Origin: Metabacillus litoralis
Lineage (GTDB): Bacteria; Bacillota; Bacilli; Bacillales; Bacillaceae
NCBI RefSeq assembly: GCF_003667825.1
Contig: NZ_CP033043.1
Location: forward strand, 3,970,001 to 4,034,000
Direction: 5' to 3'
DNA: 64,000 bases
Shown: piece by piece, positions 1-64,000 of the stretch
Layout of the letters: the number at the start of each line of letters is the position of its first letter
How positions within the stretch are numbered: the stretch's first letter is position 1
Made by a program: the position numbers and the translations under genes
Notes under the pieces: model-generated
Databases searched by the model: none
What the model was told of the DNA's origin: nothing
Seen by the model: the letters and a program-made list of their open reading frames with translations, nothing else

Positions 1-583
1 CCCCTTTAGGAATGTCTGTCTCAGCAATTAATTGTGTAAACTTCAGAAAAGATAATGGAGTTACTTCAGAAGGTTTAAACACAACCGTGTTTCCTGCTGC
101 CAATGCTGGTGCCAGCTTCCACAATCCTAGCAGAAGCGGAAAATTCCAAGGCACAATTAATCCACAAACACCAATTGGCTCTTGAATAACCTCACTTACC
201 GTTCCATCGCTCATTTCTATTTTTTTAGGCTTCGTTTCACGAATTAAATTGGCGTAATAACGAATACAGTTAACACCATCTTCCACATCGATCTCTGCTT
301 CTCGGAGGGGTTTCCCTGTATTTTCCGATTCAATTTTAGCAAGCTCATTCTTTGACTCTTCTAATAGTTGGGCTAAATGAGTTAATGCTCCTGCACGCTT
401 TTCTAAATTTGTCGCCCAATCAGATTGATCAAAAGCCTTTCTAGCTGCTGAAATGGCATGAATGGTTTGGTCTCTACTAGCTTCTTTTACTGTAGTGATG
501 ACCTCTCCCTTTGCTGGATTTATAACCTGTCGCTGAGTTCCCTCTCCTGCCAACCACTGATCATTTATAAATAAGTCCTTAAT
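1..583 (-). CDS. Aldehyde dehydrogenase family protein, N-terminal part (C-terminus outside window)
   Basis: NAD(P)-dependent aldehyde dehydrogenase, oxidising an aldehyde to its carboxylic acid. About 194 residues are visible. They include the family Rossmann-domain stretch VPWNFPLLLGLWKLAPALAA near residue 150, followed by GNTVVFKPSEVTPLS. The catalytic Cys and Glu lie beyond the window edge. The N-terminal pattern (KDLFINDQWLAGEG) resembles betaine-aldehyde/GbsA-like enzymes, but the substrate cannot be assigned. No ATG, GTG or TTG lies at a workable distance from the ribosome site. AAGGAG at 592-597 overlaps the only GTG (590-592) and is followed after 8 nt by ATT at 581-583, which I take as the start with reservation. 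A tandem repeat array lies upstream. Confidence 0.85.
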   Translation of the reverse strand, partial: MKDLFINDQWLAGEGTQRQVINPAKGEVITTVKEASRDQTIHAISAARKAFDQSDWATNLEKRAGALTHLAQLLEESKNELAKIESENTGKPLREAEIDVEDGVNCIRYYANLIRETKPKKIEMSDGTVSEVIQEPIGVCGLIVPWNFPLLLGLWKLAPALAAGNTVVFKPSEVTPLSFLKFTQLIAETDIPKG

Positions 584-592
584 GATAATCAC

Positions 593-865
593 TCCTTGCT
601 TTTTTGATAGCTTACTAGTTTTAATGCAAATACCATGCCAAGTTGAGGGTAGAGTTTATGAAAATTCTAATTTGTCTCTTGTATCATCTTGCAATAAAGG
701 ATTTTTGGGTGCATGTTTGATGTTACATTTTCTGACACGGGAGTTTTTGGTGTATGCGGTTGCAATTTGAGAAGTCTTGGTTGTTATTCAAAATTGAATA
801 GGTTGGGGATGGTGATGGGGCGTGGCGGTGAATACGAATGGGGGTGGATGGAGTTTTGAAGATTT
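593..865. other. Gene-free stretch between aldehyde dehydrogenase and the repeat array
   Basis: This is presumably the promoter side of the leftward aldehyde dehydrogenase gene. I see G+T-rich sequence and no convincing ORF, terminator or recognised operator. Confidence 0.5.
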
Positions 866-1457
866 GGTTGTGGTTTTATGGGTATGAAGTACGTTTTCTC
901 GCTTTTTCCTTGTGAAATTGGTCTTCATCATGGGTATGATGACTGTTTGAGCGGCTTTTCCTTGCGGTTTTGGTCTTCATCATGGGTATGATGACTGTTT
1001 GAGCGACTTTTCCTTGTGGTTTTGGTCTTCATCATGGGTATGATGACTGTTTGAGTGGCTTTTCCTTGTGGTTTTGGTCTTCATCATAGGTATGATGACC
1101 GTTTTCTATTTAATCACCTGCTATTTCGGTCTTCATTACAAATATGAACGACATTTCCTAGCTGTTCTCGATCGGTTTTGTCGTTCATCACCCCTATGTA
1201 CGACACTCTATCTCTAATCCGCTCCCTTTTTGTCGTTCATCACCCCTATGTACGACACTCCCTCTCTGATCCGCTCCCTTTTTGTCGTTCATCACCCCTA
1301 TGTACGACACTCCATCTCTAATCCGCTCCCATTTTGTCGTTCATCACACCTATGAACGACACTCCGCCTCTGATCCGCTCCCATTTTGTCGTTCATCACC
1401 CACATGAACGACATTCCATCTCTGATCCGCTCCGGTTCTGTCGTTCATCACCCTATC
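866..1457. repeat. Tandem array of 52-bp palindromic-core units, two sequence types plus a hybrid
   Basis: Direct reading gives repeat starts near 868, 920, 972, 1024, 1076, 1128, 1179, 1231, 1283, 1335, 1387 and 1439, so the step is 52 bp throughout. Units 1-5 (type A; the first is decayed) carry GGTCTTCATCAT-GGG-TATGATGAC. Units 7-12 (type B; the last is cut) carry TGTCGTTCATCA-CCCC-TATGTACGACA or the -ATGAACGACA variant. Unit 6 at 1128-1153 has a type A left arm and a type B right arm. The 25-nt stretches between cores are conserved within each type (CTCYATCTCTRATCCGCTCC in B). No ORF with coding features covers the array. A type B relative lies at 42.2 kb. Confidence 0.9.
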
Positions 1458-1498
1458 AAAAATAAAAAGACGCAAATTCTTTAATAGAATTCACGTCT
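1457..1498 (-). terminator. Rho-independent terminator of pta
   Basis: On the minus strand an imperfect stem, AGACGTGAATTCT pairing with AGAATTTGCGTCT, is followed by TTTTTATTTTT. It lies 14 nt past the pta stop. Confidence 0.85.
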
Positions 1499-1511
1499 CA
1501 TCATTCATATT

Positions 1512-2480
1512 TTAAGCTTGTGCTGCTGTGATTAATGCTAATTTGTAAACATCTTCTGCGTTACAGCCGCGTGATAGGTCGTTTACTGGTTTGTTTAATC
1601 CTTGTAGGATTGGGCCGACTGCTTCGAAGTTTCCTAAGCGTTGAGCGATTTTGTAGCCAATGTTTCCAGCTTCAAGGCTTGGGAAGACGAATACATTTGC
1701 ATCACCTTTGATCACTGAGTCTGGTGCTTTCTTTTCAGCTACTGAAGGTACAAATGCTGCGTCGAATTGGAATTCTCCGTCTAGTACGATGCTAGAGTCA
1801 AGACCTTTTGCGATTTCAACAGCTTGTGACACTTTTTCTGTTTCAGGTGATTTTGCTGATCCTTTTGTTGAGAAGCTTAGCATGGCTACACGTGGATCAA
1901 TGTTAAACATTTTAGCTGTTTCTGCACTTGCGATCGCGATTTCTGCAAGATCCTGACTGTCTGGAGCAATATTGATTGCACAATCTGCAAAAACGTACTT
2001 TTCATCTTCACGTACCATGATGAATACACCAGATGTTTTTTTGATGCCTTCTTTAGTTTTGATGATTTGAAGAGCTGGACGGACAGTGTCAGCTGTTGAG
2101 TGTGCTGCACCACTTACAAGTCCGTGCGCTTTTCCAAGGTGAACAAGCATTGTTCCGAAGTAGTTTTCATCTAATAGGATTTTGCGCGCATCCTCTTCCG
2201 TTGCTTTTCCTTTTCTTCTTTCAACAAACGCAGCAACAAGCTCGTCCATTTCTGCATAGTTATGTGGATCATGAATTTCTACACCATCTAAAGTTAAGTT
2301 TAATTCTTTTGCTTTGTTTGTTACTTCTTGCTCGTTACCAACTAAGATTGGCTGTAGAATTCCTTCACCAGCTAAGCGATTTACAGCTGTTAAAATTCTT
2401 TCATCTAAACCTTCCGGAAAAACAATTTTCATTCCTTGTCCTTTAACTTTTTCTTTTAATGTCGCAAATAAATCTGACAC
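1512..2480 (-). CDS. pta: Phosphate acetyltransferase
   Basis: Converts acetyl-CoA and phosphate to acetyl phosphate and CoA in acetate overflow metabolism, in the cytoplasm. The 322-residue product closely follows B. subtilis Pta: FPEGLDERIL near residue 21, SGAAHSTADTVRPALQII at 123-140, and a C-terminal LEAGNIGYKIAQRLGNFEAVGPILQG block. The start is GTG at 2478-2480 because AGGAGG sits seven bases upstream. The longer reading frame upstream lacks family similarity. It is divergent from hemQ, the same arrangement as in B. subtilis. A cre-like half site about 90 bp upstream suggests CcpA control. Confidence 0.97.
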   Translation of the reverse strand: MSDLFATLKEKVKGQGMKIVFPEGLDERILTAVNRLAGEGILQPILVGNEQEVTNKAKELNLTLDGVEIHDPHNYAEMDELVAAFVERRKGKATEEDARKILLDENYFGTMLVHLGKAHGLVSGAAHSTADTVRPALQIIKTKEGIKKTSGVFIMVREDEKYVFADCAINIAPDSQDLAEIAIASAETAKMFNIDPRVAMLSFSTKGSAKSPETEKVSQAVEIAKGLDSSIVLDGEFQFDAAFVPSVAEKKAPDSVIKGDANVFVFPSLEAGNIGYKIAQRLGNFEAVGPILQGLNKPVNDLSRGCNAEDVYKLALITAAQA

Positions 2481-2565
2481 AAAAAAACCTCCTTGAGTAT
2501 GTAAGAGAAATGCTTCCTTAACTAGGATACTCCACTTATTCTTAATTTCAAACCGTTCTGTCACA

Positions 2566-2579
2566 CTGTAACGCTTACA
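2566..2579 (-). promoter_or_regulatory. Possible CcpA cre-like site upstream of pta
   Basis: The minus strand reads TGTAAGCGTTACAG. The left part equals a good cre (TGNAANCG), while the right end departs from the WTGNAANCGNWNNCW consensus at two positions. CcpA activates pta in B. subtilis, so the location makes sense. The imperfect match keeps confidence low. Confidence 0.4.
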
Positions 2580-2681
2580 TCAAAATTTTTTTAATTTCAA
2601 AAAAATCTGTTAAATTTACCTCTTCTACTTTTGGAGTTTTCCACTAATCCTAAGAATTTACTCTTTGTTGTTCAAGTTTTA

Positions 2682-2710
2682 TTCACATGGTGAAATGGAC
2701 AAGATATGAT
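2682..2710 (+). promoter_or_regulatory. Sigma-A type promoter for hemQ
   Basis: TTCACA (2682-2687), a 17-bp spacer and TATGAT (2705-2710), 46 bp before the hemQ start codon. Confidence 0.65.
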
Positions 2711-2756
2711 ATAGTAAATGTGTACATAACGAATTCATAAATAGGAGTGAATATAT

Positions 2757-3506
2757 ATGAGTGAAGCAGCACAAACCTTGGATGGCTGGTATTGTTTACA
2801 TGATTTCCGCACTGTTGATTGGTCTGCATGGAAGCTGTTATCTAGCGATGAGCGCGAGGCTGCCATTAATGAGTTTTTAGGTTTACTAGAAAAATGGGGC
2901 GTTGCGCAAGATGCGGAGCAAGGAAGTCATGCTCTTTATTCCATTACTGGTCAAAAAGCAGATTTCATGATGATGATTTTGCGCCCAACAATGGAAGAGC
3001 TAACTGAAATTGAGCTTGAGTTTAATAAAACGACGCTTGCTGAATTTACGATTCCTGCTTATTCTTATGTTTCAGTTGTTGAGCTAAGTAATTACTTAGC
3101 TGGTGAAAGCAACGAAGATCCTTATCAAAATCCACATGTTCGTGCACGTCTTTATCCAAAACTACCAGAAGCAAAATACGCTTGTTTCTATCCTATGGAT
3201 AAACGCCGTCAAGGCAATGACAACTGGTATATGCTTTCCATGGAAGAGCGCCGCGATATGATGAAAAGCCACGGTTTAATTGGTCGTTCTTACGCTGGTA
3301 AAGTCAAGCAAATCATTACAGGCTCTGTTGGCTTTGATGATTATGAGTGGGGAGTTACGCTTTTCGCTGAAGATGTACTTCAATTCAAAAAGCTTGTTTA
3401 TGAAATGAGATTTGATGAAGTTAGTGCTCGCTACGGAGAGTTTGGTTCTTTCTTCGTTGGAAACATCTTAAGTACTTCTAAATTGAATGACTATTTTCAG
3501 GTTTAA
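2757..3506 (+). CDS. hemQ: Coproheme decarboxylase HemQ (chlorite dismutase fold)
   Basis: Catalyses the last step of the coproporphyrin-dependent heme pathway of Gram-positive bacteria: peroxide-driven decarboxylation of coproheme III to heme b. The 249 residues match B. subtilis YwfI/HemQ along the whole length. Visible functional residues are Tyr145 and Lys149 in FYPMDKRR, the tyrosyl-radical and propionate-binding motif, and His172 in [10 protein letters not shown], the proximal heme ligand. AGGAG lies 8 bases before the ATG. It is divergent from pta. Its product would feed the heme needed by QoxB at 26 kb and NERD-adjacent respiratory genes. Confidence 0.97.
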
Positions 3507-3542
3507 TAAGTGATACAAAATCTGACTCTGTGATTGTAAAAG

Positions 3543-3920
3543 GTTCGGTTTTTTAAGTACAAAATTCGAATCAACATTGCTTTTCGTATCATAATTGCAC
3601 TAGGATTAAAAAGCATTTTGGCAAGTTTATCAGAAAATAAAAATGCTTGGAGACATATACGCTCCAAGCATTTTTATACCACCAAGATAAGCACCCATAA
3701 AAATGATTTTCAAATCTTAAAGAATCTCCAGAAATTAAGCGGAGAAAGTCCTCTTAATGAGGAAATAGAACGAAAAATAGATTAAATAGACGGAAAGATT
3801 CCTCCTATCTTATCCAAAAAGACGAAAATAGGCCATTTTACTTTGCTTAACCGGAAAAATTCCGCTTATATCCGCCAACCTTGTTCCATTCTTCAGTTTA
3901 AACGGAAAAACTCCGCTTAT
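3543..3920. repeat. Composite intergenic repeat, copy 1 (leader, hairpin, four spaced palindromic cores)
   Basis: This occupies the convergent gap between hemQ and the acetyltransferase. Part 1 at 3543 is GTTCGGTTTT-x-AAGTACAAAATT. Part 2 is a hairpin, AATGCTTGGAG (3642-3652) with CTCCAAGCATT (3662-3672), flanked by A and T runs, which could serve as a bidirectional terminator. Part 3 has cores of the form CGGAnAAANTCCgCTTA at 3740, 3791, 3852 and 3903 (steps 51, 61, 51). The same three parts in the same order, with core steps 51, 61 and 52, recur at 34.9-35.2 kb. I see no ORF. Confidence 0.8.
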
Positions 3921-3943
3921 TTAACTACGTTACTATCCTCGAG

Positions 3944-4414
3944 TCAGTTTTTTAGCTTTTTCTCATAGCAATCTATTTCTCTTCCTGCTTTAAACGGCTT
4001 CGTATCGTAATAGCTAAATCCTAGTGATTCCCAGAAAGCTTTTGCATCCCTATTGTTTTTTAAAACCCCAAGTCTAATTGCGTGCTTTCCTGAGTTCTTA
4101 ATACCTTTCTCAAAAAGGTGATAAGCCCTTTTTCCAAATCCCTTTCCTTTCCATTGTTCATGAATCATAAGCAATCCTAGCCACGGATACTGATCCTTCG
4201 GGTTTTCTGGTAAATAATCGATTAAGCCAATGTAATCTTGATCAGCTTTTATAAAATAGCTATATGTAGCTGGGTTCAGAAACTCTTTTTTTATTTCCTT
4301 CATTGATCGAGTTTCCCTCCCATTTTCTAACACATTGTAGGCTTTATTTGAGAGGACAATTTCTTGCACCTTTTTCATTTTATCCTTTGTTATTTCTTCT
4401 AATGTCATTGTCAT
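3944..4414 (-). CDS. GNAT family N-acetyltransferase
   Basis: Acetyl-CoA-dependent acetyltransferase; substrate unknown. The 156-residue product shows the GNAT acetyl-CoA loop as EQWKGKGFGKRAYHLFEKGI (Q/R-x-x-G-x-G/A pattern) in its second half. It ends with LGVLKNNRDAKAFWESLGFSYYDTKPF, typical of the beta5-alpha4 segment. The ATG at 4412-4414 is chosen because AAGGAG lies 9 bases upstream. The ATG six codons earlier overlaps the ribosome site. It stands alone, with gerQ divergent. Confidence 0.85.
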   Translation of the reverse strand: MTMTLEEITKDKMKKVQEIVLSNKAYNVLENGRETRSMKEIKKEFLNPATYSYFIKADQDYIGLIDYLPENPKDQYPWLGLLMIHEQWKGKGFGKRAYHLFEKGIKNSGKHAIRLGVLKNNRDAKAFWESLGFSYYDTKPFKAGREIDCYEKKLKN

Positions 4415-4547
4415 CAATAGCTTCTCCTTCATTATTTTTGTTAGAAAGGCATAAGTTGCTTGTTCGCAACATACGTATGAATGAGCAAAGATTGAGAAAA
4501 GATCCCTTTGGTTTTATCACTTATTAAATTTTTAGGAGGGTTATTAT

Positions 4548-5024
4548 ATGACTAAAAGATTTCAACAACCTCAACAACCTTACGGATATGACACAACTGG
4601 TGTTCAACCAGCACAACAAATGCCGATGCAAATGCAAATGCAGCAAGCAGGTTATCCACCTTCTGCTACATACTATCCTGGTCAATTTGGGCAAGTACCA
4701 CAGTTTCCACAGCAGCAGCAACCGGGTGTAGCACAATATATCCCTGGCATGCTTCCTTTGGAGGAATCTTATGTTGAAAATATTTTACGTTTAAATCGTG
4801 GAAAAATCGCAACTGTTTATATGACATTTGAAAATAACCGTGAGTGGAATGCGAAAATTTTCAAAGGTGTTATTGAAGCAGCAGGGCGTGATCACCTTAT
4901 TTTAAGTGATCCTCAGACAGGTATGCGTTATTTACTTCTAATGGTTTACTTAGATTATGTAACATTTGATGAAGAGCTTCAATATGATCCACAATACGCA
5001 TTAGCATCATATCAACCAAGATAA
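4548..5024 (+). CDS. gerQ: Spore coat protein GerQ
   Basis: Inner spore-coat protein needed for localisation of the cortex-lytic enzyme CwlJ and cross-linked by transglutaminase Tgl in B. subtilis. The 158 residues split into a Gln/Pro/Met-rich low-complexity N-terminus (about 1-65), which would be the cross-linking region, and a conserved C-terminal domain starting PGMLPLEESYVENILRLNRG and ending in DYVTFDEE. AGGAGG precedes the ATG. It would be expressed in the mother cell; I did not identify a sigma-E/K promoter with confidence. Confidence 0.95.
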   Translation: MTKRFQQPQQPYGYDTTGVQPAQQMPMQMQMQQAGYPPSATYYPGQFGQVPQFPQQQQPGVAQYIPGMLPLEESYVENILRLNRGKIATVYMTFENNREWNAKIFKGVIEAAGRDHLILSDPQTGMRYLLLMVYLDYVTFDEELQYDPQYALASYQPR

Positions 5025-5036
5025 TAATACAAAAAG

Positions 5037-5060
5037 AAGGCTGACATGTTTGTCAGCCTT
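5037..5060. terminator. Bidirectional terminator between gerQ and the DUF423 gene
   Basis: A perfect 10-bp stem, AAGGCTGACA with TGTCAGCCTT and a four-base loop, is flanked by A-rich and T-rich sequence between convergent genes. Confidence 0.85.
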
Positions 5061-5066
5061 CATCTT

Positions 5067-5438
5067 TTATAAATACCTGATTGCCGCATATCCTAAAAGC
5101 AGCCAGCCTGCTAAGAAAGCTAAGCCTCCTAATGGAGTGATTGCTCCTAAGATACTAATTTGTGTCACACTTAATACATACAAGCTTCCAGAGAAAAGGA
5201 TAATCCCAATTAAAAATAACCATCCTGCTGTTGTGAATACACCAATATTGGCGAACTTATCCACTAGAAAAGCAATGACAAACAATCCTCCGGCATGGAA
5301 CATTTGATAAGTCACACCAGTTTGCCATGTTTTTATGTATTTCTCCGGAATTTTTCCTTCTAGACCATGTGCACCAAAGGCACCTAATGCTACCGCTAAA
5401 AATCCGTTAATTGCTCCTAAAAGAAGAAAAAGCTTCAT
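5067..5438 (-). CDS. DUF423 family membrane protein (YwdK-like)
   Basis: Small integral membrane protein of unknown function. The 123 residues form four hydrophobic segments (about 2-20, 40-60, 67-87 and 95-117). The family signature AINGFLAVALGAFGAHGLE lies near the N-terminus, and GAITPLGGLAFLAGW lies near the end. The ATG at 5436-5438 follows GGTGGAG by six bases; a TTG six codons upstream overlaps the GGAGG. In B. subtilis ywdK is also next to gerQ (ywdL). Confidence 0.9.
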   Translation of the reverse strand: MKLFLLLGAINGFLAVALGAFGAHGLEGKIPEKYIKTWQTGVTYQMFHAGGLFVIAFLVDKFANIGVFTTAGWLFLIGIILFSGSLYVLSVTQISILGAITPLGGLAFLAGWLLLGYAAIRYL

Positions 5439-5607
5439 ATCAGGCTCCACCTCCAATTGATTACTCTTTCATCTTACCGTAGAATGGTTTAAATTCAATG
5501 GGGAAATACAGAGATTGTATGACAATCTTATGTAAGGTTAAAAAAATCGGGATTATCGCCATATTAAATGTGAACGCCTTAGTTTTTCTTATATACTTTC
5601 TAAATCG

Positions 5608-5632
5608 TAAAAAAGAGCCACATAATGGGCTC
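5608..5632 (-). terminator. Terminator of the 99-residue hypothetical gene
   Basis: The minus strand has a stem GAGCC/GGCTC followed by a run of T residues, directly after the stop at 5635. Confidence 0.75.
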
Positions 5633-5634
5633 CC

Positions 5635-5934
5635 TTAACGATTTTGCAAATAGACTTTTAACACATCAGATACTCGCTGTTCGTTTTCGACAGCTTTAAT
5701 ATAGTAATGGTCACCATCAAGATAGGATTCGAAGTTTTTAACTCCTTCATTTTTTAAAAAATCATCAATATCTTGAACAGACTCCTGTGCTGTTAATAAA
5801 TATTTTTGACCGATATAATCTTGGTTTACATAAACATCATAGCGATCTTGGGCAATCTTTGTTGGAGCTGGGTCATTTAATAGCCCCATATCAAAGCGTC
5901 CTCTTCCCATGTTAAATAAATCATCATATGCCAT
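5635..5934 (-). CDS. Conserved-looking hypothetical protein, 99 aa
   Basis: I do not recognise a family. It is a soluble, acidic small protein without a signal peptide or membrane segment. The N-terminus is Gly/Met/Asp-rich (MGRGRFDMGLLNDP), and the rest alternates as beta-alpha-beta, ending in a VLKVYLQNR strand or helix. AGGAGG sits 7 bases before the ATG, and a dedicated terminator follows, so it is very likely translated. It is flanked by ywd-type genes on the same strand. Confidence 0.75.
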   Translation of the reverse strand: MAYDDLFNMGRGRFDMGLLNDPAPTKIAQDRYDVYVNQDYIGQKYLLTAQESVQDIDDFLKNEGVKNFESYLDGDHYYIKAVENEQRVSDVLKVYLQNR

Positions 5935-6051
5935 GTTTCTAACCTCCTGTACAATGTTACTATCATTGTGTCCTGATTAGATAAGAATATGATGGATTTC
6001 CTTTGAGATATTGCTTCATTTTATGGAAGTTGGGGGAAATTCGCGATCAGC

Positions 6052-6354
6052 TTAAAAGTCGAAAAGCGAATCACCGTTAGCATCTTCTTCTTTAACCGGT
6101 TTTTCACTTGTAGGATTTTTAACAACCGTTGACATATTCCCCATCATTTTTTGAAGCTCTAGGTGGTTGATTTCACTTGATGATGGTGATGATAATGCTT
6201 GAACTTGTACCTCTGACTTTTCATCAAGAATGATTTCACATAGTGATTGAATGACGGCTACTTTTTCACGTACTTCTTTAGAAGATGAGCTGTTTTTTGC
6301 CTTCATTAGCTCAGCTTCCATTTTACTTAATAGTTTTGATACAGGTATGTTCAC
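6052..6354 (-). CDS. DUF5327 family protein (YwdI-like)
   Basis: Short hydrophilic protein of unknown function. Residues 1-55 are a charged helix (MNIPVSKLLSKMEAELMKAK...), followed by a Ser-rich linker (LSSPSSSEIN) and an acidic tail ending DGDSLFDF. It starts at GTG 6352-6354 with GGAGG 9 bases upstream. It lies directly downstream of the small cysteine protein gene and in the same relative place as B. subtilis ywdI, between ywdK and ung. Confidence 0.8.
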   Translation of the reverse strand: MNIPVSKLLSKMEAELMKAKNSSSSKEVREKVAVIQSLCEIILDEKSEVQVQALSSPSSSEINHLELQKMMGNMSTVVKNPTSEKPVKEEDANGDSLFDF

Positions 6355-6369
6355 TTTTTATTCCTCCAA

Positions 6370-6549
6370 CTAAGCCTTAATTGCTTTTTGTTCATATTTT
6401 AAACACGCCATACCAGATGATTTTTTAACCGTGATGGCAGGTCTGGCTGCTGATTTAAATCCGTATGCACGACAGCCGTTCGGAAACCGCGTATCCCAAG
6501 TAACATAAAAATGCTTACACTTTATACAGTTTATTGGTGTTTCCTTCAT
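6370..6549 (-). CDS. Small cysteine-containing protein, 59 aa
   Basis: This short gene begins ATG at 6547-6549 behind an AAGGAG ribosome site and ends at TAG 6370-6372, 15 nt before the next start. The product begins METPINCIKCKHFYV-like (MKETPINC...), with Cys at 8, 11, 26 and 49. The CxxC followed by spaced Cys suggests a small metal-binding knuckle. It has the appearance of the small proteins found beside ung in Bacillaceae and sometimes mislabelled as part of that gene. Function is unknown. Confidence 0.8.
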   Translation of the reverse strand: MKETPINCIKCKHFYVTWDTRFPNGCRAYGFKSAARPAITVKKSSGMACLKYEQKAIKA

Positions 6550-6604
6550 GTTTTAATACTCCTTTTTTATAATGCTGTTTTTAATACAAATTAGCGTAAG
6601 TATA

Positions 6605-6645
6605 GGTTCCGTTCCATTGCGCTCCACTATCTGTTTAAAAATCAT
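6605..6645. repeat. Internally deleted copy of a dispersed palindromic repeat
   Basis: GTTCCATTGCGCT is joined directly to CCACTATCTGTTTAAAAAT. The same two ends, separated by about 120 nt, occur at 13.70-13.86 kb, so this looks like a solo or deletion derivative of that element. Confidence 0.6.
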
Positions 6646-6658
6646 TAAAAACAACATT

Positions 6659-7327
6659 CTATAAAGACCAATCAATTTCTTCTATATTTTGACTACGTAG
6701 ATAGTCATTTGTTTTAGAAAATGGTTTACTTCCAAAAAAGCCTTTTCGGGCAGAAAACGGACTAGGATGTGCGCTTTCGATGACGAAGTGCTTTGATGAG
6801 TTGATGAGCTGCATTTTTTGTTGAGCATGTTTTCCCCACAGAATAAAGACAATGGGTTGATTTCTTTGGTCTAGTTTTTTGATAATTTCATCAGTGAACA
6901 TTTCCCATCCCTTTTTTGCATGTGAAGCTGGTTCTCCTTTTCTTACAGTTAATACTGTGTTTAAAAGGAGTACACCTTCCTTAGCCCATTTTACTAATGA
7001 ACCGTTTTCCGGTAATGAACAATTTATATCATCTTGAAGCTCAATGTAGATATTCCGTAAAGAAGGGGGTAGCTTAACACCCGGCTGAACTGAAAAGCTT
7101 AAGCCTTGTGCCTGTCCTTCCCCATGATATGGGTCTTGTCCGAGAATCACAGCTTTCACCTTATCATAAGGAGTTTCGTTCAACGCACGAAAGATGTTTT
7201 CACGTTCAGGAAAAATGGTTTGTTGTTCATATTCCTCACGTAAGAAGTCTAGCAGCTCCTTAAAATAATCAGACTGAAACTGCTCTCCTAACATGCTGTC
7301 CCAGCTTTTATCCATTTGTAATTTCAT
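6659..7327 (-). CDS. ung: Uracil-DNA glycosylase, family 1
   Basis: Removes uracil from DNA in base excision repair. The 222 residues carry the water-activating motif GQDPYH at 63-68 (Asp65), the LLNTVLTV strand at 121-128 and the minor-groove loop HPSPFSARKGF from 187, as in canonical UDG. Its start overlaps the end of the glycosyltransferase gene by 20 nt, and AGGAGGAG within that gene serves as ribosome site, so the two are translationally linked. B. subtilis has the same pair (ywdG/ung next to ywdF). Confidence 0.97.
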   Translation of the reverse strand: MKLQMDKSWDSMLGEQFQSDYFKELLDFLREEYEQQTIFPERENIFRALNETPYDKVKAVILGQDPYHGEGQAQGLSFSVQPGVKLPPSLRNIYIELQDDINCSLPENGSLVKWAKEGVLLLNTVLTVRKGEPASHAKKGWEMFTDEIIKKLDQRNQPIVFILWGKHAQQKMQLINSSKHFVIESAHPSPFSARKGFFGSKPFSKTNDYLRSQNIEEIDWSL

Positions 7328-8141
7328 TGCTCTCCTCCTGTTGACTATAGCGCGTGAAGACTGGTTTTCCGTCCCATACCCGTTTTGTTTCTGCTTCGCG
7401 GTCTTTCATTTCTGGTTCTTCTAGAAGCACAAAGAAGTTTTTCGTTGGCAAATCTCCTAATTGATGCTTCTCACATAAACGATCTAAATACATTTTGCGT
7501 TTTAAGCCTAAATCTGCGGACTGATTTGTCCCATCTTCAGAAAATGCATAGATAACACTAGCCATTGGTATTCTTTTCACTGAGCAAGCCTCTGCAGCTC
7601 TTAAGAAAAAATCCCAATCCCAGTAATTATGAACATCTGGATCAAATAAGCCAATTTTATCATGAAGCTCTTTTTTATAAACACTTCCTGATGGTACAAA
7701 TGTTGAAAACTTCTTCATTTCTGCTAGATTATATTGATAAGCAAAAAGCTGTCGTTTAAAAGGATAACGGGTGTTTTCTCTTTTTTCGAATTGAACAATC
7801 TCTGCATCAAAATAAACAAAATCAGCATGTTGGAGCCCTATTACCGCCTGCTCCAAATGAGTCTCCGTTATAAAATCATCATCATCACAAAGCATGATCG
7901 CATCACCCGTTACATGTTTAACTCCAATATTTCTTGCACGAACATGCTTAACATTTTCCGTTAATTCGATAGCTTTAATCGGCAATTCACTATACAAAGA
8001 AACTAGTGGTTCTGTGCTTTCACCAGCATCATTTACAATAATAACCTCATGTGGAAGAACGGTTTGTCGAGCTATTGACTCAAGAAGCTCCGCCAATTCT
8101 GCCAAACGATTATATGTCACAATCACAATTGATATTTTCAT
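7308..8141 (-). CDS. Family 2 glycosyltransferase (YwdF-like)
   Basis: Transfers a sugar from a nucleotide-activated donor; acceptor unknown. The 277 residues start with the GT-A Rossmann strand ISIVIVTYNRLAELAELLES. An acidic metal/nucleotide motif DDDDF lies at 86-90 (DXD type), and a WDWDFFLRAAEACS acceptor-side motif lies around 195-208. There are no membrane segments, so it is cytoplasmic or peripheral. AAAGGTG precedes the ATG. It overlaps ung downstream. Confidence 0.9.
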   Translation of the reverse strand: MKISIVIVTYNRLAELAELLESIARQTVLPHEVIIVNDAGESTEPLVSLYSELPIKAIELTENVKHVRARNIGVKHVTGDAIMLCDDDDFITETHLEQAVIGLQHADFVYFDAEIVQFEKRENTRYPFKRQLFAYQYNLAEMKKFSTFVPSGSVYKKELHDKIGLFDPDVHNYWDWDFFLRAAEACSVKRIPMASVIYAFSEDGTNQSADLGLKRKMYLDRLCEKHQLGDLPTKNFFVLLEEPEMKDREAETKRVWDGKPVFTRYSQQEESNEITNG

Positions 8142-8288
8142 ACGATCACCTTTTCTTCATTATCCTTTTATTTTAACAAACTCTACTAGTCCTTTTATAG
8201 AAAAAACCTTCTATGACCTATTGGCTATTTTTTACACTATCAAAAAGTATAAGTTTTTATGGATGATAGTATAAGAAAAACTAAGGAT

Positions 8289-8313
8289 GTTTGATCAAGA
8301 AAATTCGGGGTAA
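8289..8313 (+). promoter_or_regulatory. Sigma-B type promoter for the YflT-like stress gene
   Basis: GTTTGA (8289-8294), a 13-bp spacer and GGGTAA (8308-8313) fit the sigma-B consensus GTTTAA-N12-15-GGGWAW. The site is 33 bp before the chosen start. Confidence 0.75.
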
Positions 8314-8345
8314 TTACCAAGTAAATGACAAAGGAGTTGATGATG

Positions 8346-8660
8346 ATGAAAACATATATCGTTGAAAATGGTGTACAAGCTTCCGAGAAAATTCTTACTT
8401 TACAAGCAGAGGGCTATGACAAGGAGCATATCTATCTATTTGCACATGATGAAAATCGCTCCAAGCATTTAACTGAACATACAAATACTAAAGGTATTGG
8501 ATTAAAAGAAGAAGGCATCTTTGACAAAATGGCAAATATTTTTGTATCCCGTGGAGAGCAGATTCGCACCCGCATGACCTCCTTGGGCCTTTCACAGCAT
8601 AAAGCGATGGAACTAGAAGAAGAGTTGGACGAAGGAAAAGTCGTCATCGTAGCACAGTGA
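8346..8660 (+). CDS. General stress protein of the YflT / 17M type
   Basis: Small cytoplasmic general stress protein; biochemical role unknown. The 104 residues show the family pattern: an opening strand with Val-Glu-Asn-Gly (TYIVENGVQASEKI), then LxxxGY followed by YLFAHDENRS, and a C-terminal acidic helix ending in a VVIVAQ strand. Three consecutive ATG codons follow AAGGAG. I use the third (spacing 9) because the family begins close to it; the second is equally possible. The sigma-B promoter upstream agrees with the family's known sigma-B regulon membership. Confidence 0.85.
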   Translation: MKTYIVENGVQASEKILTLQAEGYDKEHIYLFAHDENRSKHLTEHTNTKGIGLKEEGIFDKMANIFVSRGEQIRTRMTSLGLSQHKAMELEEELDEGKVVIVAQ

Positions 8661-8662
8661 TA

Positions 8663-8710
8663 AAATAAGAAAGAGTCTAGCCGATTGGTGGTTAGACTCT
8701 TTCTTATTTT
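8663..8710. terminator. Bidirectional terminator between stress gene and galT
   Basis: A long stem, AAATAAGAAAGAGTCTA pairing with TAGACTCTTTCTTATTT, lies between two convergent genes. Confidence 0.9.
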
Positions 8711-8826
8711 CAACCTCAAAAAAAACCCCCTTACAAAGTAAGGAGGCAACATACATATATAAAATTAGGGGGGATTAATAGCATCATTGACACTTTTGAG
8801 AATTCTTATACTAGTAAATCCAATTA

Positions 8827-10359
8827 TTATGTTAATTGGGCTTGTAAATGCTGAACAAATCGCTGAAACGCTTGTTGACCAGACTCATCTTGCTTAAATA
8901 CACCTGCATGCTCTAAAATCGTTGCAAAAATATGGCCAACTTCTTCAAGTAAAAGTTGATAGGCATTGTCTTGACTAATATCTGGTACATTTGTTTTTAC
9001 CTTTTTAGCCCACTCATAATGTTTATTGATTTCTTCATCTTGCTCAATTTTAGCAAGGCCATCTTCCTCAGGCAACCATTCAGCAAGCTTTTTTAACTCA
9101 TCTAACAATCTGCCAGGTAAAACAGCTAATCCCATTACTTCAATAAGACCGATGTTTTCCTTTTTGATATGATGCACCTCTTGATGCGGATGGAAAATGC
9201 CGAAAGGGTGCTCTTCATTTGTTCTGTTGTTTCTTAGCACTAAATCAAGCTCAAAAAGATCGCCTCTTCTTCGTGCAATTGGTGTAATCGTGTTATGTGG
9301 TGTTTCTTCTGTAAACGCTAAAACATCAACTGTTTCATCACTGTAGCTTTTCCATTGCTGTAAAATATCATCTGCCGCTTCTACTAGCTCTTCTTGATCG
9401 CTTCCTTGTAATCTTAAAACAGACATAGGCCATTTCACGATTCCTAACTCAATGGAAGGAAACTTACTCAGCGTAAATGAATGTAGCTTTTCTGCTACCT
9501 CCATCGGGAATGTATGATGACCTCCCTGGAAGTGATCATGACTTAAGATCGAGCCACCAACGATCGGTAAATCAGCATTTGAGCCAAGGAAATAATGTGG
9601 ATATTGGTCAACAAAGTGAAGCAGCTTTTTAAATGTTTCCTTGGAAATTTTCATCGGCTTATGTTCACCTGATAAGACAATTGCATGCTCGTTGTAATAA
9701 ACATATGGCGAGAATTGGATAAACCATTGCTCATCACTTAATGTGACAGGAATAATCCGGTGATTTTGTCGTGCTGGGTGATCTAGTCTTCCTGCATAAC
9801 CAACGTTTTCTTTACAAAGCAAGCATGATGGATATTCGCTTTTTTGCATATGACGAGCAGCAGCGATCGCAACCGGATCTTTTTCAGGCTTAGATAAGTT
9901 GATGGTCATTTGCAAATCACCATACTCTGTGTTCACAAGCCATTTCTCGTTCTTAGCAATTCTGTCTGTACGGATATAGTGAACATCCTGAGAAAATTGA
10001 TAAAAAAACTCTGTAGCTTTTTGCGGGCCATCCTGAGCTACTTGTTCATTAAATCTTCGGATCACTTCACCTTGAGACGGGACTAAGCAGCCCATAATCT
10101 TTGTATCTAATAGATCCCGATATGTGACTGTGTTTTCCTCAAGAAGCCCTTGGTCAGCAGCCCAATTAAGAATATTTTCAAGAATTGAAACTGGAGCATT
10201 CAGCTGTTCTTCTGGTACCTCGACAGGCTTGATATCAGAAAGCTGAAGCACCTCCAACATTTTGTTGCGAGATAAATCAACGTCCCATTTTGTGATCAAT
10301 TGCTTTTGAAGAGCGAATTGAAGTAATCTTTCTATTTCTAAATCGATGTGGATAGACAT
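8827..10359 (-). CDS. galT: UDP-glucose--hexose-1-phosphate uridylyltransferase (type 2)
   Basis: Exchanges UMP between UDP-glucose and galactose-1-phosphate in the Leloir pathway. The 510-residue length and sequence fit the Firmicutes type 2 family, which differs from E. coli GalT. The nucleophile motif HDHFQGG is at about 274-280, preceded by VGGSILS. The ATG at 10357-10359 is preferred because GAGAGG is 9 bases upstream; the ATG three codons earlier abuts it. It is the last gene of galK-galE-galT, 42 nt after galE. Confidence 0.96.
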   Translation of the reverse strand: MSIHIDLEIERLLQFALQKQLITKWDVDLSRNKMLEVLQLSDIKPVEVPEEQLNAPVSILENILNWAADQGLLEENTVTYRDLLDTKIMGCLVPSQGEVIRRFNEQVAQDGPQKATEFFYQFSQDVHYIRTDRIAKNEKWLVNTEYGDLQMTINLSKPEKDPVAIAAARHMQKSEYPSCLLCKENVGYAGRLDHPARQNHRIIPVTLSDEQWFIQFSPYVYYNEHAIVLSGEHKPMKISKETFKKLLHFVDQYPHYFLGSNADLPIVGGSILSHDHFQGGHHTFPMEVAEKLHSFTLSKFPSIELGIVKWPMSVLRLQGSDQEELVEAADDILQQWKSYSDETVDVLAFTEETPHNTITPIARRRGDLFELDLVLRNNRTNEEHPFGIFHPHQEVHHIKKENIGLIEVMGLAVLPGRLLDELKKLAEWLPEEDGLAKIEQDEEINKHYEWAKKVKTNVPDISQDNAYQLLLEEVGHIFATILEHAGVFKQDESGQQAFQRFVQHLQAQLT

Positions 10360-10401
10360 TGTTTTCATCCTCTCATCTTCGATCGTAACGAATAAATATG
10401 T

Positions 10402-11391
10402 TTATTTTTGATAGCCCTTTGGATGGTTTTGGAACCAATTCCACGCACTTTCAATGATTGTGTGAAGGTCAGCATATTTCGGCTTCCAGCCTAATTCATT
10501 GACCGCCTTTTCAGAAGAGGCAATTAAAACAGCTGGATCACCTGCACGGCGAGGCGCTACCTCTGCAGGGATAGGATGACCTGTAACAGTTCTCGCTGTC
10601 TCGATTACCTGTTTAACTGAGAATCCATTGCCATTCCCAAGGTTATATGTTGCACTTGTGTTATCCTTACGCAGCTTTTCAATCGCTAAAATATGGGCAT
10701 CAGCTAGATCTGTTACGTGGATATAGTCGCGGATACATGTTCCGTCCTCTGTTTGATAATCATCCCCAAAGATCATGATTTTCTCACGGTTGCCTAAAGC
10801 CACTTGCAAAATAATCGGAATTAAATGTGTTTCCGGGTCATGATCTTCGCCAAGCTTTCCTTCCATATGAGCTCCCGCTACGTTGAAATAGCGAAGAACA
10901 ACATATTTTAATCCGTAAGCCTGCTCACTCCATTTCAGCATTTTTTCAACAGCAAGCTTTGTTTCTCCATAAGGGTTTGTTGGTACAGTTGGGTCATGTT
11001 CAACAATCGGTATATTCTCTGCTTCGCCGTATGTTGCAGCTGTTGAAGAAAAGACAATTTTCTTTACGTTATATTCTGTCATTACTTTAAGAAGACACAT
11101 TGTCCCATACACATTGTTTTCATAGTATTGAAGAGGCTTTTCAACACTTTCACCTACTAATGAGTCAGCAGCAAAATGAATAACAGCTTCAATGTTATTT
11201 TCCTTGAACACATTTCTCAAAAACTCTTCATCTTTTAAATCGCCATTGTAAAACGTTGCACCCTCTAAAACAGCCGGAAGATGTCCCTTTTGCAGGTTAT
11301 CAACAACCACAACCTCTTCTTTTCGATCTAAAAGCTCTGATACTGCATGACTTCCAATATAGCCTGCTCCACCACATACTAAGATTGCCAT
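10402..11391 (-). CDS. galE: UDP-glucose 4-epimerase
   Basis: Interconverts UDP-galactose and UDP-glucose with bound NAD. The 329-residue extended SDR protein has GGAGYIGS at 7-14, [10 protein letters not shown] around 114-123 and the catalytic Tyr141-x3-Lys145 (YGETK). GGAGG is 8 bases before the ATG. Position between galK and galT marks a complete Leloir operon; the enzyme may also supply UDP-galactose for surface polymers. Confidence 0.97.
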
Positions 11392-11412
11392 GATTTTTTC
11401 CTCCGTTTCGGA

Positions 11413-12582
11413 TTATAAAATTTCCTTTGCTCCGTCTCCTACATTTGCTACGTAAAAATCAGCTATTAACCCTGTTTTTTCTGTGTAGCTCTTCCCTACT
11501 TCTTTAATAAATTCATCGATTTTATCATTTGCTACGATTGAAACTGTACAACCGCCAAAGCCGGCTCCAGTCATTCTTGACCCTATAACACCATCTTGGT
11601 CCATAGCAGCTTCTACTAATGTGTCTAATTCAAAGCCTGTTACTTCGTAATCATCTCGTAAAGATGTATGAGAATCACACATTAATTGTCCAAAGCTCAA
11701 AATATCACCTTGCTTCAGCTTTTCTACCGCTGAAATCGTTCGAGCATTTTCATAGACTGCATGTTTGGCACGCTTTTGATCTATACTATTTTTGATTAAA
11801 TGACGGTAACTCTCAAATTGTTCTGGTGTAAGATCTCCCAGCGATTGAATAGATAGCTCCTTTTGCAATTGACTAAGGGCACGTTCGCATTCAGAGCGTC
11901 TTTCATTATACTTTGAATCAGCAAGAGCTCTACGTTTGTTCGTGTTTGCAATAACTAAAGAGGCATTTTCTAATACAACCGGACTATATTGGTAATCAAG
12001 AGTTTGACAGTTTAGCAAAATCGCATGATCTTCTTTTCCCATTCCAATCGCAAACTGATCCATAATTCCACAGCTCACACCAATAAATTCATTTTCAGCA
12101 TGCTGACTCATTTGTACCAATTCAACAGTAGTAAAATTCGTCTCAAACAACGCCTGAATAGTAACTGCGGTTACGAGTTCAATTGATGCAGAAGAAGATA
12201 AACCAGCTCCATTTGGAATATTACCATAAAATAGGATATCAAAGCCTTTATTTATTTTGACACCTTTATCAATAAATTCCTTCATCACCCCTTTAGGGTA
12301 GTTCGCCCAATCATGTTCCTTTTGAAGTTTCAATGGTTGTTCGGTTGATAGAGTCACAATCCCGATCTCAGGAAAGTTGCTAGAATACATACGAATCTTT
12401 TGGTCATTTCTGAGTGCCACAATCGCGTATGTACCAAATGTTAACGCACAAGGAAACACGTGTCCCCCATTGTAATCTGTATGTTCACCGATTAAATTCA
12501 CACGCCCTGGTGCAAAAAAGGATCTAGTAGGCTGATTCTGTTGAAAAATCTCGTTAAATTCATTTCTTACTTGCTCGATCAT
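11413..12582 (-). CDS. galK: Galactokinase
   Basis: Phosphorylates galactose at C1 with ATP. The 389-residue GHMP kinase shows the galactokinase signature GRVNLIGEHTDYNGG at 26-40, the phosphate loop PNGAGLSSSASIE at 123-135 and the C-terminal MTGAGFGGCTVS. The ATG at 12580-12582 follows AAGGGTG by six bases; the GTG three codons upstream lies inside that site. It is first gene of the gal operon, 21 nt before galE. Confidence 0.97.
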   Translation of the reverse strand: MIEQVRNEFNEIFQQNQPTRSFFAPGRVNLIGEHTDYNGGHVFPCALTFGTYAIVALRNDQKIRMYSSNFPEIGIVTLSTEQPLKLQKEHDWANYPKGVMKEFIDKGVKINKGFDILFYGNIPNGAGLSSSASIELVTAVTIQALFETNFTTVELVQMSQHAENEFIGVSCGIMDQFAIGMGKEDHAILLNCQTLDYQYSPVVLENASLVIANTNKRRALADSKYNERRSECERALSQLQKELSIQSLGDLTPEQFESYRHLIKNSIDQKRAKHAVYENARTISAVEKLKQGDILSFGQLMCDSHTSLRDDYEVTGFELDTLVEAAMDQDGVIGSRMTGAGFGGCTVSIVANDKIDEFIKEVGKSYTEKTGLIADFYVANVGDGAKEIL

Positions 12583-12628
12583 GAAAATCACCCTTCACTT
12601 TGTTGTCATTAGTTTGTTTTCTATTTTC

Positions 12629-12657
12629 ATTGTAAGTTCCGATTTTCCTGCTAACAA
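12629..12657 (-). promoter_or_regulatory. Sigma-A type promoter of the gal operon
   Basis: On the minus strand, TTGTTA (12652-12657), a 17-bp spacer and TACAAT (12629-12634), 46 bp upstream of galK. Confidence 0.7.
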
Positions 12658-12734
12658 TGGTAAAATTATTTGAAGAGATAGTACTTATTTGCTTAGGTTT
12701 TCTGTTTAAACTTGTTGAAATTAACAATGAATAA

Positions 12735-12750
12735 TACTGTTCACACAGTA
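12735..12750. promoter_or_regulatory. Inverted repeat, candidate operator in the galK / AraC-type divergent region
   Basis: Perfect TACTGT-tcac-ACAGTA between the divergent galK and regulator genes. It lies about 80 bp beyond the gal -35 box and 60 bp before the regulator start, a natural place for an AraC-type activator or autoregulation. Confidence 0.45.
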
Positions 12751-12811
12751 CATATCAGTCTTTTTTTGCTAAAAGCATCTAAAAAGGGTAAGAAAAGGGG
12801 ATTTTTTTGCT

Positions 12812-13657
12812 ATGAATAAAAAAACCGGTGCAATTGCTTTTCGTTTTAATGACCCTAACGTGAATCAGGTAGCACAAATTTGGTCTGTTGGCTGGGAAGA
12901 ACAAGAGTCTACGATTTACAATTGGAGTGGCATTGAGCGGAAGGACCAGGAAAAATATATATTTCAATATACATTGTCAGGACAAGGAGAAATCAATATA
13001 GATGGTAAGGTTCATCAGCTAAAGGCTGGTCATGCCTTTATTGTCAGCAGTCCAGGGCATTATCATTACTATTTGCCCGAGCATTCAAAGAAATGGGAGT
13101 TTTTATATGTAACTTTATATGGAAATGAAGCAAAGAAATGCTGGGAGCATGTTAAAAGGAAGGGTAACCAAGTGGTTCGTTTTCATCCTGAAGCTGCTCC
13201 GGTTAAGCTTGTTAAACAAATGTATGATGATGCTCGTGAACGAAAAATCACCAATGCCTATCAGGGATCAAGCATTTCCTATCAATTTATTATGGAGTTA
13301 TACTTGGCTTTATCAAATGTGGATAAATTAATGGAGGATTGGGCAGAAGGTGTGGTTAGTGCCGCTTTATTTGCAAGAAATTACTATCAGGATGAAATTG
13401 GTGCTGAAGAAATGGCAGAAGCCTCAAAGTTATCAAAATATCATTTTACAAGATTGTTTAAGCAAGAAACTGGGGTGACCCCGATTCAGTATTTAACGAA
13501 TATCCGCTTGCAAAAGGCAATTGAGCTATTGCAGCATACAAAGTATTCTGTTGAAGAAATTGCTCAATTGGTAGGCTATAAGAATGCGAATTATTTGAAT
13601 AAGATTACGCGTAAGTTAATGGGGAAATCTCCTGGGCAGATTAGGCAGGGGGAATAG
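12812..13657 (+). CDS. AraC family transcriptional regulator, probably of the gal genes
   Basis: The 281-residue protein has an N-terminal cupin-like sensing domain (about 30-160; GQGEINIDGKVHQLKAGHAF) and a C-terminal pair of helix-turn-helix motifs (about 185-278). The first is in EEMAEASKLSKYHFTRLFKQ, the second in YSVEEIAQLVGYKNANYLNK. This is the layout of sugar-responsive activators such as RhaS or MsmR. Divergent orientation from galKET suggests it controls that operon in response to a galactoside; this is inference. The start ATG has only a distant AAAAGGGG. Confidence 0.88.
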   Translation: MNKKTGAIAFRFNDPNVNQVAQIWSVGWEEQESTIYNWSGIERKDQEKYIFQYTLSGQGEINIDGKVHQLKAGHAFIVSSPGHYHYYLPEHSKKWEFLYVTLYGNEAKKCWEHVKRKGNQVVRFHPEAAPVKLVKQMYDDARERKITNAYQGSSISYQFIMELYLALSNVDKLMEDWAEGVVSAALFARNYYQDEIGAEEMAEASKLSKYHFTRLFKQETGVTPIQYLTNIRLQKAIELLQHTKYSVEEIAQLVGYKNANYLNKITRKLMGKSPGQIRQGE

Positions 13658-13689
13658 TTTTATCACATATTTTTGTTGTTTAATGGTCA

Positions 13690-13865
13690 GACGAAAAGAT
13701 TGGTCGTTCCATTGCGCTGCAGACACAAGATTCCCCGGGGAAGAATAATGAAAAATCCCAACTGCCGGATTTTTCAAAGAGCAATTCTTCCTTGGAGGAA
13801 GCCAAGCCTCCCGCAGGAGTCAAGTGTCTTCCACTTCATTCCACTATCGTTTAAAAACTTAGATA
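13690..13865. repeat. Dispersed palindromic intergenic repeat, long form
   Basis: It begins CGTTCCATTGCGCTGCAGAC and ends TTCCACTATCGTTTAAAAAC. Inside are a decayed inverted pair (GAAGAAT...ATTCTTCC, CCGGATTTTTC) and the G+C-rich CCAAGCCTCCCGCAGGAGTC. I recall similar elements as abundant intergenic repeats in Bacillus genomes, from general memory rather than a search. The ends match the shorter copy at 6.6 kb. Confidence 0.65.
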
Positions 13866-13945
13866 ATGCAACAAACTCTGTGAAAAAACAACTTAATTCA
13901 AAAGTAATTAATGTCCATCCATTATCTCTAATTGCCCTTTTTGAT

Positions 13946-14200
13946 TCATTCATCCAAATCAATTTGTATGGTTCCTTTTTGGTGCATGATTGTCATTTTT
14001 GTGCCTGGGGCCATGATGTTTTCTAGGATGTCTTTTGCTGCTTGTAAGGCAAATTCGATTCGTTCTAGCTTTTCTGTTTCTTCCTCACGTTGGTTGAGTG
14101 GAATGTCTGACATTTTCTGTGTATAGTTCAATGATGTTTGATGAAACTCAGCTAGTTTTTCATAAACTTCATCATATAGTTCCTCGATTTCTTTTTTCAT
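13946..14200 (-). CDS. Hypothetical coiled-coil protein, 84 aa
   Basis: Family not recognised. The product is strongly charged and predicted helical (MKKEIEELYDEVYEKLAEFH, then two further helices), with a short C-terminal strand GTIQIDLDE. No Cys, signal or membrane segment. The ATG at 14198-14200 follows AGAGG; upstream in-frame sequence lacks a ribosome site. It lies 68 nt after the flavoprotein gene on the same strand and may be co-transcribed with it. Confidence 0.65.
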   Translation of the reverse strand: MKKEIEELYDEVYEKLAEFHQTSLNYTQKMSDIPLNQREEETEKLERIEFALQAAKDILENIMAPGTKMTIMHQKGTIQIDLDE

Positions 14201-14268
14201 GTCCAGCCTCTCCCTTTTTCTTGCTCCTTCTTCTATCATACAAAACTGAAGCTTAAGTAAACAGAGAT

Positions 14269-15183
14269 TTACGATTGATTTTTTAATAATCGCTTATGAA
14301 TCCAAATGGCAGCCTGACAGCCGTCTGCCATTGCAATTGTGACTTGCTCAGAATGGGCGACAACATCTCCTGCTGCCCATACGTTTGTGACATTTGTTTC
14401 CTTTGTTCGCGGATCTACTAAAACATGTTTATTTTCCAGCCTTTCCACCCCAAGCTGCGCGGCTAGGTCTGAATGAACTGAATTTCCACCGAAGCCTATA
14501 AACCCTTTATCTCCCGCTACTGTTTGTCCATTTTTCAGCCTTACCCCTTTAAATTTGGATTCATTTTCAGTAATAATTTCTTCAATCTGTTCGTCTATCA
14601 CACGAATGTTTTTTTGCTTAAGCTGATCGAGCAAGGCTGCTTCAAGTTGTTCCTCGTCATGATTGATAAATGTTATTTTGTCTGTCCAATACGTTAGTGT
14701 TAAAGCTAAATTCCCTCCTGTTTTTCCTGAACCTAATAACAAGACATGCTGATCTCGCACTTCATATCCATCACAATCTGGACAAACATAGATTGAGATT
14801 CCTAAGCATGGCTCGATGTTTTTAATACTTGGAATTCGATCCTTAATTCCTGTGGATAATAATAATGTTTTTGCTTCATACACTGTTCCATCCTCTGTGT
14901 GAAGGAGGATGTTTTCCCCGTTTTTCTCAGACTTATGAACAAAGCCTTTTTTAAATTCTACTCCATAGCTTTCTGCCTGCTTTCTGCCCAAGTTCCTTAG
15001 CGTTTCCCCACTTACCCCTTCAGGCCAGCCTAGTATATTATGATAAGCACGGCACAAGTTAGACCGGCCATCTTGATTATCTAAAACAAGCACATTGTGC
15101 ATATATCGTCCAAGTTGAAGAGCTGCTTGTAGCCCTGCAATTCCACCTCCAACAATTATGCATTCATATGAGTTTGCTTTCAT
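14269..15183 (-). CDS. FAD/NAD(P)-binding oxidoreductase, thioredoxin reductase-like
   Basis: A two-dinucleotide-fold flavoprotein of 304 residues. The FAD-binding motif GGGIAGLQAA is near residue 12, CPDCDGYE near 136 sits where thioredoxin reductase has its CxxC, the NADPH fold GSGKTGGN is near 153, and the C-terminal FAD motif WAAGDVV near 271. The intact CPDC pair suggests disulfide or flavin-coupled redox chemistry. No thioredoxin-like partner is adjacent, so the substrate is unknown. The ATG at 15181-15183 is 9 bases from AAGGA. Its promoter must lie within or beside the DnaA-box cluster. Confidence 0.88.
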   Translation of the reverse strand: MKANSYECIIVGGGIAGLQAALQLGRYMHNVLVLDNQDGRSNLCRAYHNILGWPEGVSGETLRNLGRKQAESYGVEFKKGFVHKSEKNGENILLHTEDGTVYEAKTLLLSTGIKDRIPSIKNIEPCLGISIYVCPDCDGYEVRDQHVLLLGSGKTGGNLALTLTYWTDKITFINHDEEQLEAALLDQLKQKNIRVIDEQIEEIITENESKFKGVRLKNGQTVAGDKGFIGFGGNSVHSDLAAQLGVERLENKHVLVDPRTKETNVTNVWAAGDVVAHSEQVTIAMADGCQAAIWIHKRLLKNQS

Positions 15184-15238
15184 ATCCACACGTCCTTTTT
15201 CATTTCGTACACATTAGCGTTTGTTAAAAGGAAAAAGT

Positions 15239-15521
15239 TCATTCACATTTTATCCACACAGAAAAAGGAACTGAACTTTTGTCCAGTTCCCACAGGTTTT
15301 TCCTCAAATTGTGGATAAAAAGAATTAAACGACACGTATTTACAATATCGACACAAATATTCGTCAAAAATTTAGATATTAACAAGTTATTAAACTGTTA
15401 ACAACAACTTATCCACAAAAGTTATACACATATCCACATTTCCTATCCACATTTTGTGTGGGTACATGCGTTCGCCACAATATATATAGGACTTTTTTCC
15501 ATTGTTTAAAAGTTATTCACA
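15239..15521. promoter_or_regulatory. Cluster of eight DnaA boxes
   Basis: Boxes read directly against TTATNCACA are listed here. Perfect TTATCCACA lies at 15250-15258 (+), 15310-15318 (-) and 15409-15417 (+). TTATACACA lies at 15422-15430 (+) and TTATTCACA at 15513-15521 (+). One-mismatch boxes are at 15239-15247, 15430-15438 and 15443-15451 (+). An AT-rich block (about 15340-15405) separates the first three from the rest. No replication gene is adjacent. Comparable intergenic DnaA-box clusters near the origin restrain initiation in B. subtilis, from published work on that species. Confidence 0.8.
15262..15290 (-). terminator. Weak terminator downstream of the SDR gene
   Basis: Minus-strand stem GGAACTG/CAGTTCC followed by TTTTT, inside the DnaA-box region and just before the flavoprotein gene. 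Confidence 0.5.
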
Positions 15522-15547
15522 GGGCATTTTTAGGTCTTTTTGCTGAC

Positions 15548-16453
15548 TTATGATGTTCTAAAATCTCCTCCATTTACATGCAGTACTTGCCCTGTCACAT
15601 ACCTTGAATCATCAGAAGCAAGATAAACGTAAGTTGGAGCTAGCTCAAACGGTTGACCTGCCCGCTTCATTTCTGTGTCAGTTCCGAATGTTGCAACCTT
15701 TTCTGCCGAAAAGCTCGAAGGAATCAGTGGAGTCCAAATTGGTCCTGGCGCTACACCATTTACCCGTATTCCCTTATCCACAAGTGATAATGAAAGAGAT
15801 CGTGTAAATGTTGTAATGGCACCCTTAGTTGCTGAGTAATCGATTAGTGTTTTATGTCCTTGATAAGCTGTGATTGACGTCGTATTAATGATCGAGCTTC
15901 CATTGTTTAAGTATGGTAAGCTTGCTTTCACCATATAGAAGAAAGCAAAAATGTTCGTTCGGAACGTTGCTTCTAGCTGCTCGGCAGAAATATTTAAAAT
16001 GCTATCCTGAACAATTTGGATACCATGGTTATTCACTACAATGTCTAGTCTTCCAAATGTCTGGATCGTTTGCCTAACAACTTCATATGCTGTTCGTTCC
16101 TGACCTAAATCTCCTGCATAAAGCAGGCATCTCCCACCAAGTTGTTCAATTCTTTGTTTTGTTATTTGGGCATCACGATGTTCATTTAAATAAGGAATCA
16201 CAACAGCTGCCCCTTCTTTTACAAATGCATAGGCAACCGCTCTTCCTATACCACTATCCCCACCTGTAATAATGGCCACCTTGTTTTTTAACTTTCCGCT
16301 TCCTTTATATCCCTCCCATTCAGAGATCGGATTTGGATTCATTTCATATTCAAATCCAGGATGACGGTCTTGATGCTGTGGTGGAAAAGCAATTGGCTGT
16401 TCCTTCACCTTTTGCTTTTTTGAATAATATGGATAAACAGGATACGGTTTCAT
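15548..16453 (-). CDS. SDR family oxidoreductase, general-stress YhdF/YdaD type
   Basis: NAD(P)-dependent classical short-chain dehydrogenase of 301 residues; substrate unknown. A Pro/Tyr/Gln-rich leader of about 50 residues is typical of this subfamily. The cofactor motif TGGDSGIG is at 63-70, NNHG (variant of NNAG) at 141-144 and the catalytic Tyr206-x3-Lys210. The ATG at 16451-16453 follows GGGAGG by 9 bases; the preceding in-frame stretch is not family-like. I found no clear sigma-B promoter, although homologues in B. subtilis belong to that regulon. Confidence 0.9.
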   Translation of the reverse strand: MKPYPVYPYYSKKQKVKEQPIAFPPQHQDRHPGFEYEMNPNPISEWEGYKGSGKLKNKVAIITGGDSGIGRAVAYAFVKEGAAVVIPYLNEHRDAQITKQRIEQLGGRCLLYAGDLGQERTAYEVVRQTIQTFGRLDIVVNNHGIQIVQDSILNISAEQLEATFRTNIFAFFYMVKASLPYLNNGSSIINTTSITAYQGHKTLIDYSATKGAITTFTRSLSLSLVDKGIRVNGVAPGPIWTPLIPSSFSAEKVATFGTDTEMKRAGQPFELAPTYVYLASDDSRYVTGQVLHVNGGDFRTS

Positions 16454-16526
16454 GAGTTTAGCCCTCCCTGTAGTGATCTTCGCTACGATAAAGCCTATTC
16501 TTCTACAGCTTGGATAGATGACAAAA

Positions 16527-16551
16527 AAAGAACTTAGGAGTAATCCCAAGT
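16527..16551 (-). terminator. Terminator of the beta-propeller gene
   Basis: Minus-strand stem ACTTGGGA/TCCTAAGT (one G-T pair) followed by seven T residues, 8 nt after the stop. Confidence 0.75.
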
Positions 16552-16558
16552 CCTGATA

Positions 16559-17854
16559 TTATTTTTTTCTCATCTTACTCACAACATAAGAGAATAATAC
16601 GAGCACCAGTGAACATATAAACATAGCAACAGCCACCATCGCCAGCCAGATGCCATACCATGGATTTGTGATTGCCCCAATCGCAAAGCTTCCAATAAAA
16701 AAGAGTAGAGAAAGACCAAGACTAATATATGAAGGTTGAAAAACCTTACCTGATCTTATATGGGACAATAAAATCAACCCACCAAAGAAAAGAACATAAT
16801 AAATGGCCATTGCAACTTCATTTGCTAACAAGAAATACACTGTTTTCATCGCTAAATGGCTGTTGGCTGATGAAGGGAGATTTACATTCACTTCTTGTTC
16901 ATCTCCACCTTCAAATGAGACAGTCATAAGTCGATAGTTCTCTGGATCACTAGGCCAATTTGTATACTCCAGAAATGCCAACTTGTTTTCATGATGTAAA
17001 AAGACAGGTGATTGTATATTGTTGTCTAAATAGGTTAATCGTTTTGTTTCAGCTGTTTGTAGATTTTGAAGATATAGTTCATATTTAAATAAACTGCTAT
17101 TTAATGATGCTTTCGTTACCGCCGTGTATGCTAGAAATTTCTTATCCTTAGATAAAACAGAAGAATAGATATCTTTTTTAACAGAAACAACAGGTGATTC
17201 TGTTTTACCTTTTAGAGAAAAAACAGTAGGCTCTTCGTATGCTTGAAATAAGCTATAATACAGTTCTTCTCCATCCTCAGATATCGAAAGGTCATTCATT
17301 GTGAAGTGATCCTGATCTGTTAATTGTTCTAGATTTGTTCCATCACGATTGATTTTGTAAAGATCATACCCTTCCTTTGTTTCTCCTTCCATCTTATTAA
17401 TTTCAGATGAAAGCTTTGCAATAAAATACAAGATGTCACCATTAGGAGAAAAAACAGCATCTGTTACATGTAAAGAATCGTCCGTTACCCTTTTTTGATG
17501 ACTTCCATCCTTGTTCATCACCAATAAGCTTTGTGCACCATCTATTTCCTCAGAAAGAAATAATAGCTGTTCTCCATCTTGGGAAAACTTCGGGCTCCGA
17601 AATCTACCATTTTCTTTGCTACTAACCTTGGTAAGCTCCGATCCATCAAGATTTGCTGTATAAATTGCTTCATCTCCATCTACATAATATGAAAAAGCAA
17701 TGGTCTCGTCATCTGGTGATACGTCAATATCTTTGCCTAACCCGGTATAAAACTGATAAGGATCTTCTTCGTTTAAAAATTGAAACAAGATAGAGCCAAC
17801 TAAAAGAAGCAAACTTATGATAGTGAAAACGATCAGAATCCGTTTTTGTCTCAT
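16559..17854 (-). CDS. Membrane-anchored TolB-like beta-propeller protein
   Basis: The 431-residue product has an N-terminal signal-anchor helix (about 6-26). An extracytoplasmic domain of repeated SPDDETIAF, SQDGEQLLF, SPNGDILYF and SEDGEELYY motifs follows (WD40-like/TolB propeller blades, about 40-330). It ends with three membrane helices (about 340-430). Function unknown. It follows two OppC-like permease genes by 69 nt on the same strand and is likely the last gene of that operon, so it may act as an extracytoplasmic module of the transporter. The ATG at 17852-17854 is 9 bases from AAGGAG; one two codons earlier is too close. Confidence 0.75.
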   Translation of the reverse strand: MRQKRILIVFTIISLLLLVGSILFQFLNEEDPYQFYTGLGKDIDVSPDDETIAFSYYVDGDEAIYTANLDGSELTKVSSKENGRFRSPKFSQDGEQLLFLSEEIDGAQSLLVMNKDGSHQKRVTDDSLHVTDAVFSPNGDILYFIAKLSSEINKMEGETKEGYDLYKINRDGTNLEQLTDQDHFTMNDLSISEDGEELYYSLFQAYEEPTVFSLKGKTESPVVSVKKDIYSSVLSKDKKFLAYTAVTKASLNSSLFKYELYLQNLQTAETKRLTYLDNNIQSPVFLHHENKLAFLEYTNWPSDPENYRLMTVSFEGGDEQEVNVNLPSSANSHLAMKTVYFLLANEVAMAIYYVLFFGGLILLSHIRSGKVFQPSYISLGLSLLFFIGSFAIGAITNPWYGIWLAMVAVAMFICSLVLVLFSYVVSKMRKK

Positions 17855-17923
17855 TTTCATCAGCTCCTTCTTCTTTTTACGTTCTAAACTTCTACTACTA
17901 TCATATGCGAAATTTCACGTTTA

Positions 17924-18937
17924 CTACATAGACTTATCCAAAAAATCAAACGAATTTTCTTTTTTACGTAATCTCTTCTTTTCAGCAGAAAGTGTTTGAG
18001 TATTTTTTCTTTTAAAATACACAGGTCTTCCTGAGGTTACCCTAGAAAAACCCTCTACCATAAGCATTACTGCCAAAATTGTGACAGCAAAACAAACAAT
18101 TGGCGTTAAAGGAATCCATGGGGCCCACTGAAGAAAGATCTTTGATCCTCCGATCAAGCCGGACCACTCATTTGTTACTGATTTTGGAGGATCTCCCCCT
18201 TCACTAGGAAAGATTGTTCCACCAAAATAGAGGAAAAATAGCCCTAAATGCGCCATAACAATGAGTGTTTGAACAAATTGCTGCCCGAATAAAATAAAAA
18301 ATCTTTCTCTTAATGCTGGAAAGATATGCTTTTTGATAATGTGTAATTTTGAGCCTCCAAGTGTCTTCGCACTGCTTACATATTCCTCTTTGAATAGCTC
18401 TCTCGTTTCATTTCCTATTAAAACGGATAAAACAGGAACTGTTAAGATTGTCAGAACAACGATTTCAATTGCAATCCGCTCTGTTAGACTATAAACTGGC
18501 TCTTGTCCTGCTTTTAAAAACAGAAACGGCTGCAGCAAATATAAAGCAACAACCGATAACGGAACAAAATGAAACACATCAACTAAACTAGTAAGATATT
18601 TTTGTCCCTTCGGAAAATAAGTACCTAATACCAATCCTAATGGTACTGAAACCATCATTCGTAAAAAAGCAATAGTTAGAGCTCCTAATATCGTAAATTT
18701 GGCTCCTATTAGGACTTTGCTTAACATATCATAACCAAGCTTATCTGTTCCTAACCAAGCTTCCTTGCGAGGAGCAATCGGCGCTGAGTCAATTAACTCC
18801 TTATTTTCATCATAAATATGATAGATTTGCCGAACCTCATGATTAACCACAGCCGAGTATATAAAACTCGTACATACTAATAGCAAGAGAAACAAAAATC
18901 CTGTTAAAAATAATGGGTTTTTAAGAAGCTTCCTAAT
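17924..18937 (-). CDS. OppC/DppC-like ABC transporter permease, second tandem copy (apparent ATT start)
   Basis: Membrane subunit of a peptide/nickel-type ABC importer. It closely resembles the gene immediately upstream (shared YQIYHIYDENKEL-like region, APRKExWLGTDKLGYDMLSK, WSGLIGGSK, ending LDKSM). Similarity to that paralogue continues upstream to KLLKNPLFLTGF, before the first TTG codon (18893-18895). In frame the only plausible initiator is ATT at 18935-18937, seven bases after GGAGG. An EAA-like loop (NETRELFKEEYVSSAKTLGGSKLHIIKKHI) should contact an ATPase, yet none is encoded nearby. Confidence 0.82.
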   Translation of the reverse strand: MRKLLKNPLFLTGFLFLLLLVCTSFIYSAVVNHEVRQIYHIYDENKELIDSAPIAPRKEAWLGTDKLGYDMLSKVLIGAKFTILGALTIAFLRMMVSVPLGLVLGTYFPKGQKYLTSLVDVFHFVPLSVVALYLLQPFLFLKAGQEPVYSLTERIAIEIVVLTILTVPVLSVLIGNETRELFKEEYVSSAKTLGGSKLHIIKKHIFPALRERFFILFGQQFVQTLIVMAHLGLFFLYFGGTIFPSEGGDPPKSVTNEWSGLIGGSKIFLQWAPWIPLTPIVCFAVTILAVMLMVEGFSRVTSGRPVYFKRKNTQTLSAEKKRLRKKENSFDFLDKSM

Positions 18938-18960
18938 AAGTCTCCCTCCAATTCAGGCGA

Positions 18961-19971
18961 TTACATGGATTTATCCAACAGTTCAAGCTGCTCTTTTTTT
19001 ATAGGTTGTTGTTTTTGTCTAACAAATGGTCTTGTTTTCTTCCTTTTAAAATAAACTGGTCGACCAGTAGTTACTCTAGAGAACCCTTCAACCATAAATG
19101 TGACAGTTAAGATCGTTAAAGCAAAGCACATAATCGGTGTTAGCGGAATCCACGGTGCCCATTGAATAAATTGTTTCGATCCTCCGATTAAACCAGACCA
19201 TTCATTTGTAAATGACTGAGGAGGGTCACTTGCTAGCTGGTCGTTCGATAGAATGGTCCCACCAAAGTAAAGATTAAAGATTCCTAAATGAGCCATGACG
19301 ATTAATGTTTGAACTAGCTGCTGTCCAAACAGGATAAAAAATCGATCCTTCAGGCTTGGGATAATATGCTTTATCAAAATATGAAGCTTTGATCCTCCTA
19401 AAGTTTTGGAGCTTATTACATATTCTGATTTAAATAACTCCCTTGTCTCATTTCCTACTAAAACAGCTAAAATCGGGACAGTTAGAATGGTGAGGACTAC
19501 TACTTCAATTGTCATTCGTTCCATAAATGAATAAACAAAGCCTTCAGGCTGCTGTCTAAGAACAGGAGTTAATAAATAGAGAGCTATAATCGTGAGTGGA
19601 ATAAAGTGAAAAGCATCTACTACACTATTTATATATTTTTGCCCTTTTGAAAGATAGGCTCCAAGTATCAATCCAAGTGGAATGGATAACACCATTCGTA
19701 AAAAGGCAATAAGAAGAGCGGCTAGAATAGTAAACTTTGCCCCAATTAACACCTTACTTAACATGTCATAACCAAGCTTATCTGTTCCGAGCCATGATTC
19801 TTTACGTGGTGCAATAGGAGCAGAGTCAACTAATTCCTTATTTTCATCATAAATATGATAAATTTGATACACCTCGTTATCAACGGCCGCTGTATAAACA
19901 AAGCTAGTTAGTAACAGTCCTGCGACAAAAAGAAAACCAATTAAAAAGAGAGGATCTTTAAAAAGCTTCAT
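18961..19971 (-). CDS. OppC/DppC-like ABC transporter permease, first tandem copy
   Basis: The 336-residue permease has an N-terminal helix (about 8-28), an extracytoplasmic loop and five more membrane helices. The cytoplasmic EAA-like loop is ELFKSEYVISSKTLGGSKLHILIKHI (about 170-195). It has an unusual loop between the last helices (FGGTILSNDQLASDPPQSF). Its start overlaps the stop of the upstream permease by 4 nt (ATGA), implying translational coupling. It is a tandem paralogue of the next gene. No substrate evidence. Confidence 0.88.
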   Translation of the reverse strand: MKLFKDPLFLIGFLFVAGLLLTSFVYTAAVDNEVYQIYHIYDENKELVDSAPIAPRKESWLGTDKLGYDMLSKVLIGAKFTILAALLIAFLRMVLSIPLGLILGAYLSKGQKYINSVVDAFHFIPLTIIALYLLTPVLRQQPEGFVYSFMERMTIEVVVLTILTVPILAVLVGNETRELFKSEYVISSKTLGGSKLHILIKHIIPSLKDRFFILFGQQLVQTLIVMAHLGIFNLYFGGTILSNDQLASDPPQSFTNEWSGLIGGSKQFIQWAPWIPLTPIMCFALTILTVTFMVEGFSRVTTGRPVYFKRKKTRPFVRQKQQPIKKEQLELLDKSM

Positions 19972-20840
19972 GATAATGCTTCTCCTCCCTTTACTGTTTT
20001 TTCAATGATGAGTTTCACAAGATGATAGAAAACAAAAATTGGGACAAATAAAAAAAGAAGAATAAATGTAAACACTTCTGGTATCATATACGTTGTTAAA
20101 TAATAGGTAATTCCAAACACATTAAATAAAAGTTCAACAACGACTAATGTTGAAAGCATAAACCATATTGTTTGCTTCAAATGGAAGAAAAGAGAAACAA
20201 TTGTATTTCGCAAGATGTGCTTCCACAAAATGATTGTATGGCGAATTCCCTTTGCTCTCGTTAAAAGAACATAATCTTTTAATAACTCCTCTTCATAAAG
20301 ATGGTTAGTAATTCGATATAACTGAATGGTTGGAAGAATTGCCAAACAAATGATTGGAAGCAAATAAGCTTGACTGTCTCCAACTGTGACAACCTTCATT
20401 AGTAAGATATCCGTTTTTTTATAGAATGTAATGATCAACAGCTGCAGCACTAGGATGACTAATATATCTGGTAATGATTCAAAAAAGAGAATAGCCAGCT
20501 TTATTTTTTCTCGAAGCCATTTCGGAAACTGCATCGTTAAAAATGTTAGTAGAATAGCAATAAGATAGGCTAAAAAGAGCGCACATATAATAAGCGTTAA
20601 CGAATAAAAGGCACCTTCAAATATGTATTTGTAAACCTGATACTCCACCCCTTTTATCTCAAAGGTTATCTCGTTAAAATGAATAAGGCTGTTGATAATA
20701 CTAGAAAGTGTATCTATAAACATCCCGATATGACTTCCCCCTGTACCCTGCGCTATAAACAAGGAAGGCAGTGCTCCAAAAATAATAATCCCCACACATG
20801 CAGCAATAAACTGCAAACTAATCGCTCCTAGCTTCTTCAC
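19968..20840 (-). CDS. OppB/DppB-like ABC transporter permease
   Basis: The 290-residue protein has six predicted membrane helices. The cytoplasmic loop EEELLKDYVLLTRAKGIRHTIILWKHILRN (about 190-219) is the OppB-type EAA motif (ARAKG). It starts at GTG 20838-20840, with AAAGGGG 7 bases upstream. It is first of the operon permease B, permease C, permease C, propeller. The ATP-binding and substrate-binding subunits normal for this family are missing from the neighbourhood. Confidence 0.87.
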   Translation of the reverse strand: MKKLGAISLQFIAACVGIIIFGALPSLFIAQGTGGSHIGMFIDTLSSIINSLIHFNEITFEIKGVEYQVYKYIFEGAFYSLTLIICALFLAYLIAILLTFLTMQFPKWLREKIKLAILFFESLPDILVILVLQLLIITFYKKTDILLMKVVTVGDSQAYLLPIICLAILPTIQLYRITNHLYEEELLKDYVLLTRAKGIRHTIILWKHILRNTIVSLFFHLKQTIWFMLSTLVVVELLFNVFGITYYLTTYMIPEVFTFILLFLFVPIFVFYHLVKLIIEKTVKGGEALS

Positions 20841-20989
20841 CCTTCCACCCCTTTTAGCTTATTTTCCCATAATTATACTATAAATGGTAATTATTAGACG
20901 TTATATAAGGAAAATATGTTACATAGAATTAGGACTTGGTTTCGGTTCTGTTAGGTATCGCAGTTATTAATCATGCAAATTGAAATCAC

Positions 20990-21865
20990 CTTTTAAAATG
21001 GCGCTTTTCTACCTTTTTTTGGGGTTTGAGTATGAATTTTTACCACCTCATATTGTAAAAGCATTCACATTTCTTGTTTGCGTATGGTTTCTTTCCTTTT
21101 TTCTTATAAAAGATTCGTGACTGTATAAAATTTACATTTTTTGCTTGCTTTTATATCACTATTCCCTTTTTATGGGGCTTGCGTATGGTTTTGTTCCAAC
21201 TCACCACGTAAAAGCATTCACATTTCTTTTTTATGTATGCTTTCTTTCCTTTTTTCCTTATAAATGATTCGTAACTGTATAAAATTTACATTTTTTGATC
21301 ACTTTTATGTCACTGTTCCCTTTTTATGGGGTTTGCGTATGGTTTTGTTCCAACTCACCACGTAAAAGCATTCGCATTTCTTGTTTACGTATGCTTTCTT
21401 TCCTTTTTTTCTTATAAATGATTCGTGACTGTATAAAATTTACATTTTTTACTTACTTTTATATCACTATTCCCTTTTTATGGGGCTTGCGTATGGTTTT
21501 GTTCCAACTCACCACGTAAAAGCATTCGCATTTCTTGTTTACGTATGCTTTCTCTCCTTTTTTTCTTATAAATGATTCGCGACTGTATAAAATTTACATT
21601 TTTGATCACTTTTATATCACTATTCCCTTTTTATGGGGCTTGCGTATGGTTTTGTTCCAACTCACCACGTAAAAGCATTCGCATTTCTTTTTTATGTATG
21701 CTTTCTTTCCTTTTTTCCTTATAAATGATTCGCGACTGTATAAAATTTACATTTTTCACTCACTTTTATGTCACTATTCCCTTTTTATGGGGTTTGCGTA
21801 TGTTTATGTACCAACTCACACGTAAAAGCATTCGCATTTCTTGTTTGCGTATCCACTTTCCTCAA
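20990..21865. repeat. 154-bp tandem satellite, about 5.5 copies
   Basis: TATGGGG (or its equivalent) recurs at 21018, 21171, 21325, 21479, 21632 and 21786, with steps of 153-154 bp. Each unit has GCTTGCGTATGGTTTTGTTC, CAACTCACCACGTAAAAGC, ATTCGCATTTCTT, CGTATGCTTTCTTTCC and GTATAAAATTTAC. Within a unit CGTATG recurs after 52 bp and ATTCG after 51 bp, hinting that 154 is three older ~51-bp units. No ORF. The 1.1 kb gap between the nitroreductase end and the permease operon contains little else. Confidence 0.9.
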
Positions 21866-21898
21866 TTTCTCTAATACAAAAATAAATAATTAACCAAA

Positions 21899-21928
21899 AA
21901 AAGTCCTGCTTATAAAGCTGGACTTTTT
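21899..21928 (-). terminator. Terminator of the nitroreductase gene
   Basis: Near-perfect stem AAAGTCC-x-GCTT/AAGC-x-GGACTTT followed on the minus strand by a T run, 11 nt after the stop. Confidence 0.85.
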
Positions 21929-21938
21929 TAATCAACGG

Positions 21939-22688
21939 TTACCTTTTATTAAATCCCTTACCTTCTACAAACTCTTTCATATACATTCTTGAAGGTCTAG
22001 CTAATAAGCCTGCCATTTGACCTGTCCATGTATCCTTTCTTTTTCCATTTGTTCGCTGCTCATAATAGTGTGAGATGTCCTCATCATATTTTTGAAGCTG
22101 CTCCATGTAGTTTTCTTTGTTTTGCTCATACTCATCTTCATGGTAGATATGTTGAAGTGGTAACCTCTGCTTTTGATCTGGCATTTGAGCTGGATAACCT
22201 ACAGCAACACCGAAAAGAGGTAAAACTAGTGGTGGAGTTTTTAAAAGCTTACAAACTTCATCTAAATTATTTCTAAGTCCACCTATATAAACAGCACCAA
22301 GCCCCATTGATTCCGCTGCTAGCACAGCATTTTGTGCAGCAAGAGTTGCGTCAATAGCCGCAACCATGAATTTCTCTGTACTTTCTAACACTTGACTTGT
22401 ATCTTGTTCATGCTTTTCGGATAGTAACTGATGTCTGTATAAATCTGCACAAAACACGAAGAAATGTCCGTTTTCTGCAACATAATCTTGCCCACCTGCT
22501 AGTTCAGCTAACTTTTTCTTTTTGTCAGGATCCTTTATCCCAATAATTGAATAGGCCTGTACATAACTAGATGTTGAAGCTGCTTGAGCACTTTCGACAA
22601 TTGTTTTAATTTGCTCATCTGATAATAGCTTATCTTCAAATTTACGAATGGATCGATGGTTTTGGATTGTTTTAATAACTTCGTTCAT
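21939..22688 (-). CDS. NADPH-dependent nitro/flavin reductase, NfrA-like
   Basis: FMN-containing oxidoreductase of the oxygen-insensitive nitroreductase family. In B. subtilis NfrA reduces FMN and nitro compounds and is tied to oxidative stress. The 249 residues begin MNEVIKTIQNHRSIRKFEDK (HRSIRxF, FMN phosphate site). Also present are AASTSSYVQAYSIIGIKD, MGLGAVYIGGLRN around 145-157 and the C-terminal arm GQMAGLLARPSRMYMKEF. The ATG at 22686-22688 has AGGAGGG upstream. nfrA (ywcG) also lies near qox in B. subtilis. Confidence 0.9.
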   Translation of the reverse strand: MNEVIKTIQNHRSIRKFEDKLLSDEQIKTIVESAQAASTSSYVQAYSIIGIKDPDKKKKLAELAGGQDYVAENGHFFVFCADLYRHQLLSEKHEQDTSQVLESTEKFMVAAIDATLAAQNAVLAAESMGLGAVYIGGLRNNLDEVCKLLKTPPLVLPLFGVAVGYPAQMPDQKQRLPLQHIYHEDEYEQNKENYMEQLQKYDEDISHYYEQRTNGKRKDTWTGQMAGLLARPSRMYMKEFVEGKGFNKR

Positions 22689-22762
22689 GTTTTTCCCTCC
22701 TATAACCTTCTTATCTGAAAGGATACCTTGTTTCGTTTCTTTATGCATTTAGGATGCTCAGT

Positions 22763-22794
22763 AAAAAAGAGATTAGCCCCCAAAGACTAATCTC
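22763..22794 (-). terminator. Terminator of the NiaP-like gene
   Basis: Minus-strand stem GAGATTAG/CTAATCTC followed by TTTTTT, 10 nt after the stop. Confidence 0.85.
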
Positions 22795-22803
22795 CTACAC
22801 CTT

Positions 22804-24012
22804 CTATGCTAATTCCTTTTGCTTTGTTTCCTCACCTAGTACAAGTACAGCGAGTGCACCGACAACTATTGCAACGGCAAAGATCAGGAAAATTGAGTTA
22901 ATCGAATATTCCGCAGCAACTAAATAGCCGACTGTTAATGGTCCTAAAATACCACCAATTCTTCCAAATGAAGCAGCTAAGCCAGCACCTGTTCCACGAA
23001 CCTCTGTTGGGTAGTGCTCTGGTGTATAAGCATAAAGCCCACCCCATGCACCCAGGTTAAAGAAAGAAAGAAAAATACCTGAAGTTAGCAGCAATGGAAG
23101 TGTATCTGCATTTCCGAAGAAATAGGCACTAAGAGCCGTTCCAATTAAGAATGTAACAAGGACAAACTTTCTTCCTGCTTTCTCGATCAGATACGCCGCT
23201 AAGAAATAACCCGGCAGCTGAGCAAGTGTCATAATTAGAACGTATTGAAAGCTTTTAATTAAACTGAAACCCTTCATGACCATTACACTTGGTAACCATA
23301 GGAACATTCCATAATATGAAAAAACAACACAAAACCATAGAATCCATAGCATGGTTGTTTGCTTTGTATATGGTCTTGCCCATACTTTTGCAATCTTTGT
23401 AAAAGATGATTCCTTTTGCTTTGAGACTGTAATAGCTTGAAACCTTGGAGAGTCCGGAAGTTTTAATCTTAAATATAAGGCATAAAATGCTGGCAATGCA
23501 CTTAATAATAGCGCAGCCTGCCAACCGTAAGAAGGAATAACAAAATATGAAATAAGTGCAGCAATTAACCAACCACCTGCCCAGAAGCTTTCCAACAGAA
23601 CAACAACCCTGCCTCGCTCATGTGCCGGTACACTTTCTGATACTAAAGTTGAAGCTACAGGAAGTTCTCCTCCTAAACCAGCTCCAATAAAAAATCTTAA
23701 AATAAGAAATAATGTTAGTGACGTTACAAATGCAGATATTCCACTTCCGATTGAGAATAGAAGAAGTGTAATAATAAACACTTGCTTTCTTCCAACCTTG
23801 TCTGCCATTAAACCAAAAACTAATGCTCCTACAGCCATACCGATTGAATTCACACTGCCAATCCAACCCATTTGCTCCGATGTTAAATCCCAATCCTTTT
23901 GTAAAGCTGCAATAATGAATGAAAGAATTCCAACATCCATTGCATCAAACATCCAGCCTAACCCTGCAATACCAAGTAATTTTCTCCTTGAGATATTCTG
24001 TGTTGTATCCAT
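22804..24012 (-). CDS. niaP: MFS transporter, NiaP-like (niacin uptake)
   Basis: Twelve-helix major facilitator of 402 residues closely matching B. subtilis NiaP (YceI), a nicotinate/nicotinamide importer. The opening SRRKLLGIAGLGWMFDAMDVG, the motif A loop GLMADKVGRK and LPDSPRF between the halves are all present. The ATG at 24010-24012 is 5 bases from AAGGTGG. It is a monocistronic unit with its own terminator. Substrate assignment rests on similarity; I saw no NiaR operator that I can defend. Confidence 0.88.
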   Translation of the reverse strand: MDTTQNISRRKLLGIAGLGWMFDAMDVGILSFIIAALQKDWDLTSEQMGWIGSVNSIGMAVGALVFGLMADKVGRKQVFIITLLLFSIGSGISAFVTSLTLFLILRFFIGAGLGGELPVASTLVSESVPAHERGRVVVLLESFWAGGWLIAALISYFVIPSYGWQAALLLSALPAFYALYLRLKLPDSPRFQAITVSKQKESSFTKIAKVWARPYTKQTTMLWILWFCVVFSYYGMFLWLPSVMVMKGFSLIKSFQYVLIMTLAQLPGYFLAAYLIEKAGRKFVLVTFLIGTALSAYFFGNADTLPLLLTSGIFLSFFNLGAWGGLYAYTPEHYPTEVRGTGAGLAASFGRIGGILGPLTVGYLVAAEYSINSIFLIFAVAIVVGALAVLVLGEETKQKELA

Positions 24013-24172
24013 GTAAACCACCTTTCATTTTTAACCATAAGTGGTATCAGCATAAAAATGTACCAACTTTCCCCTCTACTCTCCACTAACACTTATACTC
24101 TAAATAAAAACAGCTCGTCAATCTATATTGCTTAACATCCCAAAATTAATTTATTCTCATACATTTTTATCT

Positions 24173-24201
24173 TTGTCAAACAGTAAAAGATATGTTATAT
24201 T
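24173..24201 (+). promoter_or_regulatory. Sigma-A type promoter upstream of ywcE-like gene
   Basis: TTGTCA (24173-24178), 17-bp spacer, TATATT (24196-24201), 118 bp before the start codon. The untranslated leader includes a small hairpin GGTACCG/CGGTGCC (24274-24299) just before AAAGGAG. Confidence 0.6.
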
Positions 24202-24319
24202 AAATGTAACAAAAAATTCACAAATCGGTTTAACTTTTGACACAATATAGACCAGTTTTAGACAAAATTAGGATGGTACCGATATATGAAAGCGGTGCCA
24301 CTAAAAGGAGCGTATAAAC

Positions 24320-24601
24320 ATGGATGTATTTTTCGCTTATTTATTAATTGGAACTGCTACACCAATATTTTTATGGCTTGAAAATAGAAAAATTGCTCTT
24401 TTACAAATCCCACTAATTGTTTTAATGTGGACTACGTTAATTCTATATATGTATTCTGATTTTGGAGCAGGACATCTAATATTTGGATCAATTTTTGTCA
24501 TTAATATTCTTGCTGCTCACTTGACAGTTCTTTATGTTCTTTATACTTCTAAATTACCTGAGTTTTTACAAAGCAGAACAGACGAAGGCTATACACACTA
24601 A
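24320..24601 (+). CDS. ywcE: Spore morphogenesis/germination protein YwcE-like (holin-like membrane protein)
   Basis: The 93-residue protein has three membrane helices (about 3-18, 29-46, 54-78) and a short polar tail. The opening MDVFFAYLLIGTATPIFLWL and the position directly beside qoxD fit B. subtilis YwcE, a holin-like protein needed for proper spore coat and germination. AAAGGAG precedes the ATG. The leader is about 100 nt long. Confidence 0.85.
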   Translation: MDVFFAYLLIGTATPIFLWLENRKIALLQIPLIVLMWTTLILYMYSDFGAGHLIFGSIFVINILAAHLTVLYVLYTSKLPEFLQSRTDEGYTH

Positions 24602-24606
24602 TACGC

Positions 24607-24643
24607 AAAAAAGGTATGACTCATATTCGAGTCATACCTTTTT
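24607..24643. terminator. Bidirectional terminator between ywcE and qoxD
   Basis: 13-bp perfect stem AAAGGTATGACTC/GAGTCATACCTTT with A and T runs on both sides, between convergent genes. Confidence 0.92.
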
Positions 24644-24647
24644 CGTT

Positions 24648-24932
24648 TTAATGCATATCCCAAACCATTGCTAACAAAGTACCAAAGATTGTTACTAATG
24701 CAATAATTACTCCATAGTATACATTTGCATAGATCGCTGCTTTGTCCTCAGTTTCACCTGCGTGCATAAATACCACTAACTGAAGTCCAGCCTGTATAAA
24801 TGCTGTTACTAACAGGACTGTCATTCCTACCGTAAATGACATATCGAAGAAGTAAACACCCAGTGCTACTAAAGTAAGGACTAGTGAAAAGACAAAACCC
24901 ATCACTTGTTTCATCGGGAATAATTCACTCAT
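24648..24932 (-). CDS. qoxD: Cytochrome aa3 quinol oxidase subunit IV
   Basis: Small subunit of the quinol oxidase in the cytoplasmic membrane. The 94 residues form three helices in the COX4/CyoD family pattern (MKQVMGFVFSLVLTLVALGVYF, then FIQAGLQLVVFMH). It is last gene of qoxABCD, 3 nt after the qoxC stop. Confidence 0.95.
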   Translation of the reverse strand: MSELFPMKQVMGFVFSLVLTLVALGVYFFDMSFTVGMTVLLVTAFIQAGLQLVVFMHAGETEDKAAIYANVYYGVIIALVTIFGTLLAMVWDMH

Positions 24933-24935
24933 TGT

Positions 24936-25535
24936 TTACATCATTCCTTTCAAATAGATGAAGCTGAAGATAAAGATCCAAACAACATCTAGGAAGTGCC
25001 AGTATAAACTGAAAATAAATGACTTGTTAGCTGTTTCTGGAGTTAACCCACGCTTTTTCACTTGCATGATGATAAATAATCCCCAGAATAAACCTACAGT
25101 TACGTGGGCTCCGTGAGTACCTAGAGTCGTTAATAAAATCGACGTAAAGGCACTTGCCCCAATGCCCGCTCCTTCATGTGCATAGTGGATAAATTCATAG
25201 ATCTCAATACCTAGGAATCCTAATCCAAGAAGCAGTGTAATAGCAAAGAAATTTATCATTGCTTTTTGTCTACCAAGACGCATCGCATGAATACCTAAAC
25301 CAATTGTGAAACTACTTGTTAAAAGTAAGAATGTTTCAAGGATAACAGGTGTAATAACGAAGATTTCGGCTCCATCAGGACCTGATCCTGTACGATTATA
25401 TAGTGTGAAATAGGTAGCGAAAAGTGTTGCGAAAAGCATGATTTCCGCACCTAGGAAAATCCAAAATCCAAAGATCTTTAAACGATTTTCTTCTGTAGCA
25501 TATTCAAGTGGTAGCGAGTTATCAATTTTCATCAT
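24936..25535 (-). CDS. qoxC: Cytochrome aa3 quinol oxidase subunit III
   Basis: Five-helix COX3-type subunit of 199 residues, with FWIFLGAEIMLFATLFATYF near 24 and the conserved LGTHGAHVTVGLFWG and SLYWHFLDVVWIFIF motifs. The start codon overlaps the qoxB stop by one base (TAATG). Two adjacent ATG codons follow AGGTG, and the second (25530-25532) is equally likely. Confidence 0.96.
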   Translation of the reverse strand: MMKIDNSLPLEYATEENRLKIFGFWIFLGAEIMLFATLFATYFTLYNRTGSGPDGAEIFVITPVILETFLLLTSSFTIGLGIHAMRLGRQKAMINFFAITLLLGLGFLGIEIYEFIHYAHEGAGIGASAFTSILLTTLGTHGAHVTVGLFWGLFIIMQVKKRGLTPETANKSFIFSLYWHFLDVVWIFIFSFIYLKGMM

Positions 25536-27478
25536 TAAGCACCTCGCAATTCTGATTCAGTTTCTTCAATTTCTTTAACAGGAATATAACGACCATGATC
25601 TTCTTCGAAAGAACGTAGTGTCATAAAGATAAAGATTCCGATTGTAGTGATAATTGCTGGAATCCATAGGCTAAAGATTAGTGAGAAGCCCCATACAAAG
25701 AACACACAGCTCATTAGGAATGGCATTCCACTGTTATTAGGCATATGAATTTTTTCAATTTCACCTTTAAATAGCTTGTGATCATGTTTTTTCGCATCCC
25801 AGAATGGTTCGCTAGATTTAACTTCTGGAACAATTGCGAAGTTGTATTCTGGAACTGGAGTGTGTGTAGCCCACTCTAGTGTACGTGCATCCCATGGATC
25901 GGCACTAATATCTCTTGATGCATAACGAATGCTGTAGTAAATGTTATAAACGATTAACACAAATCCAATTGCCATAATCCCAGCACCAACAAATGAAACC
26001 ATGTTAAGTGGTCCAAATCCAGTAGATTCTGAATACGTGAAGCTACGACGTACTTGGCCATCTAAACCTGTAATATACATTGGGATAAATGCTAGAACAA
26101 ATCCGATTGAAAGCAACCAAGCTGTCCATTTCCCAAGTCTTTCGTTCAACATAAAACCAAACATTTTTGGCCAATAGTAAGTTAATCCAGCAAGCATAGC
26201 AAAAACTACACCTGGAATAATAACATTGTGGAAGTGAGCAACCAAGAACATTGTATTATGATACTGATAGTCAGCTGCAGACATCGCAAGCATAACCCCA
26301 GTTACTCCACCTAATGTGAATAGTGGAATGAAAAGCATTGAATAAAGCATTGGCGTTGTCATACGAATTTTACCTTTTCTAAGCGTAAGCAACCAGTTAA
26401 AGATTTTAACACCAGTTGGCACAGCAATGATCATCGTTGTAATAGAGAAAATGCTGTTTGTAAAGGCACCTTGACCCATTGTGAAGAAGTGATGCGCCCA
26501 TACTAAGAAAGATAAAAGTGAAATTAATACCATAGACCAAACCATTGATTTATAGCCATATAGGTTACGTCCTGAGAATGTAGAGATAATCTCACTGTAA
26601 AGTCCGAATGCCGGTAAAATCAAGATATAAACTTCAGGATGTCCCCAAACCCAGAACAGGTTGGCCCAAAGCATATCCATACCACCGTTATCAAGAGTAA
26701 AGAAATGTGTTCCAAATAGACGATCCATTGTTCCCATTGCAAGTGCTACAGTTAACACAGGGAATGCGAAAACAATGATTAAGTTCGCAATAAGAGCTGA
26801 CCATGTGAACATTGGCATTTTCATTAATGTCATACCAGGTGCTCTCATTTTCATAATCGTCGTGATAAAGTTAATACCCGTCATCAGGGTTCCTATCCCG
26901 GCAATCTGTATCGCGATCATATAATAGTTCGTACCTACAGATTTACTAAACTCTTCACTTGCTAGAGGGAAATATGAAGTCCACCCTGCGTCAGGTGATC
27001 CACCAACAACGAATGAAATATTAAATAACATAGCTCCCATAAAGAATAACCAGAAGCTTAAAGCATTAAGACGTGGGAACGCAACATCACGTGCTCCAAT
27101 TTGCAGTGGAACAACCAAGTTCATGAAGAACATGATAAATGGCATCGCCATGAATAGAATCATAACAACCCCGTGTGTTGTAAAAATCTCATTATAATGC
27201 TGTGAATCGAGTAACGTATTATCAGGAACCGCTAGCTGTGCACGAAGCATAATTCCGTCGACACCACCACGGAATAACATAACTAACGCGGAAATTAAAT
27301 ACATAATACCGATACGTTTATGGTCAACTGTTGTTATCCATTCACGCCATAAATAACCCCATTTTTTAAAGTACGTTAATCCAGCAATGATAGCGATCGT
27401 GGTTAAACCAATGGCTACCATCGAAGCATAGATTGCAAAGCTTGGATGAGGTACGGCAAAACGATCAAAGAAATCCAT
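25535..27478 (-). CDS. qoxB: Cytochrome aa3 quinol oxidase subunit I
   Basis: Catalytic heme-copper subunit, 647 residues, that reduces oxygen to water with quinol electrons and pumps protons. Visible ligand motifs are the low-spin heme histidine in FTTHGVVMILFMA, WGHPEVYIL (Cu-B His and cross-linked Tyr), HHFFTMG (Cu-B) and VAHFHNVI (heme histidines). AAAGGAG is ten bases before the ATG. It lies 58 nt after qoxA. Confidence 0.97.
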   Translation of the reverse strand: MDFFDRFAVPHPSFAIYASMVAIGLTTIAIIAGLTYFKKWGYLWREWITTVDHKRIGIMYLISALVMLFRGGVDGIMLRAQLAVPDNTLLDSQHYNEIFTTHGVVMILFMAMPFIMFFMNLVVPLQIGARDVAFPRLNALSFWLFFMGAMLFNISFVVGGSPDAGWTSYFPLASEEFSKSVGTNYYMIAIQIAGIGTLMTGINFITTIMKMRAPGMTLMKMPMFTWSALIANLIIVFAFPVLTVALAMGTMDRLFGTHFFTLDNGGMDMLWANLFWVWGHPEVYILILPAFGLYSEIISTFSGRNLYGYKSMVWSMVLISLLSFLVWAHHFFTMGQGAFTNSIFSITTMIIAVPTGVKIFNWLLTLRKGKIRMTTPMLYSMLFIPLFTLGGVTGVMLAMSAADYQYHNTMFLVAHFHNVIIPGVVFAMLAGLTYYWPKMFGFMLNERLGKWTAWLLSIGFVLAFIPMYITGLDGQVRRSFTYSESTGFGPLNMVSFVGAGIMAIGFVLIVYNIYYSIRYASRDISADPWDARTLEWATHTPVPEYNFAIVPEVKSSEPFWDAKKHDHKLFKGEIEKIHMPNNSGMPFLMSCVFFVWGFSLIFSLWIPAIITTIGIFIFMTLRSFEEDHGRYIPVKEIEETESELRGA

Positions 27479-27536
27479 ACGTTTGTGACTCCTTTCGGAA
27501 GTAAATTTATTTTAAAGATCCGATATCTTTTAAAAG

Positions 27537-28460
27537 TTAATGATTACTGTGTTCTGAATGGTCTTCGTGTGAGTCAGTTTCAGTTGTTTCTGCTTCATGT
27601 CCTTCATGTTCAGACTCTGAACCTTCTTCACTGTGATGACCGTGATTTGGTGGAGCAAACTCTAAATGAGTACCCGTATAAGTTAATTGACCAAGATGAC
27701 CCGGCTCTAATAACTCTTCAAATTCTGTTTCAGTAAGTGGTTCAGCCGTTTCTTTTACTTCATCTACCCACTCATCAAATTCAGTTTGAGACATAGCTGT
27801 TACGTTAAACGTATTATCAGCAAATCCTTCACCACTAAAGTTTGAGTTTCTTCCTAAAAATTCACCAGCGTGATCTGCTGCAAGATGAAGTGTTGTAATG
27901 TGATCATTCATCGCATACTTTTGTCCACCAAGCTGTGGAATCCAGAAACTTGTAATTGGTCCATGTGAATAAAGCTTAAACTCAAGTGGACGATCTGTTG
28001 GTACATATAAATAGTTCACCGTTTCAATATTTTCTTCTGGATAACTAAAATGCCATTTCCAGTTAGAAGATGACGCATAAACAACTAAAGGCTCTTTATC
28101 TTCATATCCTTCAGGCTGTGCTTCAACAATATAGTTACTTTGCACTGACACAAAAGAAAGGTAAGCAACAATAATAATTGGTACACCTACACAAATCGTT
28201 TCAACCCATACATTTCCATGAATGTGTGGTGGCTCATAATCATCAGGCATGTTAGAAGCACGATATTTCACTAACATATAAGCTAATAGTCCAAGAACAA
28301 CAAGAACGATAAATAACATAATTCCCATAGATAATAAGATGTCACTTGCTAGTCTTTCTGCCTGTGGTCCTTTAGGATCCAAAACCAGTAACGGCTCACA
28401 TCCTGATAACAATGCGGCAATGGAAACCATAACTGTGAACAACGTCCATTTTAATTTCAT
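27537..28460 (-). CDS. qoxA: Cytochrome aa3 quinol oxidase subunit II, lipoprotein
   Basis: COX2-type subunit of 307 residues. A signal peptide with lipobox LLSGC (Cys21) is followed by two helices and an extracytoplasmic cupredoxin domain. It lacks the Cu-A Cys-x3-Cys ligands, as expected for a quinol oxidase. The C-terminal 35 residues are a His/Glu-rich tail (HSEEGSESEHEGH...), an extension that could bind metal. GAAAGGAG precedes the ATG. Redox-responsive Rex-like sites lie upstream. Confidence 0.96.
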   Translation of the reverse strand: MKLKWTLFTVMVSIAALLSGCEPLLVLDPKGPQAERLASDILLSMGIMLFIVLVVLGLLAYMLVKYRASNMPDDYEPPHIHGNVWVETICVGVPIIIVAYLSFVSVQSNYIVEAQPEGYEDKEPLVVYASSSNWKWHFSYPEENIETVNYLYVPTDRPLEFKLYSHGPITSFWIPQLGGQKYAMNDHITTLHLAADHAGEFLGRNSNFSGEGFADNTFNVTAMSQTEFDEWVDEVKETAEPLTETEFEELLEPGHLGQLTYTGTHLEFAPPNHGHHSEEGSESEHEGHEAETTETDSHEDHSEHSNH

Positions 28461-28537
28461 ATAAGTACTCCTTTCTTTCCTTCACATAAGCTTCATTCTA
28501 TACCTACATCATCAGAGTTAGATACCCCGACAACACT

Positions 28538-28578
28538 TTGTGAAAACATGCACAAGATCAGTGTGAAAGATCACACAA
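28538..28578. promoter_or_regulatory. Rex-like operator(s) upstream of qoxABCD
   Basis: TTGTGAA-AACA-TGCACAA (28538-28555) differs at one position from the Rex consensus TTGTGAA-N4-TTCACAA. Adjacent GTGTGA-AAGA-TCACAC (28561-28576) is a perfect but shorter inverted repeat of similar type. They lie 78-118 bp before qoxA. Rex senses the NADH/NAD ratio and controls respiratory genes in Bacilli. Confidence 0.55.
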
Positions 28579-28756
28579 GATCGTTAATCACATCATATCA
28601 GACGTTCGCAAATAAGTTTATTGGTAAAATCATGTGTCATATATCGTTCAACTATTAGTCACTTTTTCGTAATATATTGATCATAAATTGTTCACTTTTA
28701 TGGAAAAAATTCCACTTACATGGGAGGGTGTGCTTGTAGTGGTGGAGGATGGGAAT
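28579..28756. other. Remainder of the qoxA upstream region
   Basis: AT-rich sequence between the Rex-like sites and the NERD gene end. It must carry the qox promoter, but no -35/-10 pair stood out. No ORF. Confidence 0.4.
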
Positions 28757-29731
28757 TTATTTGTTTTTAATATCCAGGTTATAGATTCTGTCTCTGGTTG
28801 ATCCAGTAGATGACACATCAAGGGACTTTAGTAACCTTGTGGCTAAAGCACTGGAATTAATGCATAGAAAGTCTCTCATATGTTGATTGGTTATTTCTGA
28901 ACCATATAAAAGTTTATAATCCTTAATGGCTTTAAGGTGTGCATTCTTATCTTTATTTTGGCATGTTGGACACAACCAAGTTCCATATAATCTCTCCATT
29001 GACAGGAATGAGCAAGATGGACAAATTACACCGTTAAGAATATCACCTTTTCTTATATTAAATTTCTTGAGTATAGGCTGATTGAGTTCTTGATGACCTT
29101 TTTTCAACTGTCTTATTATCTTTTTTATTTCTTTTTCACTTATTATTTCTTTTTTATATTTATTATGGATTTGCTGCAGTTTTGTTGGGAGATAATTGGC
29201 GTTTACGACCATGTTGCTCAACATTTTGTTATCGTGTGGAGAAGTACGAATGAGGGTGTTAGAGTTACTAATTACCACTAGGGAGTGAATTGGAATATTT
29301 GAAAACATATTTTTCTTCAACCACCTCTTCAATTGCTTCTCATGTTGAAGGGATTGAACAATAGGGTCTTGAAATGCCGTTTCCTTTCCGCCCAACTCCC
29401 TTATTAGCTGATGAAAGTTAGAATCAAAATAAATTGTGCCTGCGATATTTTTAATTTCTAATTTAATCAAGTAGTATCTGTTCAATAATAATGAATCCAT
29501 TTGGAAATAGCGGCCTGACTCTTTTAAACGAATATCATTTAAAATGTAAAAGTTATCTTCAGGCAGAAATGATAATTGATAATCTACTGCTTTTTCACCT
29601 TTGTATCCAGCTAGTCTCTTGGAAAGATCATTCTTTATTTCAGGGACTTTGATATGGCCTGGTCTTATTCTTTCTAATAATGCCTGTAATTTAAGAATAA
29701 TAAGAGGTATTTCTCTCTTTTTTACTATCAT
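28757..29731 (-). CDS. NERD domain protein with zinc ribbon
   Basis: The 324-residue protein has an N-terminal NERD (nuclease-related) domain, about 30-150. It includes the GYKGEKAVDYQL helix, FQMDSLLLNRYYLIKLEIKNIAG with the D...E-x-K nuclease-like triad, and a following helical segment. Around 240-275 is a zinc ribbon with two Cys pairs (CPSC...CPTC). The C-terminal part (DYKLLYGSEITNQHMRDFL...) looks like a helical DNA-binding or wing-type segment. NERD proteins are common in Bacillus; the function is unproven. GGAG sits upstream of ATG. Single gene. Confidence 0.85.
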   Translation of the reverse strand: MIVKKREIPLIILKLQALLERIRPGHIKVPEIKNDLSKRLAGYKGEKAVDYQLSFLPEDNFYILNDIRLKESGRYFQMDSLLLNRYYLIKLEIKNIAGTIYFDSNFHQLIRELGGKETAFQDPIVQSLQHEKQLKRWLKKNMFSNIPIHSLVVISNSNTLIRTSPHDNKMLSNMVVNANYLPTKLQQIHNKYKKEIISEKEIKKIIRQLKKGHQELNQPILKKFNIRKGDILNGVICPSCSFLSMERLYGTWLCPTCQNKDKNAHLKAIKDYKLLYGSEITNQHMRDFLCINSSALATRLLKSLDVSSTGSTRDRIYNLDIKNK

Positions 29732-29819
29732 AGCTCCAACTCCTTATAAAAATATGCTTATACCTTCGCTACATAGTGAAATAATCCTCTAATTTACTAT
29801 TATTTTTATTTAAAATTGT

Positions 29820-29925
29820 GAAATCTATCATCCTGCATACCTAATTTTTCAACTTCGAGTAAAAATCTATCAACTTTATAGGATAATCTATCAACTTTGG
29901 CAAAAAATCTATCATTCGACATAAG
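29820..29925. repeat. 21-bp phased repeat array (ATCTATCAACTTT type)
   Basis: ATCTATCA(ACTTT) starts at 29823, 29865, 29886 and 29907, with a degenerate copy at 29844 (ATTTTTCAACTT). Every step is 21 bp. It lies in the 331-nt gap upstream of the NERD gene. Confidence 0.75.
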
Positions 29926-29965
29926 TCAGCAATTTCCGCCCCCCAACAGGACTCTTCCTAAATAG

Positions 29966-29987
29966 AAAAAGGCCGCATACAGCGGCC
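29966..29987 (-). terminator. Terminator downstream of the SRPBCC gene
   Basis: Minus-strand stem GGCCGC/GCGGCC followed by TTTTTC, about 75 nt beyond the stop. Confidence 0.7.
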
Positions 29988-30017
29988 CATCTACCTGGTA
30001 TTTCTATTACAAATTCC

Positions 30018-30062
30018 GACAAACTTCGGGGAGTGACAGGCACCCAGCACCAGGCACCACCA
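30018..30062. repeat. G+C-rich repeat fragment of the GGTGCCTG type
   Basis: The minus strand reads GGTGCCTGGTGCTGGGTGCC then TGTCACTCCCC. GGTGCCTG is nearly duplicated inside it and base composition differs sharply from the flanks. I recall such fragments as dispersed in Bacillus genomes; this was not checked. It abuts the SRPBCC stop codon. Confidence 0.5.
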
Positions 30063-30521
30063 CTACCCCACTCTCTCTTCAGCAACTTTTTTTATATACC
30101 GATTCCTAGTAATCAAGAACTCCCTCATATACTGCTCCAAAAACAGTCGGTCCGCGATTTTTCCTATGAATCCAAATGGAGAGGTGTAGTCGAATGTGTC
30201 GAGCATGAGTGTGCCGTTTGGTTTTTCGATGAATTCATGGACGTGGTAGAAGCGTTTGAAGGCTCCTTTTTCCATTTCGTCGACGAATCGGTTTGGGAAA
30301 TCAAATTCCGTAATCCGAACAGTTAGGTTTTGTTTGATTCCAAAGTGGACGGCTTCCCATGTGACCGTTTCGTTTAACTCGATTAAGCCACTTGTTACAC
30401 CACCAATCGCACGTTCATTTGTTTGACTTGTGGATTGGGTATGAATATCAATATCTCGCGCAACATCAAAGCAAATGTCACGAGGGGCATAAATAAACAT
30501 ATCTGTCTTTATGATTGGCAC
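30063..30521 (-). CDS. SRPBCC (START-like) family protein
   Basis: The 152-residue protein has the hydrophobic-cavity START/Bet v1 layout. It has an opening strand plus FDVARDIDIHTQST, a central GGVTSGLIELNETVTWEAVHFG sheet, and a long C-terminal helix (FLEQYMREFLITRNRYIKKV). It would bind a lipid or small ligand; substrate unknown. The start is GTG 30519-30521 behind AAGGA. It is the third gene of a likely topB-VOC-SRPBCC unit (25 nt after the VOC gene). Confidence 0.85.
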   Translation of the reverse strand: MPIIKTDMFIYAPRDICFDVARDIDIHTQSTSQTNERAIGGVTSGLIELNETVTWEAVHFGIKQNLTVRITEFDFPNRFVDEMEKGAFKRFYHVHEFIEKPNGTLMLDTFDYTSPFGFIGKIADRLFLEQYMREFLITRNRYIKKVAEERVG

Positions 30522-30546
30522 GTTCGATCTTCCTTATCTTAAAATC

Positions 30547-30942
30547 TTAGTAACTTTTCACCTGCAGCAGGTCAAAACGGTTTCCATAGAGATCTTCAAA
30601 CACAACCTCTGTTCCCCATGGCATTTCTTGGGGTTCACCTAAAAAGCGCACCCCTTTTTCTTTCATTATATGATATTCACGCAAGCAGTCATTTGTTTCA
30701 ATAACCAGAAATACATGTTCAGCAGCTTGTGAACCTACGCGTGCCTTTTTCTCATCATTATCGGCTTCTACAAATACAATTGGCGTTCCGCATTCACGAG
30801 AAGGAGCAACTGTTACCCAGCGCATGCCTTCTCCAAATGAGTTGTCAGTAAGCAAAACAAACCCGAGCTTATTTACATAATAATCAATTGCTTCATCATA
30901 ATCTGAAACAAGGATTGTGATATGTCCAATTTTACGGCTCAT
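30547..30942 (-). CDS. VOC superfamily (glyoxalase/dioxygenase-like) protein
   Basis: The 131-residue protein is built of two beta-alpha-beta-beta-beta modules. It opens KIGHITILVSDYDEAIDYYVNKLGF with a metal-type His5 and closes WGTEVVFEDLYGNRFDLLQ with the conserved Glu/Asp-Asn-Phe end. Possible metalloenzyme or binding protein; substrate unknown. Its ribosome site AAAGGAG overlaps the topB stop codon, so translation is coupled. Confidence 0.87.
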   Translation of the reverse strand: MSRKIGHITILVSDYDEAIDYYVNKLGFVLLTDNSFGEGMRWVTVAPSRECGTPIVFVEADNDEKKARVGSQAAEHVFLVIETNDCLREYHIMKEKGVRFLGEPQEMPWGTEVVFEDLYGNRFDLLQVKSY

Positions 30943-30947
30943 TCTGG

Positions 30948-33125
30948 CTACTCCTTTAAATTAAGCTTTGCTAATGCATCTGCCAATGCATTATTTGAAA
31001 AGTTATCATCTTGCTTTTTCATATAGCTTGCCACTTCGCGTTTTGATACCTTGCTGTTTTGGTTCTTTTTCCGTCTTTCTTGGAATGTGGACATTTTTTC
31101 GCGATGGCCGCATTTGCAAGTGAACATTTGTCCTTCTCCCTGTCCGCGTAGCTCAAGCTTTTTGTGACAGTTTGGACAGCGTGCGTTCGTTACTTTTGAT
31201 ATGCCTTTTCTGTGGCCACATTCGCGGTCCTGACAAACAAGCATTTTGCCTTTTTTGCCGTTTACTTCTAACATGAGCTTGCCGCAGTCCGGACATTTGC
31301 TGCCTGTTAGATTATCATGCTTAAAGGTTTGTTTACTGTTTTTAATTTCAGCTACAACCTCTTTTGCGTATTTCTTCATCTCATCTAAGAAGGCCTGTTT
31401 CGGTAAGCTTCCTTTCGAGATTTTAGTCAGCTTTTGTTCCCATTCAGCTGTTAACACAGGTGATTTCAGATCTTCAGGAACAAGGTTTAGCAGTTGCTTT
31501 CCTTTTGACGTAATAAAAAGATCCTTGCCTTTTTTCTCTATTAAAAAGCTGCTGTACAGTTTTTCGATAATATCTGCTCTCGTTGCAACAGTACCAAGTC
31601 CACCTGTTTCACCGATTGTTTGAATAAGATCCTTACTTTCTCCTGCCATATACTTCGTAGGGTTTTCCATAGCCGAAAGAAGTGTCGCCTCATTAAATCG
31701 AGCAGGTGGCTTTGTTTCGCCAGTAGTTTTTGATACTGACTGAACCTTTAGTGTCGCCCCTTCAGATAGAGCCGGTAATGTTTGGTCATCTTCACTGTCT
31801 TCATCGACAAAATCTGTATAAACTTCCTTCCAGCCTGCAGACACAACACGTTTACCTTTTGCAGTAAAAAGCTCTTCACCTATTTTCGCTGTTACAACTG
31901 TTTGTTCATATTGATAAGCAGGAAGTAAAACGGCTAAAAATCGTTGAATAACTAAATCATAGATTTTGCGTTCTTTATCGGATAAAGCACTTAGTGGTAC
32001 TGATTCTTCTGTTGGGATAATCGCATGGTGGTCTGATACCTTTTGATCATCAACAAAAGATTTATTCGCTTTGATGGGTTTATTTAAAATTTTTGCGATG
32101 ATAGAAGCATATGGCTTCACTCTGCAAGCTTCTAGTCGATCCTTTAAAGTTGGAACGATATCACTAGTTATATAGCGAGAATCTGTTCGTGGATACGTTA
32201 GCACTTTATGTTGCTCATAAAGCTTTTGCATAATTGAAAGAGTCTCTTTTGCTGAGTAGCCAAAGCGTTTATTTGCATCACGTTGAAGCTCAGTTAAGTC
32301 GTAAAGAGCTGGTGAATATGATTTTTTCGGTGTTGTTTTGACGTTTACTACCTTCGCGTCTTTTCCTTTTAATTGAGCGAGCTTTCCATCAATTGCTGCT
32401 TCATTAAACGTTTTTGTATCTTTTGTTTTTTCGTCCTGCCAAGCAAATCTTAAGCTATTTTCTGCAACAGCCTTGATTCCATAATATTTTTTAGGCTTGA
32501 AGCTGCGAATTTCTTCCTCGCGCCCGGCAATCATTGCTAATGTTGGTGTTTGAACACGGCCTGAAGATAGCTGGGCATTGTATTTTGTTGTTAAAGCACG
32601 TGTTGCGTTTAAGCCAACAATCCAATCAGCCTCTGCTCTAGCAACTGCAGAAGCATATAAGTTTTCATACTCTTTCCCATTCTTTAGCTTACGGAAGCCT
32701 TCTTTTATTGCTTTATCAGTTACAGATGAAATCCAAAGCCTTTTAATCGGCTTATTTACGCGCGCTTTTTCTAAAATCCAGCGGGCAACGAGTTCTCCCT
32801 CACGACCAGCATCAGTGGCAATGACAATGTCCCGAACATCTTTACGTAATAATTGTGTTTTTACCGATTGAAATTGTTTGCCTGTTTTTTTAATTACAAC
32901 TAGCTTTAATGGAGCTGGAAGCATTGGTAAATCTTCCAAGCGCCATGATTTATATTGATCACCATAGCTTTCTGGATCAGCTAATGTAACAAGATGGCCT
33001 AATGCCCACGTTACGATATATTGATCTCCCTCAAGAAAACCATTACCTTTTTTATGACAATTTAACACTCTAGCTAAATCTCTTCCAACAGAAGGCTTTT
33101 CAGCTAAAACGACTGTTTTACTCAT
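30948..33125 (-). CDS. topB: DNA topoisomerase III
   Basis: Type IA topoisomerase that decatenates and relaxes DNA during replication and recombination. The 725 residues start with the Toprim domain (AEKPSVGRDLARVLN; ATDAGREGELVARW at 103-116). The catalytic Tyr311 lies in TYPRTDSRY. Two C-terminal zinc-ribbon-like modules (Cys-rich 610-690) are followed by a Lys-rich tail. AAAGGATG is upstream. It heads the topB-VOC-SRPBCC unit. Confidence 0.96.
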   Translation of the reverse strand: MSKTVVLAEKPSVGRDLARVLNCHKKGNGFLEGDQYIVTWALGHLVTLADPESYGDQYKSWRLEDLPMLPAPLKLVVIKKTGKQFQSVKTQLLRKDVRDIVIATDAGREGELVARWILEKARVNKPIKRLWISSVTDKAIKEGFRKLKNGKEYENLYASAVARAEADWIVGLNATRALTTKYNAQLSSGRVQTPTLAMIAGREEEIRSFKPKKYYGIKAVAENSLRFAWQDEKTKDTKTFNEAAIDGKLAQLKGKDAKVVNVKTTPKKSYSPALYDLTELQRDANKRFGYSAKETLSIMQKLYEQHKVLTYPRTDSRYITSDIVPTLKDRLEACRVKPYASIIAKILNKPIKANKSFVDDQKVSDHHAIIPTEESVPLSALSDKERKIYDLVIQRFLAVLLPAYQYEQTVVTAKIGEELFTAKGKRVVSAGWKEVYTDFVDEDSEDDQTLPALSEGATLKVQSVSKTTGETKPPARFNEATLLSAMENPTKYMAGESKDLIQTIGETGGLGTVATRADIIEKLYSSFLIEKKGKDLFITSKGKQLLNLVPEDLKSPVLTAEWEQKLTKISKGSLPKQAFLDEMKKYAKEVVAEIKNSKQTFKHDNLTGSKCPDCGKLMLEVNGKKGKMLVCQDRECGHRKGISKVTNARCPNCHKKLELRGQGEGQMFTCKCGHREKMSTFQERRKKNQNSKVSKREVASYMKKQDDNFSNNALADALAKLNLKE

Positions 33126-33182
33126 AGAAACATCCTTTCACAACTTACATTCTGCTTCTATTATAGATGAATTCGGGACAAA

Positions 33183-33228
33183 GGGACAGGTTCCTCGTCC
33201 CACTCAAGTGGGACGAGGAACCTGTCCC
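33183..33228. repeat. Long perfect inverted repeat (22-bp arms) between divergent topB and ABC-F genes
   Basis: Arm GGGACAGGTTCCTCGTCCCA-CT is mirrored by AG-TGGGACGAGGAACCTGTCCC across a 2-nt centre, in the topB/ABC-F promoter region. It is much richer in G+C than the surroundings. There is no T run and no convergent gene end, so it is not a usual terminator. I recall this motif as a dispersed Bacillus repeat, unverified. Confidence 0.8.
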
Positions 33229-33305
33229 CATTTACCAGTAGCATATTAGACCAAACAGTAGTAGAATGATGCAAGATACTGTTTTAAGCTTGGAGGTTAA
33301 AGAAG

Positions 33306-34856
33306 ATGAGTCTATTAGCTATTGATAATCTCAGTCACAGTTTTGGTGACCGTACATTATTTAAGGACGTATCACTACGCTTATTAGCTGGTGAGCGCGT
33401 TGGTCTTGTTGGAGCAAATGGCGTAGGGAAATCTACGATGATGAATATAATTACAGGGCAGCTTATTCATGACGATGGGCGTGTGGAATGGACACCAGGA
33501 GTTCGTTATGGCTACCTTGATCAGCATACTGTGTTAACAAAGGGAAAAACGATTCGCGATATTTTGAACGATGCGTTTTTACCTTTATTTGAACAGGAAA
33601 AAGAATTAAATGCTGTTACAGAAAAAATGGCAACAGCTACACCTGAAGAGCTTGAGGAATTGCTAGATACAATGGCTAAAATTCAGGATCGTCTTGATGC
33701 AGGTGGTTTTTACACATTGGATATGAAAGTAGAAGAAACAGCACGTGGTTTAGGCCTTGATGCGATTGGTCTTGATCGTGATGTTTCAGCTTTAAGTGGT
33801 GGACAGCGTACGAAAGTATTGCTAGCAAAGCTATTACTTGAGCAGCCTGATGTTCTTTTACTAGATGAGCCAACTAACTATCTTGATGTGGAGCATATTA
33901 AGTGGTTAAGTAGCTATCTAAGAGATTATCCACATGCATTTCTCTTAATCTCGCATGATACTGAGTTTATGAATGGTGTATCAAATGTCATTTTCCATTT
34001 AGAATTCTCAAAGTTGACTCGTTATACAGCAACATATGAAAAATTCCTGGAGCTTGCTGAGATTAATAAAAATCAGCATTTACAAGCGTATGAAAAGCAA
34101 AAGGAATTTATTAAAAAGCAAGAAGACTTTATTGCAAAGAATAAAGCACGTTACTCAACAACAGGACGAGCAAAAAGCCGTCAAAAGCAGCTTGATCGAA
34201 TCGAACGTATTGACCGTCCTGAAACTGCAGTTAAACCAACGTTTGAGTTTAAAGAATCAAGAGGAAGCAGCCGTTTTGTTTTCGAAGCGAAGGATCTTGA
34301 AATTGGCTATAATGAGCCGCTATTACCTAAATTATCAATGACCATCGAACGTGGCGAAAAAATTGCGATTGTTGGTTGTAACGGTATTGGTAAATCGACA
34401 TTATTAAAAACGATTTTAGGTAAAATTGAGCCACTGGGTGGTTCGGTTAACCGCGGTGACTTCTTATTTCCTTCTTATTTTGAGCAGGAAGTGAAAGCAG
34501 ATAACATCACACCGATTGATGATGTGTGGAACGCCTTCCCACATCTTGATCAACACCAAGTTAGAGCTTTACTTGCTCGCGCCGGCTTGAAAAATGAACA
34601 TATTTCACGTCCATTAACCCAGCTTAGTGGTGGAGAGCAAGCAAAGGTTCGTTTATGTAAATTACAGATGAACGAAAGCAACTGGTTACTTTTTGACGAG
34701 CCTACAAATCATCTTGATGTTGTTGCGAAGGAAGAGTTAAAGCGTGCGATTAAAGCATATAAAGGGACTGTTGTTCTTGTTTGTCACGAACCTGATTTTT
34801 ATGAAGATTGGGTAACCAAGACTTGGGACATTGAAGAGTGGGCAGAGCAGAGCTAA
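33306..34856 (+). CDS. ABC-F family ATPase
   Basis: Soluble twin-ATPase protein of 516 residues without membrane helices. Walker A motifs are GANGVGKST (about 36-44) and GCNGIGKST (about 356-364), with signatures LSGGQ and LSGGEQ and Walker B LLLDEPTNYLD and LLFDEPTNHLD. A charged interdomain linker (about 240-320, rich in KQKEFIKKQEDFI) is the P-site tRNA interaction motif region. ABC-F proteins act on the ribosome as translation factors or antibiotic protection proteins; which applies here is undetermined. GGAGG precedes the ATG. I saw no leader peptide typical of resistance types. Confidence 0.93.
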   Translation: MSLLAIDNLSHSFGDRTLFKDVSLRLLAGERVGLVGANGVGKSTMMNIITGQLIHDDGRVEWTPGVRYGYLDQHTVLTKGKTIRDILNDAFLPLFEQEKELNAVTEKMATATPEELEELLDTMAKIQDRLDAGGFYTLDMKVEETARGLGLDAIGLDRDVSALSGGQRTKVLLAKLLLEQPDVLLLDEPTNYLDVEHIKWLSSYLRDYPHAFLLISHDTEFMNGVSNVIFHLEFSKLTRYTATYEKFLELAEINKNQHLQAYEKQKEFIKKQEDFIAKNKARYSTTGRAKSRQKQLDRIERIDRPETAVKPTFEFKESRGSSRFVFEAKDLEIGYNEPLLPKLSMTIERGEKIAIVGCNGIGKSTLLKTILGKIEPLGGSVNRGDFLFPSYFEQEVKADNITPIDDVWNAFPHLDQHQVRALLARAGLKNEHISRPLTQLSGGEQAKVRLCKLQMNESNWLLFDEPTNHLDVVAKEELKRAIKAYKGTVVLVCHEPDFYEDWVTKTWDIEEWAEQS

Positions 34857-34882
34857 GGAAAGTGATTGGGTATTTCTTAACG

Positions 34883-35227
34883 TGTTCGGTTTTAGAAGTA
34901 CAAAATTAGAAATCACCGTACTATTCGAACAGTCATTTACACCTTATACTAATAGAATACTTGATTAGAAAAAATGCTTGGAACATTAATTGTGTCTCCA
35001 AGCATTTTTTACATTGTTTTGCACTCATAGGATAGAAAGATAAACGGGAAAACTCCGTTTAAATTAGAAAATACTAACATTCCCCATAATATTAGGGGAA
35101 TTTTTCCGCTTATATGAACTTATTCTTTAGATTTAGTTATATATAGACAAGTTAACCGGAATATATCCGCTTATATCGGCTTTTTAAGCACATATTATAT
35201 ACCTTAACCGGAATTTCTCCGCCTATA
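34883..35227. repeat. Composite intergenic repeat, copy 2
   Basis: Same architecture as the 3.5 kb element. It has GTTCGGTTTT-AGAAGTACAAAATT at 34883 and the hairpin AATGCTTGG (34973) / TCCAAGCATT (34997-35006), a likely terminator for the ABC-F gene. Cores lie at 35045 (CGGGAAAACTCCG), 35096 (GGAATTTTTCCGCTTATA), 35157 (CGGAATATATCCGCTTATA) and 35209 (CGGAATTTCTCCGCCTATA). Core steps are 51, 61 and 52. No ORF in this 0.5 kb gap before the YwzA-like gene. Confidence 0.8.
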
Positions 35228-35294
35228 AACTCCTATATCTCCACTGTACTCAAAACCAAACTACTTAGATATTTATAATGGAAAAAATTAATGT

Positions 35295-35320
35295 GTTTAT
35301 TTAATTGGACAAGGGGGAAT
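35295..35320 (+). promoter_or_regulatory. Sigma-B type promoter for the YwzA-like gene
   Basis: GTTTAT (35295-35300), 14-bp spacer, GGGAAT (35315-35320), 46 bp before the start codon; fits GTTTAA-N12-15-GGGWAW. Confidence 0.7.
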
Positions 35321-35365
35321 ATAACTTCCAAGACGGGGGATACCAAATTAAAGGAGGAGAGAATA

Positions 35366-35629
35366 ATGGGTTTTATTTGGGCTTTAATTGTAGGCGGAAT
35401 TATTGGCTGGTTAGCAGGCTTAATTGCAGGACGTGATATGCCAGGAGGTGTAATTGGCAACATTATTGCAGGATTTATTGGAGCTTGGTTAGGCTCTCTT
35501 CTATTTGGTCAATGGGGCCCAGAAATGGGTGGATTCTATATTATCCCAGCTTTAATTGGTTCGATTATCCTTGTGTTTGTTGTAAGCTTTGTAATGAGAA
35601 AAATGCGAAGCGGACGAACAGCTTCATAA
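35366..35629 (+). CDS. ywzA: GlsB/YeaQ/YmgE family stress membrane protein (YwzA-like)
   Basis: The 87-residue protein has three membrane helices and the family signature GGIIGWLAGLIAGRDMPGG near the N-terminus, ending in a basic tail (MRKMRSGRTAS). The family is called transglycosylase-associated, although no enzymatic role is proven. The ATG at 35366 follows AAGGAGGAG. A sigma-B promoter upstream matches the known general-stress control of ywzA. Confidence 0.85.
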   Translation: MGFIWALIVGGIIGWLAGLIAGRDMPGGVIGNIIAGFIGAWLGSLLFGQWGPEMGGFYIIPALIGSIILVFVVSFVMRKMRSGRTAS

Positions 35630-35647
35630 TAAATGGCAGTAAGTAAG

Positions 35648-35685
35648 TTTAAAAGCCCTATTTCAAAAGAAATAGGGCTTTTAAA
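35648..35685. terminator. Bidirectional terminator between ywzA and the RsbR paralogue
   Basis: 16-bp perfect stem TTTAAAAGCCCTATTT/AAATAGGGCTTTTAAA with a six-base loop, between convergent genes. Confidence 0.93.
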
Positions 35686-35692
35686 TAAATAA

Positions 35693-36523
35693 TTACATTT
35701 GTCCTAATGCATTTGCTAAAGAGGCGGTTGTATTGATTTCTTCAAAATCAAGGCCGAGCTGTATGGCTGTTTGAGCAATTTCTGGGCGAATTCCTGATAA
35801 CGTTGATCGAACACCTAAAAGCTTTAACGCCTTAATTAAGTGAAAAATTTCATGAGCAACCATTGTATCAATGATGGCAACACCGGACAGGTCAATACAT
35901 AAATGTTCTACTTCAAGATTTGCACATTGTGTTAATGTGTTTTCTAAAATTAGTTTTGCTCTAGCTGTATCAATATCACCAATAAGAGGAAGAAGCGCTG
36001 TTTTATTTTGCAGAAGAATGACTGGTGAACTAAGCTCATTGATCATTTCCTTTTGTGCAGCAATTTGTTTCATTGTATTCTTATGGGCTGCATCAATGTA
36101 AATATAAACGGAAAGATTGATGACTTTTTTAACAACATCTAACCATGAAAATAATTGATCAACAGAAACTGTATCAAGATTCTCTTTATAAAAGCTTTTG
36201 ATATATTTAAGATAAACATCTTGAGTTCTTAAAAATTCCCTCACAACATAATGAACGGGTGTTTCTAAATGCTTTTGATCTTGTGCTAATTCCTCTGACC
36301 ATGCTCTAAACTCACTTACAAATTTCCCTTCCTCTTCAATGAAAAGCCTATGTAAATGGATAAAATAGTCCTGATTTTGCTCTTTTAATGATTGAATAAT
36401 AGCTGGATCTTCCGTTGAATAGACTGAGTTTGGATCATTATCATCAACTAGATTATACCAGTCTTCTGACATCTGCCATGAGTTCTTAACTAGGTAGTGA
36501 TATAGTTCTTCATTTCTATGCAT
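35693..36523 (-). CDS. RsbR paralogue (stressosome protein with C-terminal STAS domain)
   Basis: The 276-residue protein has an N-terminal non-heme globin-like helical sensor region (about 1-155) and a C-terminal STAS domain (about 160-276). Both phosphorylation sites of RsbR proteins are present: Thr186 in GDIDTARA and Thr220 in IIDTMVAHEIF. They are 34 residues apart, like Thr171 and Thr205 of RsbRA. It resembles the YqhA (RsbRD) group. It would join the stressosome with RsbS and RsbT, which are not in this window. It follows liaR by 30 nt on the same strand. Confidence 0.9.
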   Translation of the reverse strand: MHRNEELYHYLVKNSWQMSEDWYNLVDDNDPNSVYSTEDPAIIQSLKEQNQDYFIHLHRLFIEEEGKFVSEFRAWSEELAQDQKHLETPVHYVVREFLRTQDVYLKYIKSFYKENLDTVSVDQLFSWLDVVKKVINLSVYIYIDAAHKNTMKQIAAQKEMINELSSPVILLQNKTALLPLIGDIDTARAKLILENTLTQCANLEVEHLCIDLSGVAIIDTMVAHEIFHLIKALKLLGVRSTLSGIRPEIAQTAIQLGLDFEEINTTASLANALGQM

Positions 36524-36553
36524 CTGTAGTCTCTCCCTAATCTGTTGTCTGAT

Positions 36554-37186
36554 TTATTTGACAAGTGAATGCTTAAAGGCATAAATAACAGCCTGTGTTC
36601 GATCCTGAACATCCAGCTTACTTAGGATGTTGCTAACATGGGTTTTGGCGGTTTTTAACGCAATAAACAATTCATCCGCAATTTCTTGATTGGTTTTTCC
36701 TTGTGCCATTAATAATAAAATTTCCATTTCCCTTGAAGTGAGTTGATCATGGAGGTATGTTGTTTCTCGTTGTCTCATCTTCATCATCATTTTACCTGTA
36801 ACCTCAGGCTCTAAAATCGATTGTCCATGAAACGTGGCACGAACTGCATTGGCGATTTCACTTGCTTTAGATGTTTTTAATAAATAGCTTGTTGCCCCTG
36901 CTTCAAGAGCTGGATATACCTTTTCATCATCGAGAAAGCTTGTCACAATGATAATTTTCGCCTCAGGCCAGGCATCGACAATTTGCTTTGTTGCCTCAAT
37001 TCCGTCCATCTCCTTCATAACCAGATCCATTAAAATCACATCTGGACGAAGATTAAGACATAGCTCTACACCTTTTTTGCCGTTATCCGCTTCACCGATT
37101 ACCTCAATGTCCGGCTGGGCAGATAAATAGGATGAAACACCGATTCGTACCATTTCATGATCATCAACAAATACCACTTTAATCAT
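36554..37186 (-). CDS. liaR: Response regulator LiaR (NarL family)
   Basis: The 210-residue protein has a receiver domain with the phospho-acceptor Asp54 (ILMDLVM), the acidic pocket DDHEMVR near 8-14 and Lys in LLKTSKA. A LuxR-type HTH follows ([27 protein letters not shown], about 145-200). It closely follows B. subtilis LiaR. The ATG at 37184-37186 overlaps the liaS stop by 8 nt. It responds to envelope stress such as lipid II-binding antibiotics and activates liaIH. Confidence 0.95.
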
Positions 37187-38222
37187 TGTTCTCACTCTCT
37201 CCTGCTAGGACAGGAACTTTTACCTCTAACCGTGTCCCTTTGTTTTTTAAACTGACAATTTTCATTGAACCACCTATTTCAACAGCTCGTTCATGCATGT
37301 TTTGTAAACCGTATGAACCTGTTTTACCTTCTTCAAGCTCAAACCCAATGCCATCATCTGTCACACGCATAATGACAAAAGAATCGCGTTCTATAAGCAA
37401 CACGTCCAAACTTGTTGCCTTTGCATGGCGAAGTGTATTGGAAACAGACTCTTGAAGAATACGAAATAAATGGTCCTCTACACCTTTGTCTAATGGGATC
37501 GGCTCTACTTTCCATTTTATGTTCATTGTCACCTTTTGCATTAGTTCTACTAAAAGCTCTTGAATTCCTTCTTGAAGGGATTTACCTTTTAATGCCGCAG
37601 GGCGTAAATGTAATAGGAGCGCTCTCATTTCGAGCTGTGATTGATGGATGGTTGCTTCAATAAGCCTTAACTGCTTCGATTCATCATCCTCCCATTCTTC
37701 TCTACTCTCAGTAATAGCAGACATCATCATGGATGCTGCAAATAGCTGCTGACTAACAGAATCATGAAGCTCACGGGCTAATCGGTTTCTTTCTTGTGAA
37801 ACCAATTCTTGTATTCTCTTTTCTTGGTCTTCCGCTTTTTCTGTAGCCAATTTTTGCGAAAGCTTTGTTTGTTCCTGAATTTGCTTCTGAATCTTTTCAA
37901 CCATTTTTTGAATATCTTGCACTTCTGGTAAACAAGGCTGTTCAGCAGAAATCGTTCGACCCTTTTCAAGCTCTTGGATCGTTTGTTCAATCGTTCCTAG
38001 TTGTTTTTTCCAATAAAGACCTGAAAAGAAACCATAAAGTACACCTGCTAATATGCTTATGCTTGGCACAATATAAATAAAAGGTAAATCCATAATTTTT
38101 TGTGTCCATAGTTCACTCCAATTATGAAGTGGAAAGGCCATAAAAAACATGAGGGAAAGAAGAATGAATAGAATGAGCGAAAAAAAGGCTCCTAACAAAA
38201 CTTGCCGCTGAATGATATTCAT
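37179..38222 (-). CDS. liaS: Sensor histidine kinase LiaS
   Basis: The 347-residue membrane kinase has two helices (about 10-30 and 49-70) with a short extracytoplasmic loop, typical of intramembrane-sensing kinases. A HAMP-like helix and a HisKA_3 motif with His153 ([14 protein letters not shown]) follow. The HATPase end has [21 protein letters not shown]. It starts with an ATGA overlap on the liaF stop. Phosphorylates LiaR; restrained by LiaF. Confidence 0.95.
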
Positions 38223-38968
38223 ATTCTTTTCACCTCAAGCTTTCCTGAAATAGCTGAAGTGATTAATTTTACCTTTTGTTCACCTTGTCTGTACTGCGGT
38301 GTTTCATATACAAGTGTTTCATTCACAACCTTTTGCTTAAAGTCTTGAAAAACGTCCACATCACCAATCATAACAGAATGGTTAATATGAACCTCTACTT
38401 CATACGGAACAAGAATTTGAACATTTCCTAGTAAACTGCGTATCGAAATAACCGCTTCCTCATTTGGCAAGACCGTATCACTTAAATCAATGACTGTGTT
38501 CCCAACACCCACCTGAATATTGATATCATTCCATTCATATGCAGTATCCGGTGATTTTTGATTGGTAAAGAACTTATTTTCAAAGATTTTTTTCTGAACA
38601 ATCACTACCCCTTCTGCCGGTTCATTTTCTTCTGATTCGCCCGCAGGCTCCTTCACACTTGGTTTTATTCGGTTAGGCTCCTTCTGTGCTTGGAAAAATT
38701 GAACAACAGCATAAATGAGCAGCACACAGATAAAATAACGAAATGTCATCATGTTCAGAACGGTAACAACAAGCCAAATCCATCCAATCCAATAGAGGCT
38801 CTTGCCTATAAATCGCGGTCGCCATCTACGACCTAAAAAAATGCATCCAATCGATAACAAAAATGTAACGATTAAACCACCATTAAAAAATAATATTTCT
38901 AAAAGAAGGAGGAGAATTCCTATTAGAATAATCCAATTTACATAATCAGAATTCATATTTCTTAACAC
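38219..38968 (-). CDS. liaF: LiaF, inhibitor of the LiaRS system
   Basis: The 249-residue membrane protein has four N-terminal helices (about 10-90). A C-terminal cytoplasmic beta-rich domain (about 135-249, NDINIQVGVGNTVIDLSD... then [10 protein letters not shown]) matches the LiaF/VraT family. GTG 38966-38968 is the start, seven bases from GGGGAGG. Keeps LiaS in the off state without stress. Confidence 0.93.
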   Translation of the reverse strand: MLRNMNSDYVNWIILIGILLLLLEILFFNGGLIVTFLLSIGCIFLGRRWRPRFIGKSLYWIGWIWLVVTVLNMMTFRYFICVLLIYAVVQFFQAQKEPNRIKPSVKEPAGESEENEPAEGVVIVQKKIFENKFFTNQKSPDTAYEWNDINIQVGVGNTVIDLSDTVLPNEEAVISIRSLLGNVQILVPYEVEVHINHSVMIGDVDVFQDFKQKVVNETLVYETPQYRQGEQKVKLITSAISGKLEVKRI

Positions 38969-39077
38969 GCGGTTTCCTCCCCCCTATTAATATAGTAACA
39001 AACTTTTACTTTCAGCCGTGTTTCATATGAAAGAAGGCGCAAGTTTGACCTACGCCTTTTTAGAATACCATGAAGGT

Positions 39078-39725
39078 TTACGAGATTGTATTTGTTTGTT
39101 CAGTTTTTAATTGTTTTTCTAACTGTGCAATACGAGCATCAATTGTGTTGCGGTGATAAGCCTTTGTTACTTGCTGCTCGAGACGATCTAGATAGCTCTC
39201 CATTTCTTCAAATCTTGTGAATGCTTTTGTTGAAAAACTACCAGAATCAGATACTTTGCTTATACGGTGGTGAGCACGGGCAACATTTTCTCTTCCCATT
39301 AACTCCATACGTTTGATCTGCATATCTTTTAATTTATGTTTCATTTCTTCATACTTTTGCTCAAGCTCTTCAAGCTGCTGTGCGGTTTGCTTACGAGATG
39401 CATCTAAACGCTCTCTTCTTTCTTCATAATGAGCATACTCCTTTAAAGCAAATTCATAAAGCTCAGCTTCTCCCGCCTTTGATGCAATTTCAGCTTGGTG
39501 CTTACGCTTTTCTGCTAGATGTGTTGCTTCATTGTACTCACGGTTAAACTCTTCTTTTAACAAATACTGACGTTCTACTAACTTACGAACTTTTTCTGTT
39601 TCTTGCTCACATTGTCTTAAGTAGTGGTTTAAAACTGAAATTGGATTTTTTTGTTCCTTTTGATCTAAGGCCTCGTGTAAATCTGCTGAAATTGTATCCG
39701 CTAATCTTGTAAAAATATTTGCCAT
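39078..39725 (-). CDS. liaH: PspA/IM30 family protein LiaH
   Basis: The 215-residue all-helical coiled-coil protein (MANIFTRLADTISADLHEAL, then long charged helices to KQLKTEQ) is of the PspA/IM30/ESCRT-III family. It forms large rings and is thought to shield damaged membrane. AAAAGGAG is upstream of ATG. It lies between the LiaI-like gene and liaF, as in the B. subtilis liaIHGFSR order but without liaG. Confidence 0.94.
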   Translation of the reverse strand: MANIFTRLADTISADLHEALDQKEQKNPISVLNHYLRQCEQETEKVRKLVERQYLLKEEFNREYNEATHLAEKRKHQAEIASKAGEAELYEFALKEYAHYEERRERLDASRKQTAQQLEELEQKYEEMKHKLKDMQIKRMELMGRENVARAHHRISKVSDSGSFSTKAFTRFEEMESYLDRLEQQVTKAYHRNTIDARIAQLEKQLKTEQTNTIS

Positions 39726-39820
39726 TATAAATCTCTCCTTTTAATGTGTTTTCCATTTTTTATTAAACCTTGTGAGGAGTTTACTCTAGCACTCCTCAGT
39801 CAAGGTGGGATAAACGTTTA

Positions 39821-40171
39821 TCAATAGTTACCTTTTAAATCGTTCCATTCTTTTTCAAAGTTTGTAAATGGATCTGAATCTTCTTTTATAGTCTTTTTAG
39901 ACGATTTGTTCCAATTTTTATAAACAACGTAAATCACATATGCAGCAACAAATCCTAAAATTGCTGGAAGATTTGATGCTGAAGCAAATAGGGCGATCAC
40001 ACCAACAATGGCTAACACGACTTTGTTAAATTTAGATTCAGTCTTGATAAATCCTTTGTACGAGTAGTACAGAATGAGAAGACTTAATCCTAAAGCAATC
40101 ATCGGTGCTAAATTTGATAGCAGTATTGCCACAGCCACCCCACCTAAAAGTAAAAGCCCAAACTTTTTCAT
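39821..40171 (-). CDS. LiaI-like membrane anchor protein
   Basis: The 116-residue protein has four short hydrophobic segments (about 3-22, 24-40, 50-65, 70-86). The polar, acidic C-terminal tail ends FTNFEKEWNDLKGNY. Length, topology and C-terminal FEKEWxxL motif resemble LiaI, which anchors LiaH to the membrane, but primary similarity is limited. AGGAGG precedes the ATG. First gene of the lia operon. Confidence 0.78.
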   Translation of the reverse strand: MKKFGLLLLGGVAVAILLSNLAPMIALGLSLLILYYSYKGFIKTESKFNKVVLAIVGVIALFASASNLPAILGFVAAYVIYVVYKNWNKSSKKTIKEDSDPFTNFEKEWNDLKGNY

Positions 40172-40227
40172 CTTTTGTTTCCTCCTTTTTTAGTAGAAAA
40201 GCTTGTTAACTTTTCTCTATACCAACC

Positions 40228-40270
40228 AACACAAGTTGTTTGGCTCGTTATGTTGTGTTTAACTTGTGTT
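40228..40270. promoter_or_regulatory. Inverted repeat, candidate LiaR operator upstream of liaI
   Basis: AACACAAGTT (40228-40237) and AACTTGTGTT (40261-40270) are exact inverted arms 33 bp apart centre to centre. On the minus strand the proximal arm ends about six bases before TATAGA (40216-40221), a -10 box with no good -35, as expected of an activator-dependent promoter. LiaR is the obvious candidate protein, by inference. Confidence 0.5.
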
Positions 40271-40452
40271 CGTTTCTATGTCTTTATCTTACCTACATTC
40301 TAGAGTTCTCAAAACGAGCCTCAGCTTTATTTTCATCTACGGCTAGAGGCTTAGTGTCGATAAGACTGTCGATTTTTCATAAGCAATACATGTTTTCACC
40401 ATAATTGGAAAAAATTAATAAGAATGATGTTTAGCCTATAGGAGGTATTTGA

Positions 40453-41991
40453 ATGACAGAAGAATTTCCACAAGGAAAGATGCCTTATGAACCTGAGCCA
40501 TTTTGGAGAGAATCAACTCAATTAAAATCGTTTCCCCCCTTAAAAATTGATACAGAAGTTGATGTAGCAATCGTTGGAGGCGGGATTACCGGGATTACAA
40601 CTGCTTACCTATTATCAAAGCAAGGATTGAAGGTAGCTATATTAGAAGCAAGTGAAATTCTAAATGAAACAACCGGTCATACTACGGCGAAAGTAACAGC
40701 TCAGCACGGCCTTATTTATGACGAATTAATTCAGCACATGGGCGAAGAAAATGCTAAGCTGTATTACCAAGCCAACATCGATGCCCTAGAATTTGTACGT
40801 CAAACAACAAATGAACTTAAGATTGATTGTGATTTAACTGAAGAAGATGCCTATATCTATGCAATAAGTGACCATTATGAAAAGAAAATAAACAAAGAGC
40901 TTGAAGCCTATCAAAGACTTGGTATACATAGTGAGTATGTTAATAGCATTCCTTTTCCAATTGATATAAAAGGCTCTATTGTCATGAAATCTCAGGGACA
41001 ATATCATCCTTTGAAATTTTTAAACGTACTTGTTGATGAAATTGTGAAATCAGGTGGAGAAATCTACGAGCAAACAACTGCCATCGATATCGACGAAACA
41101 ACACCCAAGCCAACAATTATTACAAGAGAAGGTCGCCGTGTTGCCTGCAAATATGCGATCGCCTGCTCACACTTCCCATTTTTTGATGGAAAAGGATTTT
41201 ACTTTTCTCGCCTGCATGCAGAGCGTTCTTACATTCTTGGCGTTCGCGCGAAAATGGATTTCCCTGGTGGAATGTACTACAGCGCCGATTCTCCAACAAG
41301 ATCGTTGCGCTACACACCGATGAATGGTGAAAAACTTATATTAGTTAGTGGGGATGGTCATAAAACGGGGCAAGGCATGTCCACCTACAAGCACTATAAA
41401 GCACTCGAGGAATTCAGCGAGGAAGTGCTCGGAATTGAAGAGATTAAATATCGCTGGTCTGCCCAAGATCTTTACACTCTAGATAAAGTTCCTTATGTTG
41501 GATCAATAACATCCAGCAAACCAAATATCTTAGTAGCAACTGGCTACCGAAAATGGGGAATGACAAACGGAATTGCCGCATCAAAGATTCTTGCGGATCT
41601 TGTTTTAGAAAAAGAAAATCCTTATCAAGATCTATATAGTCCGTCTCGTTTTTACGCTGATCCTAGTATTAAAAAGTTTCTTAAGCAAAACCTTGATGTT
41701 GCAGGTCATTTAATTGAAGGAAAAATTGATATTGCCGATAAAAGCATTCAAGATATCAGAAACGATGAAGGCTCTGTTGTTGTTGTGAATGGCAAACGAG
41801 CTGGCTGCTATAAAGATAATGAAGGAAACGTGAATCTTGTTGATACAACCTGTACGCATATGGGCTGTGAAGTAGAATGGAACAGCGGCGACCGCACTTG
41901 GGATTGCCCTTGTCATGGATCAAGATTTTCGGTTACTGGTGATGTTGTTGAAGGACCGGCGAAGAAGCCGTTGAAGAAGGTAGATATGTAG
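40453..41991 (+). CDS. FAD-dependent oxidoreductase with C-terminal Rieske domain (YhfW-like)
   Basis: The 512-residue fusion has a DadA/glycine-oxidase-type FAD domain (GGGITGITTAYLLSKQGLKVAILEA from about 40), which extends to about 410. A Rieske [2Fe-2S] domain follows, with Cys467-x-His469 (CTHMGC) and Cys485-x2-His488 (CPCHGS), plus Cys472/Cys487 for the usual disulfide. The electron donor/acceptor and substrate are unknown. TAGGAGG precedes the ATG. It has its own terminator and is divergent from the lia operon. Confidence 0.92.
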   Translation: MTEEFPQGKMPYEPEPFWRESTQLKSFPPLKIDTEVDVAIVGGGITGITTAYLLSKQGLKVAILEASEILNETTGHTTAKVTAQHGLIYDELIQHMGEENAKLYYQANIDALEFVRQTTNELKIDCDLTEEDAYIYAISDHYEKKINKELEAYQRLGIHSEYVNSIPFPIDIKGSIVMKSQGQYHPLKFLNVLVDEIVKSGGEIYEQTTAIDIDETTPKPTIITREGRRVACKYAIACSHFPFFDGKGFYFSRLHAERSYILGVRAKMDFPGGMYYSADSPTRSLRYTPMNGEKLILVSGDGHKTGQGMSTYKHYKALEEFSEEVLGIEEIKYRWSAQDLYTLDKVPYVGSITSSKPNILVATGYRKWGMTNGIAASKILADLVLEKENPYQDLYSPSRFYADPSIKKFLKQNLDVAGHLIEGKIDIADKSIQDIRNDEGSVVVVNGKRAGCYKDNEGNVNLVDTTCTHMGCEVEWNSGDRTWDCPCHGSRFSVTGDVVEGPAKKPLKKVDM

Positions 41992-42015
41992 TAGGGATTT
42001 AGGGATTAGGAAAAC

Positions 42016-42050
42016 AAAGAAAAGGGCTGCTGTCGGCAGCCCTTTTCTTT
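42016..42050. terminator. Terminator after the Rieske oxidoreductase
   Basis: 15-bp stem AAAGAAAAGGGCTGC/GCAGCCCTTTTCTTT with a five-base loop. Confidence 0.92.
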
Positions 42051-42061
42051 ATGCTTTGTAC

Positions 42062-42150
42062 TTGCAAGAAATAGGTGATAGTTGCAAGTTTGGTGGCTAG
42101 AGATGCAAAATTAATTTGAATAGGTTGCAAACATATTCGGGATTTTGCAA
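42062..42150. repeat. ~21-bp phased TTGCAA array, copy 1
   Basis: TTGCAA or ATGCAA begins at 42062, 42082, 42103, 42125 and 42145 (steps 20, 21, 22, 20), with a loosely shared TTGCAAGAnATAGGnGATAG frame. An inverse-oriented relative lies at 59.95 kb. Confidence 0.7.
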
Positions 42151-42196
42151 ATTGACTAACTTTCATTAAGTTGGATTTAATGATTTGAGTTAGAAA

Positions 42197-42475
42197 ATTA
42201 AACATGTATAGTGATGAACGACATTTCTTCGAGGGAACTGATCACTTTTGTCGTTCATTCACCTTATGAACGACTTTCCTCCGAAAAAACCACTCACTTT
42301 TGTCGTTCATTCACCTTATGAACGACTTTCCTCCGAAAAAACCACTCACTTTTGTCGTTCATTCACCTTATGAACGACTTTCCTCCGAAAAAACCACTCA
42401 CTTTTGTCGTTCATCCACCTTATGAACGACATTTCTCCGGAGAACCGTTCATATTTGTCCCTCATGTACAGCCAT
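42197..42475. repeat. 52-bp palindromic-core tandem array, second locus (type B core)
   Basis: Cores TGTCGTTCATTCACCTTATG-AACGAC begin at 42249, 42301, 42353 and 42405, exactly 52 bp apart. A half core precedes at 42212-42222 (GATGAACGACA) and a decayed one follows at 42456. The core equals the type B core of the 1.2-1.45 kb array. The linker, TTTCCTCCGAAAAAACCACT-CACTT, is unrelated to the linker there. Confidence 0.9.
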
Positions 42476-42490
42476 AAACAACTTCCTCAG

Positions 42491-43618
42491 TCAAACCCGC
42501 TTATTCCCCTTCATCACTTTACCCAATTCCACTTTCTTTTTCTTCATACTCCTCACAACAGAATCCTTAGGACTAAGCTTACGATAGGTAATGTTTGAGA
42601 TGTCTAGTCCATGTCCTAGTGTTGCATAAACATGGCCTTGTTTGGGATCGATTAGTTGATTGCCTTCAAAGTAAACTCGTGGCGTTTTCCACAGAGCTAC
42701 TAAAGCTTTTCCAAAAGGCATTTCATGATAGCGGTCAGGCCACATGCTTTTGATATGTTCTTTTACTAATGGATAATATTTTGAGCTCATGCCGGGAAAA
42801 AGATGATGCTCTGTATGGTAAGAAAAGTTAAAATGCAGAACATCCACCCATTTAGGGACAGTTACAGTTAAGCTATTTGCTAATGGATCATTTACTTCTG
42901 TTATTGGATTTAAACGGTGATTTGTTGAGATATAGCCCATTACAATGGCATTTGCAATTAGCAACGGTAACAAAAACGCAAAAAACCACTTAACTGGCCC
43001 CATAATAAAAAGTAATGAAAACCAGAAAATCCATGGCAATATAAGCTGCATCCATACGGAGCGCTTTTGCTTTGGTTTGAATTCCTTTATGTAGGCAACG
43101 AACATTTTTGCAGAATGAAGGGAAAACATAACTGTTAAAGATGCAAAGCTAGCAAAGGCTCGCACACCATGTGGCAGACGATAAATCCAACGTAAAAATT
43201 TAGTTTTCGATAAACGCTCTAATGTTGGCCAAGAATCAGGATCATGTTCTTCATGTTGAGTATGAACATGGTGTGTTAGGTTATGCCACTTTCTCCACAG
43301 TTTTGGTCCAGTGCTTAGCGGCCAAAAGGCAATCGCCCCCAGTAAGTCACGAAGCCAAGGCTTTCTTACTACAGTTCCATGGAGAATTTCATGTCCAAGA
43401 AAACCCATTGCCGCAAAGCTTGCTCCAAGCACAAAAGCAATTCCCAAATAGAGAAACGGATGTAATTGGAATAAGCCAATTGTAAGAAAGCCAGCTATCA
43501 CAATTAATAAATATGCTAGTCCTCCCCAAAGGCGTCCAGGCACAGGCTTAAAGGCCTTTTTCGGTAATTTTGGTGCAATACGTGCTGCATACCATGCAAA
43601 AGAATGTAGCTTATCCAT
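42491..43618 (-). CDS. Membrane fatty acid desaturase
   Basis: Di-iron acyl-lipid desaturase of 375 residues. His boxes are HEILH (76-80), HNLTHH (112-117) and HTEHH (268-272), interspersed with hydrophobic pairs of helices. The regiospecificity cannot be read from sequence; the C-terminus is long and basic (KKKKVELGKVMKGNKRV). GAAGGAG precedes the ATG. Likely adjusts membrane fluidity; no DesKR-type two-component genes are adjacent. Confidence 0.92.
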   Translation of the reverse strand: MDKLHSFAWYAARIAPKLPKKAFKPVPGRLWGGLAYLLIVIAGFLTIGLFQLHPFLYLGIAFVLGASFAAMGFLGHEILHGTVVRKPWLRDLLGAIAFWPLSTGPKLWRKWHNLTHHVHTQHEEHDPDSWPTLERLSKTKFLRWIYRLPHGVRAFASFASLTVMFSLHSAKMFVAYIKEFKPKQKRSVWMQLILPWIFWFSLLFIMGPVKWFFAFLLPLLIANAIVMGYISTNHRLNPITEVNDPLANSLTVTVPKWVDVLHFNFSYHTEHHLFPGMSSKYYPLVKEHIKSMWPDRYHEMPFGKALVALWKTPRVYFEGNQLIDPKQGHVYATLGHGLDISNITYRKLSPKDSVVRSMKKKKVELGKVMKGNKRV

Positions 43619-43812
43619 TTTCCTACTCCTTCCTAAATCACTAATATCTACTAAATAGTTTGTACAATTTTTGATGATTTAGGAGTGAAATTTGGAAATT
43701 TTATCTTTGTAAATGTGTATATTTTTAACAAATAAAAAAAATCTCCATTTAACATGTTAATCTTCATAATGGTTAAGATAAACATAACAAGATGATGAAG
43801 GAGATGATTAGC

Positions 43813-43962
43813 ATGGATCAAAGAAACAATGAAAAAAACAATGAACATTCATACAAGGGAAAAGTATACAAAAGAAAATCAGAAGCTTTTTCAGAATATA
43901 ATATTAACCTTCCTGAACAACCCCTTCCTCAACCTAAGGATTACGAAGAAATTGAATATTAA
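43813..43962 (+). CDS. Small hydrophilic protein, 49 aa
   Basis: A short gene with AGGAG 9 bases before its ATG, ending at TAA 43960-43962 just ahead of a strong terminator. The product (MDQRNNEKNNEHSYKGKVYK..., ending PQPKDYEEIEY) is rich in Asn, Lys and Glu with a Pro-rich tail, and is probably disordered. I know no family. It is divergent from the desaturase gene. Confidence 0.65.
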   Translation: MDQRNNEKNNEHSYKGKVYKRKSEAFSEYNINLPEQPLPQPKDYEEIEY

Positions 43963-43970
43963 AAACTAAC

Positions 43971-44011
43971 AAGGCTGAATGCATAACGTTCTCCTTTATG
44001 CATTCAGCCTT
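43971..44011. terminator. Bidirectional terminator between the 49-aa gene and nasF
   Basis: 16-bp stem AAGGCTGAATGCATAA/TTATGCATTCAGCCTT between convergent genes. Confidence 0.9.
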
Positions 44012-44014
44012 ATA

Positions 44015-45445
44015 TTAGATTAGAGATAACTCCATATTTAATTTTGCAGGAAGTCCGTGCTTTAAAACTGCGTCTAATGCTTCATCATTTTCACAAATTA
44101 TTTCTAGTGATTGTTCATTTTCTTGAGAGAACATGTTTTCATGAAATTTTCCATTTATCCATGTTTCCACAGCATCTCCCGAAGTAAAAACAATCGATGT
44201 AAGTTCAGCATCTTCAATAGATCGTTTTATAATTGAATCGTATCTTTGATCAATATAGGATTGATAAATACTTAGATAGTCATATTCTTTATAGGTAGAA
44301 TCTAAATTTAGCTTTCTCATAGCTGTTATTTCAGGGCCAACAATAAGAAGATTTTCTTGACCAGGCATCTCCAAGCTAGGGTATAATCCCAATAATTCTA
44401 ACTGGTTTAAAGCTGTTTCATTTTGACAGCAAAGCTCTGCACGAATCTGGCGAATATCAACTCGATGCCTTTTCAACTGATTGAAAAAGGCAGTAACTGC
44501 TTGGGAAGATAAAAATAAAATCGACTTATATGAGGATAGTCTCCCCAATAATTCACTATCTACTTCGTTCTCTGTTACCGTCCATTTAGGACATTCAATC
44601 ACATCTGCACCCTGATTTCTTAAGTTCTGAGCATTGCTTTCTTCTTCGACACTTCCTCGAACATATAAAATTTGTTGACCAAATAAAGGCTGATTTTCAA
44701 ACCATTTTACTTTGTCTCTTGTTTCCACAATATCGCCAACTAATGTAATGGCTGGGTTTTGAATTTTTTCTTCTCGCACTTTTTCAACAATAGTAGAAAG
44801 AGTGCCTACTACACTTTGCTGTCTGCTCCATGTTCCCCACCTAATAATGATCACTGGGGTATCAGGTGATTTACCGTGAAGCACAAGATTTTCACAAATA
44901 TGCTCCAGGTTTGAAATGCCCATATAAAAGGCAATTGTTTGAACGCCTCTTGCTAAGCCTTCCCAGTCAATATTTGGTTTACCTTCTTTTGATTTATCAT
45001 GGGCAGTAACGACAGCGAATGATCCTGCATAATCTCGATGTGTTACTGGTATACCAGCATATAGAGGAGCAGCAATACCAGATGTGATGCCGGGGACGAT
45101 TTCATATGGCACATTTTGCTCTGCCAAAACCTCGGCCTCCTCACCTACTCTACCAAAAACACTTGGGTCTCCGCCTTTTAATCTAACAACGGTAAAGCCA
45201 GCTAATGCTTTCTCTGCTAAAGTTGCATTGATTTCATGCTGTCTCATAAAATGACGAGTAGGCAGTTTCCCACAATAGATTAGCTCACAGGTAGGTGGTG
45301 CGTATTCAAGCAGCCTTGGGTTTACAAGTCGATCATAAAGAATAACATCTGCCTTCTTGATCGCTTCCATTCCTTTTACAGTGATTAATTCCTGATCTCC
45401 AGGACCCGCTCCGACTAGATACACCTTTCCAATGCTCATTCCCAT
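44015..45445 (-). CDS. nasF: Uroporphyrinogen-III C-methyltransferase with C-terminal HemD-like domain (NasF type)
   Basis: Makes precorrin-2 for siroheme, the cofactor of the nitrite reductase encoded just upstream. Residues 1-245 are the SUMT domain (VGAGPGDQELITVKG, VVRLKGGDPSVFGR, GITSGIAAPLYAGIPVTHRD). Residues about 255-476 resemble a degenerate uroporphyrinogen-III synthase (SSQAVTAFFNQL...), matching the ~480-residue NasF of B. subtilis. GGGGGAG precedes the ATG. It is the last gene of nasD-nasE-nasF, 137 nt after nasE. Confidence 0.93.
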   Translation of the reverse strand: MGMSIGKVYLVGAGPGDQELITVKGMEAIKKADVILYDRLVNPRLLEYAPPTCELIYCGKLPTRHFMRQHEINATLAEKALAGFTVVRLKGGDPSVFGRVGEEAEVLAEQNVPYEIVPGITSGIAAPLYAGIPVTHRDYAGSFAVVTAHDKSKEGKPNIDWEGLARGVQTIAFYMGISNLEHICENLVLHGKSPDTPVIIIRWGTWSRQQSVVGTLSTIVEKVREEKIQNPAITLVGDIVETRDKVKWFENQPLFGQQILYVRGSVEEESNAQNLRNQGADVIECPKWTVTENEVDSELLGRLSSYKSILFLSSQAVTAFFNQLKRHRVDIRQIRAELCCQNETALNQLELLGLYPSLEMPGQENLLIVGPEITAMRKLNLDSTYKEYDYLSIYQSYIDQRYDSIIKRSIEDAELTSIVFTSGDAVETWINGKFHENMFSQENEQSLEIICENDEALDAVLKHGLPAKLNMELSLI

Positions 45446-45582
45446 CGTTACTCCCCCTACCTTTTTTATGATTTTAAAGTAAGGGCTCTATCCAACCTAA
45501 CCTTACTTGTTTCTCGAAACTCCATTGTTAATTTATCCAACTACTATACTTTAGATTTTCACAATAAGCTAGAGCGTCTTTA

Positions 45583-45906
45583 TTAAACTAACAGAAAAAC
45601 CTCTCCGTCATCAATGATTGTTTCATAAGTTTTCACACAACCAAAATCTGGTTCCTGTACAACACCATCTTCAAGGCAAATTTTCCAGTCATGCATTGGA
45701 CAAAATACGTGTTCACCGCTGACAATTCCTTCACTTAACACGCCGCCTTTATGTGGGCATTTATTTTCTATAGCCTTTATTTTCCCATTTGATAACTTAA
45801 AAACAGCAACCTCTTTATCTTCCTCCAATTTGACCGTTTTACCAACTCGCTCTGGTAACTCTAGAAATGCTCCTACATACACCTTCGTTTTGGTTAGTTC
45901 CTTCAT
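45583..45906 (-). CDS. nasE: Nitrite reductase (NADH) small subunit
   Basis: Rieske-type small subunit of 107 residues. Iron-sulfur ligands are Cys50-x-His52 (CPHKGG) and Cys69-x2-His72 (CPMHDW), retained here, unlike in some NirD homologues. The ATG at 45904-45906 is eight bases from GGGAGG; a TTG two codons earlier is a poorer choice. It sits between nasD and nasF, forming NasDE with the large subunit. Confidence 0.95.
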
Positions 45907-45945
45907 GTCCAAGTCCTCCCTGACAAAATATTCTGTATTTTCACC

Positions 45946-48354
45946 CTATAAAGATACTGTTTCAAATAACTCTTTCTTTGTTTTCTGGTCTTCAATAATT
46001 TCTTTCCAAGGATCTTTATAAACAGATAATGTTTCATCCATGCGAGCATTTAACTCAGCACGTTTCTTTTTATCATCTAAAACAGATTGGACATGGTCTA
46101 AGCCAACGCGTTCGATCCAAGCAGAGGTACGTTCTAAATAGTTTGCTGTTTCGCGGTAATATTGTAGATAAGCACCTGTAATTTCCATTGCTTCATCATC
46201 TGTTTTCACTTTGTAAAGTAAATCTCCACCACGTACGTGGGTACCACCGTTACCACCAACATAAATTTCCCAGCCTCCATCAATTCCGATAAAGCCGATA
46301 TCTTTAAAGCCTGATTCTGCACAGCTTCTTGGGCAAGCAGATACAGCCATTTTTACTTTATGAGGTGTTTGCAAACCTTCAAACTTCTTTTCTAAACGAA
46401 TGCCTAAGCCCATTGAGTCTTGTGTTCCAAAGCGGCAGAATGTTTCTCCAACACATGTTTTTACGGTACGTAGTGATTTTCCGTAAGCATAACCAGAGTT
46501 CATATCAAGATCTTGCCATACTTTCGGTAGATCATCCTTTTTAACCCCAAATAAGTCAATACGTTGACCACCTGTTACTTTTACTAATGGAATCTCATAT
46601 TTTTCAACAACATCGGCAATCCGACGCAATTCACTTGCATTTGTCACACCGCCGTACATTCTAGGAACAACAGAGTAAGTGCCGTCTTTTTGAATATTTG
46701 CATGCATGCGTTCATTAACAAAGCGTGATTCTCTTTCATCCGCATAGCCGGTTGGGTTAACCATTGCTAAATAGTAATTAAGCGCCGGGCGACATTTTGA
46801 ACAGCCCTCAGATTTCCATTCAAGGACATTCATTACCTCTTTAATATGTGTTAAGCCTTTTGCTTTAATTTCTTCTACAACTTCATCTCTTGATAATGTT
46901 GTACAGCCACAGATTGCTTCTTTTTGGGCAGCTGCATCAAAGTCAGAGCCAAGTGTATATTGTAAAACATCCGCGACCAATGGTTTACATCCTCCACATG
47001 AACGAGATGCACTCGTACAGCCTTTAATCGCATCAACAGTTGTACAACCCTTTTCTTGGATGGCCTGAACAATTGCACCCTTTGAAACTCCATTACATCC
47101 ACAAATGATTTCATCATCCGGCATGGAAGCAACAAGGCTTTCTCCAGCTTCTTCACCAATTGGTTGTAAAATACTGATTTTTTCTGTATCGGAAATATCT
47201 GCACCTTTTTTTATCATCGAGAACAGTCGACTGCCTTCTTTACTATCTCCAAATAAGACAGCACCAACGATTTTATTCCCTCTTAGCACAATTTTTTTGT
47301 AGATTCCATCTTGTTCATCAAAGACTTTTAAGGACTTTTTATCATCACCTTCCATAAAGTCGCCAGCCGAGAACACTTCCACTCCGGAAACCTTTAGCTG
47401 TGTTGATAGGACAGATCCTTTATATCCATCTGTTTGTTCACCACAAATATGTTTTGCCAACACTTTTCCTTGTTCATATAAAGGGGCAACAAGTCCATAT
47501 GGAATGCCATTATGTTCAGCACATTCACCAACGGCATATACATTCGGAAGATTGGTTTGTAAAAAGTCATTTACAACGATTCCTCTATTTGTTTCAAGCC
47601 CACTTTCACCACCAAGGGCAATATTTGGTTTAATTCCAACAGCCATAACAACTAAATCTGCCTCAAGTTCACTTCCATCTTTAAACCTTAAGCCTTCTAC
47701 ACGTTCATCTCCGTAGATTTCAGCAGTTGATGCTTCTAGTAAAAAGTTCATTCCCTGCTTTTCTAACTCTTGCTGAAGCATCTTACCGGCTGTATGATCT
47801 AGTTGGCGTTCCATTAATGTTGGAGCAATATGAATGACAGTTACATCCATTCCAAGATTTAATAAACCACGAGCCGCTTCTAAACCTAATAATCCTCCAC
47901 CGATAACGGCTGCTTTTTTGTATTTTTCAGATGCATCAAGCATGATGTCTGTATCTTTAATATCACGGAAGGCGGTCACACCTTCTTTGTCCGCACCAGG
48001 AAGAGGTAGGATGAACGGAACAGATCCTGTTGCTATAATAAGTTCGTCGTATGGGACAACTCGTTTCTTATCTGAGTAGATGACTTTCATTTCTGAGTCA
48101 ATTTTCGTTACTGTTTCACCGGTATAGAGTGTGATGTTGTTTTCTTCGTACCATGCCCAGTCATTAAGCGTGATATCTTTTACTTCTGTATCTCCTTGTA
48201 AAACCTTTGATAATAAAATTCTATTATAGTTTGGGTGCGGTTCTGTTCCAAAAATCGTGATGTCAAATGAATCTTGGGATATTTTTAGAATTTCCTCAAT
48301 TGCTCTTACTCCGGCCATTCCATTTCCTATTAGTACAAGCTTCTTTTTATTCAC
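45946..48354 (-). CDS. nasD: Nitrite reductase (NADH) large subunit
   Basis: Reduces nitrite to ammonium with NADH. The 802 residues contain FAD and NAD folds (GNGMAGVRAIEEI; GGGLLGLEAARGL), and two BFD-like [2Fe-2S] modules (CGCNGVSKG...CGGCK, then CGCTTLSRD...CSKCRP). A sulfite/nitrite reductase domain has siroheme/4Fe-4S cysteines 634, 640, 674 and 678 (CVGETFC, CPRSC). The start is GTG 48352-48354, with GGGGAGG eight bases upstream. A perfect TnrA box lies 67 bp upstream. Confidence 0.96.
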   Translation of the reverse strand: MNKKKLVLIGNGMAGVRAIEEILKISQDSFDITIFGTEPHPNYNRILLSKVLQGDTEVKDITLNDWAWYEENNITLYTGETVTKIDSEMKVIYSDKKRVVPYDELIIATGSVPFILPLPGADKEGVTAFRDIKDTDIMLDASEKYKKAAVIGGGLLGLEAARGLLNLGMDVTVIHIAPTLMERQLDHTAGKMLQQELEKQGMNFLLEASTAEIYGDERVEGLRFKDGSELEADLVVMAVGIKPNIALGGESGLETNRGIVVNDFLQTNLPNVYAVGECAEHNGIPYGLVAPLYEQGKVLAKHICGEQTDGYKGSVLSTQLKVSGVEVFSAGDFMEGDDKKSLKVFDEQDGIYKKIVLRGNKIVGAVLFGDSKEGSRLFSMIKKGADISDTEKISILQPIGEEAGESLVASMPDDEIICGCNGVSKGAIVQAIQEKGCTTVDAIKGCTSASRSCGGCKPLVADVLQYTLGSDFDAAAQKEAICGCTTLSRDEVVEEIKAKGLTHIKEVMNVLEWKSEGCSKCRPALNYYLAMVNPTGYADERESRFVNERMHANIQKDGTYSVVPRMYGGVTNASELRRIADVVEKYEIPLVKVTGGQRIDLFGVKKDDLPKVWQDLDMNSGYAYGKSLRTVKTCVGETFCRFGTQDSMGLGIRLEKKFEGLQTPHKVKMAVSACPRSCAESGFKDIGFIGIDGGWEIYVGGNGGTHVRGGDLLYKVKTDDEAMEITGAYLQYYRETANYLERTSAWIERVGLDHVQSVLDDKKKRAELNARMDETLSVYKDPWKEIIEDQKTKKELFETVSL

Positions 48355-48420
48355 TCGATTTTCCTCCCCTTGGAAAGTTTCCTCAACTATATCACGGCTA
48401 AATGATACATTTAACATACA

Positions 48421-48437
48421 TGTTAGGTTTTCTAACA
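48421..48437. promoter_or_regulatory. TnrA/GlnR box upstream of nasD
   Basis: TGTTA-GGTTTTC-TAACA is a perfect match to TGTNA-N7-TNACA and a near-perfect palindrome, 67 bp before nasD. Confidence 0.85.
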
Positions 48438-48684
48438 TGATTTTGTTGGAATTAGTTTGAAAAGTATTTATTGAACCCTTTAAATTCGGTCACCTATCAT
48501 TAATCATTGATTTGCAAAATTCTAGAGCAAGGAAACTTTTAAAAATAAAAAAACACATCTCTTTCAACTGATTAAAACCTAACCAACGGTGGCCTAATCC
48601 CCTAAAAAAGTGTGTTAATTTGTGAAATATATCCTTTAAATAGAAAAAGATAACCAATATACATACTGGTTATCTTCAAAAAGT
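48438..48684. other. nasD promoter region and terminator of the chemoreceptor remnant
   Basis: AT-rich; it must contain the nasD promoter. It ends in a minus-strand terminator, AAGATAACCA/TGGTTATCTT (48650-48677) followed by TTTTTC, that belongs to the remnant gene at 48685. Confidence 0.6.
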
Positions 48685-48825
48685 TTAAGCATTATCCGAC
48701 TTTAAGGTAAACTCTGCAAGTAAAGCCAGTTCTTGTGAGTTTCTAGCTATCTCCTGAATGGTTGCAGAAAATTCTTGGATAGCACCGGCTTGGTTATCTG
48801 TTAAAGCATGGATATCCTTATTCAT
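48685..48825 (-). pseudogene. C-terminal remnant of a methyl-accepting chemotaxis protein
   Basis: An in-frame 46-codon stretch encodes LTDNQAGAIQEFSATIQEIA followed by RNSQELALLAE. This is the final helix pattern of MCP signalling domains, which normally follows several hundred residues of sensor and coiled coil. No other part of an MCP is in the preceding 80 nt or the neighbouring genes. Its own terminator is preserved. An ATG happens to open the fragment, without a convincing ribosome site. Confidence 0.7.
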
Positions 48826-48906
48826 TTAATTGTAAAAGTAGCTTTTGAATATTATTTGTAATTCCATATATAAGGGGAACTCGTCTAATATTTTTAAGTC
48901 TAACTA

Positions 48907-49380
48907 TTAGTTAGAAGATGCTTTTTGCAGAAAGTACCTTTCATAAACCACTTGAAAACCGTATAACAAAAAGGTTTTTATTAAAAATACAAGTGATAAT
49001 TGAAATTTTGTAAGTCTCACTAAAGATACATAACCTATTTTCTTAAACCACTCTATTCCGAAGTAGGTAAAAACTGAATCAACTAAAAGGTTAATGAGTA
49101 GATAAAGATTAAATTTTCCATAAGTATATTTTAATATCCAGAGTGAACCTACTAAAAACGGACCAAAAATTAATGGCAATTCCGCAATTACATTAGGTCG
49201 AACATTGAAAGGAAACCACCACCATTTTTTCTTTTCAGCGAATCGACCTTCTGCAACTAGATAAAGGCTCATGAATAAGGCGGCAGGTAGAAATCTTTTA
49301 AAAGTTAAGCCGCGAAGTAGGGGGACACTCAGCCAAGGCAAAATGGTCATAAGGATCATTAACAAATTTAGTTTTTTCAC
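48907..49380 (-). CDS. Membrane protein of the CBO0543 type
   Basis: The 157-residue protein has four or five membrane helices and the recurring aromatic motif FAEKKKWWWFPFNVRPNVIAELPLIFGPF in two parts around residues 48-76. That motif is characteristic of the uncharacterised CBO0543 family found in Clostridia and Bacilli. Its start is GTG 49378-49380 with a distant AAAGGATG. Function unknown. It sits within the segment separating the nas blocks. Confidence 0.7.
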   Translation of the reverse strand: MKKLNLLMILMTILPWLSVPLLRGLTFKRFLPAALFMSLYLVAEGRFAEKKKWWWFPFNVRPNVIAELPLIFGPFLVGSLWILKYTYGKFNLYLLINLLVDSVFTYFGIEWFKKIGYVSLVRLTKFQLSLVFLIKTFLLYGFQVVYERYFLQKASSN

Positions 49381-49533
49381 TTTAGTTTTTTACATCCTTT
49401 TCATTAATTGATAGACATATCCTTCCCGGTTCTGGAAATTATATGAGTGTTTAAGAAAAGGGTATATTTAAAAGGATTCGTTATTCTACAGTAACTTTCC
49501 ATGAAATGACTAGGGCTATAGATCGAGATAAGT

Positions 49534-50319
49534 TTACTGTTTATACAACCATTTTTCAAAAGGATAGAAAGGTTTAACAAGAGAACATATGGCTTCCTGA
49601 ACAGTCGAAAATGAGCTGATTCCTGCTATATTGATATCTAATTCAAGAGCAATTACAGCCAACTCAGGACGCATGCCTGAAATGATACATTTCACCCCTA
49701 ACATGGACATCACATTGGTGATTTTAAAGAGTATATCAGCTACTAGATGATCTAACTTATAGATTCCTGAAAAATCAATAATGATACATTCTACATTGCT
49801 CTCTTTTACTTTAATTGGGACATGATTAATTAAATAGGTTGCTCTACCTTCATCAATTGATCCAACTAAAGGGAGGACTACAACACCTCTGAATAGAGGA
49901 ACAAGGGTAGTTGCTAACTCATTTATTTCTCTTACTGTTTCTATATTTCTTTTCTCAACTTCCCTTTTTTCGGTAATATCTTTTATTACGCTTTGAATAG
50001 CTTTTGTATCTCCAATTTTTAAAGGGTGACAATACAATTCGACTTCAACCTTTGTCCCATCCATTTTATAGACAAACTCTTCAATTACTTCTGCGGGCTT
50101 ATCATAAGCAGAGCTGATTCTTTTTGTAATTGCTTGTTTAGAAGATTCCTGAAAGATATCTAATGGATCTGCCCCTATCACTTCTTCCGGACTACATTTA
50201 AAAAAAGTGGCAGCAGCCTGATTAATATAAATAATTTTATGGTTGCAATGGATGATAATGGGATCATGTGAATAGTCTATAACTTCTTGATAATTAATTT
50301 TTGAGATGTCCTCGTTCAT
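49534..50319 (-). CDS. PAS-STAS protein, RsbR-like, without phosphorylatable threonines
   Basis: The 261-residue protein has an N-terminal PAS domain (about 8-120, with IIIHCNHKIIYINQAAATFF and VIKDITEKREVEKRN) and a C-terminal STAS domain (about 130-250, VVVLPLVGSIDEGRA, IIDFSGIYKLDH). Positions matching RsbRA Thr171 and Thr205 (34 residues apart) are Glu157 and His191. It lacks the NCRFL-type LOV Cys motif, so it is not a YtvA-type photoreceptor. It could read a small molecule or redox signal and modulate the stressosome; this is inference. The gene stands alone between nasC and the CBO0543 gene. Confidence 0.85.
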   Translation of the reverse strand: MNEDISKINYQEVIDYSHDPIIIHCNHKIIYINQAAATFFKCSPEEVIGADPLDIFQESSKQAITKRISSAYDKPAEVIEEFVYKMDGTKVEVELYCHPLKIGDTKAIQSVIKDITEKREVEKRNIETVREINELATTLVPLFRGVVVLPLVGSIDEGRATYLINHVPIKVKESNVECIIIDFSGIYKLDHLVADILFKITNVMSMLGVKCIISGMRPELAVIALELDINIAGISSFSTVQEAICSLVKPFYPFEKWLYKQ

Positions 50320-50628
50320 ATGTACGTAACACTCCTTTTCATTACACTATACGGAAGTCCTTTTAAAAAACCCCCTAGCCCCTACTTTATCATGAATAAA
50401 GTAATTATTTTCTTTAATCGGTAATTATCTTTATTAATTTATTTTCGTAAATGGTTATATTCACTTTTTCCACCTAAAGTGTTTAAGTAGGTTTTTCATG
50501 AGGAATAACTTGGCCAAGTAGAGCATCTATGGAATGTCACATCTTTTATAATGAACTTTTTACTCTAATAAGATTGAATATGGTGTAATCAAAAAAAGAA
50601 ATCGACTGTATGTCGATTTCCTTGGCAA
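50320..50628. other. Gap with promoter side of the PAS-STAS gene and nasC terminator
   Basis: 309 nt without an ORF. The distal end holds the minus-strand nasC terminator GAAATCGAC/GTCGATTTC (50598-50620) followed by seven T. The remainder is AT-rich with no recognised operator. Confidence 0.75.
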
Positions 50629-52764
50629 TTAATTAACTGGCGCAATATTCACAGCACTTACTTTAAATCCGGGCATTTTACAGGATGGGTCTAGGTCTTC
50701 GCCGACTAGCATGTTGACGTTTTGATCTTCCGCCCAATGAAAAGGAACAAATACGGTGTCTGGTCGGATGGTATCAGAGATTTTACTTCTAACTTTAATC
50801 GTCCCCCTTCTAGATGAGACGGAAACAAGGGTGTTTTGCTCAATGTTGTATTTTTTCGCTGTTTCAGGATGGATTTCTAAGTAAGATTCAAAGTTTCTTG
50901 CTGCGAGTGCAGCACTTTTTCTCGTTTGTACTCCTGTTAAATAGTGTGACATGATACGGCCGGTTGTTAAATAAAGAGGGAATTCCTCACTAGGCTTTTC
51001 TTTTGGTAATTCTGAAATATTAGACACAGGAACCATCCTTGCTTTGCCATCCTCATGAGCAAAGGATTCTTCAAATAGTCTGCTGGTTCCTCGGTGATCT
51101 AAATCCGGACATGGCCAGAGGATGCCTTGTTCTTTGCGGATTCTATCATACGTAATCCCGTAATAGTCTGCTGCTCCTCCGCGGCTTGCTTCTCTTAATT
51201 CATTAAAGATATCCTCTGCATTTTGGAACGGAAAATATTTCTCTTTTCCTAGCACCTTTGCAATCTCGCAGATAATTTGCCAATCATTCTTTGCTTCACC
51301 TGGACATGGACGACTTGCTTCCCTTAACGTTACACGTCCTTCAAGATTTGTCATCGTGCCCTCATCTTCTAGATAGGATGAGGCAGGGAGAATTAAATCC
51401 GCAAGCTGAGCAGTTTCTGATATAAATATATCAACAGCTACCAAAAACTTTAACTTCTTTAATGCTGCTTTCACAAAATTGGCATTTGGATTAGAAACAA
51501 CAGGATTAGAACAGACGAGTAGCATACCCGTGATATCACCATGATTGATTTTCTGAAACATTTCATATGCTGATACTCCCTTGCCAGGAAGTTCATCCTT
51601 ATCGATCCCCCATACTTTGGCTACATGTTCCCTGTGCTCCTCATTTTCAATTAATCGATATCCAGGAAGCTGATCTGCTTTTTGTCCATGCTCACGCGCC
51701 CCCTGTCCATTTCCCTGCCCCGTAATCGCTCCATATCCAGAGTAGGGCTTTCCGATTTTGCCTGTTGCAAGTAAAAAATTCAATATATTACGGACAGCCG
51801 CTGTTCCATCAATTTGCTGTTCTACTCCTCTAGCTGTAAAAAGCATCCCAGATTCTTCTTCAGCAAATTTTATTGCCGCTGTCTTCATCTGATCGACCGG
51901 AACTCCTGTCATCTCAGCAATTTCGCCTAGAGATAATGTATTCACGTAGCTTCGCACTTCCTCAAAACCTGTTACTCGTTCTTTAACAAATTCTTCATCC
52001 ACCAAGCCTTCATCAATAATAACCTTTAATAATCCGTTAGCTAGTGCCGCATCCATTCCCGGTTTGACCATAAGATGCAAATCAGCAAGTTGTGTTGTTG
52101 GTGTTTCTCTTGGGTCAATCGCAATAATATAAGCACCATTTTCTTTTGCTTTTTCAAAATAAGGCATGATCGTTGGCTGGCATTCAGCAATATTTGTTCC
52201 TGCCAAGATTATCACTCGAGTAAACGGTACCTCTTGTAATGAGTTGGTAAGACCTCGATCTAACCCAAATGTTTGATTGGCTGCAGTAGCTGCTGCTGAC
52301 ATACAAAGACGGCCATTGTAATCAATATATGGCGTTTTTAGTGCTACCCTTGCAAATTTCCCTAGCAGATAGGCTTCTTCATTTGTGATCGATGCACTCC
52401 CATAAATCGACAAAGCCTCATGTCCATCCACTGCTTGGATTTCCTCAAACTGCTTTTTAATATGTTGAAGGGCTTCGTCCCATGTAATTCGAACAAATTC
52501 TCCATCCACTTTCAGTAATGGATGCAATATTCGATCCTGATGGAACGGATGCTGATGGGCATTCATTCCTTTAATACATAATCTTCCTTGTGAGGTTGGG
52601 TTATCTTTCCCTATTGTTTTATACGTTTTTCTTGATACGATCGACTGCTCAATCAATTGCATTTTACATTGCATACTGCAAAATGGACATTGAGTATCAT
52701 ATACTTTTTCCGTTTGGACCTCTTGTTGCTTTGTCCTGAAATACTTTAATAATAAATCGGTCAA
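50629..52764 (-). CDS. nasC: Assimilatory nitrate reductase catalytic subunit
   Basis: Molybdopterin enzyme reducing nitrate to nitrite in the cytoplasm. The 711 residues have the N-terminal [4Fe-4S] motif with Cys26, Cys29, Cys33 and Cys63. Next come molybdopterin-binding segments (YGSASITNEEAYLLGKFAR; GTNIAECQPTIMPYFEKAK) and the C-terminal dinucleotide domain (LTTGRIMSHYLTGVQTRKS). It follows B. subtilis NasC end to end. It begins TTG 52762-52764 after AAGGA; no in-frame ATG is nearby. 40 nt after nasB, with a terminator behind. Confidence 0.96.
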   Translation of the reverse strand: MTDLLLKYFRTKQQEVQTEKVYDTQCPFCSMQCKMQLIEQSIVSRKTYKTIGKDNPTSQGRLCIKGMNAHQHPFHQDRILHPLLKVDGEFVRITWDEALQHIKKQFEEIQAVDGHEALSIYGSASITNEEAYLLGKFARVALKTPYIDYNGRLCMSAAATAANQTFGLDRGLTNSLQEVPFTRVIILAGTNIAECQPTIMPYFEKAKENGAYIIAIDPRETPTTQLADLHLMVKPGMDAALANGLLKVIIDEGLVDEEFVKERVTGFEEVRSYVNTLSLGEIAEMTGVPVDQMKTAAIKFAEEESGMLFTARGVEQQIDGTAAVRNILNFLLATGKIGKPYSGYGAITGQGNGQGAREHGQKADQLPGYRLIENEEHREHVAKVWGIDKDELPGKGVSAYEMFQKINHGDITGMLLVCSNPVVSNPNANFVKAALKKLKFLVAVDIFISETAQLADLILPASSYLEDEGTMTNLEGRVTLREASRPCPGEAKNDWQIICEIAKVLGKEKYFPFQNAEDIFNELREASRGGAADYYGITYDRIRKEQGILWPCPDLDHRGTSRLFEESFAHEDGKARMVPVSNISELPKEKPSEEFPLYLTTGRIMSHYLTGVQTRKSAALAARNFESYLEIHPETAKKYNIEQNTLVSVSSRRGTIKVRSKISDTIRPDTVFVPFHWAEDQNVNMLVGEDLDPSCKMPGFKVSAVNIAPVN

Positions 52765-52803
52765 GGCACATCCATCCTTTTTTCAATTAATCTTTAAAAC
52801 TAG

Positions 52804-55149
52804 TTAAATTTTTTCTACATTTATCATCATTTCAGCTTCAAGTCTCTCTACTAACTGATTACAAAGAGTTTCTTCAAATAACACTTCTCTTATATGAATG
52901 ATTCCAACACGATTGATCCATTCGCTTATGTTTTCTAAATAGTTGGCTGTTTCCCGATAATATTGGACAAACCCACAGGTTAATCTTTTAGCTTCATCAT
53001 GATCACTTGCGATGCTAAATAACTCACCTTGCTGTAGTTGTGGAAAGCAGCTTCCTCCAACATACATTTCAAAGCCTCTTTCAACCCCAACTAAGTGAAT
53101 ATCATTTGTCCTCATTTCCAAGTCATGATGCTTACATGGAGACACACTTAACTTAATCTCATGTGGTGTTAAGATCAATTCCATTTCCTTTTCTAGTTGA
53201 ATGGAGAGTTGTAATGATACTCCTGTATGACACTGACATTTTTTTTCACTGTAGTAGGTGTTCACATGATGGATTGTATGAATGTTCACCGGACGTAAAC
53301 GTATTCCTATGTCTGTACATACAGCTCCGATATCTTCTTGCTTAATTCCTTTTAATTGGAATCGTTGTTCAGTTGTTAGACCAACGTCTGTTAGTTGATA
53401 TTTCTCCATAACAGCTGCAATGTTTCGTAATAGCTTCGCTGATACTTTTCCTCCATATGTTTGTGGGATAATGGAATAAGTTCCATCACTCATGTGCTGT
53501 GCTTTTAAGTTATCATCATTCATATAGAAGAATTGATTTTTTTCTGCATAGTCTGGGTAAATCATGGCTAAATAATATTGAATTGCTGGTACACAGCCCG
53601 CACATCCTTCTAAAGAAAGCCAGTTTAACTGGGTAAAAACATCTTGTAATGAAGAAAGATTTTTTTGTTGAATTTGTAAAACTACTTCATCTTCTGTAAG
53701 TGTTGTACAAGTACATAATGACTTTCTTTCAAACAATTCATCACATTCGTCACTTTGAATGTAATCTAACAAATCTGACAAGAGTAGTTTACAGCCACCA
53801 CATGAACTGGATGCTTTTGTACATTGCTTTACTTCCTGAACGGTTGTTAATTCATTCTGCTGAACAGCTTCAATAATTGACCCTTTTGTCACACCATTGC
53901 AGTTGCAGATGATTTCACTTTGTTTCATTGCTTTGATGCTAGAAGAATCTTTATCAGCTGCTTGAAGGAGCTGCCTCTTCTCTTCATCACTTACATGCCT
54001 TCTTTTTACAATCAGATCGAGGAGCTTTGACTGATTTTTTGTTTCTCCATATAATACAGCTCCAACGATAATATCACCGCGAAGAACAATTTTTTTATAA
54101 ACAGAATGTATTTCATTTAACATAGTTAACGATTTAGTTGAGGAATCCTCCGTAAAATCCCCAACAGAAAAAAGATCCACCCCGGGCACCTTTAAGCTAG
54201 TTGATAAAACAGATCCTTCATATCCTTGAGGGTTTAACTGACAAAGATGTTTTGCTAAAACTTGCCCCTGTTCATAAAGCGGTTTTACTAAACCATAGAC
54301 AATCCCGTTATGCTCAACACATTCACCAACTGCGTAAATATCACTAACACTTGTTTCCATAAAATCATTCACAATAATTCCCCGGTTTGTTGTGATTCCA
54401 CTTTTCTTCGCTAAAACAGAATTAGGGATAACACCTACAGACATCACAACTAAATCAGCTTCTACAGAAGTACCGTCGGTAAATGTTAATTCGTTCACTC
54501 GTTTATCTCCTATTATCTGTTCGGTGACTTTTCCTAAAATAAATTCAATTCCTTGTTGCTCTAACTGATGCTGAAGCATTTTTGACGAGACCGAATCAAG
54601 CTGACGCTGCATGAGGTACTCTGTATTGTGAATAACCTTTACATTTAGCCCTAGATTTACCAAGCCTCTTGCGGCCTCTAGCCCTAATACTCCTCCACCA
54701 ATTACGACTGCATTTTTATAGTGTTTTGCAGCCTCTAAAATATTTTTACAGTCCTCAATCGTACGAAATGTCACAACTCCCTCTTTTTCAACCCCTGGTA
54801 TCGGAAGTACAAAAGGTGATGATCCAGTGGCTAGAATTAGTTTGTCATAAGAAATGGCATGATTTTTATCCGTTATAACCATCTTCTTTTCCGTATCAAT
54901 TTCTGTTGCTGTTTCTCCGGAAAACAGGGTAATATCATTCTCCTCATACCATATAGCATCATTAATCGTGATATCTTGAAACCTTGCTTCTCCTTGTAGA
55001 ACAGAAGATAATAAAATCCGATTATAATTATGGTGGGGTTCACTGCCAATGATGGAGATGGTATATAGCTCTGGATTATGCTTTAAAATTTCTTCAACAC
55101 AGCGAACACCTGCCATTCCGTTACCGATTACCACTAATTTCTGCTTCAT
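52804..55149 (-). CDS. nasB: Assimilatory nitrate reductase electron-transfer subunit
   Basis: The 781-residue flavoprotein paralogous to NasD passes NADH electrons to NasC. It has FAD/NAD folds (GNGMAGVRCVEEI; GGGVLGLEAARGL) and two BFD-like [2Fe-2S] modules (CNCNGVTKG...CGGCK; CTCTTLTED...CAGC). The C-terminal SiR-like half is still recognisable (PHEIKLSVSPCKHHD, FEMYVGG), but the siroheme C-x3-C is gone. The ATG at 55147-55149 is six bases from GGAGG. It is divergent from nasA with a shared TnrA box. Confidence 0.94.
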   Translation of the reverse strand: MKQKLVVIGNGMAGVRCVEEILKHNPELYTISIIGSEPHHNYNRILLSSVLQGEARFQDITINDAIWYEENDITLFSGETATEIDTEKKMVITDKNHAISYDKLILATGSSPFVLPIPGVEKEGVVTFRTIEDCKNILEAAKHYKNAVVIGGGVLGLEAARGLVNLGLNVKVIHNTEYLMQRQLDSVSSKMLQHQLEQQGIEFILGKVTEQIIGDKRVNELTFTDGTSVEADLVVMSVGVIPNSVLAKKSGITTNRGIIVNDFMETSVSDIYAVGECVEHNGIVYGLVKPLYEQGQVLAKHLCQLNPQGYEGSVLSTSLKVPGVDLFSVGDFTEDSSTKSLTMLNEIHSVYKKIVLRGDIIVGAVLYGETKNQSKLLDLIVKRRHVSDEEKRQLLQAADKDSSSIKAMKQSEIICNCNGVTKGSIIEAVQQNELTTVQEVKQCTKASSSCGGCKLLLSDLLDYIQSDECDELFERKSLCTCTTLTEDEVVLQIQQKNLSSLQDVFTQLNWLSLEGCAGCVPAIQYYLAMIYPDYAEKNQFFYMNDDNLKAQHMSDGTYSIIPQTYGGKVSAKLLRNIAAVMEKYQLTDVGLTTEQRFQLKGIKQEDIGAVCTDIGIRLRPVNIHTIHHVNTYYSEKKCQCHTGVSLQLSIQLEKEMELILTPHEIKLSVSPCKHHDLEMRTNDIHLVGVERGFEMYVGGSCFPQLQQGELFSIASDHDEAKRLTCGFVQYYRETANYLENISEWINRVGIIHIREVLFEETLCNQLVERLEAEMMINVEKI

Positions 55150-55311
55150 GTTCACCCTCCAGCAAATATTCTCTGACTTTTAACATAAAAACATTATTTC
55201 ATATATTAGTTAAATTCTAACTATTTACGTTAGATTTCCTCACACAAATTCTGAGTTTCTACTATATGGATTTTTGGAGTAATAAAGAAATATCTTAAAT
55301 AAATATTTCCA

Positions 55312-55328
55312 TGTCATATTTATTTACA
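55312..55328. promoter_or_regulatory. TnrA/GlnR box in the nasB/nasA divergent region
   Basis: TGTCA-TATTTAT-TTACA, a perfect match to TGTNA-N7-TNACA, is central between divergent nasB (162 bp away) and nasA (109 bp away). In B. subtilis TnrA activates both genes from one site here. Confidence 0.88.
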
Positions 55329-55437
55329 AGTATCTTTCCTACTTCTTTTTTGCCAAATATAATAGCACCATGAAATAAGTCAGAAAATTTGAATAAGTAC
55401 AAAAAACAAATCTAGGACATTTGGAAGGAGATTTAAC

Positions 55438-56643
55438 ATGAAACTATCGGATTTAAAAACTAGTGGTCACCCGAAAACACTTTTTTCCTCGTTTCTGTAT
55501 TTTGATGTTAGCTTTATGATTTGGGTTATGCTTGGCGCACTTGGGGTGTTTATTACACAGGATTTTGGGCTTTCTCCATCACAAAAAGGATTGATTGTTG
55601 CAATTCCAATTCTTGCAGGTTCATTTTTTCGAATTGTTTTAGGAATTTTAACAGATCGGTTTGGTCCGAAGAAGACTGCTACTTTAGGAATGTCAATTAC
55701 AGCTATTCCATTGCTTTGGGGTTTACTTGCCGGAAATACAATGCCAGAACTATTTATGATTGGGATATTGTTGGGGGTAGCAGGGGCCAGCTTTGCCGTT
55801 GCCTTACCAATGGCAAGTAGATGGTACCCTCCACATTTGCAAGGGTTGGCAATGGGAATTGCAGGAGCAGGTAACAGTGGTACATTATTTGCTACTTTAT
55901 TTGGTCCTCGTTTGGCAGAACAGTTCGGTTGGCATGTGACGATGGGGTTTGCACTCATTCCGCTTTTCATTACATTCATCATTTTTATGATTTTAGCGAA
56001 GGATGCTCCTTCACAACCAGCTCCTCAGCCTTTAGCTAATTACTTTAAAGTATTTGCTCATAAAGACACATGGTTTTTCTGCATTTTGTACAGCGTCACA
56101 TTCGGTGGGTTTGTAGGATTATCTAGCTTTCTCAGTATGTTTTTCGTTGATGAATACAAATTAACGTCCGTTCAAGCTGGGGATTTCGTTACTTTATGTG
56201 TTGCCGCAGGTAGCTTTTTCCGTCCTGTTGGTGGACTTATTTCAGATAAAATCGGTGGAGTAAAGGTGTTATCCTTCCTTTTCATCGGTGTTGCTGTTTG
56301 TATGCTTGGTGTTAGTCAATTACCCCCTTTATTTGCCATCACTGCCTTACTTTTTGTAGGAATGATGTGCTTAGGAATGGGAAATGGCGCTGTATTTCAA
56401 CTAGTTCCACAACGCTTTCAAAAAGAAATTGGCATGATCACAGGTATTGTTGGAGCTGCCGGAGGAATTGGAGGCTTCTTTTTACCTAATATTTTAGGGA
56501 CATTGAAGGAATTAACAGGCTCTTACGCTTCAGGGTTTATTACCTTCTCGATTATTGCCTTAGTTGCATTTTCCGTTTTATTATTTGCGAGTTATTCTTG
56601 GAAGAAGACGTGGAATGTGAAAAGTAGTGCTGTAAAGATATAA
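55438..56643 (+). CDS. nasA: Nitrate transporter NasA (NarK/NNP family MFS)
   Basis: Twelve-helix major facilitator of 401 residues importing nitrate for assimilation. The nitrate signature glycine-rich stretches [20 protein letters not shown] (about 140) and [16 protein letters not shown] (about 336) are present, and the opening [20 protein letters not shown] is nearly that of B. subtilis NasA. GGAAGGAG is nine bases from ATG. Terminator directly after. Confidence 0.96.
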
Positions 56644-56682
56644 AATGAAGCTTCCTATTTTGGGCTGACTATAGCGTAATAA

Positions 56683-56720
56683 AGGCTGTTAAGATGATTT
56701 CTTAACAGCCTACATTTTTT
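56683..56720. terminator. Bidirectional terminator between nasA and malic enzyme
   Basis: 12-bp stem AGGCTGTTAAGA/TCTTAACAGCCT followed by a T run, between convergent genes. Confidence 0.9.
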
Positions 56721-57967
56721 TATGATAACACAGCTTGTTTTTCTTCCACTAGGGTTAATAAGCGATTTTTTAATTCATCTGTATTCATTTGTTTACGGGC
56801 AACATTTGTATCCATTGCTGCCTTTGCAACAGCTGATGCAACGTATGCAACTACTCTTCGGTCAAATGGATCCGGTATTACGTAATCGCTCGTTAAATCT
56901 CGTTCTGATATTAACTCAGCAATTGCATACACAGCTGCGAGCTTCATTTCTTCATTAATTTCTTTTGCTTGAACATCTAGTGCACCACGGAAAATGCCAG
57001 GGAATGCAAGAACATTGTTCACTTGGTTAGGAAAATCAGAACGTCCTGTTCCCACAACAAGTGCACCTGCTTCTTTCGCTTCATTCGGCATAATCTCCGG
57101 TACAGGGTTCGCCATTGCAAAAATGATTGGATCTTGGTTCATCGAAGCAACCATTTCCTTCGTAACAGCTCCTGCAACAGATACACCAACAAATACGTCT
57201 GCTCCTTTAAGAGCATCCTCTAAGTTACCTTGCTTTTGATCTTTATTTGTGATGGCTGCCAATTCTTCTTTAAATGGATTCATTCCTATCTGGCGACCTT
57301 CATAAATAATTCCTTTTGTATCACATAAAACAACATCCTTCACACCCATATGAAGAAGCAGCTTTACAATCGCAACACCTGCAGCTCCTGCACCATTTAC
57401 AACCACTGAGATGTTTTCAATTTTTTTGCCCGCTAGCTTTAAAGCATTAATCAATCCAGCAGCAGTCACAATCGCCGTGCCATGTTGATCATCATGGAAG
57501 ATTGGAATATCGCACGCTTTCTTTAATCTTTCTTCAATCTCAAAGCAATGTGGAGCTGCAATATCCTCTAAATTCACTCCACCAAAGGTTGGTTCAAGCA
57601 GCTTTACAGTTTCAACGATTTTATCTGAATCAGTTGTATCCAAACAAATAGGAAATGCATCCACATCAGCAAATGATTTAAATAATAGTGCTTTTCCTTC
57701 CATAACAGGCATTGCTGCTTTTGGTCCAATATTACCAAGGCCTAGTACAGCCGTACCATTAGAAACAACCGCAACTAAATTACCCTTCATTGTATACTCA
57801 TATGCCTTACTTTCGTCTTCATGAATGTCCAAGCACGGCTCTGCAACACCTGGAGAATAAGCTAAGCTTAGATCTTTAGCATTTCGAACTGGAACCTTGG
57901 AGTGCACACCTAGCTTACCTTTATTATCCTTATGCATCTTTATTGCTTCTTCACGTAAAGTTGACAT
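56720..57967 (-). CDS. NAD(P)-dependent malic enzyme
   Basis: Oxidatively decarboxylates malate to pyruvate. The 415-residue short bacterial type has VHSKVPVRNAKDLSLAYSPGVAEPC (Tyr and Lys of the active site), GLGNIGPKAAMPVMEGKALLFK, IFHDDQHGTAIV (metal-binding Asp) and VVNGAGAAGVAIVKLLL (cofactor fold). It is closest to the YtsJ/MaeB-like group. The ATG at 57965-57967 follows AAGGAG by eight bases. Two cre boxes upstream indicate CcpA control. Confidence 0.95.
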   Translation of the reverse strand: MSTLREEAIKMHKDNKGKLGVHSKVPVRNAKDLSLAYSPGVAEPCLDIHEDESKAYEYTMKGNLVAVVSNGTAVLGLGNIGPKAAMPVMEGKALLFKSFADVDAFPICLDTTDSDKIVETVKLLEPTFGGVNLEDIAAPHCFEIEERLKKACDIPIFHDDQHGTAIVTAAGLINALKLAGKKIENISVVVNGAGAAGVAIVKLLLHMGVKDVVLCDTKGIIYEGRQIGMNPFKEELAAITNKDQKQGNLEDALKGADVFVGVSVAGAVTKEMVASMNQDPIIFAMANPVPEIMPNEAKEAGALVVGTGRSDFPNQVNNVLAFPGIFRGALDVQAKEINEEMKLAAVYAIAELISERDLTSDYVIPDPFDRRVVAYVASAVAKAAMDTNVARKQMNTDELKNRLLTLVEEKQAVLS

Positions 57968-58007
57968 TATATGCTCTCCTTTTTTCACCTTGTAAATTTT
58001 TAAATAT

Positions 58008-58022
58008 AGGAAGCGTTTGCAT
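58008..58022 (-). promoter_or_regulatory. cre box (CcpA) upstream of malic enzyme
   Basis: The minus strand reads ATGCAAACGCTTCCT, matching WTGNAANCGNWNNCW at every defined position, 41 bp upstream of the start codon. Confidence 0.75.
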
Positions 58023-58140
58023 TTTATACAGAAAATCTTTGAGTTTAAATCCTTCTATGGCCATATTTTAGTTGGCTTGAAAGAAGATTGATAGATTATG
58101 AAACTATTGGTGTAATTATGTAATTAAAAAAAGTAGATAG

Positions 58141-58155
58141 TTGTAAACGCATACT
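58141..58155 (+). promoter_or_regulatory. Second cre box in the malic enzyme / marR gap
   Basis: TTGTAAACGCATACT matches WTGNAANCGNWNNCW fully. It lies about 120 bp from the first cre box, so cooperative binding or control of the marR side is possible. Confidence 0.65.
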
Positions 58156-58208
58156 TGAAATCATGCCACTTTACAAAATTTGTTTTTCTGTTATCTTAGT
58201 ATAAGCGG

Positions 58209-58262
58209 ATATTTACCTAGGTAAATATCTCTCAGATACGACAATACTTACTTAGGTAAATA
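58209..58262. promoter_or_regulatory. Twin operators for the MarR-type regulator
   Basis: A perfect 20-bp palindrome ATATTTACCTAGGTAAATAT (58209-58228) and a related imperfect one ACTTACTTAGGTAAAT (58246-58261) lie 36 bp apart centre to centre, just before the marR start. Typical of MarR autorepression. Confidence 0.75.
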
Positions 58263-58279
58263 ATTTGAGGTGAAAAGAA

Positions 58280-58693
58280 TTGGATAATACAAATAAACTT
58301 TTTCATTTGTTGTATCAAAAAACTAGACATATGACAAAGGAAGTTAATGAATATTTACAAAAGCATGATCTATACAGCTCACAATGGTCCATTCTGTACT
58401 GCCTTAAAACAAACGGTCCTATGACCCAAAGTGATATATGGCGATATTTAAACGTTGAAGCACCTACTGTAACAAGAACACTTGTTAAGCTCGAAGAAGG
58501 TGGCTGGATAAATCGAACTTCTGGAAATGACAAACGTGAACGACTTGTTTCTCTTACGGAAAAAGCACTGGAAACATTGCCTACTGTCGAAGAAGATGTA
58601 AAAAGATTTGAAAAAGAAATGACCTTACAGCTTACAGATCAGGAGCAAGATCAGTTATTTACCTTATTAACAAAACTCGGAAAAACAGAATAA
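58280..58693 (+). CDS. MarR family transcriptional regulator
   Basis: The 137-residue winged-helix repressor has its HTH in GPMTQSDIWRYLNVEAPTVTRTLVKLEEGGWI (about 48-80), wing SGNDKRERLVSLTEKA and flanking dimerisation helices. The start is TTG 58280-58282, seven bases from GAGGTG; no ATG is available. It lies 20 nt upstream of an MFS gene and is preceded by twin palindromes, so it probably represses its own operon and responds to a compound exported by the transporter. Confidence 0.9.
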   Translation: MDNTNKLFHLLYQKTRHMTKEVNEYLQKHDLYSSQWSILYCLKTNGPMTQSDIWRYLNVEAPTVTRTLVKLEEGGWINRTSGNDKRERLVSLTEKALETLPTVEEDVKRFEKEMTLQLTDQEQDQLFTLLTKLGKTE

Positions 58694-58713
58694 AGCAAGG
58701 AGGAATAAGCCTA

Positions 58714-59922
58714 ATGAACTCTCAAGAAAAACAGCCAATTTGGACACAAGGCTTTATTAGTATCTTTTTAAGTAATTTTTTCATATTTGTTGCTTTTTAT
58801 GGTCTGCTAACATCTTTACCAATCTATGTGGTTGATGAACTCGGCCGCTCAAGCGTTGATGCAGGTTTAATTATTACAATATTTATGTTATCTGCGATTA
58901 TTGTGCGACCTTTTTCAGGAAAGCTGATTCAGGATTTCGGGAAGAAAAAAACATTGATGATCAGCATGATTCTTTTTACCATTTTTTCTTTTATGTATCT
59001 ATGGGTTGAGAATTATGCCCTTTTATTAGTTTTACGATTTCTTCACGGGATTTGGTTTAGTATTGCCTCTACAGCAACGGGTGCAATTGCTGCAGACATT
59101 GTACCCCTGAAAAGACGTGGTGAAGGACTTGGATATTTTGCCATGTCAATGAACCTTGCCGTTGTGTGTGGTCCGTTCATTTCACTTACTCTTTTACAAT
59201 ATGTATCTTTTTCAATTCTATTTCTTGTTCTAGCTTCATTAATTACAATCGGTGTGTTATTTACGGCATTTAGTAAAATGGCGGAGGTTAAGAAAACAGA
59301 TCAAGTTGAAAAGAAACGCCTGCAATTCAGCGATTTAATTGATCAAAAGGCCCTTCCAATTGCACTTGTAGGAAGCTTAGTTGCATTTACGTATTCTAGT
59401 GTTCTTTCATTTATATCAATGTATGCCAAAGAATTAAATTTAATAGAAGCAGCAAGTTACTTTTTCCTTGTATTTGCCGTAGCTATGATTATTGCAAGAC
59501 CATTCAGTGGTCGTTTGTATGATTCAAAGGGGCCAAATGTTGTGATATACCCTGCTTTGGCTTTATTTATGATCGGTTTATTGTTTTTAAGTATTGCGCA
59601 CAGCGCCTTTATGCTGCTTTTTGCCGGAGCATTTATTGGCTTAGGTTACGGAACTGTTGTGCCTTGCCTCCAAACACTGGCTATTCAAGCAACAGATCAT
59701 CATCGCAGCAGCCATGCAACAGCAACATTTTTCACACTTTTTGATACCGGAATTGCGACCGGTTCATTCGTTTTAGGAATCGTGGTTGCTCAATTAGGCT
59801 ATGAAACATTGTATCTTTTTGCCGGCTTGTTTTTAATACTTGTTATTATCATGTATAAGTTCGTGCAAAGTAGAAAGAAAGCCACTTCACCTGCTCTGGA
59901 GTGGAAGGAATCAAGCTTATAA
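58714..59922 (+). CDS. MFS transporter, drug-efflux type
   Basis: The 402-residue major facilitator has 12 predicted helices and motif A-like KLIQDFGKKKTLM and GRLYDSKGPNVV. The first half has GIWFSIASTATGAIAADIVP, the motif usual in bacterial efflux carriers. It is co-transcribed with marR (AAGGAGG before ATG). Substrate unknown; the pairing with MarR suggests a toxic compound. Confidence 0.9.
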   Translation: MNSQEKQPIWTQGFISIFLSNFFIFVAFYGLLTSLPIYVVDELGRSSVDAGLIITIFMLSAIIVRPFSGKLIQDFGKKKTLMISMILFTIFSFMYLWVENYALLLVLRFLHGIWFSIASTATGAIAADIVPLKRRGEGLGYFAMSMNLAVVCGPFISLTLLQYVSFSILFLVLASLITIGVLFTAFSKMAEVKKTDQVEKKRLQFSDLIDQKALPIALVGSLVAFTYSSVLSFISMYAKELNLIEAASYFFLVFAVAMIIARPFSGRLYDSKGPNVVIYPALALFMIGLLFLSIAHSAFMLLFAGAFIGLGYGTVVPCLQTLAIQATDHHRSSHATATFFTLFDTGIATGSFVLGIVVAQLGYETLYLFAGLFLILVIIMYKFVQSRKKATSPALEWKESSL

Positions 59923-59954
59923 TAATTGTTTCAGCTGTTTAAATTGTGAGGTTC

Positions 59955-60063
59955 TTGCAGGTTAGCCTAATTTTTTTGCGACTTATTTTGTTATTTTGCA
60001 TGTTCGGCTAATATTCTTGTAACTTCGTAATGTTATCTTGCAACTATTTCGATATTCTTGCAT
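59955..60063. repeat. ~21-bp phased TTGCAA array, copy 2
   Basis: TTGC-type hexamers (TTGCAG, TTGCGA, TTGCAT, TTGTAA, TTGCAA, TTGCAT) have their TG at 59956, 59977, 59997, 60018, 60039 and 60059, steps 21, 20, 21, 21, 20. Read on the minus strand, the units resemble those at 42.1 kb. It lies between convergent genes. Confidence 0.75.
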
Positions 60064-60080
60064 ACGAGCATCATCTCCAC

Positions 60081-60112
60081 AAAAAAGCTGGAGCACACAT
60101 AGGCTCCAGCTT
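60081..60112 (-). terminator. Terminator of the aldo/keto reductase gene
   Basis: Stem AAGCTGGAGC/GCTCCAGCTT followed by TTTTTT on the minus strand. Confidence 0.88.
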
Positions 60113-60120
60113 CTCACTTT

Positions 60121-61104
60121 TTAATAAACCCCACGAACATTCGGATGAATGCGATCTTGATAAAACTCAGAAAGCTTCTTCAGCTCCGCCGCACTAAATG
60201 AAGGCACTTCTGTTGCTTGTAAATTATCTTCCACTTGCTTTACCGTTTTAAAGCCAGGGATAACAGTTGTGATTTCTTCATGATCAAGAATCCAGCGAAG
60301 TGCTGCTCTTGCCATATTGCCACGGCCTTCTGAAATCCATTCCAGCTGTTGACTTAGCTCAACACCTTTTGAGAACTCTACACCGGCAAAGGTTTCACCG
60401 ACATTGAAGTGTTCGCCGTCTTTATTGAAATTGCGGTGATCGTCTTCCTCAAATTTAGCTTGATTTGTGAATTTACCCGTTAATAATCCACTTGCTAAAG
60501 GTACACGAGCTAATAAGCCTACACCTTTTTCCTTTGCTTGTGGAAGCAATTCAGGGATAGCTTTTTGACGGAAGATATTAAAAATAACTTGTAGCGCCTT
60601 CACATTTGCTTGATCTAAACAAAATAATCCTTCCTCCACTGTTTCTACACTCACACCATAGTGACGGATTTTTCCTTGTTGTTGAAGCTTATCTAATACT
60701 TCAAAAACCTGTCCACTTTTTAAGATTTCAAAAGGGGCACAATGAATTTGATAAAGATCAATTGTGTCACGTTGAAGACGCTTTAAGCTTGCCTCACAAT
60801 ATTCAGTAACAGCTTTTTCAGAATAGGTTTCAGGATCAAAAATATCACCTGCACGGCAGAACTTTGTCGCAATATGAATTTTATCTTCTTTTCCTTTTGT
60901 AGCTTTAGCAAGTAATTCCTCACTATGTCCATCACCGTATACATCAGCTGTATCAAAGAAGTTAACGCCGGCATCCATTGCACGCTCTAGACCTCCTAAT
61001 GCTTCCTGGTCATCTGATTTACCCCACGATCCACCAATAGCCCATGTCCCAAAGCTTAATTCACTAATTTTAAGGTCTGTATCCCCTAGCTGACGATATT
61101 TCAT
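60121..61104 (-). CDS. Aldo/keto reductase
   Basis: NADPH-dependent (beta/alpha)8-barrel reductase of 327 residues. Catalytic-tetrad context is FFDTADVYGDGHSEELLAKA (Asp and Tyr near 50-57), Lys in IATKF near 79 and His in YQIHC near 121. The C-terminal cofactor segment is TTVIPGFKTVKQVEDNL. Substrate unknown; nearest to the IolS/YqkF-like group. The ATG at 61102-61104 is preferred over a GTG four codons earlier by ribosome-site spacing. Confidence 0.92.
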   Translation of the reverse strand: MKYRQLGDTDLKISELSFGTWAIGGSWGKSDDQEALGGLERAMDAGVNFFDTADVYGDGHSEELLAKATKGKEDKIHIATKFCRAGDIFDPETYSEKAVTEYCEASLKRLQRDTIDLYQIHCAPFEILKSGQVFEVLDKLQQQGKIRHYGVSVETVEEGLFCLDQANVKALQVIFNIFRQKAIPELLPQAKEKGVGLLARVPLASGLLTGKFTNQAKFEEDDHRNFNKDGEHFNVGETFAGVEFSKGVELSQQLEWISEGRGNMARAALRWILDHEEITTVIPGFKTVKQVEDNLQATEVPSFSAAELKKLSEFYQDRIHPNVRGVY

Positions 61105-61284
61105 TCTTTCCACCATCCTATGTAAGTTATCGTTTAGTTAAAATTTTTCACAATTTTTATTATAGTATAGATAAAGCGCTAACAAAAGAAATATGGCTTG
61201 CAATCCAATTACTCCTCATTTCGCCTAAAATACTTTATAATAAACAACGGATGAACGATTTTAACATTAAGAGGAGCGAGTCAA

Positions 61285-61743
61285 ATGACACAAAAAAGTG
61301 CATTAATCAGCGGCTGGATGAGTCACCGAAAAGTCCTGCTTGAAATCGTGGAAAAATTAGAAGATCAACATATTTCTTACAAACCATGGGAAGGGGCTAT
61401 GGCACTTTCTGAACTTGTTTTACATATAACAAGTGCAATGGGCATGTTTGCTCAAACTGTAAAGAACGGTGCTTTTACACCACCGGCTGCACAGCCAGAG
61501 GTTAAAACGGTGAATGAATTAAAAGAGACTGTCCAGAAGGAAACTGAGGAAACAAAGTCTCTTTTAGAGTCTCTTACAGATGATCAACTTGATCAAATCA
61601 TTGAATTTGCTGGGATGAATATGCCTGGAATCGCTTTGCTTGAAAGTGGAAAAGACCATGAAATTCACCACAAAGGTCAATTATTTACATATGCTCGATT
61701 AGTAGGGGTAGAGGAGCTACCATTCTTTATTAATCGCTCATAA
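61285..61743 (+). CDS. DinB-like four-helix metalloprotein
   Basis: The 152-residue DinB/DfsB-family protein of Firmicutes has the putative metal triad as His in ELVLHITSAM (about 47) and two His in KDHEIHHKGQLFTYARLVG (about 128-132). The family includes thiol-S-transferases dependent on bacillithiol and DNA-damage-inducible proteins of unknown role; neither can be chosen here. AAGAGGAG precedes the ATG. Confidence 0.88.
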   Translation: MTQKSALISGWMSHRKVLLEIVEKLEDQHISYKPWEGAMALSELVLHITSAMGMFAQTVKNGAFTPPAAQPEVKTVNELKETVQKETEETKSLLESLTDDQLDQIIEFAGMNMPGIALLESGKDHEIHHKGQLFTYARLVGVEELPFFINRS

Positions 61744-61753
61744 GAGGGCGCAA

Positions 61754-61781
61754 AAAGAGCGAATCAAACGATTCGCTCTTT
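61754..61781. terminator. Bidirectional terminator between the DinB-like and HemD-like genes
   Basis: 12-bp stem AAAGAGCGAATC/GATTCGCTCTTT, loop AAAC, between convergent genes. Confidence 0.92.
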
Positions 61782-61782
61782 C

Positions 61783-62601
61783 TTACTTATTCTCTTCTTC
61801 TTGCTTATAATAGTTTACAAGTGCAATGATTGCACTTCCCATTCTTTCTTCCTCAGGAACAACCATTCTTGTAATGCCAACCTCACGCAATGCTTGAGCG
61901 GTTACTTTCCCAACAGATACTGCTATCACATTCGTAGAAAATGCATGTAAAACTTCCTTTTCTACACCTTTTTCCTTGGCATGAGCCATTAAAAATCTTG
62001 CTTGAGGAGTACTTGTAAAGTTAACAGCATCTATTTTTCCTTCAAGTATTTCACTTACAAGCTGCTCCATGACCTCTGGCTTTGGCGGGATATGCTGATA
62101 AGGTAAAATTTCACGATATTCTGCACCCTGCTCCTTTAAAAAGTCAATTAATAACGGTGCCGGATCACCATGTAGCTGAAGAGCAACACTTAACCCTGAA
62201 AATGAATGTGCTCTCAACTCTCTCACTAAACCAGCTGTACTTCCATCATCATCCCTGACATCTGGTTGTATTCCAAGCTTTTTAAGAACATTCACCGTTT
62301 TATAGCCTCTTGCCGCAATTTTCGCACTATTTAATGCCTCAATAAATTGGTCACCTAACCCCATGTTCACTGCAGTTTGATAGAGCTTGTCTGTTCCAAT
62401 TCCCGTAGTGAAAATCAACCAGTTAAAATTCCCTTCTATTAAGGCCTTTATTTCTTTTTCAACATTTGTATCATCTAAAAAAACTGTTCCCTGTGCTGGT
62501 CGAATTAGTGCAACGCCACCAAGGTTTTCTACTAGCTTACTAAGTTCTTCTGATTTACGCTGACCTGCAAGAGCAATCGTTTTGCCAGTTAATCGTTTCA
62601 T
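61783..62601 (-). CDS. Uroporphyrinogen-III synthase (HemD) family protein
   Basis: The 272-residue protein has the two-lobed HemD fold: GKTIALAGQRKSEELSKLVENLGG, NWLIFTTGIGTDKLYQTA, then VNFTSTPQARFLMAHAKE and VIAVSVGKVTAQALREVG. HemD converts hydroxymethylbilane to uroporphyrinogen III. This monocistronic copy away from hemAXCDBL resembles the B. subtilis YjjA type. It may support siroheme synthesis alongside NasF, or be a regulatory paralogue. GGAGG precedes the ATG. Confidence 0.85.
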   Translation of the reverse strand: MKRLTGKTIALAGQRKSEELSKLVENLGGVALIRPAQGTVFLDDTNVEKEIKALIEGNFNWLIFTTGIGTDKLYQTAVNMGLGDQFIEALNSAKIAARGYKTVNVLKKLGIQPDVRDDDGSTAGLVRELRAHSFSGLSVALQLHGDPAPLLIDFLKEQGAEYREILPYQHIPPKPEVMEQLVSEILEGKIDAVNFTSTPQARFLMAHAKEKGVEKEVLHAFSTNVIAVSVGKVTAQALREVGITRMVVPEEERMGSAIIALVNYYKQEEENK

Positions 62602-62662
62602 CGTATACCTCCGCTAAAAAGATAAGTTGCTATTATTGTATCATCAGCTGTTGAATGCACAA

Positions 62663-62704
62663 CAAAAAAGTGACTCAAGGAATATCCTTTCCCTCGAGCC
62701 ACTT
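62663..62704 (-). terminator. Terminator of purU
   Basis: Minus-strand imperfect stem AAGTGGCTCGAGG with CCTTGAGTCACTT, then six T. Confidence 0.85.
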
Positions 62705-62707
62705 ATA

Positions 62708-63607
62708 TTAGAAGACGATTGTTTTATTTTCGTGAACAAGAATACGGTCTTCAAGATGCCATTTTACTGCTCTTGCTAACACACTTCGTTCAACATTACG
62801 ACCAATTTTTTTCAAGCTATCAACATTATCACGATGATCCACACGGCTAATGTCTTGCTCAATAATTGGACCTTCATCAAGATCATTTGTTACATAATGG
62901 GACGTTGCTCCAATTAATTTCACTCCACGTCCATATGCTCTTTCATATGGTCTTGCACCAACGAAGGCTGGTAAGAAGGAATGGTGGATATTGATAATTT
63001 TGTTTGGATTTGCAGATACAAACTTCGGCGTTAAAATTTGCATATAACGCGCCAAAATAATTAAATCAATATCATGCTCTTTTAGAAGCTGAAGTTGTTG
63101 ATCTTCTACTTGCTCACGAATATCCTTGTTGGCAGGAATATGATAGAAGGGAATATTTAGTGATTCAACGACTTCCCTTGCTTCTTCATGATTACTAACG
63201 ACAAGCGAGATATCTGCCATTAAGTCGCCGCTTTGCCATTCCCATAGAAGCTCAAGTAAGCAGTGCAATTCTTTTGAGACGAAAATCGCCACTTTTTTCA
63301 AATTATATACATGCGTGAAGTTCCAGTCCATTGAAAATTTCTCTGCAATTTGATTAAACTGGACCTCCATCTTTTGTGCTTTATCTTTTAAGTTTGGACA
63401 TTCAAATTCAATTCGAATGAAAAAAGTACCGCCCTCAGGATTTGTAGAGTACTGACTTGATTCAATAATATTAGCATTATGCTCAAATAAAAATGTTGAT
63501 ATTGCTGAGACAATACCAGGTTGGTCCGGACAGCTAACTAATAAACGTCCACGATTTTGATTTTTTTCCTGAAAATGTTCAATTTGATTTTTTATAAATG
63601 CATTCAT
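62708..63607 (-). CDS. purU: Formyltetrahydrofolate deformylase
   Basis: Hydrolyses 10-formyl-THF to formate and THF, balancing the one-carbon pool. The 299 residues comprise an N-terminal ACT domain (about 18-95, GRLLVSCPDQPGIVSAISTFL). A formyltransferase-type catalytic domain (about 100-299) follows, with IINIHHSFLPAFVGARPY containing the Asn/His catalytic pair and the conserved Asp further on. The ATG at 63605-63607 follows AGAGAGGT; upstream codons lack a ribosome site. Confidence 0.95.
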   Translation of the reverse strand: MNAFIKNQIEHFQEKNQNRGRLLVSCPDQPGIVSAISTFLFEHNANIIESSQYSTNPEGGTFFIRIEFECPNLKDKAQKMEVQFNQIAEKFSMDWNFTHVYNLKKVAIFVSKELHCLLELLWEWQSGDLMADISLVVSNHEEAREVVESLNIPFYHIPANKDIREQVEDQQLQLLKEHDIDLIILARYMQILTPKFVSANPNKIINIHHSFLPAFVGARPYERAYGRGVKLIGATSHYVTNDLDEGPIIEQDISRVDHRDNVDSLKKIGRNVERSVLARAVKWHLEDRILVHENKTIVF

Positions 63608-63689
63608 TATATATACCTCTCTATAAGTGATTAAAACATTATACATTAGTCAGTCAAAATTATTAAGGTTTTAAAAACACTTTTTTATT

Positions 63690-64000
63690 TTATGACTTCG
63701 TAAATTCATGATTTCGCTTCTGCTTTGCCTTTCGAATGATCTGATTCATCACCTCTGATAAAACCAATCCTATTGCAATTGCACCAGAAATCATAAAGGC
63801 CTTTGCTGCAAGTGGTATCGCAGCATTATAGTCATTTTCCACCACTTGCCTCATCGCATCATACGCTAGTCCTCCCGGCACTAACGGAATAATTCCGGAC
63901 ACGTTAAATATAATCACAGGCGTTTTATGCTTCTTTGCATAGTATTGACTAATAATTGCAATAACAAAAGAGGCAATTAAAGAAGCAAAAACACTGTCAT
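63690..64000 (-). CDS. Threonine/serine exporter family membrane protein (YjjB/ThrE C-terminal type), N-terminus outside window
   Basis: The visible 102 residues have three helices. They start in SVFASLIASFVIAIISQYYA, then FNVSGIIPLVPGGLAYDAMR, the hallmark PLVPGG motif of the ThrE/YjjB family, then AAKAFMISGAIAIGLVLSEV, ending in a basic tail. It usually pairs with a YjjP-type partner, presumably to the right of the window. Confidence 0.85.
   Translation of the reverse strand, partial: DSVFASLIASFVIAIISQYYAKKHKTPVIIFNVSGIIPLVPGGLAYDAMRQVVENDYNAAIPLAAKAFMISGAIAIGLVLSEVMNQIIRKAKQKRNHEFTKS

What the first reader, a model, noticed from the sequence alone, without database searches (positions are those of the whole stretch)
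15239..15521. Cluster of eight DnaA boxes in a 283-bp intergenic stretch
Three perfect TTATCCACA, two TTATNCACA variants and three one-mismatch boxes lie in a stretch with an AT-rich core and no replication gene. Chance expectation for even one perfect box in 283 bp is very low. B. subtilis has origin-proximal DnaA-box clusters that titrate DnaA and restrain initiation, and gene order here is like that flank. The flavoprotein gene whose promoter must lie here may also be DnaA-regulated.
Basis: partly seen in the sequence, partly recalled or inferred. Interest (0 to 1): 0.78.

Follow-up and report, generated by a model that had tools for sequence, protein, structure and literature searches.

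The report
Duplicated DnaA-binding element near the origin
A 165-base stretch near the replication origin of a Metabacillus-like chromosome looks like a conserved landing pad for the replication starter protein DnaA that was copied long ago from beside the rlmH gene, still carries dead scraps of two genes, and probably helps to hold back extra rounds of replication.

Summary
It lies 178 kb left of dnaA, between galKET and qoxABCD, where B. subtilis has its ywcI/vpr DnaA-box cluster, a strong DnaA-binding region there (PMC4447404).

Its core (15366-15523) is found in 21 of 21 genomes of the genus, own included, and is constrained between boxes too: non-box identity 78% versus 39% at four-fold sites. 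A profile of it finds the B. subtilis ywcI/vpr cluster and a second element between yyzF and rlmH that occurs widely in the order. The window copy appears to descend from that element: it keeps non-coding remnants of the yyzF end and rlmH start. In this family the resident rlmH element has changed boxes 1 and 3, as if the ancestral array had been handed over.

Most likely a DnaA-binding control element that restrains initiation. The class is known; the shared descent, fixed geometry and handover were not found in print. Binding and replication effects were not tested. A DnaA-regulated flavoprotein is unsupported.

The parts
15366..15523 (+). conserved core of the DnaA-box element
   Evidence: BLAST match in 21 of 21 genomes of the genus, own included; 74-93% identity in the other 20; alignment A1, 86% mean column identity
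15409..15417 (+). DnaA box 1, TTATCCACA
   Evidence: 1.92 bits per column over 21 genomes
15422..15430 (+). DnaA box 2, TTATACACA (TTATCAACA in most other genomes of the genus), 13 bp after box 1
   Evidence: within 1 mismatch in 23 of 23 second-site rows, 16 of 16 family rlmH rows and 33 of 33 out-of-family rows
15430..15438 (+). DnaA box 3, ATATCCACA, 8 bp after box 2 (they share one base)
   Evidence: invariant in A1, 2.00 bits per column
15443..15451 (+). DnaA box 4, CTATCCACA, 13 bp after box 3
15457..15465 (-). weak inverted box-like site GTACCCACA inside the conserved block TTTTGTGTGGGTACA
   Evidence: two mismatches; block 15452-15466 has 1.84 bits per column
15471..15479 (+). weak box-like site TTCGCCACA, inside the yyzF remnant; conserved in this genus but box-like in only 3 of 23 second-site rows
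   Evidence: two mismatches; block 15470-15486 has 1.85 bits per column
15513..15521 (+). distal DnaA box TTATTCACA
15367..15384 (-). non-coding remnant of the rlmH start (best read of this copy is VNSLI, not a clear match; VNI*IF in L019 and L024)
   Evidence: alignment and translations; 1.90 bits per column
15467..15524 (-). non-coding remnant of the yyzF 3' end (KSPIYIVAN in this copy)
15310..15318 (-). inverted DnaA box 5' of the core, TTATCCACA on the minus strand
   Evidence: an inverted box stands at -54 (4 genomes) or -63 to -65 (14 genomes) of 21
15250..15258 (+). further perfect DnaA box, at the same place in only 2 of 21 genomes (own included)
15239..15247 (+).
   Evidence: sequence
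15266..15291 (-). terminator-like hairpin with T run, downstream of the SDR gene and upstream of the flavoprotein gene
   Evidence: 1 found, 0.4 +- 0.5 in shuffles

Best explanation
An origin-proximal DnaA-box cluster, the counterpart in this Metabacillus-like genome of the B. subtilis ywcI/vpr cluster. It arose as a duplicate of the DnaA-box element that spans the rlmH start and yyzF end, placed near qox in an ancestor of the family. Inferred mechanism: DnaA binds cooperatively to a fixed array (four direct boxes at start-to-start spacings 13, 8 and 13, a distal box, and in most genomes an inverted box 54-65 bp upstream). Lying 2-9% of the chromosome from dnaA in the family, the element is copied soon after initiation, which doubles a high-affinity DnaA sink and lowers free DnaA, so that oriC does not fire again at once. 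Supported here by sequence: similarity to the B. subtilis sites, conservation beyond the boxes, shared descent and its direction, position, and change of boxes 1 and 3 at the resident rlmH element. Taken from print: B. subtilis DnaA binding to both counterpart sites, and early initiation when six clusters are deleted. Inferred: DnaA binding and the replication role in this species.
For: Core in 21 of 21 genomes of the genus, own included. R1 profile in 80 of 80 family genomes, 69 of them with two or more places. B. subtilis (G056, 4,215,606 bp) gives two places, 58.0 and 52.6 bits, 227,335 bp apart; the published ywcI/vpr and yydA peaks are 227,338 bp apart (PMC4447404 Table 1), and the first lies upstream of an 806-aa subtilase-family gene. 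Those regions bind ATP-DnaA with apparent Kd 0.13 and 0.16 uM. Non-box identity of the genus consensus to 33 out-of-family copies 66.4% versus 48.9 +- 2.7% in 300 box-preserving shuffles, largest 57.0%. In-frame YyzF-tail remnants in most second-site copies and clear rlmH-start remnants in a few, with stops. Non-box core 0.779 identical versus 0.390 at four-fold sites, higher in 171 of 171 pairs kept (of 210). The 23 second-site rows form one side of a branch, 94/91. Box 3 within 2 mismatches: 23 of 23 second-site, 31 of 33 out-of-family, 0 of 16 resident rlmH rows of this family; box 1 within 1: 17 of 23, 30 of 33, 2 of 16. Element 108-380 kb upstream of dnaA in 18 of 18 genomes measured. Neighbouring genes differ between genera.
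Against: No binding or replication data for this species. Branch support 94/91 falls short of the tool's own mark. Under a model of out-of-family copies the second-site copy outscores the resident one in only 3 of 14 genomes, all three of this genus, though coding sequence helps the resident copies there. The resident rlmH cluster is not dead: it keeps 7 boxes within one mismatch in this genome, box 2 in 16 of 16 family rows, and its B. subtilis counterpart binds DnaA strongly. Box 4 is kept less well at the second site (12 of 23 within one mismatch) than in out-of-family copies (23 of 33), and the weak TTCGCCACA site is box-like in only 3 of 23 second-site rows. The gcp/ydiF cluster is also conserved in 21 of 21 genomes of the genus, so conservation between boxes does not by itself mark this element as special. 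The titration role in B. subtilis is known to me only through reviews and a citing paper; the primary paper is not held. [quoted passage not shown] subtilis.
Confidence: 0.75

Rival explanations
1. A local DnaA-controlled promoter region: DnaA represses or activates the flavoprotein or SDR gene, as proposed for vpr and ywcI-sacT in B. subtilis.
For: B. subtilis DnaA appears to repress vpr and the ywcI-sacT operon (PMC4447404 introduction). Two box sites (15239, 15250) lie between the terminator-like hairpin and the flavoprotein start.
Against: Neighbouring genes change between genera (subtilase, SacT-like antiterminator, chromate transporter, NfrA, a phosphomethylpyrimidine kinase, SDR or flavoprotein, qoxD) while the core stays. 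The core is separated from the flavoprotein gene by a terminator-like hairpin. The 15250 box is at that place in 2 of 21 genomes. Promoter-like hits do not exceed shuffles (2 found, 2.4 expected).
Confidence: 0.12
2. An active DnaA-remodelling element, working like E. coli datA or DARS: the fixed box geometry builds a complex that changes the nucleotide state or oligomer state of DnaA, beyond mere titration.
For: Invariant spacing within the genus and strong constraint between boxes; inverted box at two main spacings 9-11 bp apart, about one helical turn; different evolution at the resident element. A 2026 review states that whether B. subtilis has regulators of DnaA ADP/ATP interconversion is unknown (PMC13220808).
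Against: No biochemical evidence. The same review says datA and DARS loci and IHF homologues are absent in B. subtilis; a citing paper says the B. subtilis cluster has only been shown to titrate (PMC5010248). Constraint between boxes could also serve cooperative binding alone.
Confidence: 0.2
3. Convergence: independent clusters of boxes that look alike because DnaA favours certain spacings, with no common descent between the rlmH and second-site copies.
For: Boxes themselves account for much of the similarity; a 165-bp tree has many weak forks.
Against: Non-box identity far above box-preserving shuffles; YyzF-tail codons in non-coding second-site copies; in the own genome the other clusters score at most 12.9 bits with R1, against 30.3 for the rlmH one and 140.6 for this one (R1 was built from this element).
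Confidence: 0.04
4. A cryptic or secondary replication origin.
For: DnaA boxes beside an AT-rich stretch (24% G+C in 15319-15408).
Against: The only full-length dnaA hit, with its own box clusters on either side, lies 178 kb away. A counterpart exists in B. subtilis, where it is not known as an origin (recalled).
Confidence: 0.02

Closest known systems
B. subtilis ywcI/vpr DnaA-box cluster
   Same: Sequence-similar (58.0 bits with R1); same neighbourhood (nfrA, qoxDCBA, galT); left arm, 308 kb from dnaA there and 178 kb here; same orientation to dnaA; YyzF-tail remnant in both.
   Different: This copy scores closer to the out-of-family rlmH copies (103.6 against 64.9 bits) and has other neighbouring genes (flavoprotein, SDR) instead of vpr and ywcI.
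B. subtilis yydA (rlmH) DnaA-box cluster
   Same: Same architecture and, on the evidence here, the descendant of the parent of the second-site copy.
   Different: Overlaps coding sequence at both ends; in this family boxes 1 and 3 are changed.
E. coli datA, DARS1, DARS2
   Same: Non-coding DnaA-box elements outside oriC with conserved position, acting on DnaA availability or state (PMC5010248, PMC13220808, passages).
   Different: datA uses IHF and acts on nucleotide state; no such activity is known to me for Bacillus clusters, and no shared sequence was tested here.

Membership tests
B. subtilis-type DnaA-box cluster (DBC) outside oriC | Several DnaA boxes within a few hundred bases, beyond chance | tested here: met
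   7 in 283 bp against 0.13 expected
B. subtilis-type DnaA-box cluster (DBC) outside oriC | oriC-proximal but separate from oriC | tested here: met
   178 kb upstream of dnaA
B. subtilis-type DnaA-box cluster (DBC) outside oriC | Bound by DnaA in vivo or in vitro | not testable with these tools
   only for the B. subtilis counterparts (PMC4447404)
B. subtilis-type DnaA-box cluster (DBC) outside oriC | Removal advances initiation | not testable with these tools
   reported for a six-cluster deletion of B. subtilis in reviews
ywcI/vpr cluster (orthologue of) | Same gene neighbourhood | tested here: met
   nfrA, qox and gal genes beside both
ywcI/vpr cluster (orthologue of) | Sequence similarity beyond other clusters of the genome | tested here: met
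ywcI/vpr cluster (orthologue of) | Flanked by vpr and ywcI | tested here: not met
   flavoprotein and SDR genes here; flanks vary by genus, so this is not used as defining
datA/DARS of E. coli | Changes the nucleotide state of DnaA | not testable with these tools
   biochemistry needed
datA/DARS of E. coli | IHF binding site | not tested
   IHF homologues are reported absent in B. subtilis (PMC13220808)

The most novel reading that the evidence does not exclude
The yyzF-rlmH element and its duplicate near qox are one family of fixed-geometry DnaA control elements, widespread in Bacillales, that act on DnaA itself, as datA or DARS do in E. coli. In the Bacillus-Metabacillus family the ancestral array moved by duplication from about 40 kb to about 180 kb from dnaA, after which the old site was rebuilt with other boxes.
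Probability: 0.2. Interest if true: 0.85.

Novelty: new member of a known kind. Interest (0 to 1): 0.6.

Why it matters
Bacillus clusters are described mainly as counts of DnaA boxes that soak up DnaA. Here one ancestral geometry is matched in hundreds of genomes (362 of 397 in the order; I aligned 72 rows), with a duplication of known direction and a change of boxes at the parent site, so one can ask which letters matter. Smith and Grossman wrote that there were not enough regions to define what makes some sites prefer ATP-DnaA; the aligned families supply such regions. The element also survives when the neighbouring genes are swapped, which separates a chromosome role from a local gene-control role. 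If the geometry does more than titrate, it bears on the stated open question whether B. subtilis has any regulator of the DnaA nucleotide switch.

Tried and rejected
Rfam search of 14000-17000: one sub-threshold hit (17.8 bits against a gathering score of 86.7, E 0.59), taken as chance. Consensus RNA fold of A1: one small hairpin of 9 pairs, between box 4 and the block after it, with a both-sides change in 1 row at 1 pair; no RNA reading pursued. Short ORFs in the interval: none adopted; conserved segments read as remnants with stops in the yyzF and rlmH frames. DnaA regulation of the flavoprotein gene: rejected as above. A shared element in all clusters of the genome: rejected, since the other clusters fetched score at most 12.9 bits with R1. 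That only this cluster is conserved: rejected, as the gcp/ydiF cluster is conserved in 21 of 21 genomes of the genus too. My early idea that the second-site copy is everywhere closer to the ancestor than the resident one: rejected (3 of 14). That the resident rlmH element simply decayed: not borne out, since it keeps many boxes. A search with the 4708501 cluster found nothing but itself and one 32-bp piece inside it.

Full report
OBSERVATION. Seven lie within one mismatch of TTATCCACA in 15239-15521; the eighth (15239) has two mismatches. At the density of the rest of the window 0.13 would be expected, and no 283-bp window away from this locus holds more than two. The window is C1:3970001-4034000 of a 5,230,624-bp single contig, with dnaA at 4163861. 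The cluster is therefore 178 kb upstream of dnaA, 3.4% of the chromosome.

THE OTHER CLUSTERS OF THE GENOME. The 82 perfect boxes include several clusters. By family search of the neighbouring ORFs one lies at an L-threonylcarbamoyladenylate synthase gene (ywlC; 3888825-3889042), one between rlmH and a CxxH/CxxC-protein gene (yydA and yyzF; 4125942-4126224), one between tsaD (gcp) and an ABC-F gene (ydiF; 4401374-4401952) and one beside yqeG (2601249-2601347). The B. subtilis gene names, sda beside yqeG (46-aa ORF, no family hit) and trmE for the cluster at 4160757-4160814 (between ORFs of 465 and 210 aa) are recalled or by size and place. Boxes also cluster on both sides of dnaA (4163423-4163741, 4165209-4165292). 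The window cluster stands between ywlC and yydA. In the published B. subtilis list (PMC4447404 Table 1, passages read) that place is taken by ywcI/vpr, with 11 sites and an apparent ATP-DnaA Kd of 0.13 uM, the lowest of the rows that I saw. The neighbourhood agrees: qoxABCD by family search on one side and galKET on the other, and nfrA, qoxDCBA and galT beside the B. subtilis site.

CONSERVATION. The 371-bp interval matched 21 of 21 genomes of the genus held, own included. Of the other 20, the two closest (G003, G016) align over most of it and the remaining 18 only over about 15366-15523 or part of it. In the 21-row alignment the stretch from box 1 to box 4 carries no gap in any row, so the spacings 13, 8 and 13 are fixed there. 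Constraint is not confined to boxes. Mean identity is 0.905 in box columns, 0.779 in non-box columns and 0.390 at four-fold degenerate sites of the neighbouring SDR and flavoprotein genes, non-box exceeding four-fold in 171 of 171 pairs (171 of 210 pairs kept, those with fewer than 60 four-fold sites dropped; 16 of 21 loci gave SDR and 19 flavoprotein sequence). An inverted box stands upstream at -54 in 4 genomes, at -63 to -65 in 14 and at -172 in one; 2 of 21 have none within 180 bp. The two main spacings differ by 9-11 bp, about one helical turn (inference).

A SECOND, OLDER PLACE. A sequence-only profile of the core (R1) matched 80 of 80 genomes of the family (69 with two or more places), 362 of 397 of the order and 128 of 398 of the class, own family included each time, with filters that lose weak matches and with rough E-values. 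I fetched only the best-scoring out-of-family places: 24 from the order search and 18 from the class search. Of these 42, 41 lie at rlmH and/or yyzF; the other (L113) lies beside qoxD. In the window's own genome the rlmH copy scores 30.3 bits and the other clusters at most 12.9. B. subtilis (G056, recognised by its 4,215,606-bp length, recalled) gives two places 227,335 bp apart; the published ywcI/vpr and yydA peaks are 227,338 bp apart. The first lies upstream of an 806-aa subtilase-family gene, which fits vpr. Thus both B. subtilis clusters belong to one sequence family.

DIRECTION OF COPYING. At rlmH the element runs from the rlmH start codon region (VNISII...) to the end of yyzF (CEYC..PAIYIVAN). 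Second-site copies are non-coding yet keep pieces: L019 reads TCE*WVKVRIYIVAN in the yyzF frame and VNI*IFT in the rlmH frame, and the window copy reads KSPIYIVAN. The YyzF tail shows in most of the 23 second-site rows, the rlmH start clearly in a few only. Dead pieces of genes point from rlmH to the second site, not the reverse. Non-box letters of the genus consensus match 33 out-of-family copies at 66.4% (33 of the 41 fetched; 8 close relatives of used rows left out); box-preserving shuffles, re-aligned to random sets of 12 of those 33, give 48.9 +- 2.7%, largest of 300 being 57.0%. In a tree of 72 rows that I chose from the loci fetched, the 23 second-site rows, L113 included, form one side of a branch with support 94/91, which does not reach the tool's starred level. 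The segment that was the rlmH ribosome-binding region now varies (0.73 bits per column), while the start-codon remnant (1.90), the boxes (1.86-2.00) and the yyzF remnant (1.85) do not.

HANDOVER. In the same 72 rows, box 1 is within one mismatch in 17 of 23 second-site rows and 30 of 33 out-of-family rows, but in only 2 of 16 resident rlmH rows of this family. Box 3 is within two mismatches in 23 of 23, 31 of 33 and 0 of 16. So where a second copy exists, the resident element has changed two boxes of the ancestral array. Results that limit this: box 2 is kept everywhere; box 4 is within one mismatch in 12 of 23, 23 of 33 and 6 of 16, so the second site has loosened it too; the weak TTCGCCACA site is box-like in 3 of 23, 14 of 33 and 0 of 16. 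The resident cluster of the own genome still holds 7 boxes within one mismatch. Scored whole against a model of the 33 out-of-family copies, the resident copy is the closer one in 11 of 14 genomes; only the three genomes of this genus tested show the reverse, 104-106 against 55-65 bits. Resident copies also carry coding constraint, which that model rewards.

POSITION AND NEIGHBOURS. In 18 genomes measured (the own and 17 of the 25, those whose contig length I had), the second-site copy is 108-380 kb (2.0-9.0%) upstream of dnaA and, in the 16 with both copies placed, the rlmH copy 32-88 kb. Some of these are large contigs of unfinished genomes. The genes beside the second-site copy differ: subtilase and SacT-like antiterminator in Bacillus (G056; subtilase also in G046), SacT-like antiterminator and chromate transporter (G065), NfrA with a phosphomethylpyrimidine kinase near by (G072), the kinase (G004), subtilase and permease (G079), flavoprotein and mostly SDR in this genus. 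An element that stays while its neighbours change is unlikely to serve those neighbours. At the window, a terminator-like hairpin at 15291-15266 also stands between core and flavoprotein gene.

MECHANISM. From print: B. subtilis DnaA binds both counterpart sites, and almost all regions cooperatively, and removing six clusters advances initiation (reviews PMC5295017 and PMC13220808, passages). A citing paper says that a cluster moved to the terminus works less well and that only titration has been shown (PMC5010248, passage). [quoted passage not shown] subtilis. The primary paper (Okumura 2012) is not held. My reading is a structured DnaA sink that doubles soon after initiation. Binding and effect in this species are inferred. 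Whether the fixed geometry does more than titrate, as datA or DARS do, is open.

LITERATURE. Searches for DnaA with yydA or vpr, DnaA box with rlmH (no paper), DnaA with yyzF (two papers), DnaA-box clusters with datA, DARS and Bacillus, and the wider ones listed no paper whose title or abstract start describes the shared descent or fixed geometry. The library holds open-licence papers only and I read passages, so an earlier report may exist.

Noticed in passing
G000:C1:4708501-4708649 (L032:5002-5150): Seven DnaA boxes within one mismatch (four perfect) in 149 bp, about 545 kb right of dnaA, beside an ORF with weak likeness to spore cortex-lytic and peptidoglycan hydrolases (below their cut-offs); not among the B. 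subtilis table rows that I saw in PMC4447404. Possibly a further cluster.
   Followed up: partly
G000:C1:4401634-4402067 (L031:5135-5568): The gcp/ydiF cluster also holds a conserved block of roughly 180 bp, matched at least in part in 21 of 21 genomes of the genus (own included), with no clear likeness to the window element (10.5 bits).
   Followed up: partly
L152 (G158:C1:3606800-3614400): In one genome of another family two matches lie about 4.3 kb apart, one by rlmH and one by yyzF, as if an insertion had split or duplicated the element.
   Followed up: no
L113/L148 (G110:C4:122735-122864): In one genome of another family (f32) a second copy sits directly beside qoxD, with an element by yyzF 56 kb away; the duplication may predate the split of the two families.
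   Followed up: partly
window 13318, 14851, 15774: Three further perfect TTATCCACA boxes lie inside the AraC-type regulator, flavoprotein and SDR genes, within 2 kb of the cluster.
   Followed up: no
G000:C1:4358204-4358330 (L030): Four boxes within one mismatch in 127 bp, two perfect, at the end of a 258-aa ORF without a family hit, about 194 kb right of dnaA.
   Followed up: no
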